NCBI GenBank assembly: GCA_902624085.1
Contig: CACNWD010000013.1
Span: forward strand, 1-34,483
Origin: an uncultured Prochlorococcus sp.
Lineage (GTDB): Bacteria; Cyanobacteriota; Cyanobacteriia; PCC-6307; Cyanobiaceae
Direction of reading: 5' to 3'
DNA length: 34,483 nucleotides
In this document: positions 1 to 34,483 of the stretch, piece after piece
How the letters are laid out: each line of letters starts with the position of its first letter
Position numbering within the stretch: position 1 is the first letter of the stretch
The notes under the pieces: model-generated
Database searches by the model: none
The model's input: the letters and a program-made list of their open reading frames with translations, nothing else
Told to the model about the DNA's origin: nothing
Program-made: the position numbers and the translations under genes

Positions 1-944
1 CTATTAGAGCTTTGGCAGATCTATTACCGGCTATTGAAGTAGTCAAAGGAGATCCATACAATAGTTCTCCAAATGATCCTGATTTGCAGAGTCAAGAAGT
101 TCTTGAAAAAATTGGAGAAGGAAAAAATCTTGAGCTTGATAACAAACAAGTACCAATGGTAGATCTACCTTTAGGAGCGACTGAGGATAGATTATGTGGA
201 ACAATTGATATCGAAAAAGCGTTGAGCGAAGGTATTAAAGCTTTCGAACCTGGGCTTTTAGCTAAGGCAAATAGAGGTCTTTTATATGTTGATGAAGTAA
301 ATTTGTTAGATGATCATTTAGTTGATGTACTTTTAGATTCTGCAGCTTCTGGATGGAACACAGTCGAAAGAGAAGGAGTATCAGTTAGGCATCCAGCTAG
401 ATTTGTACTAATAGGCTCTGGGAATCCAGAGGAAGGTGAACTTAGACCACAGTTATTGGACAGATTTGGGATGAGTGTTGAAGTAAAAACTGTAAGAGAT
501 GCTGATTTAAGAGTTAAAGTAGTTGATCAAAGAACTTCTTTTGATAATGATCCAGAAGGATTTATTAATATAATGAATGAAAGACAATCTGAGCTCCAGG
601 AAAAGGTTGTAGCGGCTCAAAAGAATCTAAGTAAAGTAAAAATTGATGATGATTTAAGATTAAATATTTCTGCTATTTGCGGAGAATTAGATGTTGATGG
701 ATTAAGAGGAGATATTGTCACCAATAGATCCGCCAAAGCAATCGCAGCATTTGAAGGGAGAGATGAAGTATCCGATGACGATGTAGCAAGAGTAATAACT
801 TGCTCATTGAGGCATCGATTAAGAAAAGATCCTCTTGAACAAGTTGACTCTGGAGAAAAGGTAATAAAAGCGTTTTGCAAAGTTTTTGAAATTGATGAAA
901 AAGAAAACTTATCAAAATTTCAACTAGCAATAAATGAGGATTAA
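1..944 (+). CDS. chlI: Magnesium chelatase ATPase subunit I (5' end outside window)
   Basis: AAA+ ATPase subunit of Mg-chelatase. Together with ChlD and ChlH it inserts Mg2+ into protoporphyrin IX, the first committed step of chlorophyll synthesis. The reading frame is open from the first base, so the N-terminus with the Walker A loop lies before the window; a TTG at 12 is internal. Visible AAA+ elements are the Walker B segment [17 protein letters not shown], the sensor-1 region [19 protein letters not shown] with its arginine finger, and the sensor-2 stretch around [19 protein letters not shown]. The C-terminal helical lid is complete. RuvC begins 2 bases after the stop, so the two are probably co-transcribed. 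The family assignment is secure. Confidence 0.96.
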
Positions 945-946
945 TA

Positions 947-1417
947 TTGATAATTATTGGAATAGATCCTGGATTAGCAAGAGTAGGATATGGAATAATT
1001 GAAGTCAAGAGAAATGAAAAATCTCTTCTTGATTGTGGAATTATCGAAACACAAAAAGATCAGAAAGAAGAAAATAGACTTCTTGAAATTTTCATTGATC
1101 TCAAAGAATTAATTAATAAATGGAAACCCGATTATGCAGCTGTAGAAAAATACTTTTTTTATAAATCAAGTACAACAATAAGTGTTGTTCAAGCAAGAGG
1201 TGTAATTATGATGACTCTAGGATCTTTTAATATACCTATAACTGAATACGCACCAGCTCAAATAAAACTAGCGATTACTGGATTTGGTAAAGCCACTAAA
1301 AAAGATATATTAGATTCAGTAATGTATAGTTTAAAACTTGATTATCCTCCCAAGCCAGATGACTCCGCAGATGCATTAGCTATTGCATTAACTAAATTTA
1401 ATGAATTAATAAATTAA
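947..1417 (+). CDS. ruvC: Holliday junction endonuclease RuvC
   Basis: Resolves four-way DNA junctions during recombination repair, working with RuvAB. The 156 residues are slightly shorter than the roughly 173 of E. coli. All four expected acidic catalytic residues are present: D7 in [14 protein letters not shown]67 in AAVEKYFF, and D139 and D142 in [10 protein letters not shown]. The chosen start is TTG, supported by a GAGGA ribosome-binding site at 936-940, six bases upstream, and by the fact that the conserved IGIDPG strand starts at residue 4. It lies 2 bases after chlI, so its ribosome-binding site sits inside the end of chlI and translation is likely coupled. Confidence 0.95.
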
Positions 1418-1435
1418 AAATTCTTATATATAAAA

Positions 1436-1981
1436 ATGATTAAAAGTTTTGAAAGAGATAAATTTAAAAAAATAATGAGTGAAAGCTCTTTATCTGAGAA
1501 GAAGAGTGTTAAAGAAAATGTAGAAAGATTCTTAACAACTTTAGATAGAAATAAATGGATTAATAAATTTTTTGCAATTTACTGGCCTTTAAAAGATGAA
1601 GTAGATTTAAGGGAATTAAGAAAAAAATATCCGTTAGCTTTACCGAAGTGCAATTTAAGCAAGAGAATTGATTTTTATACTTGGGACGACGCTCCTTTAA
1701 TAAAAGATCAAGAAGGAATTTTTTCTCCAAATAATTCAGATTTATTAAGTTCAAGACAAATATCATATATTTTTGTTCCTTGTTTATCAGTTGACAAAAA
1801 ATTAACCCGTCTTGGCTATGGTGGTGGTTATTACGACAAACTTAGGGCTAATAAAGACTGGAGATTAATACCTTGCATTGGAGTACTTACAAATAAATGT
1901 GTAAGTAAAAGTTTTTTAACTAAAGATAATTGGGACATTCCTTTAAACGGATTCATTACTGATAATGAAATTTTTATATAA
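1436..1981 (+). CDS. 5-formyltetrahydrofolate cyclo-ligase
   Basis: ATP-dependent enzyme (MTHFS, YgfA/FAU1 family) converting 5-formyl-THF to 5,10-methenyl-THF, which returns a storage folate to one-carbon metabolism. At 181 residues it has the usual family length. The diagnostic glycine-rich motif RLGYGGGYYDKL is near residues 126-137. The upstream segments FAIYWPLKDEVDLRELRKK and LALPKC match the substrate and nucleotide-binding strands of the family. It starts 18 bases after ruvC and is followed 25 bases later by sufE on the same strand, consistent with one transcription unit but no shared pathway. Confidence 0.9.
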   Translation: MIKSFERDKFKKIMSESSLSEKKSVKENVERFLTTLDRNKWINKFFAIYWPLKDEVDLRELRKKYPLALPKCNLSKRIDFYTWDDAPLIKDQEGIFSPNNSDLLSSRQISYIFVPCLSVDKKLTRLGYGGGYYDKLRANKDWRLIPCIGVLTNKCVSKSFLTKDNWDIPLNGFITDNEIFI

Positions 1982-2006
1982 TAAGATAATTATTATTTAA
2001 CTAAGG

Positions 2007-2435
2007 ATGGAAAATAAGGAAGTTTATTTTAATTTAAATAATATAGTTAAAAAGCTAAAATCAACAAATGATCCAAAAAAAAAATATGAATATATTTTAT
2101 GGCTTGGAAAAAAATTACAATCTCCTAACAATGAAATATTAATTCCAGAAAATAAAGTAAAAGGATGTGTTTCAGAAGTATATGTTAAAGGCACAATTAA
2201 AGAAGGTAAAATATATTGGCAAGGTTTTTCTGATGCCTTAATTACAAGAGGTTTATTATCTTTTCTAATCAGTGGATTAAATGATTTATCGCCACAGGAG
2301 ATCTTAAATTTAAATAATAATTTTATAGAAGATACGGGTCTAAATAAAAGTCTAACGCCTTCAAGATCTAATGGATTTCTAAATATTTTAATAAAAATGA
2401 AATCTCAAGCTAATGAATTTATAAATACACAATAA
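2007..2435 (+). CDS. sufE: Cysteine desulfuration protein SufE
   Basis: Sulfur acceptor that takes persulfide from the cysteine desulfurase SufS, stimulates it, and passes sulfur to the SUF Fe-S cluster scaffold. The length of 142 residues is typical. The catalytic cysteine is C54 in the family signature VKGCVSEVYV, and the helix YEYILWLGKKL near residues 28-38 is the usual SufE N-terminal helix. No other suf gene is adjacent in this window, so sufE stands apart from any sufBCDS cluster here. It is flanked by the folate enzyme and homoserine dehydrogenase. Confidence 0.93.
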   Translation: MENKEVYFNLNNIVKKLKSTNDPKKKYEYILWLGKKLQSPNNEILIPENKVKGCVSEVYVKGTIKEGKIYWQGFSDALITRGLLSFLISGLNDLSPQEILNLNNNFIEDTGLNKSLTPSRSNGFLNILIKMKSQANEFINTQ

Positions 2436-2466
2436 TATAAAATTAAATTATCTACATTTAAAGAAA

Positions 2467-3783
2467 ATGGATAAATTGAGAATAGGCATTATTGGTTTTG
2501 GAACTGTTGGTAAAGGTGTATATAACATTCTAAAGGGAGAAAAAAACATTCATCCTATTCTAAAACAGATTGAAATTGCAAAAATAGTAGTTAAAAATAT
2601 TTCAAAGAAAAGAGAAGTCAATATAGAGAAAGAATTACTTATAACTGATCCCAATAAATTAATAGATGATCCCTCTATTGATGTAATAGTTGAGGTTATG
2701 GGAGGCACTGATGTTGCTAAGAATATTATTTTAAAATCCTTGAGAAATGGAAAATCAGTAGTTACTGCGAATAAAGCTGTTATGGCTAGATATGGAGAAG
2801 AAATTTATAAAGTCGCTTTAGAAAATAGTGTCTATATATTATTTGAAGCTGCAGTTTGTGGAGGAATACCTATTATCGAGCCTCTTAAAAGATCTTTAAA
2901 AAGTAATCAAATTATTAAGATGGCAGGGATAATAAATGGAACTACAAATTTCATCTTGTCAAAAATGTCAACTGAAAAAGCGGCTTTTAAAGAAAGTTTA
3001 GAACTGGCGCAAAAACTTGGATATGCCGAACTAGATCCAAGTGCAGATGTTGAAGGACAAGATGCCGCAGATAAAATCTCAATTTTATCAGAATTAGCTT
3101 TTGGAGGGAAAATAGATCGAAGCAAAATCAATACAGAGGGTATAAATAAAATTGACTTAAAAGATATTGAATATGCCGATAAATTAGGTTTTGAAATTAA
3201 ATTATTAGCAGTTTCGGAACGAAATAAAGATAACAATATTAACGATTCTCTTCCTCTGAATATTTGGGTTGGTCCAACACTAATTCCTAAAAGTCATCCC
3301 TTATCTACTATCGAAGGAGTCAATAATGCAATACTTGTAGACGGTGATCCTATTGGAGAAATAATGCTTTATGGGCCTGGAGCCGGAAGTGGGCCTACAG
3401 CATCTTCAGTCGTATCAGACATCCTCAATCTCAAAGCCCTTTCAATGAAAAAAAATATGTCAAAAGAAAACTTTATTGATCCCTTATTATCTTTTGATTT
3501 CTGGAGAAAATGCCATGTAATAAATTCTGAAGAAATAAGAAAGAAAAATTATCTTAGAATTATATGTAAAGACACACCTGGTGTTATAGGCAAAATAGGG
3601 AATATTTTTGGTAATAATGATGTTTCGATAGAGTCTATTATTCAGTTGGATGCGAGAGAAAATGAAGCAGAAATAGTTGTGATAACACATCATGTCCCAA
3701 ATGGTAATATTGATATTTCTAAAAACCAATTAAATGCACTTCCAGAAGTTAAATTTATTGCTGCTCAATTAAATTGTATTTAA
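2467..3783 (+). CDS. hom: Homoserine dehydrogenase
   Basis: NAD(P)H-dependent reduction of aspartate semialdehyde to homoserine, the branch point toward threonine, methionine and isoleucine. The 438 residues fall into three parts: an N-terminal Rossmann domain with GIIGFGTVGKGVYNIL and the cofactor/substrate segment VTANKAVMARYGEE, a catalytic domain with GIINGTTNFILSKM and the signature ELDPSADVEGQDAADK, and a C-terminal ACT domain from about residue 360 (YLRIICKDTPGVIGKIGNIF). The ACT domain suggests feedback control by threonine, as in other monofunctional enzymes. There is no fused aspartate kinase. Confidence 0.96.
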   Translation: MDKLRIGIIGFGTVGKGVYNILKGEKNIHPILKQIEIAKIVVKNISKKREVNIEKELLITDPNKLIDDPSIDVIVEVMGGTDVAKNIILKSLRNGKSVVTANKAVMARYGEEIYKVALENSVYILFEAAVCGGIPIIEPLKRSLKSNQIIKMAGIINGTTNFILSKMSTEKAAFKESLELAQKLGYAELDPSADVEGQDAADKISILSELAFGGKIDRSKINTEGINKIDLKDIEYADKLGFEIKLLAVSERNKDNNINDSLPLNIWVGPTLIPKSHPLSTIEGVNNAILVDGDPIGEIMLYGPGAGSGPTASSVVSDILNLKALSMKKNMSKENFIDPLLSFDFWRKCHVINSEEIRKKNYLRIICKDTPGVIGKIGNIFGNNDVSIESIIQLDARENEAEIVVITHHVPNGNIDISKNQLNALPEVKFIAAQLNCI

Positions 3784-3842
3784 ATTAATTTGCAAAAAGT
3801 AAAATAACTTGTTTAATCAAAGAAGAAATAACTTTTAGATAG

Positions 3843-4061
3843 ATGAATATTACAAAAAATAAATCTAAAAAAAATATTGATATTGGAAAATGTATAAAAA
3901 TAATTAATTCCGAAAAAAATTATCAAGTAATTGGATTTAACCCTAATATGAACATTTGCTGGGTAAGAGAGTGGCCTATTAATTTTTGCGAATATCAAAC
4001 TTTTCAGTTATCACTAAATAAAATCATATTTTCATCCTCATGTGAAGTAGAAAGTAAATAA
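3843..4061 (+). CDS. Small protein of unknown function (72 aa)
   Basis: I do not recognise a family. The product is a 72-residue soluble protein with a lysine-rich N-terminus and a more structured middle around GKCIKIINSEKNYQVIGF and CWVREWPINFCEYQTFQL, whose alternation of hydrophobic and aromatic residues suggests a small beta-rich fold. It has four cysteines, no signal peptide and no membrane segment. It ends 10 bases before the ABC substrate-binding protein, so the two may be co-transcribed. The Trp and Cys content and position support a real gene over a chance frame. A reverse-strand frame also covers it (3813-3998) but looks like a shadow. Confidence 0.6.
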   Translation: MNITKNKSKKNIDIGKCIKIINSEKNYQVIGFNPNMNICWVREWPINFCEYQTFQLSLNKIIFSSSCEVESK

Positions 4062-4071
4062 TTAGTTAATA

Positions 4072-5661
4072 ATGCATAAATTAAAATATTATGGAAGAAT
4101 TGTATCTATAACTTGTGCTGTAATAGCCATCTTTTCTCAATATTCATGTACAAAGAAAGTTAATCCTTCTCAAAATATAATAATTGCAAGTTCGGGAAAA
4201 ATTGAATCTATAGATCCAGCGAGAGCTAGTACTCTCAAATCCTACCAATTATTAAATGCCTTAGGTGATACACTTTATGAACTAAATAATGAAGGAGAAT
4301 TAATACCAAAACTAGCAAAATATAAGCCAATTATTTCTAATGATAAGTTAAAAATTTTGATTAAATTGAAAAAAAATATTCTTTTTCATGATGGCACCCC
4401 ATTTGATTCATATGCAATGAAATTCACGATAGAACGATTTCAAAATATCGGTACGTTAAATTATATTTTAAATAAAAAAATAAAATCGATAGAAACCCCA
4501 ACAAAGGATTTATTAATAATTAATCTAAATAAGCCATCAAGTTCAATAAAGGGTTTATTAACCTCTATCAATTTGACACCTATTTCTCCAAAGTTTTATC
4601 AAGATCATTTTGACAAATTTTTAAATAACAATTTTATTGGCACTGGAAAATACGAATTGAAAAGATTCTCTAATGAAATACAAACTTTATACCCTAATAA
4701 AAGTTATTGGGGTAATAAAACTAAAAACAAGGGCATAAATTTTATTGGATATAATAGTTCCTCAGCTTTATATGGTGCTTTTATAAGTAAACAAGTTGAT
4801 GTGCTTTTATCAAATTCAATTGAAGATACTTTGCGTTACGGACTAAATTTATTAAATCAAAAAGAAGATATAAAAGAAGGCAAAAGTGAACCAATAGAAA
4901 TAAGCTTTATAAGTTTACGGACAAATAAAAAACCTTTAAATAATAATGATATAAGATTAGCAATAGCAAAAAGCTTAAATAGAGAATTAATAAGAGATAA
5001 AGTAAGTTTCAGTTTAAGAAATTCAGCATCATCATTAATTCCACTAATACTTAAGAAAGATAATTCTGTTTCTTGGCCTGATTTTGATCCAAAGGGAGCT
5101 AAAAGAATTTTTAGAGATCAAGGTTATTGCGATGGTAATATTCTTAATTTACCACTTACCTTTAGATCTAATGTCCCTACAGATAAATTGATAGCTTTTT
5201 ATTGGCAACAAAGTATAAAAGCAGAAATGAAAGATTGTTTTTCAATAAGCATTAATGGCGTAGAATCTACCACAATTTATAAAAATTTAAGTAAAGGGAT
5301 ATATCCTTTAGTGATTCTTGATTGGACAGGTGCATATTCAGATCCAGAAGCTTACCTCTCCCCTTTGCTAAGTTGTGAAAAATTTATTGAAAATCATTGT
5401 TTAAAAGGTGAGTCTGTGTTCAGTGGCAGTTTTTGGGCCTCAGAAAAAGTGGAGAAGTTATTTAAAGAAAGTGAAAGTCTTGAGGGAGTTGCGAGATTAA
5501 ATAAACTTCTTGAAATAGAAAAATTGGCATCTAAATCATTACCTTATATACCTATTTGGACTTCTTCTCAGAAAGCTTGGGCTCAAAATAATATATCAAA
5601 ACCAATTTTTAATGGAGCAGGAATTATCAAGATGAGTGAACTTCTTAAAAATGAAAAGTAA
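4072..5661 (+). CDS. ABC transporter substrate-binding protein, peptide/nickel type
   Basis: Family 5 extracellular solute-binding protein (DppA/OppA type) that would capture an oligopeptide-like ligand in the periplasm and deliver it to a membrane permease. At 529 residues it has family length. A hydrophobic signal segment at about residues 9-22 is followed by C26 in FSQYSC, a poor lipobox (Q at -3) but plausible for a lipoprotein. The family opening is visible in SIDPARA, in the segment ILFHDGTPFDSYAMKFTIER, and in the C-terminal LPYIPIW. The permease gene overlaps its last bases. The actual substrate cannot be told from sequence. Confidence 0.88.
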   Translation: MHKLKYYGRIVSITCAVIAIFSQYSCTKKVNPSQNIIIASSGKIESIDPARASTLKSYQLLNALGDTLYELNNEGELIPKLAKYKPIISNDKLKILIKLKKNILFHDGTPFDSYAMKFTIERFQNIGTLNYILNKKIKSIETPTKDLLIINLNKPSSSIKGLLTSINLTPISPKFYQDHFDKFLNNNFIGTGKYELKRFSNEIQTLYPNKSYWGNKTKNKGINFIGYNSSSALYGAFISKQVDVLLSNSIEDTLRYGLNLLNQKEDIKEGKSEPIEISFISLRTNKKPLNNNDIRLAIAKSLNRELIRDKVSFSLRNSASSLIPLILKKDNSVSWPDFDPKGAKRIFRDQGYCDGNILNLPLTFRSNVPTDKLIAFYWQQSIKAEMKDCFSISINGVESTTIYKNLSKGIYPLVILDWTGAYSDPEAYLSPLLSCEKFIENHCLKGESVFSGSFWASEKVEKLFKESESLEGVARLNKLLEIEKLASKSLPYIPIWTSSQKAWAQNNISKPIFNGAGIIKMSELLKNEK

Positions 5662-6673
5662 TATAAAAAACGTATTCAATTACACAATCATAAAGATATC
5701 ATTAATGCCTATAAATTTATGGATTATATCTTCTTTAATATTTATACTTTTGAGAATTGCACCTGGAGATCCTATTGATGCAATTTTAGGATCTGGAGCA
5801 GACCAAGAAGCAAGAGAATTGATGAGAATTAAACTTGGATTAAATCAATCGATAAAAATTCAATATATAAACTTTATTAAAAATCTAATAAATTTAAATT
5901 TAGGTGATTCTCTCAGTAACCAAGAACCTGTGATACAAATAATTCGAAATGCACTTCCTGCAACAATTGAACTTGGTTTATTTTCAATTTTAATAGCTAT
6001 TTTTATTGGTTTTCCTTTAGGTTTTGTGGGATTAAGAAATAAAAATAAAAAATATGATTATATTTCAAGGATAATTGGTATAAGTTCTTATGCAATCCCA
6101 CCTTTTTGGGGAGCCATGATGATGCAATTAATATTTTCTGTTATTTTGAGAGTACTGCCTATTGGAGGACGATTTCCAATAGCTGAAAATCCTCATAGTA
6201 TTACAGGATTTTTAATTTTGGATAGTATTTTAAAAAATGATTTTAATGCATTTCAAGGAGCTTTATATCATTTAGCTCTACCCTCAATTACACTAGGTTT
6301 CCTTTTAAGTGGTATTTTTAGTAGATCTTTAAGATTAAATCTTGAGAAAGCTTATAAAAGCGATTACGTAGATGCAGCTACTTGCAGAGGAATTAATGAG
6401 AAAAATATTCTATATAATTATGCTTTTCCAAATGCATTAATACCTATTTTCACCATAACTGGCTTTGCAATAGCTTCTTTAGCAGGTGGCGCATTACTTA
6501 TTGAAGTCACATTCTCATGGCCAGGATTAGCCTTAAAGTTGCAAGAAGCAATCTTACAAAGAGACTATAACCTTGTTCAAGGGATTGTAATTGTTACTTC
6601 AATAATAATTATTTCAATTAATTTATTAATAGATATTATGATTGCATTTTTCGATCCTCGAATAAAATATTAA
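5651..6673 (+). CDS. ABC transporter permease, DppB/OppB type
   Basis: Inner-membrane permease, partner of the preceding binding protein. It has about six hydrophobic segments. The family N-terminal motif is visible as LRIAPGDPIDAILG, followed by the lactone-like stretch LGLNQSIKIQY. The cytoplasmic coupling loop (EAA-like) is SDYVDAATCRGINEKNILYNYAFPNALIP. I chose the ATG at 5651; a GTG at 5636 is in frame but deeper inside the binding-protein gene. The 11-base overlap with that gene implies coupled translation. A complete importer of this class also needs a DppC-type permease and ATPase subunits, which are absent here. It meets the hydrolase gene tail to tail with 3-4 bases of overlap. Confidence 0.9.
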   Translation: MKSNIKNVFNYTIIKISLMPINLWIISSLIFILLRIAPGDPIDAILGSGADQEARELMRIKLGLNQSIKIQYINFIKNLINLNLGDSLSNQEPVIQIIRNALPATIELGLFSILIAIFIGFPLGFVGLRNKNKKYDYISRIIGISSYAIPPFWGAMMMQLIFSVILRVLPIGGRFPIAENPHSITGFLILDSILKNDFNAFQGALYHLALPSITLGFLLSGIFSRSLRLNLEKAYKSDYVDAATCRGINEKNILYNYAFPNALIPIFTITGFAIASLAGGALLIEVTFSWPGLALKLQEAILQRDYNLVQGIVIVTSIIIISINLLIDIMIAFFDPRIKY

Positions 6674-8235
6674 TTGCTGAATATTATCTTCAATTCTTTT
6701 TCTCCAAGAATGTGGAAATTAAGATTATCGATTTTCTGCTTTTGAATAGGTTTTAGTCCTTTATTTTTTTGAAGCTCATTTAGGAATTGGATAATTATTT
6801 TTAATGTGAAATTCTGAAATTTGTAAGGATTTATACCAATCAAATTTTCTTGAATTTTAAAAACATCACTACTTTGTATTTGACTTAAATTTTTATTTTC
6901 TACCCTTATGGGAGAGAAATGGCTTGCACCTTCAACTATCAGAAATCTATTTAATTGATTTGATTCATTTGCTAAAAATAAATTAAATTGTTCACTTACT
7001 AAAGGTGTAATCAAGTCAAAAGTTCCTCCAATAAATAATATTGGTACATCTATACCAGAATTCATTTTATTTGACCAAATTAAACTTCCGAAGCTATTAA
7101 AGCCAACTATTGCTTTTAATTCTTTAGATTTTTCAAATTCTGGAATAGGTATCTCTGATAATTGGCATTGAAGCAGCTTTGATAAATTAGTTAAAGCAAA
7201 ATCATCTAAAGCATTTTCACATCTTGATAGTAATTCATTATTAGGTGGATTCCCCTCGTACAACATCGAAATTAAAACCCCGAGAGAATGCCCCATTAAA
7301 ATATATGAACTGCTATCTTTAAAACCAAGCTGACCTTGTTTATAAGCATTGATTACAAAATCTAAGTCTTTTATCCGGTACAAATAAATATCAGCGCTCC
7401 CAGGGAGTGCTTCATCACCTTTTATCGATGAATTTAATGCAACTGAGTCACTACCTTTATGCTCAATAAATATTACTGGCCAACCTTTTTTACTTAAACC
7501 TGATCCTATCCAACTAAAGTTATCTATATCGCCACCTAATCCAGGCATAAAAATTATTAAATCTTTTTTTTGATTTATTACTGGTATCCATAGTTTTAGA
7601 GATAATATTTCTTCTCTGTGAGGTACTTTTAAGCTTATTCGATAAGATTTTGTATCTAAGTCGGTATTATGATTAAATATTAAACTTATATTTTCCTCAC
7701 TCTTATCTAAAAATTTTAATTTTTTAGTATAGTTTTGCTGCTCTTCCAAAGCTTTTTTCCAAGAGGATATAATTCTTATTAAATTGTCTATATCAAGTTG
7801 AATTTCCTTTGCCGGTATAGTTTTTAAAATATCAATAGTAGATATCTCTTTTTTTTGTTCTAATAATTTTTCAATCGTATTATATACTTGAATTCCATTA
7901 ATATTATTTGGCACTATAAATGTATTACTTAATTCAGAAAGCACTTTTTTTCCAATCCAACTTCTTAATAATTGTTTTGAAAAACCATCTTGCTTAAATA
8001 TTGGAAATTTTAAATATTTTGATAATTCAAATATTTTTTCTAAACCATTATTCCTAAACCAATCTATTATTTCAGTAGAATCTTGACTAAGTTGATCTAA
8101 TCCTGATAATTCATCTATTGAAATTGGAATAGACATTTCTTCAAATTTTATATTTATCTTTTCAGCAGCTTTTGAAGTAAAATTTGCTGAAAATAAATTT
8201 AAAAAACTTAAACAAAGTATAAAAATGAATTTCAA
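6670..8235 (-). CDS. Exported alpha/beta hydrolase with DUF1400-type N-terminus
   Basis: The 521 residues begin with a signal peptide (FIFILCLSFLNLFSANFTSKAAE), then a DUF1400-like region of about 120 residues beginning near KINIKFEEMSIPISIDEL, as found in cyanobacterial exported hydrolases. An alpha/beta-hydrolase domain follows, with nucleophile S317 in LMGHSLGV, a probable acid in GGTFDLITP and the histidine in EGASHFSP. The oxyanion region is IIFMPGLGGD. The start is TTG at 8235; no ATG occurs before residue 34, and starting there would lose the signal peptide. It is probably an esterase or lipase-like enzyme, but the substrate is unknown. It is divergent from the transporter, with starts only a few bases apart. 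Confidence 0.85.
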   Translation of the reverse strand: MKFIFILCLSFLNLFSANFTSKAAEKINIKFEEMSIPISIDELSGLDQLSQDSTEIIDWFRNNGLEKIFELSKYLKFPIFKQDGFSKQLLRSWIGKKVLSELSNTFIVPNNINGIQVYNTIEKLLEQKKEISTIDILKTIPAKEIQLDIDNLIRIISSWKKALEEQQNYTKKLKFLDKSEENISLIFNHNTDLDTKSYRISLKVPHREEILSLKLWIPVINQKKDLIIFMPGLGGDIDNFSWIGSGLSKKGWPVIFIEHKGSDSVALNSSIKGDEALPGSADIYLYRIKDLDFVINAYKQGQLGFKDSSSYILMGHSLGVLISMLYEGNPPNNELLSRCENALDDFALTNLSKLLQCQLSEIPIPEFEKSKELKAIVGFNSFGSLIWSNKMNSGIDVPILFIGGTFDLITPLVSEQFNLFLANESNQLNRFLIVEGASHFSPIRVENKNLSQIQSSDVFKIQENLIGINPYKFQNFTLKIIIQFLNELQKNKGLKPIQKQKIDNLNFHILGEKELKIIFSN

Positions 8236-8237
8236 TT

Positions 8238-9485
8238 GTGGTTAATCCTTATAGTTTAAAAACTGCACAAATTTGGTGGATGCAGTTCCCTAGCCAATTA
8301 AAGTTAATTACTAAAATAAGATTTTTTGCCGCATTTGGTGCTGGAGGAGTAATTTATTTAACCTCACTTATTTTTAATAAGATAGGTCTTTCGGCGACTG
8401 AAATTGGACTTGGTTTTACTTTATCAGCAATTATTGGGACAATCACAAGGTTTATTACAGGAAATTATCTAAATAAAAATAGAGATATTGAGAAGCCATT
8501 AAAAATTTCATCATTATTAGGTATAGTTGCAAGTCTATGTTTAATAATATCGCGAGATTCTTCGTCATATATATTTGGACAATCACTAATAGGTGCAGCA
8601 GCTGGTATTTATTGGCCTACTGCAGAATTTGCAGTTCCATATTTATGTTTTCCAATAGAAACAAAAAAAGCCTATGCATTGGTAAGAAGTTCAGAAGCAT
8701 TAGGAACTTTTCTTGGAGTTTTTATTGGGAGTTTACTTAATTACTTATTTTATTTTAAAACAAATTTTATTAATGATATTTTATGTCTAACCATAATAAT
8801 TTTTTTAATTTCAAGCAAGAAAGAAATAATCAAAAAACACATCAAAGATTTTGATATCAAGAACAGTATAGAAATATCTATTAGTAAAAACAATTGGCAT
8901 AAAAATACAATTATTATATTTACTTCAATTATCCTATTAACAACCTGTTTAGCATTAAATCAAGTAATACTTCCATTGGATTTTGTTAAAAGAGGTATAT
9001 TTAAAGATTCACTTAGTGAAACGATTACTAGTTATATAATTTCAGCACAATTAATTTTATTGTTTATCATGCAATGGCCAATTGGGAATTGGCTTTCTAA
9101 AAAAGAAAGATTTTTTGGAATTAAGTTTAGCTTATTTAATTTTGGTATTAGTGCCTTTCTCTTATATATATCAAATTATTTTCAGACAATTGGTATATAT
9201 ATAATGCTAATCGCGATTATTTTCTCAAGCATTGGAGCTTCATCTTTTCTTCCAACTTCTTCAGATATAGTTTTTAAAATTGCTCCAATTAATAAAAAAG
9301 GATTAGCAACTGCTCTCCTTTCTCAATGTTTTGCCTTAGGTTATTTAATTGGTCCATTCTTTTCAGGAAGAATACTAGATTATTATGGAGATACTACAAG
9401 ATTATGGATTTTAATTTCTACAATGTGCTTCATTTTAACGATCGCACTATTAAATAAAAAATATAAGGTAAATAATTTATCCTAA
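8238..9485 (+). CDS. MFS-type transporter
   Basis: Polytopic membrane protein of 415 residues with roughly twelve hydrophobic segments in two halves. The intracellular loops are short and basic, and motifs such as GLSATEIGLGFTLSAIIGTITR resemble the MFS loop 2-3 region. No substrate can be inferred. Two starts are possible: GTG at 8238, two bases from the divergent hydrolase start, or ATG at 8280 (MQFPSQLKL), which would leave a 44-base spacer and may be the true one. Neither has a clear, well-spaced ribosome-binding site. The 3' end overlaps the DUF2834 gene by nine bases on the opposite strand. Confidence 0.82.
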   Translation: MVNPYSLKTAQIWWMQFPSQLKLITKIRFFAAFGAGGVIYLTSLIFNKIGLSATEIGLGFTLSAIIGTITRFITGNYLNKNRDIEKPLKISSLLGIVASLCLIISRDSSSYIFGQSLIGAAAGIYWPTAEFAVPYLCFPIETKKAYALVRSSEALGTFLGVFIGSLLNYLFYFKTNFINDILCLTIIIFLISSKKEIIKKHIKDFDIKNSIEISISKNNWHKNTIIIFTSIILLTTCLALNQVILPLDFVKRGIFKDSLSETITSYIISAQLILLFIMQWPIGNWLSKKERFFGIKFSLFNFGISAFLLYISNYFQTIGIYIMLIAIIFSSIGASSFLPTSSDIVFKIAPINKKGLATALLSQCFALGYLIGPFFSGRILDYYGDTTRLWILISTMCFILTIALLNKKYKVNNLS

Positions 9486-9845
9486 ATTCATTTCAATTAT
9501 TCTTCTCTCTCTAAGAAATAGAAAAAAAGGTGCTGAGAATGCAAAAGCAATTAAGAAAGTGCCTACATAAACAATCCACATATTTTTCATATTAAGCTTT
9601 CTTGATTCATTCACAATCCATATAAATACAGCACTAGCTCCAATTAATAAATCTCTAGAGATTGATTCTGCAGCTGGATTTGCATTTGCCAATTGAATAA
9701 ATTGACTAAGATCAAAACTTGATCCATACTCCATAGCAAAATTAAAATTTGATATCATTGGAAGAATAGCTCCTAAAATTGATAAAAACAGGTAAAGATA
9801 ACTAAGAATATATTTATTATCTTTTAATAAATTAAATGAATTCAT
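9477..9845 (-). CDS. DUF2834-like small membrane protein
   Basis: A 122-residue protein with three predicted membrane helices: about residues 14-31 (LSYLYLFLSILGAILPMI), 66-80 (DLLIGASAVFIWIVN) and 89-110 (WIVYVGTFLIAFAFSAPFFLFL). The order, spacing and the loop with ANPAAESISRDL resemble the DUF2834 family found in cyanobacteria and other bacteria. The function of this family is unknown. It is convergent with the MFS-type gene and overlaps its end. It is transcribed away from the PfkB kinase gene, sharing a short spacer of about 40 bases. Confidence 0.75.
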   Translation of the reverse strand: MNSFNLLKDNKYILSYLYLFLSILGAILPMISNFNFAMEYGSSFDLSQFIQLANANPAAESISRDLLIGASAVFIWIVNESRKLNMKNMWIVYVGTFLIAFAFSAPFFLFLRERRIIEMNLG

Positions 9846-9887
9846 GACTTAATAAGTTTTAACTTAAAAATAGTGTTCCTTATTTTA

Positions 9888-10763
9888 ATGGTAGATAACA
9901 AAAATAATTTATTTAGTAAAAATAAATACATCAAAGGAAATTTAAAATTTGCAGTTATCGGTCATATAGAGTGGATCAACTTTCTTAAGGTTGATTCATT
10001 ACCAGAACCGGGAATTATAACTCACGCAAAAACGTCATTAGAACTTCCTGCAGGAGGAGGCGCATTAATAGCAAAAACACTTTATGAACTTTCAAATAAT
10101 GAAATTCATTTCTTCTCTTCATTAGGTAAAGATTATTATGGAAAAAAAAGTTTTGAATTCTTTAAAAAAATCGGTATAAACCTTCATGTGGCTTGGAGAT
10201 CTGAACCGACAAGGAAAGGATTTAGCTTAATTGATAAAAATGGAGAAAGATCAATAACTATAATTGGTAAAAGATTAGCTCCTTCTTTTAATGATGATTT
10301 GGATTGGAATATTCTTTGTGATATGGATGGAATATTTATAACGGCTGGAGATAATAATTTGTTCAAAAAAGCTAGGGAAGCAAAAATACTATGCACAACA
10401 CCAAGAGTTGGAATTGATTTAATTAATCAATCAAAAGTAAATTTAGACGCCTTAATTGGAAGTAATTTAGATCCTGATGAATCTTTTTTATTATCTGACT
10501 TGGACAAAAAACACAGATATGTAATTAAAACAGAAGGTGAAAAGGGTGGTATATATACACCAGGAGGAAGATTTAACGCGATTAATAATAATGATCCCAA
10601 GATTGATTCATATGGATGTGGTGACTCATTTGCTGCAGGGATACTTTATGGTTTAGCTGAAAGTTGGCCTATTGAAAAAGCAATTAAATTAGGTACAGTA
10701 TTAGGAAGAAATTGCATTGAACATTTTGGACCATATCCCAATATGAAAAAAATAATTGCTTAA
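9888..10763 (+). CDS. PfkB-family carbohydrate kinase
   Basis: Ribokinase-like sugar or nucleoside kinase. The N-terminal glycine-rich substrate segment is LELPAGGGALIAKTLYEL, close to the usual GG(N/A) motif. The C-terminal signature is DSYGCGDSFAAGILYG, where the aspartate of GCGD is the expected catalytic base and GCG replaces the more common GAG anion hole. I chose ATG at 9888 over an in-frame GTG at 9873, because the conserved part starts well downstream and ATG is the stronger codon. The substrate is not determinable. Two small unknown genes follow on the same strand. Confidence 0.86.
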   Translation: MVDNKNNLFSKNKYIKGNLKFAVIGHIEWINFLKVDSLPEPGIITHAKTSLELPAGGGALIAKTLYELSNNEIHFFSSLGKDYYGKKSFEFFKKIGINLHVAWRSEPTRKGFSLIDKNGERSITIIGKRLAPSFNDDLDWNILCDMDGIFITAGDNNLFKKAREAKILCTTPRVGIDLINQSKVNLDALIGSNLDPDESFLLSDLDKKHRYVIKTEGEKGGIYTPGGRFNAINNNDPKIDSYGCGDSFAAGILYGLAESWPIEKAIKLGTVLGRNCIEHFGPYPNMKKIIA

Positions 10764-10784
10764 AATCTTCTCATAATAATCTAA

Positions 10785-10970
10785 ATGAAAAATAATAAGG
10801 AATTTAATAAGCTTGTAGATATTTATATATTTACAGTTATATTTTTAATAATTTTATTTTATAAAGCTGTAAGAGTACTTATAGAAATTTTTTCTTATGG
10901 AGTTTTTAAAAAAGAGATTCTAACTGAAGAGAGTAATATTGGTTTTGACTTAAAAATAAAAATGAAATAA
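10785..10970 (+). CDS. Small single-span membrane protein, unknown
   Basis: A 61-residue product with one strong hydrophobic segment at about residues 14-33 (YIFTVIFLIILFYKAVRVLI), flanked by charged ends. No family is recognised. It starts 21 bases after the kinase gene, and its stop is separated by a single base from the ATG of the next gene. That tight spacing favours a real, translationally coupled gene. The residue mix (Lys, Ile, Asn and Phe rich) is what AT-rich DNA gives by chance, so some doubt remains. Confidence 0.5.
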   Translation: MKNNKEFNKLVDIYIFTVIFLIILFYKAVRVLIEIFSYGVFKKEILTEESNIGFDLKIKMK

Positions 10971-10971
10971 C

Positions 10972-11328
10972 ATGATCAGAATTTTTCTCACTTTATTAAT
11001 TTTAATATTACTTTGTTTTGTTTTTAAAAATAAATTTTTTTCGAATAAAAAAATTAATAAAGTTAAAAGTTTTAAAAATAAATTCACTAATAAAGAGGCA
11101 AAAATAGAAAAGATTTTTCTAAGAAATAATGAAAGACTAATTAAAGATCCAAATATGGATTTAATAATAGGCTTATACGAAAAAGAGAGCGTTTTAGCAC
11201 TAAAAACTAATATCCATCGGGCAAGACTCGCTAAATTTAACAAATCTAAATTAAATGGAGAATTTATCTATCAGGATTTAAAAGGTAATATTTACAAAAT
11301 GATAAATAAAAAAAAAATATATATTTAA
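10972..11328 (+). CDS. Membrane-anchored basic protein, unknown
   Basis: The 118 residues carry one N-terminal hydrophobic segment (about residues 2-18, IRIFLTLLILILLCFVF), then a lysine-rich linker and a mixed charged domain containing DPNMDLIIGLYEKESVLAL and GEFIYQDLKGNIYKM. No family is recognised. It would be an inner-membrane or thylakoid protein with a single anchor and a cationic soluble part. Coupled to the preceding small membrane protein by a one-base gap, it ends three bases before the convergent pentapeptide gene. A long reverse frame covers it but has low-complexity content and is treated as a shadow. Confidence 0.6.
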   Translation: MIRIFLTLLILILLCFVFKNKFFSNKKINKVKSFKNKFTNKEAKIEKIFLRNNERLIKDPNMDLIIGLYEKESVLALKTNIHRARLAKFNKSKLNGEFIYQDLKGNIYKMINKKKIYI

Positions 11329-11331
11329 AAG

Positions 11332-11850
11332 CTAATTGCATTCCAAACTATCTCTAGTGGCTACACCTGTTGTTGGGTTAACTCCATCGGCAATTTTGCA
11401 TAAATTTCTTTGATCTTCACTGTCTAAAATTGCAAATGTAAAATCTGCTCCATCAATTTGTGCACCGGCAAAACTACTTCCAGAAGCAATCATATTAACT
11501 AAAACAGCATTTCTCAGGTCAGTTTTTTGAAAATTAACTCTATCAGATAGAGTATCAGTTAAATCTATACCATTTAGATTAGAACCTTTTAGGTCAGATA
11601 AAGTTAAAGTTGTACCATGTAAATCAACATCACTAAAGTCTGCATCTCTGGCAACTGCTCCAGCTATTGAAGACAAATGTAAATCTTCTCCGTGAAAATC
11701 GAATCCTGTTATATTAGAACGAACATAACTTGGTACTTCATCACCTTCTCCTTTAACTGCAACATTAGCTCCTGCAAAAGCTGGTCCTGATATTAGCAAT
11801 ATTGAACATATAAAACTTAGGATATACTTTAAAAATGTAGAAACTTCCAT
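11332..11850 (-). CDS. Exported pentapeptide-repeat protein
   Basis: A signal peptide of about 26 residues (LKYILSFICSILLISGPAFA) ends at an AFA-G type cleavage site. About 80-100 residues of pentapeptide repeats follow, with the A(D/N)LxX rhythm visible in RDADFSDVDLHG, SDLKGSNLNGIDL and NFQKTDLRNAVLV. These stack as a right-handed square beta-helix. Two cysteines near the C-terminus (NLCKIA and SLECN) could form a disulfide. Such proteins are numerous in the cyanobacterial thylakoid lumen and periplasm, mostly without known role. I chose ATG at 11850, preceded by GGTGA; a longer frame to 11895 would place 15 unlikely residues before the signal peptide. Confidence 0.88.
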   Translation of the reverse strand: MEVSTFLKYILSFICSILLISGPAFAGANVAVKGEGDEVPSYVRSNITGFDFHGEDLHLSSIAGAVARDADFSDVDLHGTTLTLSDLKGSNLNGIDLTDTLSDRVNFQKTDLRNAVLVNMIASGSSFAGAQIDGADFTFAILDSEDQRNLCKIADGVNPTTGVATRDSLECN

Positions 11851-12051
11851 TTCACCAAAATTTAATGTTTGCTTTATATTAAAGCAACTAACCAATTATA
11901 TGCGAGCAAATTCAAAATAAAACATAGTTTTTAAATTTCTATAAATGACCAATTTGTTTTAAATTCAAAAGAATAAGTTTTTAATTAAATTTAAAAAGAT
12001 AAAAAAAATATTTTAAAGTTGATTATATTAATCATTAATTAAGATAAAAAA

Positions 12052-12276
12052 ATGAGCTTAAAATCAAAGATATTTATTAACTTATTTATTTTATTTTTTT
12101 CTTTCGAGATCTTAGAAATTAAAGCTCATAATAAGATTAATGGAGGCTGTAAAGATCAATGTTCTACTTTCTCTACGACAAGAAGTAGCGAAAATAAATT
12201 TAAAATCTTTGAAAATGACAAAAAATTAATTAAAGAACAAAATTCATGTGTAAATAATTCATTATGCAGGGGGTAA
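12052..12276 (+). CDS. Small secreted cysteine-containing protein, unknown
   Basis: A 74-residue product with an N-terminal hydrophobic signal (SLKSKIFINLFILFFSFEI) followed by a short polar mature part. Four cysteines lie in two pairs, GGCKDQC (C-x3-C) and SCVNNSLC (C-x5-C), which suggests an exported, disulfide-bonded peptide. No family is recognised. The gene overlaps the convergent zinc-ribbon gene by 15 bases at their 3' ends. About 155 bases of very AT-rich spacer precede it, in which I see no clear feature. Confidence 0.55.
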   Translation: MSLKSKIFINLFILFFSFEILEIKAHNKINGGCKDQCSTFSTTRSSENKFKIFENDKKLIKEQNSCVNNSLCRG

Positions 12277-12540
12277 TAATCTTTTATGATTTCTTATTGA
12301 AGAATTTGTGTATGAAAAGTTTTCTTTTTGATCTTTACCTGTATTTATTATTGAGGATAATATTATAAAGATCAAAGGGAATGAAAGGGAAAACACCAAT
12401 AATAAAGCTATTAATTGCTTAATTTGAATTATTGGTTTTTTAATTAAATCCTCTCCGCATAATCGACATACCAATTTCTCATAATTCTCAAGAGGAAATT
12501 GATATTTAGGATTGCAATAGGGACAATAATATTTGTTCAT
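12262..12540 (-). CDS. Zinc-ribbon membrane protein, unknown
   Basis: The 92 residues contain an N-terminal zinc ribbon with two CxxC knuckles, CPYC (residues 6-9) and CRLC (residues 25-28), then one hydrophobic segment at about residues 42-66 (LIALLLVFSLSFPLIFIILS), and a short polar tail. This is the layout of small membrane proteins with a cytoplasmic metal-binding head. The function is not known. It begins 4 bases before the ychF stop in the direction of transcription, so it is downstream of ychF and probably in the same transcript. Confidence 0.7.
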   Translation of the reverse strand: MNKYYCPYCNPKYQFPLENYEKLVCRLCGEDLIKKPIIQIKQLIALLLVFSLSFPLIFIILSSIINTGKDQKENFSYTNSSIRNHKRLLPPA

Positions 12541-12543
12541 AAA

Positions 12544-13635
12544 TTATACATTAAATAAAAATTCCATAACATCCCCTTCACAAACAACATATTCTTTGCC
12601 CTCACTTCTTACAAGCCCCTTATTTTTTGCATTTACTATTGATCCAGAATTTATTAAATTTTCATATGAAATTGTTTGGGCTCTTATAAATCCTCTTTCG
12701 AAATCAGTATGAATTACTCCTGCCGCTTGGGGAGCAGTCATTCCACTTTTTATAGTCCATGCCTTGGTCTCCTTTTCACCAGTTGTAAAATATGTTTTTA
12801 ATCCCAATAGTTTATAAGTCGCTTTAATCAGTGAAGATAATCCACCTTCTTTAACACCAAGATCATTTAGATAATCCATCTTTTCCTCAATATCTAAATC
12901 TACTAACTCTGATTCAACTTGAGCAGAAATTTTTACACATTCAGCTTTCTCTTCACTTGCAAATTTAATAACCTTGTCAGAGTAATCATTACCTTTCTCT
13001 AAGTCACTCTCACTTAGATTGGTAGCATAGATAATTGGCTTAGCAGTTAAGAAGCCTAATTGTTTAATTATGATTGTTTCTTCATTACTTAAATCAATTG
13101 ATCTAACTGGAATTCCTTTCTCAAGACTTAATTCTATTTTTTCAAGTATAAAGTCTTCAGTGGCGGCTTCCTTATTTGTCTTTATTTGCTTTTTTATTCT
13201 TTCTCGCCTTTTTTGTAACTGACTTAAATCTGCTAAGTTAAGCTCTAAATTTATTATTTCTATGTCGTCTAGCGGATTAACTTTGCCTGAGACATGAATA
13301 ACTTCAGTATCCTCAAAGCACCTTACGACATGAACAATTGCGTCAACTTCTCTAATGTTTGAAAGGAATTTATTTCCAAGCCCCTCTCCCTTGCTAGCAC
13401 CCTTTACTAATCCAGCGATATCAACAAATTCAATTTTAGTTGGAATAATGTTATGACTTGAACTAAATTTACCAAGTTCTTGCAACCTTTCATCAGGGAC
13501 TGAAACTATTCCTTTATTAGGTTCAATGGTACAAAAAGGGAAATTAGCAGCTTGAGCTTTTGAATTCTCTACAAGTGCATTAAATAAAGTTGATTTACCA
13601 ACATTTGGTAATCCTACAATTCCTGCTTTCAACAT
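12544..13635 (-). CDS. ychF: Redox-regulated ATPase YchF (Obg-like)
   Basis: P-loop NTPase of the Obg family that binds ATP in preference to GTP and associates with ribosomes. At 363 residues it is full length. G1 is GLPNVGKSTLFNAL, G3 is DIAGLVKGASKGEGLGNKFL, and the altered G4 motif NLSE replaces NKxD, as expected for YchF. A coiled-coil insertion (LSQLQKRRERIKKQI) and a C-terminal TGS domain (TYFTTGEKETKAWTIKSGM to the end) complete the family architecture. It is divergent from the membrane fusion protein gene, with about 140 bases of AT-rich spacer between them that should hold both promoters. Confidence 0.96.
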   Translation of the reverse strand: MLKAGIVGLPNVGKSTLFNALVENSKAQAANFPFCTIEPNKGIVSVPDERLQELGKFSSSHNIIPTKIEFVDIAGLVKGASKGEGLGNKFLSNIREVDAIVHVVRCFEDTEVIHVSGKVNPLDDIEIINLELNLADLSQLQKRRERIKKQIKTNKEAATEDFILEKIELSLEKGIPVRSIDLSNEETIIIKQLGFLTAKPIIYATNLSESDLEKGNDYSDKVIKFASEEKAECVKISAQVESELVDLDIEEKMDYLNDLGVKEGGLSSLIKATYKLLGLKTYFTTGEKETKAWTIKSGMTAPQAAGVIHTDFERGFIRAQTISYENLINSGSIVNAKNKGLVRSEGKEYVVCEGDVMEFLFNV

Positions 13636-13776
13636 ATAAATAAATTTCCAAAGAAATTAATCAAAGAGTATTTATAAGTAATATAATATTTATTATCTAA
13701 TCTCTATTTCAAAAAGTAATATTTTGTTGATTAGTTTTCAAAGAATTTTTATTTCAGAATAAATTTTAAAACAAAC

Positions 13777-14835
13777 ATGTTTGAGCTAATTAAAAAAAAT
13801 CTTAATTATAAATCAGGAATTTTAATTTTTATAATTGCTAGTTTTGTTATCTTTTTATCAAACAATATAAAAAAAAATAAACCTAAAGATATTTCTAATT
13901 ATGTAGTCGATGTAAAAAAAGGAATACTTTCGGAAAGTATAAATAGTAGTGGAGAAATAAAAGCAATAAAAACGGTAAAGATCAGTCCTCGTAAACCTGG
14001 ATTTATTCAAACTCTTCTTGTTGAGGAAGGGGATAAAGTTAACAAAGAACAACTTTTGGGAACTCTTGATGATAAAGAATTTAAATTTAAATTAAAAGAA
14101 TTAAAGATTAGAAATGATAAACAAAAATCTGATTTTTTAAGAAGAGAATACCTATATAAAGAAGGTGCTATTAGTAAAGAAAATTTCGAAGACTTCAAAA
14201 CCAAATACAATACATCAAGAGCAAAACTTAATGATGCAATATCTGAAGAAAGTTTTTATCTCATAAAATCTCCTTTCTCTGGAACTATTACCTCTAAATA
14301 CGCAGAGATTGGATCATATGTAGCACCTATTGCAAATATGAGCTCAAATACTTCAGCAAAGAATTTTATTTTCGAATTATCAGATGGGATTGAAATAATT
14401 GCAAAGGTACCTGAAAGTGATATAGGTCGAATAAAAATTGGACAAGAAGCCTTCGTAAGAATTGAATCATATCCTTCTAAAAAATATCAAGCAAAAATCA
14501 TAAAGATTGCACCAAGAGCAATCAAGGACAATAATGTGACTTCTTTCGAGGTGACATTAAGATTTAAAGAAATTTCTAATGATATAAAAATTGGGATGAC
14601 GGCTGATTTAGAATTTAAAGTAGAAGATGATGTCGAAAAAATCTTAGTTCCAACAGTTTCAATCGTCACTGAAAAGGGGAAAAAAGGGATATTAAAACTA
14701 GATAAAAATAATTCTCCAAAGTTTGAAGAGGTAGAATTTGGAATAAGTAGTGGAAGCCAAACTTCGGTAATTAATGGGTTAGAAACGGGAGAAAAAATAT
14801 TCATTGATATTCCTCCATGGTCTAAAAGAAAATAA
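13777..14835 (+). CDS. HlyD/RND-type membrane fusion protein
   Basis: Periplasmic adaptor of an efflux or ABC export system, 352 residues. One N-terminal membrane anchor (about residues 12-29) is followed by the first half of a lipoyl/barrel-sandwich domain (KISPRKPGFIQTLLVEEGDKV), a short coiled-coil hairpin (residues about 95-150, including LRREYLYKEGAISKENFEDF), the second lipoyl half (LIKSPFSGTITSKYAEIGSYV) and a beta-barrel domain (EIIAKVPESDIGRIKIGQEA). No permease, ATPase or outer-membrane partner is adjacent; polA follows instead. Its transport partners must be encoded elsewhere. Confidence 0.87.
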   Translation: MFELIKKNLNYKSGILIFIIASFVIFLSNNIKKNKPKDISNYVVDVKKGILSESINSSGEIKAIKTVKISPRKPGFIQTLLVEEGDKVNKEQLLGTLDDKEFKFKLKELKIRNDKQKSDFLRREYLYKEGAISKENFEDFKTKYNTSRAKLNDAISEESFYLIKSPFSGTITSKYAEIGSYVAPIANMSSNTSAKNFIFELSDGIEIIAKVPESDIGRIKIGQEAFVRIESYPSKKYQAKIIKIAPRAIKDNNVTSFEVTLRFKEISNDIKIGMTADLEFKVEDDVEKILVPTVSIVTEKGKKGILKLDKNNSPKFEEVEFGISSGSQTSVINGLETGEKIFIDIPPWSKRK

Positions 14836-14839
14836 CTCT

Positions 14840-17761
14840 ATGTCTGACAAAAATTCATCAAAGCCGATATTACTATTAGTTGATGGACATTCACTTGCTT
14901 TTAGGAGTTTTTATGCATTTAGCAAAAGTAGGGATGGAGGTTTAACAACAAAAGAGGGATTTCCAACTAGTGTGACATATGGTTTTCTAAAAAGTCTTCT
15001 TGATAATTGTAAAAACATAAGTCCTGAAGGTATTTGTATTGCCTTTGATACAGAGCAACCGACGTTTCGTCATGAATTAGATCCGAACTATAAAGCAAAT
15101 AGAGATGTGGCTCCTGATATTTTTTTTCAAGATATTGAACAATTAGAACTTATTTTAAAAGAAAGTCTTAACTTACCAATTTTTAAATCTCCAGGTTTTG
15201 AAGCTGATGATCTCTTAGGCACAATCGCAAATGATGCTTCATCGAAAGGATGGTGTGTAAATATTCTTTCTGGAGATCGAGATTTATTTCAATTAGTTGA
15301 TGATAAAAAAGATATTTATGTCCTTTATATGGGTGGAGGTCCATATGCAAAAAGTGGTAATCCAACCTTAATGAAAGAAAATGGAGTTAAAGAAAAATTA
15401 GGTGTTTCACCAGATAGAGTAGTAGATCTTAAAGCTTTAACAGGAGACAGCTCAGATAATATTCCTGGAATAAAAGGAGTTGGTCCAAAAACCGCAATCA
15501 ATCTTCTAAAAGAGAACGATACACTTGATGGAATATATACAGCTTTGGATAAGGTCCTGCAAAATAATGATAAAAATTACAGAGGTTTTATTAAAGGCTC
15601 AGTTATAGAAAAACTCAAAAGTGACAAGTTTAATGCATTTCTTTCTAGAGATTTAGCAAAAATAAATACTAAAGTTCCATTGATATTAAATAATGGTTAT
15701 GAATTAAAAAATATAAATCAAGAATCCCTTTCTGAATCACTTCAAAGATTAGAATTATCAACTTTACATAGACAAATTGATATTTTTAATTCTATTTTTA
15801 GTAAAGGAGGTTTTAGTAAAAATAATATTGATAAAGATCAGTCAAAAGAATCAAAAATCCTAATTAAAAATAATTTGCAAAGAGGAAGTGAACTTCCAAA
15901 AATCAATGTAAAAGTTATTAATAATCTTGATTTACTAGATAAATTATCTAAAAAATTAGATGTCAATGATGATATTGTTGCTTTAGATACGGAAACGAAT
16001 AATTTAAATCCAATTGAGGCTGAACTTGTTGGTATAGGATTTTGTTTAGGAGAAGGAACTGAAGAACTCTTTTACATACCTATTGCTCATCAATCAAAAA
16101 AAGAGACTCTAAGGCAACTATCAATTGAAGATGTATTTTCAAGAATAAGACATTGGATCGAGAATCCAAAAAAAGAAAAAGCTTTGCAAAATTGTAAATT
16201 TGATAGGCAAATTTTTTATAATCATGGTCTCGATCTTAAAGGCGTCTCTTTTGATACCCTGCTTGCTGACTATCTTCTCAATAATCAGGAAAAGCATGGT
16301 CTAAGTGAAATTAGTTTTAGAGAATTTGGTTTTAGACCGCCATCCTTTAAAGAAACTGTAGGAAAGAATAAAGACTTTTCATTTGTAAACATAAATGAAG
16401 CAAGTATTTACTGTGGTTATGACGTATTTTTAACTTATAAGATCGTCAAAATATTTAAAGAAAGATTTGCAAAGGAAAAAGAAAAATTACACAATTTATT
16501 TAACAAAGTTGAATTACCTCTTGAGCCAGTACTATCCCAAATGGAGATGAATGGGATTTTAATTGATGTACCTTATTTAATTGAACTTTCAAGAGAATTG
16601 AAAAGTACAATGGAGAATATTGAATGTAAAGTTTTTGAACTAGCTAAAGAAAATTTTAATTTATCTTCCCCAAAGCAACTCGGTGAAATTTTATTCGAGA
16701 AATTAAATCTAGACAAAAAGAAATCAAGAAAAACAAAAACAGGATGGAGTACAGATGCAGTAGTACTTGAGAGATTAGTTGATGAACATGAAATAATTCC
16801 TCATTTAATAAAACATAGAACCCTTAGCAAACTTCTAAGTACATATATTGATGCCCTTCCAAACCTAATTAGTGAAAAGACAGGAAGAGTGCATACAAAC
16901 TTTAATCAAGCAGCCACTGCCACTGGAAGACTTAGCAGTAGCAATCCCAATCTTCAAAATATACCTGTTAGAACAGAATTTAGTAGAAGGATAAGAAAAG
17001 CATTCTTGCCTGCAAAAGATTGGAAACTATTATCAGCAGATTACTCGCAAATTGAATTAAGAATTCTCGCTCACTTAGCGAATGAAGAAATACTTATAAA
17101 TGCATTCCATAAAAATGAAGATATTCATTCATTAACAGCAAGATTAATTTTTGAGAAAGAAGAAATAAATTCTGATGAGAGAAGAGTTGGTAAAACAATA
17201 AATTTTGGTGTTATCTATGGAATGGGGATTAAAAAGTTTGCTCGATCTACAGGAGTAAGTACGCCTGAAGCGAAAGAGTTTTTAATTAAATATAAAGAAA
17301 GATATTCTAAAATTTTCAAATATCTCGAACTTCAAGAAAGGCTTGCCTTATCTAAAGGATATGTAGAGACAATTTTTGGTAGAAAGAGAGAATTCAAATT
17401 TGATAAAAATGGTCTTGGAAGACTAAAAGGAAAAGATCCTTATGAAATTGATTTACAATCTGCAAGACGAGCAGGAATGGAAGCTCAGTCATTAAGAGCC
17501 GCTGCTAATGCTCCTATTCAAGGTTCAAGTGCAGATATTATTAAAGTAGCAATGATTCAACTAAACAAAAAATTTATAGAAATGAATATTCAAGCCAAAA
17601 TGCTCTTACAAGTACATGATGAATTATTATTTGAAGTTGAACCAGATGCCTTGCAAGTGACGACAAAATTAATAAAAGATACTATGGAGAATTGTGTAAA
17701 ATTAAAAGTCCCTCTTTTAGTTGATATTGGAATTGGAGACAATTGGATGGAAACAAAATAA
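14840..17761 (+). CDS. polA: DNA polymerase I
   Basis: Repair and Okazaki-fragment-processing polymerase, 973 residues. The N-terminal 5' nuclease starts at ILLLVDGHSLAFRSF and contains GFEADDLLG and TGDSSDNIPGIKGVG. The 3'-5' proofreading domain is present with D383 in ALDTETNNL, so proofreading is probably retained, unlike in Taq-like enzymes. Polymerase motifs are A (D734 in DYSQIELRI), B (RRVGKTINFGVIYGMG) and C (D927 in QVHDELLFEV). ATG at 14840 is chosen; an upstream in-frame start at 14804 would lie within the preceding gene and add residues not related to the family. CysS follows after 24 bases. Confidence 0.97.
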   Translation: MSDKNSSKPILLLVDGHSLAFRSFYAFSKSRDGGLTTKEGFPTSVTYGFLKSLLDNCKNISPEGICIAFDTEQPTFRHELDPNYKANRDVAPDIFFQDIEQLELILKESLNLPIFKSPGFEADDLLGTIANDASSKGWCVNILSGDRDLFQLVDDKKDIYVLYMGGGPYAKSGNPTLMKENGVKEKLGVSPDRVVDLKALTGDSSDNIPGIKGVGPKTAINLLKENDTLDGIYTALDKVLQNNDKNYRGFIKGSVIEKLKSDKFNAFLSRDLAKINTKVPLILNNGYELKNINQESLSESLQRLELSTLHRQIDIFNSIFSKGGFSKNNIDKDQSKESKILIKNNLQRGSELPKINVKVINNLDLLDKLSKKLDVNDDIVALDTETNNLNPIEAELVGIGFCLGEGTEELFYIPIAHQSKKETLRQLSIEDVFSRIRHWIENPKKEKALQNCKFDRQIFYNHGLDLKGVSFDTLLADYLLNNQEKHGLSEISFREFGFRPPSFKETVGKNKDFSFVNINEASIYCGYDVFLTYKIVKIFKERFAKEKEKLHNLFNKVELPLEPVLSQMEMNGILIDVPYLIELSRELKSTMENIECKVFELAKENFNLSSPKQLGEILFEKLNLDKKKSRKTKTGWSTDAVVLERLVDEHEIIPHLIKHRTLSKLLSTYIDALPNLISEKTGRVHTNFNQAATATGRLSSSNPNLQNIPVRTEFSRRIRKAFLPAKDWKLLSADYSQIELRILAHLANEEILINAFHKNEDIHSLTARLIFEKEEINSDERRVGKTINFGVIYGMGIKKFARSTGVSTPEAKEFLIKYKERYSKIFKYLELQERLALSKGYVETIFGRKREFKFDKNGLGRLKGKDPYEIDLQSARRAGMEAQSLRAAANAPIQGSSADIIKVAMIQLNKKFIEMNIQAKMLLQVHDELLFEVEPDALQVTTKLIKDTMENCVKLKVPLLVDIGIGDNWMETK

Positions 17762-17785
17762 ATCTTACGTAATATTCTCAAAAAT

Positions 17786-19264
17786 ATGATTAAACTATTT
17801 AATACTTTAAGTAAAAAGATCGAGGTATTTAAACCAATTGATGATGTTGTAAAAATATATTGTTGTGGAGTAACGGTTTATGATTTATGTCATCTCGGTC
17901 ATGCAAGAAGTTATATCGCATGGGATATTTTAAGAAGATTTTTAATTTACAGGAATTATAAAGTGAGGTATGTGCAGAATTTTACTGACATAGATGACAA
18001 AATCTTAAAACGAGCAAAAGAGGAGAATAGTTCAATGAAAGAGGTTTCTGAAAAAAATATTACTGAATTTCATAGAGACATGGATGCTTTAGGGATTTTG
18101 CGACCTGATAGCATGCCAAGAGCAACCAATCACATATGCAATATCTGTTCTTTTATTTCTATTCTTGAAAAGAAAGGATATGCATACTCTTCCAACGGAG
18201 ATGTTTATTATTCTGTTTTAAAAAATAAAGACTACGGTAAATTAAGCAACCAAAATATTCAAGAACAAAATATAAATCAGCAAGGCAGGATGACGAACGA
18301 TGAACATAATAAAAAAGTTAATCCACAAGATTTTGCTCTATGGAAAAAAGCGAAAGATGATGAACCATTTTTTAATTCTCCTTGGGGTAAAGGAAGACCA
18401 GGATGGCATATTGAATGCTCAGCAATGGTCAAAGATGAGCTTGGAGATACAATTGATATTCATTTAGGCGGATCAGACTTAATTTTCCCTCATCATGAAA
18501 ATGAAATTGCTCAATCTGAAGCGGCAAATGGTAAGAAGCTTGCAAACTATTGGCTCCATAATGGAATGGTCAATGTAAATGGACAGAAAATGAGTAAATC
18601 CTTGAAGAACTTCAAAACTATAAGAGAACTTATTAAAGCTGGAATAAGTCCAATGACTTTGAGATATTTTGTTCTAACTGTCAACTACAGAAAACCATTA
18701 GACTTCACAGAGAATGCCTTAAAAAGTGCTTCAGAAGCATGGAAAAATATAAATGTAGCTCTCTCTTATGAAGATATTGAAAGCTATAAATTTAACTCTT
18801 TTGACAGAAAACTAACGAATCAATCAATTGAGTCAAACTTTGCAGAAGCTCTAAATTTTGAAATTATTCAGAAAAAACAAAAATTTATTGATGCATTAAA
18901 TAATGACCTTAATACAGCAGGTGCTATTGCTGTAGTTTATGAACTGGCAAAACCAATTAAAAACTTTATAAATCAGTTCCAAAGGATTAAAGATATGGAA
19001 ATAAACTACAAAGAGATATTTTCATTAAGTAAAAGATTTGAAATGCTGAAAGAACTTACCGAAGTTCTTGGATTACAAAAAGAAGCACTAATTAAAGAAA
19101 GTAGCATTGATGAAGAAGAAATAAAACTTCTTATAGATAAAAGATTAAAAGCAAAAAAGGAAAAAAATTTTGTAGAAGCTGATAAAATTAGAAAAGGTCT
19201 TAAAGAAAAAGGAATTGAACTTATTGATCAATCTCGCGAATTGACAACTTGGATCAGAATTTAA
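17786..19264 (+). CDS. cysS: Cysteinyl-tRNA synthetase
   Basis: Class I aminoacyl-tRNA synthetase charging tRNA-Cys, 492 residues. The HIGH motif appears as LGHARSYIAWD after the zinc-ligand cysteine pair CCGVTVYDLCH. Further zinc ligands are in WHIECSAM and HHENEIAQSE. The KMSKS loop is GQKMSKSLKNF. The C-terminal anticodon-binding region is present and ends in the characteristic RKGLKEKGIELID stretch. The start at ATG 17786 places the family opening LFNTLSKK right at the N-terminus. A weak AT-rich hairpin with a T-run follows the stop, before dxr. Confidence 0.97.
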   Translation: MIKLFNTLSKKIEVFKPIDDVVKIYCCGVTVYDLCHLGHARSYIAWDILRRFLIYRNYKVRYVQNFTDIDDKILKRAKEENSSMKEVSEKNITEFHRDMDALGILRPDSMPRATNHICNICSFISILEKKGYAYSSNGDVYYSVLKNKDYGKLSNQNIQEQNINQQGRMTNDEHNKKVNPQDFALWKKAKDDEPFFNSPWGKGRPGWHIECSAMVKDELGDTIDIHLGGSDLIFPHHENEIAQSEAANGKKLANYWLHNGMVNVNGQKMSKSLKNFKTIRELIKAGISPMTLRYFVLTVNYRKPLDFTENALKSASEAWKNINVALSYEDIESYKFNSFDRKLTNQSIESNFAEALNFEIIQKKQKFIDALNNDLNTAGAIAVVYELAKPIKNFINQFQRIKDMEINYKEIFSLSKRFEMLKELTEVLGLQKEALIKESSIDEEEIKLLIDKRLKAKKEKNFVEADKIRKGLKEKGIELIDQSRELTTWIRI

Positions 19265-19346
19265 ATTTTAAGAAAAAAAGCAATTTTAAAAAATTTTTTT
19301 TTAAATCGCCCCAAAGGTGGGAAAATAATAGAAATATAAAAGGAAA

Positions 19347-20573
19347 TTGAAATACATCTCAATACTTGGTTCAACAGGTTCAATAGGAACTCAAACCCTT
19401 GAAATAGTAAAAGAACTACCCTCTAAATTTAAAGTTGTAGCCCTCTCTGCTGGAAAGAATATAGATTTATTAACAATACAAGTAAAAATTCATCAGCCAG
19501 AAGTTATTGCAATTGCCGATGAAAATCTTTTATTAGATTTAAAAAACAATATTTCAGATCTAAGGCTAGAAAATCCTCCAATAATTTTAAGTGGGACAAA
19601 CGGGATAAATTCTGTTGCTGGTTGGGATAGTGCAGATACTGTAGTTACTGGAATAGTAGGATGCGCTGGTTTAATTCCTACTATGACAGCAATTAATGCA
19701 GGCAAAAATATTGCACTTGCAAATAAAGAAACTTTAATTGCAGCAGGTTCTGTTGTTATTCCAGCCCTCAAGAAAAATAAAAGTAGGCTTTTACCTGCAG
19801 ATTCAGAACACTCTGCTATTTTTCAATGTTTGCAAGGATTACCCAATTATGAAACTGCAAATTTTTTAACTGGCCAGATCCCAAAAGGTTTAAAAGCAAT
19901 ACATTTAACAGCTTCTGGAGGAGCTTTTAGGGATTGGGCAATCGAAGATTTAAAAAATGTAACTGTTAAAGATGCGACTTCACATCCAAATTGGGATATG
20001 GGTAAAAAAATAACTGTAGATTCTGCAACTCTTATGAATAAAGGCCTAGAAGTTATAGAGGCGCATTATCTATTCGGAACATCATACGAAAATATAGAAA
20101 TTGTTATTCACCCTCAAAGTATTATCCATTCAATGATTGAATTAGATGATTCTTCATTATTAGCTCAATTAGGATGGCCTGATATGAAATTACCAATCTT
20201 ATATGCTTTGAGTTGGCCTGAAAGATTTAATACAAATTGGAAAAGATTAAATTTAACTGAAATTGGAGAACTTACCTTTAGAAAGCCTGATAATTTAAAA
20301 TATCCTTGCATGAGACTTGCTTACTCAGCTGGAATACAATCAGGTACTATGCCTGCAGTATTAAATGCTGCGAATGAAATATCTGTAGAACAATTTCTAA
20401 AAGAAAAAATATCTTTCCAGGAAATTCCCAAGTTTATTGAAAAAACATGCGAAATGCATTTAAAAGATCATAATAAATGTCCTATTTTAGAGGATATTTT
20501 GAGTGTAGATAACTGGGCAAGAAATTTTGTTATTGAAGAGATAAGAAAGGGTGCAAAATATATAAAAGTTTAA
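19347..20573 (+). CDS. dxr: 1-deoxy-D-xylulose 5-phosphate reductoisomerase
   Basis: NADPH-dependent conversion of DXP to 2-C-methyl-D-erythritol 4-phosphate in the plastid-type isoprenoid pathway that supplies carotenoids, phytol and quinones. The 408 residues include the NADPH site [15 protein letters not shown], the segment [12 protein letters not shown], the metal site around [13 protein letters not shown], and the substrate-binding ASGGAFRDW and [21 protein letters not shown]. The start is TTG at 19347, backed by AAAAGGA at 19338-19344 and by the conserved strand beginning at residue 3. The end is convergent with the YheT-type hydrolase, about 45 bases away. Confidence 0.97.
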
Positions 20574-20617
20574 TAACTAAAGAGTTCATTTTTTTAGTGT
20601 AGAGTTTCATCAAGCAT

Positions 20618-21733
20618 TCAATTATTTAAACTTTTACGAAGAATATTACAAGAATATTTCACCCATTTACTAACAACATCATCTGACCAGCAACCATTTG
20701 GCGAGTGAAAACCATTATGCCCTCCTTTCTCAGTTATAAGAATTGAAATTCTTTTTTTATTTTCATTCAATAATTGACTTAGTTCATAGGTTGATTTATA
20801 AGGAACCCATGGATCATCCTTTGCATGTATGAAAAGAGAAAGAGGTAATTTTTTGGAACTAGTTTTTAATTGAATTAACGGAGATGCTTTTAAATAATAA
20901 TCATCAACCGACTTATATCCCCAACTAGGTGCAGTTAATTGTTCATCAAATTCTCTTATAGTTTTTATTTTTTTTAGTTTATCTTTAATGATTTTTTGAG
21001 AAGAAATATCTTTATTAATCAACTCACTTTCAAGAACCTGTCTTTTTAGACGTCTTATTAACCATTTTTGATAAAAAAGATTTCTTGGTTTATCAATACA
21101 TTTACTACATGATAATAAATCTAGGGGACTACTTATACATGCAAGACCATCAAATAAATGCTTCTTATTATCACAATCATAATCAAGGCTGGCATTAAGA
21201 AAAATAGTACCTCCAAGAGATAAGCCAATCCCAAATATTGGGAAATAATCATTACTTAATTTAAAATCATTAATCTCTCTTGAAAACTTATTTTTCAAGA
21301 AATCAACGACAGAAAATATATCTTTCGAACATCTCGCTGAATAATTACTATTAGTTAAATATCTTCCTGATCCTGCTCCTCTCAAATTTAATTTACAAAT
21401 GACAAATCCATTATTTAACAGTTTCTTGGATATTCTTTTTAAACCAAATCTTTTCGTTGAACCACCTAATCCATGAGTAACAACTACAAGACCCCTAAAT
21501 TTATTATTTTCAGGAAATTCTAAAAAACCTAAAAGATAATCTTTCTTAGATTTATCTGATAATAAATTCTCTACAGGTATAAAAACTTTTTCTACTTTAT
21601 TAGTTAGTTTAAAGTCCAAACAAAATGTATCTCTAATAGTTTGAAGATCTCCTCCTATCCAAGGGAACCTTTGCCTAAAGTTTTCTTGTTCTAAAATATT
21701 GAATTTTATTAATTTACTTTCTCTACTTTGCAC
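20618..21733 (-). CDS. YheT-type alpha/beta hydrolase
   Basis: Predicted hydrolase of the YheT/EMB8 (COG0429) group, 371 residues. It opens with the family pattern FPWIGGDLQTIRDTF. The oxyanion segment is VVTHGLGGSTKR, the nucleophile is S172 in GIGLSLGGTIFLN, the acid is probably in HAKDDPWVP, and the histidine is in EKGGHNGFH. The substrate is unknown. The start is GTG at 21733, 11 bases inside the end of pntB, so it is translationally coupled to the transhydrogenase genes. No functional link with transhydrogenase is known to me. There is no signal peptide, so a cytoplasmic location is likely. Confidence 0.87.
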   Translation of the reverse strand: MQSRESKLIKFNILEQENFRQRFPWIGGDLQTIRDTFCLDFKLTNKVEKVFIPVENLLSDKSKKDYLLGFLEFPENNKFRGLVVVTHGLGGSTKRFGLKRISKKLLNNGFVICKLNLRGAGSGRYLTNSNYSARCSKDIFSVVDFLKNKFSREINDFKLSNDYFPIFGIGLSLGGTIFLNASLDYDCDNKKHLFDGLACISSPLDLLSCSKCIDKPRNLFYQKWLIRRLKRQVLESELINKDISSQKIIKDKLKKIKTIREFDEQLTAPSWGYKSVDDYYLKASPLIQLKTSSKKLPLSLFIHAKDDPWVPYKSTYELSQLLNENKKRISILITEKGGHNGFHSPNGCWSDDVVSKWVKYSCNILRKSLNN

Positions 21734-23141
21734 CTACTCCTAATTCCTTTAATTCAGTCATTAATTCACTAAGGACTTTTTTTGCATCTCCAAACACCAT
21801 TGAAGTATTAGGCAAATCAAACAAATCATTTTTGATCCCGGAGTACCCTGCACTCATACCTCTTTTTATTACAAAAACAGTTCTTGCCTCCTGAACATCC
21901 AAAACTGGCATTCCATATAAAGGTGAATTTTGATCACTTTTTGCTTGAGGATTAACTACATCATTTGCTCCAAGAACTAAGACAACATCAGTTGCAGGGA
22001 AATCTGGATTTATATTATCCATTTCTTTTAACTGTTCATATGGAACATCAGCTTCCGCAAGTAATACATTCATATGCCCTGGCATCCTCCCTGCTACAGG
22101 ATGGATCGCATATGAAACATCAATATCATTTTGCTCTAATATCTTTGCTACCTCCCTAAGAGTATGCTGCGCTTGGGCTACAGCCAAACCATAACCAGGA
22201 ACAATGATAACTTTATTTGCAGCTTCCAATGTAAGAGCACATTCTTCTACACTGCAAGAAGTTATATTTGTATACTCTCCTCCACTATCTAACTTCTTAC
22301 TTTGAGAAGATAAAGTCCCACCAAATAAAACAGAAACAAGTGATCGATTCATACCTTTACACATTACCTGGGTGAGTATCAAACCTGCAGCACCAACCAT
22401 TGCGCCAGCAACAATTAGAAGTTGACTCCCAACAACAAAACCTGCAGCGGCTGCGGCAATGCCTGAATAACTATTAAGCAATGAAATAACTACAGGCATA
22501 TCTGCACCACCAATTGGTAAAGTGACGCCAATTCCTAATACTGTAGAAGAAATAACTAAAAGCCAGATTGTAGAAGTATTAACAGATTGAATTAAATTCA
22601 AAAAAGCAACTAGAGAAATTATTGCAATTGATATATTTATTAAATGCCTTATTTTACTTTGTGTCCATGAGGGAGTAGAAAGCCATCCTTGCAATTTTGC
22701 CATCGCAATAATTGAACCAGAAAAGGTTATTGAACCTACAAATATAGAAATCAGAATTGAAATATCTTGAATAAAAGTTTCATTTCTTTGAAAAAATATA
22801 ACTCCAATTGCAACTAAAAGAGATGACATTCCTCCACAACCATTAAATAATGCAACAGTTTCAGGCATAGATGTCATAGGAACTCTTTTTGCAAGAATTG
22901 CTCCAAATAAACTACCTACGAATGTACCTATTATTATCCATAACCATGATTGTTGAGTGATCCCCTCACCAGGTTTTCCTAGATAATATGTAAGGAGGCC
23001 AATTATTGATAAAAACATTGCAAATGCAGCTAGTCTATTTGCTTCTTTAGCTGATCTAACTTTTGATAATCCTTTAATTCCTAATGCCAAAAGTAAAACT
23101 GCAATAAGATTAATAAAAGACTGAATTAATGAAACATCCAT
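21723..23141 (-). CDS. pntB: NAD(P) transhydrogenase subunit beta
   Basis: Membrane and NADP(H)-binding subunit of the proton-translocating transhydrogenase, which reduces NADP+ with NADH using the proton gradient. The 472 residues comprise about nine membrane helices in the first 270, for example LIIGTFVGSLFGAI and GIAAAAAGFVVGSQLLIVAG, and a soluble domain III. Domain III holds the NADP site VIIVPGYGLAVAQAQHTL, the segment HPVAGRMPGHMNVLLAEADV, and VLVLGANDVVNP. PntA-2 stops 3 bases upstream. The product pairs with both PntA parts encoded by the next genes. Confidence 0.97.
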   Translation of the reverse strand: MDVSLIQSFINLIAVLLLALGIKGLSKVRSAKEANRLAAFAMFLSIIGLLTYYLGKPGEGITQQSWLWIIIGTFVGSLFGAILAKRVPMTSMPETVALFNGCGGMSSLLVAIGVIFFQRNETFIQDISILISIFVGSITFSGSIIAMAKLQGWLSTPSWTQSKIRHLINISIAIISLVAFLNLIQSVNTSTIWLLVISSTVLGIGVTLPIGGADMPVVISLLNSYSGIAAAAAGFVVGSQLLIVAGAMVGAAGLILTQVMCKGMNRSLVSVLFGGTLSSQSKKLDSGGEYTNITSCSVEECALTLEAANKVIIVPGYGLAVAQAQHTLREVAKILEQNDIDVSYAIHPVAGRMPGHMNVLLAEADVPYEQLKEMDNINPDFPATDVVLVLGANDVVNPQAKSDQNSPLYGMPVLDVQEARTVFVIKRGMSAGYSGIKNDLFDLPNTSMVFGDAKKVLSELMTELKELGVGAK

Positions 23142-23144
23142 TTT

Positions 23145-23441
23145 TTATTTTAATTTTTTTGAGGGTTTACGATTAAACATTGCCAGCATCCTATCTGTAA
23201 CTACAAATCCTCCAACAACATTAAAAAGAGCAAATCCAAGTGAAATTGATCCTATAATCAATAGAGGTAAATTATTCTTAGCTGTAATTATTAAAGTCAA
23301 TGCTGCAAGCATAGTTATTCCCGATACAGCATTAGCTCCACTCATTAGAGGAGTATGTAAGGTGGGAGGAACTTTGCCTATTAGTTCTAAGCCTAAAAGA
23401 CTTCCAAGCAATAGGACCCAAAATGCTTGCGCGAAATCCAT
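23145..23441 (-). CDS. pntA-2: NAD(P) transhydrogenase subunit alpha, part 2 (membrane part)
   Basis: A 98-residue membrane subunit equivalent to the C-terminal helices of the E. coli PntA chain. Three hydrophobic segments are visible: FWVLLLGSLLGLELIGKV, the segment about residues 38-52 (AVSGITMLAALTLII) and LLIIGSISLGFALFNVVGGF. The signature PPTLHTPLMSGANAVSGI is the one shared by split alpha subunits. A ribosome-binding site (GGAGG) lies within CTACCTCC reverse-complemented at about 23453-23458. It lies between pntA-1 (20-base gap) and pntB (3-base gap) in one operon. Confidence 0.95.
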   Translation of the reverse strand: MDFAQAFWVLLLGSLLGLELIGKVPPTLHTPLMSGANAVSGITMLAALTLIITAKNNLPLLIIGSISLGFALFNVVGGFVVTDRMLAMFNRKPSKKLK

Positions 23442-23461
23442 TTCTAATAACTACCTCCGAT

Positions 23462-24586
23462 TTAAAAAACTTTTTCTTGAAGGATAGCTCCTTTATCGCT
23501 TATTAAACAACCTAAAATGATTTCATCATTCTTATTAATATTTAAAATCCCATTATTTATAAATGGAGTTATTAATGAAATTAAATTTTTTGAATACAAA
23601 CTACTTGCATGATAAGGAACTGAAGAGGGAAGTTCAGAAGCGCCAATAAGTTTTACTCCATTTTTAATTACTATTTGATTTTGCTTAGTATGCACACAAT
23701 TACCACCTTGAGCAACTGCTAAGTCTACAACTACTGAACCAGATCTCATATTTTCCAACATTTTCTCATTAATTAATATTGGAGCCTTCTTACCTAGAAC
23801 TTGAGCTGTGCAGATAGCTACATCTGCTTCTGATAAATGTTTAGAGAGAATTGCTCTTTGCTCTTCAAGAAATTTTGTTGAAACAGCTTTAGCATATCCG
23901 CCTGATTCCGAAGGCTTTTCATCGACCTCTGGTAAGTTAATAAATTTTGCACCAAGTGACTCAACTTGTTCTTTCACAGCTGGTCTTATATCAGAAACGA
24001 AAACTAAAGCACCTAGTCTTTTTGCCGTAGCTACAGCTTGCAAGCCTGCCACTCCTCCACCAAGAACAACTACTTTTGCTGGTTGAACAGTTCCAGCAGC
24101 CGTCATAAGCATTGGGAAATATCTATCCAATTCACTTGCCGCTAATAAAACTGATTTATAACCAGCTATATTTGCTTGAGAAGAAAGTACATCTGAGGAT
24201 TGAGCACGGCTTATTCTAGGTAAGAGTTCTAATGCTATTGCTGATAATTTCAGATCAGATAATAATTTTGCAAGATCTTTATTGCCAAATGGATTTAACA
24301 ATCCAATAATTAAACAACCTTCTTTTAATTTATTTAATTTTTCATGATCTGGACAATGAATACAAAAGATAATATCAGCTTCTTTCCAATATTTGAAATC
24401 TTGTTTAGTAAAAATTATCCCTCCACTTTCTTCATAAGAAAAGTCTTTAAACCCTGATAGTTCTCCTGCTGATTTTTCAATGTATACATCACAACCAAGG
24501 GTTTTCAATTTTTTTACAGTTTCTGGAGTCGCTGAAACTCTTCTTTCTCCAATTGATGTCTCGAATGGTATTAAAATTTTTGTCAA
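23462..24586 (-). CDS. pntA-1: NAD(P) transhydrogenase subunit alpha, part 1 (NAD-binding)
   Basis: Soluble domain I that binds NAD(H), about 374 residues. The family opening ILIPFETSIGERRVSATPETVKKL begins right after the selected TTG at 24586. An alternative TTG at 24631 would add 15 residues without family similarity. The NAD fold is in VVVLGGGVAGLQAVATAKRLGA, and the conserved loop is YAKAVSTKFLEEQ. The C-terminal part has LPSSVPYHASSLYSKN. It is the first gene of the run pntA-1, pntA-2, pntB, YheT-type hydrolase. The promoter should lie in the AT-rich gap of about 127 bases before the divergent gene at 24714. Confidence 0.95.
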   Translation of the reverse strand: MTKILIPFETSIGERRVSATPETVKKLKTLGCDVYIEKSAGELSGFKDFSYEESGGIIFTKQDFKYWKEADIIFCIHCPDHEKLNKLKEGCLIIGLLNPFGNKDLAKLLSDLKLSAIALELLPRISRAQSSDVLSSQANIAGYKSVLLAASELDRYFPMLMTAAGTVQPAKVVVLGGGVAGLQAVATAKRLGALVFVSDIRPAVKEQVESLGAKFINLPEVDEKPSESGGYAKAVSTKFLEEQRAILSKHLSEADVAICTAQVLGKKAPILINEKMLENMRSGSVVVDLAVAQGGNCVHTKQNQIVIKNGVKLIGASELPSSVPYHASSLYSKNLISLITPFINNGILNINKNDEIILGCLISDKGAILQEKVF

Positions 24587-24713
24587 TTTAAGATTATTTA
24601 GACACACTAAGGATATATTGATTTCAATCAAAAGTCTTAGAAATTTTATTAAAGATATATTTTCTTTTTTTTAAAAATTAGCTATCAAGAAAATATATAG
24701 AAAATTTAATCTA

Positions 24714-25292
24714 ATGAGCATAAAAGCTATTGAGTGTCCAGATGGCGTTTGTCATAGTCATCATGGAGGTCATGCTGTTCCAAGACAGGCTATGCAAAAG
24801 AATCTCCAGAATCATGGAAGGGAATGGTGCGAAAAATTAGCCGAAAGAATTTATGAAATGTCCGTAGACACATATTCTCAAACCGTTATGCCCAGCCTTC
24901 ATTCCTCTGGCTGGCAAAGACGCCATTTAGATTGGGAATTTAAATTGGCTGAGAATGATTCCGAACCTGATGAAGCACTTGTTGAAGGAATAATTAATGC
25001 AACTGAAAGTTTTCTTAGAAGCAGTGAAGTACATAGATTATTTATACAAGAATTAGTACAAGGGACTTTTGAGGAGGCCAATGATAAAAAATTAATTTCA
25101 AAAGCCATAAAAACTATTATTGAAGAAGAAATAATTAATTCATTAAGAGATAGGAAACATAATTTATTAAAGAAATTATCTTCAAAATTGATCTCTGAAG
25201 AAAGGATCAGCGAAGAATTAGCATTTAATTCAGCTAATGAAGGTTTTGAAGAAGTCGAGAGATTATTGATGAATCACACAGAAGCAGTATAA
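24714..25292 (+). CDS. Unknown protein with Cys/His-rich N-terminus
   Basis: A 192-residue soluble protein without recognised domain. The N-terminus carries a compact run of possible metal ligands: C8, C13, H14, H16, H17 and H20 in ECPDGVCHSHHGGH. The remainder is acidic and helical, with GREWCEKLAERIYEM, HSSGWQRRHLDWEFKLAEND, and a charged C-terminal helix ending in EEVERLLMNHTEAV. Tryptophan and histidine richness and a full-length open frame make it a definite gene. It precedes a small unknown gene and the NTRC gene on the same strand. I would guess a metal-binding or regulatory role, but this is inference only. Confidence 0.85.
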   Translation: MSIKAIECPDGVCHSHHGGHAVPRQAMQKNLQNHGREWCEKLAERIYEMSVDTYSQTVMPSLHSSGWQRRHLDWEFKLAENDSEPDEALVEGIINATESFLRSSEVHRLFIQELVQGTFEEANDKKLISKAIKTIIEEEIINSLRDRKHNLLKKLSSKLISEERISEELAFNSANEGFEEVERLLMNHTEAV

Positions 25293-25403
25293 ATCTATGT
25301 TTTGCAGGAGATTAAAATTTAAAGGTTAAAATATTAAAAAAACCTAAAGTTATTGTTTATTAATACAAAGTTGTACCTTATTTAACAATAATTAATCAAG
25401 AAA

Positions 25404-25667
25404 ATGTGCTTTTCTATATTAAACAAACTATTTAGTATGGAAAATTTCCCCAGAAAGAGAATAGATATTGCAACATGCTGGGCCTCTAATAGGATTACAG
25501 TTATGGATAGTTTGGAAAAATATGAAGATAGCTATGCTATCGCAGAGGAATTTAGAGAATGGATAGTAAATATAGGTCAAGATAACAGAAACTTTTCCGA
25601 TTGTGTATTGAATTTACCAAAAGATTTGAATAAGTTTCTTGATAAAAAAATAAAAGAAGAAAATTAA
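25404..25667 (+). CDS. Small conserved-looking protein, unknown
   Basis: An 87-residue product, with a possible alternative ATG at 25437 (MENFPRKRIDIATC) that gives 76 residues. It is mainly helical and acidic in the second half (KYEDSYAIAEEFREWIV, NLPKDLNKFLDKKIKEEN), with three cysteines and no membrane segment. I recognise no family. It sits in a gap between the Cys/His-rich protein gene, about 110 bases upstream, and the NTRC gene, 69 bases downstream, all on the same strand. Whether they form one transcript is unclear. Confidence 0.6.
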   Translation: MCFSILNKLFSMENFPRKRIDIATCWASNRITVMDSLEKYEDSYAIAEEFREWIVNIGQDNRNFSDCVLNLPKDLNKFLDKKIKEEN

Positions 25668-25736
25668 AACTTTTTAGTAAAAATTAATAATTTATATTTT
25701 TAATAATTAGAATAAAAGCACAATTTATAAATATAA

Positions 25737-27113
25737 ATGGATAATTCAGAAGTTAATTCAACTGCAGAAAATCTTGTTATTATTGGATCTGGACCAGCAG
25801 GCTATACAGCTGCAATATACGCCTCTAGAGCTAATTTACAGCCATTACTTGTGACAGGCTTTTCTTCAGGAGGCATTCCTGGAGGGCAATTAATGACTAC
25901 TACTTTTGTTGAAAACTATCCAGGCTTTCCAGATGGTGTAATGGGACCAGAATTAATGGATTTAATGAAAGCACAAGCTGTAAGGTGGGGAACAAAATTG
26001 ATTGAAAGTGATGTAAGTTCTATTGATGTAAAGAAAAGACCTTTTAGGATCAAAACACTTGAAGGGGAAATAAAAGCAAATTCAATTATTATCGCTACAG
26101 GCGCAAGTGCTAATAGATTAGGAATCAAAAATGAAGACCTTTTTTGGAGCAAAGGTATAAGTGCTTGTGCAATTTGTGATGGAGCAACTCCTCAGTTTAG
26201 AGATGCTGAGCTGGCAGTAGTAGGTGGGGGAGATTCAGCATGTGAAGAAGCTGTATACCTCACAAAATATGGTAGTAAAGTACATTTGATCGTTAGATCA
26301 AATAAATTAAAAGCCAGTGCAGCTATGGCAGATAGGGTTATGGCTAATTCAAAAATAACAATCCATTGGAATACTTCCGTTATCGAAGCGATTGGAAATG
26401 ATTGGTTAGATAAAATAAGAGTAGATTGTCATAACTCAGAAAATAAAGAAATTGAAGTAAAAGGTCTTTTTTATGCAATCGGACATACACCTAATACAAG
26501 TTTTCTAGATAAACAAATATTAATTGATGAAAAAGGTTATATAAAATGTAATCCAGGACGCCCAGAAACCTCTTTAGAAGGTATTTTCGCCGCTGGAGAT
26601 GTAGCTGACTCTGAGTGGAGGCAAGGAGTAACTGCCGCAGGGAGTGGATGCATGGCGGCTTTAGCTGCAGAAAGATGGCTTACTGAAAAAGAATTATCAA
26701 TAACTGTCAAAAGAGAACAACCAGAGCCTGAAAAATCTGAATCCTTAGCAGAAGGAGAGGAAGAAACAAATGAAGATACGTTTGACTTTAATTCTCAATG
26801 GCAAAAAGGAAGTTATGCATTAAGAAAACTGTATCATGAGAGTTCCAAACCAATTTTAGTAATCTTTAGTTCTCCTAGCTGTGGTCCTTGTCATGTCCTA
26901 AAACCTCAATTAAAAAGAGTAATAAATGAACTTAATGGCGAAGTTCAGGGTATTGAAATAGATATAGATAAAGATCAAGACATTGCGAAACAAGCAGGTA
27001 TTAATGGAACACCTACTGTTCAACTTTTCAAGGACAAACTCCTAAAAAGAGAATGGAAAGGTGTCAAGCAAAGAAGCGAATTTAAAGATGCTATTAAAAC
27101 ACTAATTAAATAA
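25737..27113 (+). CDS. NADPH-thioredoxin reductase fused to thioredoxin (NTRC type)
   Basis: Two-domain redox enzyme, 458 residues. Residues about 11-320 form the thioredoxin reductase, with the FAD site VIIGSGPAGYTAAIYASR, the redox pair C144/C147 in ACAICDGA, and the NADPH site VVGGGDSACEEAVYL. An acidic linker rich in Glu and Ser (about 325-350) leads to a thioredoxin domain with C382/C385 in SCGPCHVLKPQL and the cis-proline region GINGTPTVQLF. NTRC reduces 2-Cys peroxiredoxins and other targets with NADPH, especially at night or under oxidative stress. It is often annotated simply as trxB. The end is convergent with the IF-1-like gene. Confidence 0.95.
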   Translation: MDNSEVNSTAENLVIIGSGPAGYTAAIYASRANLQPLLVTGFSSGGIPGGQLMTTTFVENYPGFPDGVMGPELMDLMKAQAVRWGTKLIESDVSSIDVKKRPFRIKTLEGEIKANSIIIATGASANRLGIKNEDLFWSKGISACAICDGATPQFRDAELAVVGGGDSACEEAVYLTKYGSKVHLIVRSNKLKASAAMADRVMANSKITIHWNTSVIEAIGNDWLDKIRVDCHNSENKEIEVKGLFYAIGHTPNTSFLDKQILIDEKGYIKCNPGRPETSLEGIFAAGDVADSEWRQGVTAAGSGCMAALAAERWLTEKELSITVKREQPEPEKSESLAEGEEETNEDTFDFNSQWQKGSYALRKLYHESSKPILVIFSSPSCGPCHVLKPQLKRVINELNGEVQGIEIDIDKDQDIAKQAGINGTPTVQLFKDKLLKREWKGVKQRSEFKDAIKTLIK

Positions 27114-27123
27114 ATTACTAAAA

Positions 27124-27393
27124 TTATTTATTCTTTTTAATATTACCTTGTTTAGAGCTCGATGATTTTGTGTTGCCACCAGCATTTCTTTCTCTATAAG
27201 TAATCCTTCCTCTAGTAAGATCATAAGGACTTATTTCAACTAACACTTTATCTCCTGCGAGAAGTTTTATTCTAAATTTTGTTAATTTTCCTGCAGCCCT
27301 ACATAAGCATTGATGACCTTCAGGTTGCTCAAGTGTAACCAAATAAAAACCATTACCTTGTTCCTTTTCTATTACACCTGAAGTCTCAATCAT
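27124..27393 (-). CDS. infA: Divergent translation initiation factor IF-1-like protein
   Basis: S1-fold OB protein of 89 residues resembling IF-1. The 3' half matches the family closely (ILAGDKVLVEISPYDLTRGRITYRER), but the middle is altered: EGHQCLCRAAGKLTKFRIKLL stands where standard IF-1 has a segment like [21 protein letters not shown]. A C-terminal extension of about 20 residues is rich in Ser, Lys and Asn. The canonical cyanobacterial infA usually sits in the ribosomal protein cluster, so this is probably a second copy. It may act in initiation or as an RNA-binding protein; I cannot separate these. Confidence 0.8.
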   Translation of the reverse strand: MIETSGVIEKEQGNGFYLVTLEQPEGHQCLCRAAGKLTKFRIKLLAGDKVLVEISPYDLTRGRITYRERNAGGNTKSSSSKQGNIKKNK

Positions 27394-27482
27394 TAAAAAT
27401 AACTTATAACTACCAATATATTATCAGAAAAAAATTCATAAATTTAATATGAATAAAAATAATTAAATGTAATTGAGATTAT

Positions 27483-27698
27483 TTAATTAGAAAATAATTT
27501 TATCTCATTTATTGTTTGCAGTTGACCGTAATAAAAATTTGCTTTAGCAATTTTATCTTTACTATCTAGCTGATCAAAGTAAACGAAGCCCAAGGTTTTC
27601 CAGTGAGATGATTCGCACACTTTATTTAACTCAGAAGTAGCCTCTTCTGCAAGAAGATTCAATCTCCTTTCAAGATTTTTTGACTTTGAAAGCGACAA
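27483..27698 (-). CDS. Small unknown protein (71 aa)
   Basis: The product is a helical 71-residue protein with the N-terminal heptad-like stretch LERRLNLLAEEATSELNKVC and a C-terminal part containing HWKTLGFVYFDQLDSKDKIAKANFYYGQLQTI. No signal peptide or membrane segment is seen, and I recognise no family. The start codon is TTG at 27698; no ATG is available in frame, and another TTG lies after an AAGGAGA stretch 12 codons in. It is located between ycf39 and the IF-1-like gene on the same strand. Confidence 0.6.
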   Translation of the reverse strand: MSLSKSKNLERRLNLLAEEATSELNKVCESSHWKTLGFVYFDQLDSKDKIAKANFYYGQLQTINEIKLFSN

Positions 27699-27751
27699 TG
27701 TTATTTTTAGATCTTAGTACAAATATACTATAAATCTATAATTTTGCAACC

Positions 27752-28714
27752 TTAAAATGGTAATCTTTTTTTCTCTTCTAGATCTAGGTCAACTTCCATT
27801 TCTTTCAATCTTTTTAAAATTTGCTCATAGTATTCTTTTAAATAATTATCAAGAGAGGTCATATCAGATTTTTCTATCTCAAGCAGTTCAAGGGTTTTTG
27901 ACATATCCGCATTTAATTCCTTACCACTGCTAGTTACTTCAGCGAAGGCAAGTCTTTCCGCAACATTTAAAGAGTCTTCAAAAAAAGAGACCGCAGACTG
28001 AGTCGCTTTAAGTATGAAATCAGCTACTCTAAAAATCTTTGCTTTTTTATTGCTATATTTTTCACACAAGGAAATTATTTCATTTGGAGCCCAAGCTTTA
28101 GGACCCACAAGTGGAAGGGACAACTTATGAGTATTTGAATTATCAACAGAAGAAACTATAATATTGGCCATATCTTGAGTATTTATATAAGCGATTTTGG
28201 TAGGTGAACCACTCATCCAAACTGCCTGACTATCTAAAATAGGGATTGCAAATTGACCAATCACTCCTTGCATGAAAGCAGCACATTTAAATATGGTGTA
28301 GTTAAATTGTGATTTTTCTAAAAGTTTTTCTGTGCAAAATTTAACATCCATTAAAGGTACATTTCTAAATTCTTCAGTAAGGAGTATTGATAAGAAAATA
28401 ATTCTCTTAATACCCTTTTCTTCACATTGATTAAAAAGATTTAGCTTTCCCTCCCAATCAGTCTCATAAATACTTTTACTATCATCTGGTCTGCATGTAG
28501 CGGCATCTATAACTGCCTCTATATCTTGAAGTGCATAAGTAATATCATCTTTAATAAGTAAATTTCCCTTTGTTAGTTCACAACCCCATTCTTGTAAGAA
28601 AGATGCTTTCCTAGGATTTCTAACTATGCATCTAACTTCATGACCTTCTTCAACAGCTTTTTTAGCTATTTGCCTCCCAAGAGTACCAGTTGCTCCAACT
28701 AACAGAATCTTCAT
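27752..28714 (-). CDS. ycf39: Ycf39/HCF244-type NmrA-like protein
   Basis: Atypical short-chain dehydrogenase-like protein of 320 residues that in cyanobacteria and plastids assists early photosystem II assembly, including D1 synthesis or pigment delivery. The N-terminal Rossmann motif is KILLVGATGTLGRQIAKKA, followed by HEVRCIVRNPRKASFLQEW, with the family features DIEAVIDAATCRP and KRIIFLSILL. The C-terminal part includes PLVGPKAWAPNEIISLCE. The gene lies next to petM on the same strand and not far from ycf4, psbD and psbC. The assignment is by similarity and is strong. Confidence 0.92.
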   Translation of the reverse strand: MKILLVGATGTLGRQIAKKAVEEGHEVRCIVRNPRKASFLQEWGCELTKGNLLIKDDITYALQDIEAVIDAATCRPDDSKSIYETDWEGKLNLFNQCEEKGIKRIIFLSILLTEEFRNVPLMDVKFCTEKLLEKSQFNYTIFKCAAFMQGVIGQFAIPILDSQAVWMSGSPTKIAYINTQDMANIIVSSVDNSNTHKLSLPLVGPKAWAPNEIISLCEKYSNKKAKIFRVADFILKATQSAVSFFEDSLNVAERLAFAEVTSSGKELNADMSKTLELLEIEKSDMTSLDNYLKEYYEQILKRLKEMEVDLDLEEKKRLPF

Positions 28715-28772
28715 ATTAATGAATTTACTTAACCTTCAGACATTAACTTACTTTAAAGTAATTTCGCGAGTA

Positions 28773-28871
28773 TTAATCACCTTGGTATTTTAAAAGAAGA
28801 GCTCCACCTATTAAACCAATTGGTATTAAAACCCAAAAAACAGCAGCTATACTAAAAATTTCTTTTGCCAT
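28773..28871 (-). CDS. petM: Cytochrome b6f complex subunit 7 (PetM)
   Basis: A 32-residue single-helix subunit of the cytochrome b6f complex in the thylakoid membrane. The translation opens with [19 protein letters not shown], continues through a glycine and leucine-rich stretch, and ends in KYQGD. It is one hydrophobic helix with a charged tail and the length of known PetM proteins. The coding frame ends in TAA at 28773. It is upstream of ycf39 on the minus strand, with about 58 bases between them. It is too short for automatic ORF lists and would easily be missed. Confidence 0.93.
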
Positions 28872-28973
28872 TAAAACAAAATTTATATAATTTTATTATT
28901 GCATTTTTTTTATTAAAAGATAGATAATATAAATAACTTTAAATTAATTTATTTATTTAAAAATACTTATAAG

Positions 28974-29912
28974 ATGATTTTAAAAATATCTGCAGAAAAT
29001 AAAAGCTTTAATTATTGGATTTGGAATGGATTTAAAATCGCTTGGTTTGTAGAGAATGAGAAAGATAATATACCTTTACTTTTTTTACATGGTTTTGGAG
29101 CAAATAGTAATCATTGGAGGAAAAATATAAAAAGTTTCGCACAAAATGGCTATGCAGTCTATTCTGTTGATCTTTTAGGCTTTGGTGAATCTGATCAACC
29201 CGGTATAAAAGAAATTGGCAAATTAGATAACGGGGTATGGTGCGATCAAATCACAGATTTTATAACTGATATTATAAGACCAATAAATTCAAACAAAATA
29301 GTTTTAATTGGCAATTCTCTAGGAGGATTAGTAGCATTAACTTGTGCAGTATCCATTCCAGAAGAAATCTATGGAATCATCGCCTCTCCTTTACCTGATC
29401 CCATCGGTCTCAAAATCAATTATTCTGAAGAAGAATCAAAATTTAAATCTATTAAATACAAATTAATAAAATTATTTGTAAGTTTACTCCCAATAGAATT
29501 TATTTTGTTTGTGATAGGTAGATTTAAATTAATTTATTATTTTTTAAATTTTGCTTATGAAAAAAAAGATTTCATAGATAAAGAATTATTTAATCTGATA
29601 AGCATACCCTCTAAAAGGCCATCAGCAGCAAGATCACTAAGAGCAATGTGTTATGGGATGGCCACTAGATCAAATAAATTAAAATCATCTTTTTTATTAA
29701 AAGTTATTAGTGAGGTAAAAAAAGTACCTTTCCTTTTAATATGGGGGGAAAAAGATAAATTTATACCATTAAATTATGGGAAAAGGATTGCAAAACTCTT
29801 TCCATGGGTAGAATTAAAAGTAATATCAAATTCAGGTCATTGTGTTCATGATGAGGATCCTCAACTTTTTAATAAAATTTCCAAAGACTGGATTGAAGAA
29901 ATAAATAAATAA
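28974..29912 (+). CDS. Alpha/beta hydrolase, unknown substrate
   Basis: The 312 residues form a canonical alpha/beta-hydrolase fold. The oxyanion-hole segment is LLFLHGFGANSNHWRKN, the nucleophile is S115 in LIGNSLGGLVAL, the acid is probably in WGEKDKFIPL near residue 265, and the histidine is in SNSGHCVHDEDPQLF. A cap region lies between about residues 145 and 225. The motif set is shared with many plant plastid and cyanobacterial hydrolases of this type, including pheophytinase-like enzymes, but I cannot assign a substrate. It starts about 100 bases after the divergent petM start and is followed 6 bases later by ilvH. Confidence 0.87.
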   Translation: MILKISAENKSFNYWIWNGFKIAWFVENEKDNIPLLFLHGFGANSNHWRKNIKSFAQNGYAVYSVDLLGFGESDQPGIKEIGKLDNGVWCDQITDFITDIIRPINSNKIVLIGNSLGGLVALTCAVSIPEEIYGIIASPLPDPIGLKINYSEEESKFKSIKYKLIKLFVSLLPIEFILFVIGRFKLIYYFLNFAYEKKDFIDKELFNLISIPSKRPSAARSLRAMCYGMATRSNKLKSSFLLKVISEVKKVPFLLIWGEKDKFIPLNYGKRIAKLFPWVELKVISNSGHCVHDEDPQLFNKISKDWIEEINK

Positions 29913-29918
29913 AAAATA

Positions 29919-30443
29919 ATGAAGCACACATTGTCAGTTTTAGTAGAAGATGAATCAGGAGCTTTAAGCAGAATCTCCGGATTATTTGCTAGAAGAGGAT
30001 TTAATATCGATAGTCTGGCTGTAGGGCCTGCAGAAACCAGAGGAATATCAAGATTAACAATGGTAGTCGAAGGAGACGATCAGACTTTACAGCAAATGAC
30101 CAAACAACTGAATAAATTATTTAATGTTCTTGGAGTCGCAGATCTATCAAACCTTGCCGCAGTAGAAAGAGAACTAATGTTACTAAAAGTATCAAGTAAA
30201 GAAGAGACAAGAGGTAAAATTCTTGAACTTGTTCAAGTTTTCAGAGCAAAAGTAGTAGATGTATCAGATATCGCTCTTACCCTTGAAGTAGTGGGAGACC
30301 CAGGGAAATTAGTTGCTTTAGAAAAATTACTCGAACCATATGGGATTTTGGAGATTGCAAGAACGGGGAAAATAGCATTAAAAAGATCATCAGGAGTTAA
30401 TACTGAAATGCTAAAGATTAATAAATATAGTTTTGATATTTAA
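29919..30443 (+). CDS. ilvH: Acetolactate synthase small (regulatory) subunit
   Basis: Regulatory partner of the IlvB catalytic subunit in branched-chain amino-acid synthesis. The N-terminal ACT domain is evident in [20 protein letters not shown] and [15 protein letters not shown], where valine feedback sites lie in the family. The second domain contains [20 protein letters not shown] and the C-terminal [15 protein letters not shown]. At 174 residues it is standard length. It is downstream of the hydrolase by 6 bases and tail-to-tail with the cyclophilin-like gene, overlapping it by 4 bases. Confidence 0.96.
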
Positions 30444-31090
30444 TTAAAAACAATTTTTTTTATCAAATCATTTTTATCAATTTGATCTAAAAGTTCTGAA
30501 CCACTGATTACTCTTCCAAAAATAGAGTACCTACCATCAAACTCTGGCAGATTGTTTAATGAGAAAAAGAATTCAGTCGATGATGATCTGGATTCATTTA
30601 TCTTTACCATAGATATCGATCCTTTTTCAAACTTATGTAGTAATTTTCCTATCTCCAGAGGATTTATTATAGAAGTCTCATAAATTAGTTCTTCGTTATT
30701 TAATTTAATTTCAAGAGGAATTGAAGCAAAATTCTCTACATCCCTAATATTCATTTGTCCGAAATCATTGAATTTATTTATACCGTTGTGGATTAATTTA
30801 TTATTTGAATAATTTATTATTTTATAGAAATTTTTGTTTACATAAACATTACTTTTTACTTTTGATATAAAGTTCGCCACTGTCACTGGGTGTGATTCTG
30901 CAAATAATTCGATTTTTATTATCCCTCTAGAAGTATAAAAAACAATTATATTCTCTTTAATATCACAATCAAGAGTAAGTTTTTCGCAATAATATTGGGT
31001 GTTTTCTACATTTTTATAACCGCAGCAATTTATCAAAAATAAAAAAACAACACATAAAAGATTACAGGAAAATTTTCGTATTAGATCTAT
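30440..31090 (-). CDS. Cyclophilin-like peptidyl-prolyl isomerase, probable lipoprotein with unusual start
   Basis: Cyclophilin-type fold: [26 protein letters not shown] opens the domain, then [27 protein letters not shown] and [21 protein letters not shown]. The motif lacks the usual FHR with an active-site arginine (FYKIINY here), so isomerase activity is uncertain. The first standard start, TTG at 31036, gives 198 residues and begins with CC at positions 4-5. The frame stays open upstream to 31112, and the codons from 31090 or 31081 encode a plausible lipoprotein signal ([19 protein letters not shown]). Only ATA codons are available there as starts. The coordinates given use the ATA at 31090, overlapping the ycf4 stop. 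Confidence 0.7.
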
Positions 31091-31644
31091 TTTATTCCCT
31101 CCAGATTTACACTAAGAAACTTCGCTAACCTCGCACCCTCTTCCTCTACTTCTAAAAGGGGTTTTAAATCCCCAGCACTACTGAGGGGGAGAATCTTTCT
31201 TCTTCCCTTTAGAACTAGCCCAATCCTTCTTCGTGGATTAAAACCTTCACTAATGTCTAATTTTACTGATTTAATTTCATCAAAATTTATATTGACATCA
31301 ATATCTTTGAATAAACCTTTTCTTTTAATTAAAACCTTTTTTGAACTCTTATCAAAACTATTAAAACCGGATCCAAAATTAATAAAGACCATATACCAAA
31401 GATATAGATTTAACAAATTTGCGATAACACCATACGCCCCCATTATTAAACCTTGAGGGACAAATAATAAGGCTGAAGGATTCCCAAGAGGCAAAAAGTC
31501 TTTGCCAGTGTAACTTGATATTGATGCGAGAATAAATCCAACTCCGCCTATCGTTAACATCCCACCCACAATATAATTAGAGAGTTTTCTTGAACCATTT
31601 ATTTTTTGCTCAATTCTTGATAGAGAAGAAAAATCTTTATTCAT
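31087..31644 (-). CDS. ycf4: Photosystem I assembly protein Ycf4
   Basis: Thylakoid membrane protein acting as a scaffold in assembly of photosystem I, 185 residues. Two membrane helices are visible in the first 100 residues (VGGMLTIGGVGFILASI and PQGLIMGAYGVIANLLNLYL), separated by the conserved LPLGNP loop. The hydrophilic C-terminal half has the family patterns DEIKSVKLDISEGFNPRR and [13 protein letters not shown]. In many algae and cyanobacteria ycf4 sits near psbD/psbC or other photosystem genes. Here it is divergent from psbD across a 187-base spacer. Confidence 0.95.
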   Translation of the reverse strand: MNKDFSSLSRIEQKINGSRKLSNYIVGGMLTIGGVGFILASISSYTGKDFLPLGNPSALLFVPQGLIMGAYGVIANLLNLYLWYMVFINFGSGFNSFDKSSKKVLIKRKGLFKDIDVNINFDEIKSVKLDISEGFNPRRRIGLVLKGRRKILPLSSAGDLKPLLEVEEEGARLAKFLSVNLEGIK

Positions 31645-31831
31645 TAAAATTAATCCCTTTAAAAGCCTTTAATTAATAATTTAACAAATTAGGACCAAGT
31701 ATTAATACTCATTTTTAACTAAAATGGTTAGGAAAGCTTTACAAGGCGTTTCATATATAAAAATATTTCCCCACTTTACCCACAATCTTTGTTAAAGTCT
31801 CAGCGTATCCCGAAGCTAAAAACGTTTTCTC
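31645..31831. promoter_or_regulatory. Divergent ycf4-psbD control region
   Basis: This 187-base spacer must hold the promoters of both ycf4 and psbD. It contains a perfect 12-base palindrome, AGTATTAATACT at 31698-31709, which could be a protein-binding site. A TTTACA box at 31738-31743 is followed by the TATATAAAAAT stretch at 31754-31764, a possible -10 region although the spacing to that hexamer is short. The remaining leader to psbD is GC-richer than the rest (AGTCTCAGCGTATCCCGAAG). No transcription start can be fixed from sequence alone. Confidence 0.35.
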
Positions 31832-32908
31832 ATGACGATCGCCGTTGGAAGCGCACCACAAAGAGGATGGTTTGACGTCCTCGATGACTGGTTAAAGCGC
31901 GACCGGTTTGTATTTATTGGTTGGTCCGGATTATTGCTTCTACCATGTGCATTTTTATCAATTGGTGGATGGTTTACCGGAACAACATTTGTAACCTCTT
32001 GGTACACACATGGAGTAGCAAGCTCTTACCTTGAAGGTTGTAATTTCTTAACAGCAGCTGTTAGTACCCCTGGAGATGCCATGGGTCACAGTCTTTTGTT
32101 CTTGTGGGGTCCTGAAGCCCAAGGTAGTTTTGTTAGATGGCTACAACTTGGAGGTCTTTGGAACTTCGTTGCATTACATGGAGTATTTGGTCTTATAGGC
32201 TTTATGCTTCGTCAGTTTGAAATCGCAGGTCTTGTTGGTATTAGACCTTACAACGCATTGGCATTTTCAGCTGTAATTGCTGTTTTCACAAGTATTTTTC
32301 TTATTTATCCATTAGGACAGCATAGCTGGTTCTTTGCACCTTCATTTGGTGTAGCTGCTATTTTCCGTTACATCTTATTTATTCAAGGTTTCCACAACAT
32401 TACACTTAATCCTTTTCACATGATGGGTGTAGCAGGAATTCTTGGTGGTGCTTTATTATGTGCTATTCATGGAGCAACCGTACAAAATACTCTTTACGAA
32501 GATTCAAGTATTTATACAGATGGAAAAGTTCAAAGTACTACTTTTAGAGCTTTTGATCCCACCCAAGAAGAAGAAACCTATTCAATGATCACAGCGAATA
32601 GATTTTGGAGCCAGATTTTCGGTATCGCTTTCTCTAATAAGCGTTTCCTTCACTTCTTAATGTTGTTTGTTCCCGTTATGGGAATGTGGACTTCATCAAT
32701 TGGTATTGTTGGACTTGCACTTAATTTAAGAGCTTATGATTTTGTAAGCCAAGAAATCCGTGCAGCAGAAGATCCAGAGTTTGAAACTTTCTATACAAAA
32801 AATATACTTTTGAACGAAGGTATGAGAGCATGGATGTCATCTGTGGATCAGCCACACGAAAACTTTGTATTCCCTGAGGAGGTTCTTCCACGTGGAAACG
32901 CCCTTTAA
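31832..32908 (+). CDS. psbD: Photosystem II D2 protein
   Basis: Reaction-centre subunit of photosystem II, binding with D1 the special-pair chlorophylls, pheophytin, QA and the non-heme iron. The 358 residues include five membrane helices, H196 as special-pair ligand, and H213 and H274 as iron ligands (corresponding to H197, H214 and H268 of standard D2). The shift shows a gap of one residue early and an insertion of about seven residues near residues 224-235 ([16 protein letters not shown]). Standard D2 is about 352 residues. Codon use is more GC-rich than neighbours, as in highly expressed genes. It overlaps psbC at its 3' end. Confidence 0.98.
32876..32882 (+). promoter_or_regulatory. Ribosome-binding site for psbC inside psbD
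   Basis: GAGGAGG lies inside the psbD coding region, nine bases before the GTG at 32892. It is the strongest Shine-Dalgarno match I noticed in the window and decides the psbC start. The conserved C-terminal end of D2 ([11 protein letters not shown]) and the start of CP43 are encoded in overlapping frames here, as in plastids and other cyanobacteria. Confidence 0.8.
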
Positions 32909-34274
32909 TAATTTACTTAGAGCTCCTAACCAGAGTATTGAAGAAACTGGTTATGCTTGGTATGTGGGTAACGCCAGATTAATTAATTTATCTGGTCGTT
33001 TACTTGGAGCTCACATTGCTCACTCTGGCCTAATTGTATTTTGGGCCGGTGCAATGATGTTATTCGAAGTTAATCACTTCACCTTTGATAAGCCTATGTG
33101 GGAGCAAGGCCTAATATGCATGCCTCATGTAGCCATGTTTGGCTATGGAATTGGTCCTGGTGGTGAAGTTACCGATATTATGCCTTTCTTCCAAGCAGGA
33201 GTTGTTCATTTAATTGCTTCAGCTGTTCTCGGATTTGGAGGAATTTATCATTCTTTAGCTGGACCTGAAAAGCTTGAGCAAGACTTTCCATTCTTCTCAA
33301 CTGACTGGAGAGACAAAAATCAAATGACAAATATCCTTGGATATCATCTGATTGTTCTTGGTGTAGGTGCTCTGGCTTGGTCTCTAAACTGGTGCTTCAT
33401 TGGAGGGGCTTATGACACTTGGGCCCCCGGTGGTGGAGAAGTTAGGCTAATTAACCCAACTTTAGATCCACGCATCATTCTTGGTTATCTTTTTAGATCT
33501 CCTTGGGGTGGTTCTGGTTCCATTATCGGTGTTAACTCCATGGAAGACATTGTTGGTGGACACGTTTATGTAGGCGTGACAGCAATAATCGGTGGAATAT
33601 TCCATATCTTTACCGAACCTTTCGGATGGGCTAGAAGAGCATTTATTTGGAACGGAGAAGGTTTACTAAGCTATGCTTTGGGCGGAATTTGTGTTGCAAG
33701 TTTTATTGCTTCAACATTTATTTGGTTCAATAATACTGCTTATCCATCAGAATTCTATGGTCCTACAAATGCTGAAGCTTCACAGGCCCAGAGTTTTACT
33801 TTCCTAGTAAGAGACCAAAGAATCGGAGCTAATGTAGGTTCTACAATGGGTCCTACAGGTCTAGGTAAATATTTGATGAGATCTCCTACTGGAGAGATCA
33901 TATTTGGAGGAGAAACCATGAGATTTTGGGACTTTAGAGGCCCTTGGTTAGAGCCACTTAGAGGTCCTAACGGATTAAGTCTTGAAAAGATCCAAAATGA
34001 TATTCAGCCTTGGCAAGTAAGAAGAGCTGCTGAATATATGACTCATGCTCCAAATGCTTCTATCAATTCTGTTGGTGGAATTATTACAGAGCCTAATGCT
34101 GTTAATTTTGTTAACTTAAGACAATGGTTAGCTGCTGCTCAATTCTTCTTAGGCTGGTTTACTTTCATAGGACATCTATGGCATGCTGGTCGAGCAAGAG
34201 CTGCTGCTGCTGGTTTTGAAAAAGGTATCGACAGAAATGACGAGCCTGCATTAGAAATGCCTGATCTAGATTAG
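32892..34274 (+). CDS. psbC: Photosystem II CP43 core antenna protein
   Basis: Inner chlorophyll-binding antenna of PSII, 460 residues when started at GTG 32892 ([20 protein letters not shown]). The six membrane helices carry the usual conserved histidines (for example [13 protein letters not shown], and [19 protein letters not shown]). The large lumenal loop between helices 5 and 6 contains E341 and R344 in GGETMRFWD, matching E354 and R357 of the 473-residue numbering; E354 is a ligand of the Mn4CaO5 cluster. The 13-residue offset supports the chosen start. An upstream ATG at 32865 is in frame but lacks the ribosome-binding site. psbC overlaps psbD by 17 bases. Confidence 0.97.
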
Positions 34275-34293
34275 GAATTATTTTTTTCACATA

Positions 34294-34320
34294 AACCTCT
34301 GCTATGCAGGGGTTTTTTTT
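34294..34320 (+). terminator. Rho-independent terminator after psbC
   Basis: The inverted repeat AACCTCTGC-TAT-GCAGGGGTT forms a nine-pair stem with one G-T pair and a three-base loop, followed by a run of eight to ten T. It lies about 20 bases after the psbC stop and should end the psbD-psbC transcript. Its T-run reaches the stop codon of the convergent maf-like gene, so the two units share the space. In the other direction the hairpin has no comparable T-run directly after it, so it is probably one-way. Confidence 0.88.
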
Positions 34321-34483
34321 ATGCAGTAATTCCTTCCTCAAGAAGCTTTTCTCTTAGCCAAGGTAAACTTAAACCCATAACATTACTGAAACATCCATCT
34401 ATTTTTTTAATAAATTTTCCACCTTTACCCTCTAAGGCAAATCCTCCAGCACAATTTAAAGGTTCAAGACTATCAACATATTT
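34319..34483 (-). CDS. maf: Maf-like nucleoside triphosphate pyrophosphatase (3' end only)
   Basis: The last 54 codons of a minus-strand gene that runs off the window. The translation [20 protein letters not shown], followed by [22 protein letters not shown], matches the C-terminal part of Maf/YhdE/YceF proteins, where EPxxxAGGxxIQG and NVxGLPL are typical. These enzymes hydrolyse non-canonical nucleoside triphosphates. The catalytic N-terminal part lies outside. The gene ends in TAA at 34319-34321, within the T-run of the psbC terminator. The call rests on two conserved segments only. Confidence 0.85.

Follow-up and report, generated by a model that had tools for sequence, protein, structure and literature searches.

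An AUA codon kept genus-wide in Prochlorococcus behind a Shine-Dalgarno site in ycf4 as the probable start of a cyclophilin-like lipoprotein gene

In one large genus of the marine cyanobacterium Prochlorococcus, whose members are among the most abundant photosynthetic cells, a gene for a cyclophilin-like lipoprotein is probably translated from an AUA codon, with a strong Shine-Dalgarno (SD) site, probable coupling to the upstream gene ycf4, a predicted exported lipoprotein as its product and a dose that is probably low or regulated; we put the probability of this reading at about 0.84. The SD site, the AUA codon, the leader behind it and the conservation of all three were read directly from the genomes, as was the lack of a usable standard start codon common to the loci. 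The genus concerned is one that we take to be high-light Prochlorococcus, with MED4, MIT9515 and MIT9215 among its members. As a whole, the picture of a genus-wide non-AUG start is well supported by sequence.

Results

The cyclophilin-like gene and its upstream neighbor ycf4

The window, that is, the whole stretch of DNA that was analyzed, comprises 34,483 nucleotides of an uncultured Prochlorococcus sp. (contig CACNWD010000013.1). On its minus strand, ycf4 (31644-31087) is followed by the cyclophilin-type gene, and the two share the following features.

31087..31644, minus strand: ycf4, the upstream gene with the SD site at its end (NCBIfam NF002712, photosystem I assembly protein Ycf4)
31097..31102, minus strand: GGAGGG SD site within the ycf4 coding sequence (79/79 loci; GAG invariant)
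31088..31090, minus strand: ATA (AUA), the putative start codon of the cyclophilin-like lipoprotein gene (ATA in 79/79 genus loci)
31087..31089, minus strand: TAG stop codon of ycf4, overlapping the ATA as ATAG (read in the window; in the genus TAA 74, TAG 5, TGA 0 of 79)
30440..31090, minus strand: gene of the cyclophilin-like lipoprotein, 216 residues long if begun at ATA (Pfam PF00160, E 6.6e-24)
31022..31090, minus strand: predicted lipoprotein leader with basic n-region, hydrophobic core and lipobox ending in CC (leader plus Cys in frame in 78/79)
31034..31036, minus strand: TTG, leucine codon in the leader core and first standard in-frame start, judged unused (8/78 loci have no ATG, GTG or TTG between the upstream stop and codon 40)

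The frame of the cyclophilin-like gene opened just past a TAG (31114-31112) and ran to a stop codon whose last base is 30440. Its leader contained neither ATG nor GTG, and TTG occurred there only in the hydrophobic core (31036-31034). The GGAGGG at 31102-31097 stood 6 nt ahead of the ATA at 31090-31088. These readings bore out an earlier note on this DNA, which had described the open frame, a basic, hydrophobic leader ending in CC, TTG 31036 as the first standard start, and ATA 31090 overlapping the TAG of ycf4 in an ATAG arrangement behind GGAGGG; that arrangement proved to be kept across the genus. The window protein matched the cyclophilin-type PPIase domain, and its nearest named matches were from the Prochlorococcus HNLC1 MAG (89%) and the Prochlorococcus MAG AH-287-O17 (78%). 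Elsewhere in the window, an antisense RNA of the IsrR family (RF01419, 141 bits) was found at 33306-33489 on the minus strand, opposite an ORF (32865-34274) that by reading resembles psbC/isiA.

The SD-ATA site is conserved across the genus

When 101 genomes of the window's genus were searched at the protein level, 88 gave a match to the cyclophilin-like protein; seven of these had only another, longer cyclophilin, and two (G037 and G063), partial at contig ends, were left out. With two loci from the nearest-match search added, 81 rows were read; L032, the same stretch as L004, and L085, a broken copy, were then excluded, leaving 79 loci. GGAGGG, a spacer of 6 nt and the near-cognate start codon ATA were present in all 79. 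The base after ATA was always A or G, the ycf4 start/stop overlap of four bases being ATAA in 74 loci and ATAG in 5. Because the same SD-ATA site and leader recur across the genus, the site cannot be put down to chance.

Of 266 genus genomes, 184 carried the exact motif with ATA; among the 87 whose completeness is 90% or more, the count was 77. A version of the motif with ATG in place of ATA was found in none of the 266. Among the 82 genomes lacking the exact ATA motif were incomplete genomes and known variants, namely the window itself, G022, G023 and G055. The window's own genome reads CTGGAGGG where the exact motif is TTGGAGGG. That ATG became ATA in this strain, which the earlier note had proposed, with a comparison of related strains as the check, is therefore refuted by ATA at every aligned genus locus and by the absence of the ATG motif. 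Sequence error, its other proposal, is refuted as well, since the ATA site occurs in many separate assemblies, including four single-contig genomes. A second ATA at 31081, once considered as an alternative start, was ATA in 2 of the 79 loci, and only the codon at 31090 is conserved.

Two copies carried a disrupted frame. In the HNLC1 MAG (L033), at 89% identity the nearest relative of those whose loci were retrieved, the SD site and ATA were intact, and the leader was one base shorter than that of the window, which breaks the frame; it is possible that this frameshift is a sequence error, the record being a MAG. In L085 (G096:C18) the cyclophilin gene was broken and contained two TAA stops, and the SD-ATA site was still present upstream. 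Disruption of the upstream frame in relatives had been named beforehand as a sign against a conserved signal peptide, and it was met with in these two copies only.

The leader has lipoprotein features and varies as coding sequence

Leader counts were made on 78 loci, the frameshifted L033 having been dropped from the 79. In all 78, an in-frame leader followed the ATA, with 19-22 residues before the Cys by rule, and the lipoboxes included VQAC, ITGC and LINC. Residues 2-9 of the leader held 2 to 4 K/R in 79/79 loci. The leader thus presented the n-region, core and lipobox Cys of a lipoprotein of the Sec signal peptidase II type. The counting rule picked the first Cys in the window's clade; alignment with relatives (LINGC in L004) favors the second, and the lipidated residue of the window protein is most likely the second of the CC pair, encoded at 31024-31022. 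The product is accordingly read as a predicted lipoprotein with a cyclophilin-like domain that would be exported across the membrane, and the conserved lipobox leader supports the view of the earlier note that the location of the protein depends on which start is the true one.

Standard start codons were sought over the same region. None that would leave at least 15 residues before the Cys was present in 77 of 78 loci, the exception being L046, with a TTG; by this measure, those 77 loci had no usable standard start. Between the upstream stop and codon 40, neither ATG nor GTG occurred in 66 of the 78 loci, and 8 had no ATG, GTG or TTG. Furthermore, in the 57 loci of equal leader length, variation at the three codon positions was 0.185/0.131/0.226 in the leader versus 0.183/0.132/0.233 in the mature part. 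This similarity between leader and mature part is as expected of translated sequence.

The SD site is constrained within ycf4

The SD site occupies the final codons of ycf4, Leu-Glu-Gly. Over 123 conserved degenerate columns of ycf4, a single codon was invariant, the GAG of GGAGGG (79/79), although GAG accounts for 25% of the Glu codons of ycf4. The Leu codon ahead of this GAG always had G as its third base (TTG 77, CTG 2). The last ycf4 codon supplies through its third base the A of ATA. This base was A in every locus (AAA 78, AGA 1), which is a weaker sign of constraint, AAG making up 12% of ycf4 Lys codons. We conclude that the SD site in the ycf4 end is under selection, as judged from this codon usage.

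A stretch assigned by motif as the 16S 3' end, GGATCACCTCCT, gave an intact anti-SD in two related genomes. To set a background, positions -15 to -4 were inspected for 474 starts of the related genome G015 that agreed with a second genome. Any of three SD-like 4-mers was found at 23 of them, GGAG at 5 and GGAGG at 0, indicating that a strong SD is exceptional in G015. The strong, well-spaced and constrained SD associated with the non-AUG start class was found at the cyclophilin-like gene.

Sister genera carry standard starts and mostly have the catalytic arginine

Sixty outgroup loci of the same family were read. By rule, a standard start preceded the lipobox in 59 of them, 14 to 45 residues ahead, and the start types were ATG in 41, GTG in 6 and TTG only in 12, some of which may be plain leucines. 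In the remaining locus, L133, the rule took the wrong Cys, and reading gave an ATG start. One genus, g56 (L146-L173), was considered as a second genus without a standard start and was rejected: a TTG within the ycf4 end was common to 25/25 distinct loci, with AGAGG just upstream of it in 24, and the start of the g56 gene is thus an ordinary one.

In a 51-row tree, the 17 AUA copies that were sampled lay to one side of a branch supported at 100/100. This branch is long: on the genus side, 1.69 changes per column separate it from the midpoint root, versus 0.61 on the other side. The protein itself also differs at the active site. Cyclophilins have a catalytic Arg, contained in the outgroup motif FHRV or FNRV; the corresponding motif in the window genus is FYK, with Lys in 79/79 loci, whereas 55 of the outgroup loci had Arg and 1 had Lys, the motif not being found in the other 4, and g56 had Arg in 25/25. 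The replacement of Arg by Lys at the catalytic site suggests that isomerase activity of the genus cyclophilin may be lost or altered. Both the start-codon change and the Arg-to-Lys change fall in the same lineage, along the long stem branch.

Alternative explanations

Initiation at the internal TTG 31036 or at another standard codon would leave the leader unmade and the protein cytosolic. TTG is legal in table 11, it is the first such codon in frame at the window locus, and many relatives too have TTG codons in the leader core. This explanation fails, however, because no such start is common to the loci, as the counts to codon 40 given above make plain; the leader moreover evolves as coding sequence with its lipobox kept in every in-frame locus, and the constraint on the SD is located at the ATA and not at the TTG. 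We hold an internal start to be very improbable. A programmed -1 frameshift at the ycf4 end, fusing Ycf4 to the cyclophilin lipoprotein, deserves slightly less credit still. The cyclophilin-like frame is indeed -1 relative to ycf4, and an A4 run precedes the ycf4 stop in 77/79 loci with an SD-like site upstream, but a slippery XXXYYYZ heptamer was present in 24/79 loci only, and for want of a conserved heptamer the frameshift fails. The two loci without the A4 run still keep the SD and ATA, the SD spacing fits initiation, and outgroups have their own standard starts. Least probable of these is a decaying pseudogene that has lost its ATG and in which the leader is a relic. Such decay would agree with the long branch to the genus, with the replaced catalytic Arg and with the broken frames of L033 and L085; it is contradicted by a frame open in 78/79 loci under coding-type constraint, by the 42-54% identity to the window protein retained in most distant members and by many invariant residues, and by the SD constrained in ycf4.

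A further explanation accepts that AUA is used and differs in why it is kept: the codon may simply work well enough and be linked to the ycf4 stop, with no advantage in low expression. We consider this a possibility to be taken seriously, if somewhat doubtful. The T and A of ATA double as bases of the ycf4 stop, and TGA is uncommon in the genus, making up 120 of 824 stops in the compared ORF pairs and 0 of 78 as the stop of the cyclophilin-like gene itself. Given that TGA is uncommon and that the T and final A of ATA also serve the ycf4 stop, the absence of ATG is in part what one would expect and is a weaker proof of selection for AUA than it looks. Nevertheless, ATA to ATG would be a single step in the 74 TAA loci and was never observed, stops reading ATGA do exist in the compared genus genomes (40/824, a count of stop context only and not of gene starts), and among the 60 outgroup loci ycf4 ends in TGA in 25 of the 39 with a stop found.

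Other candidate non-AUG starts in the genus

Over about 800 kb each of two genus genomes, 824 ORF pairs were compared (355 of them in the earlier half of the comparison), some of which, for example ORFs over rRNA, are not genes. The ortholog of the window gene topped both lists of ORFs with conserved protein above any standard start, and of 53 candidates it was the only one in which a near-cognate codon, suitably spaced from an SD, occupied one shared alignment position in the two genomes.

Another candidate was a small exported protein (L195:11483-11845, that is, G015:C1:951483-951845; L288-L317), without a Pfam or NCBIfam match. In the best 30 of 89 matching genomes, its start was read as ATT in 26, ATC in 1 and GTT in 2, with none readable in 1, and AAGGAG or a similar sequence preceded it in most cases; in the stretch read, ATG occurred in 0 of these best 30 and GTG or TTG somewhere in 7. 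The copy in the window's genome (L358) had ATT with only a weak GGA upstream. This pattern shows what we read as a second genus gene with a conserved AUU start, and it suggests that the cyclophilin lipoprotein is not the sole non-AUG case in the genus.

ScpB (L228-L257; L191:11123-11653) was often without ATG, GTG or TTG before its domain. A position common to the 29 loci read was ATA in 28 and ATT in 1, and no SD was seen at this near-cognate codon in those 29. A standard start ahead of the conserved part was likewise lacking, in one or both of the compared genomes, for ScpA, CobS, a DNA glycosylase (these three named by reading), a Mem_trans permease (L258-L287) and one further ORF. For these ORFs and ScpB in G015/G041, no common SD was found. 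The infC type, autoregulated through IF3, was rejected as a class for the window gene, which is a cyclophilin; infC itself (L174-L187) starts with ATG directly behind TGA in 14/14 genomes, 9 of them in the window genus, so that the usual non-AUG autoregulation by IF3 seems to be absent.

Discussion

In the favored reading, AUA 31090 would be decoded as fMet. The GGAGGG in the end of ycf4 would pair with the anti-SD of 16S rRNA and so place the AUA in the ribosomal P site. A ribosome ending ycf4, held by this pairing, probably restarts on the AUA without leaving, and a free 30S subunit could also bind as an alternative entry. Since AUA is a poor match to the initiator tRNA, the yield should be low, and the conserved weak start would then probably set a low or regulated dose. 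The earlier note had named translational coupling as one way in which ATA might be used. That proposal survives, in that the SD and the ATA/stop overlap proved to be conserved; coupling itself, initiation at AUA, lipidation, and the idea that the start is weak in order to keep the dose low are what we infer.

Start finders limited to ATG, GTG and TTG would give such a gene a wrong start or lose the protein together with its export signal. Moreover, an SD written into another gene under synonymous constraint offers a natural test of why weak starts persist, and the case bears on what use a translation system poor in SD sites makes of them. We suggest tentatively, and with more doubt than confidence, that the genus keeps a few AUA/AUU weak-start genes with strong SD sites as a form of translational dose control, and that in the cyclophilin the switch was accompanied by a new role and the loss of the catalytic residue. 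Such a set would include the cyclophilin lipoprotein and the small exported protein, and perhaps ScpB, ScpA, CobS and the permease. If it exists, SD pairing would replace AUG in a setting where genes seldom carry SD sites.

One close counterpart is the cyclophilin-type lipoprotein of the sister genera, which has the same leader type and domain and lies behind the ycf4 end in the loci read; it has a standard start and the catalytic Arg, whereas the window genus has AUA and Lys. Four-base overlaps of the ATGA type, known to go with translational coupling, have their SD within the gene upstream. The cyclophilin-like gene shares with them the stop/start bases and an SD in the upstream gene, the overlap here being ATAA or ATAG. 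Initiation has reportedly been seen from all 64 codons in one study of E. coli.

Among the papers listed in our literature searches, at the level of titles and the opening of abstracts, none reported a non-AUG start in Prochlorococcus or other cyanobacteria, and conserved AUA/AUU starts are already known elsewhere. In Borrelia, the AUU start of pncA (BBE22) was shown by experiment, and as in our case a search for the usual starts yields a truncated protein; unlike the cyclophilin gene, pncA is a plasmid gene for an enzyme, and the available text describes no overlap with an upstream stop (PMC13398362). Also close are ccpN of S. aureus and B. subtilis and infC and cvfC1 of S. aureus, which have conserved AUA or AUU starts with an extended SD. 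These near-cognate starts were mapped by ribosome profiling, cvfC1 and ccpN were tested with reporters, and in S. aureus output was about 10% of that from AUG, rising for ccpN to as much as 30% in rich medium (PMC13009471). As described there, these genes share with the cyclophilin gene a near-cognate start conserved together with a strong, properly spaced SD. They differ from it in that the SD of the cyclophilin gene lies within the upstream gene and its start overlaps the upstream stop, in that this start is predicted from sequence, and in that the product would be a cyclophilin-like lipoprotein destined for export, encoded in a genome where SD sites are few.
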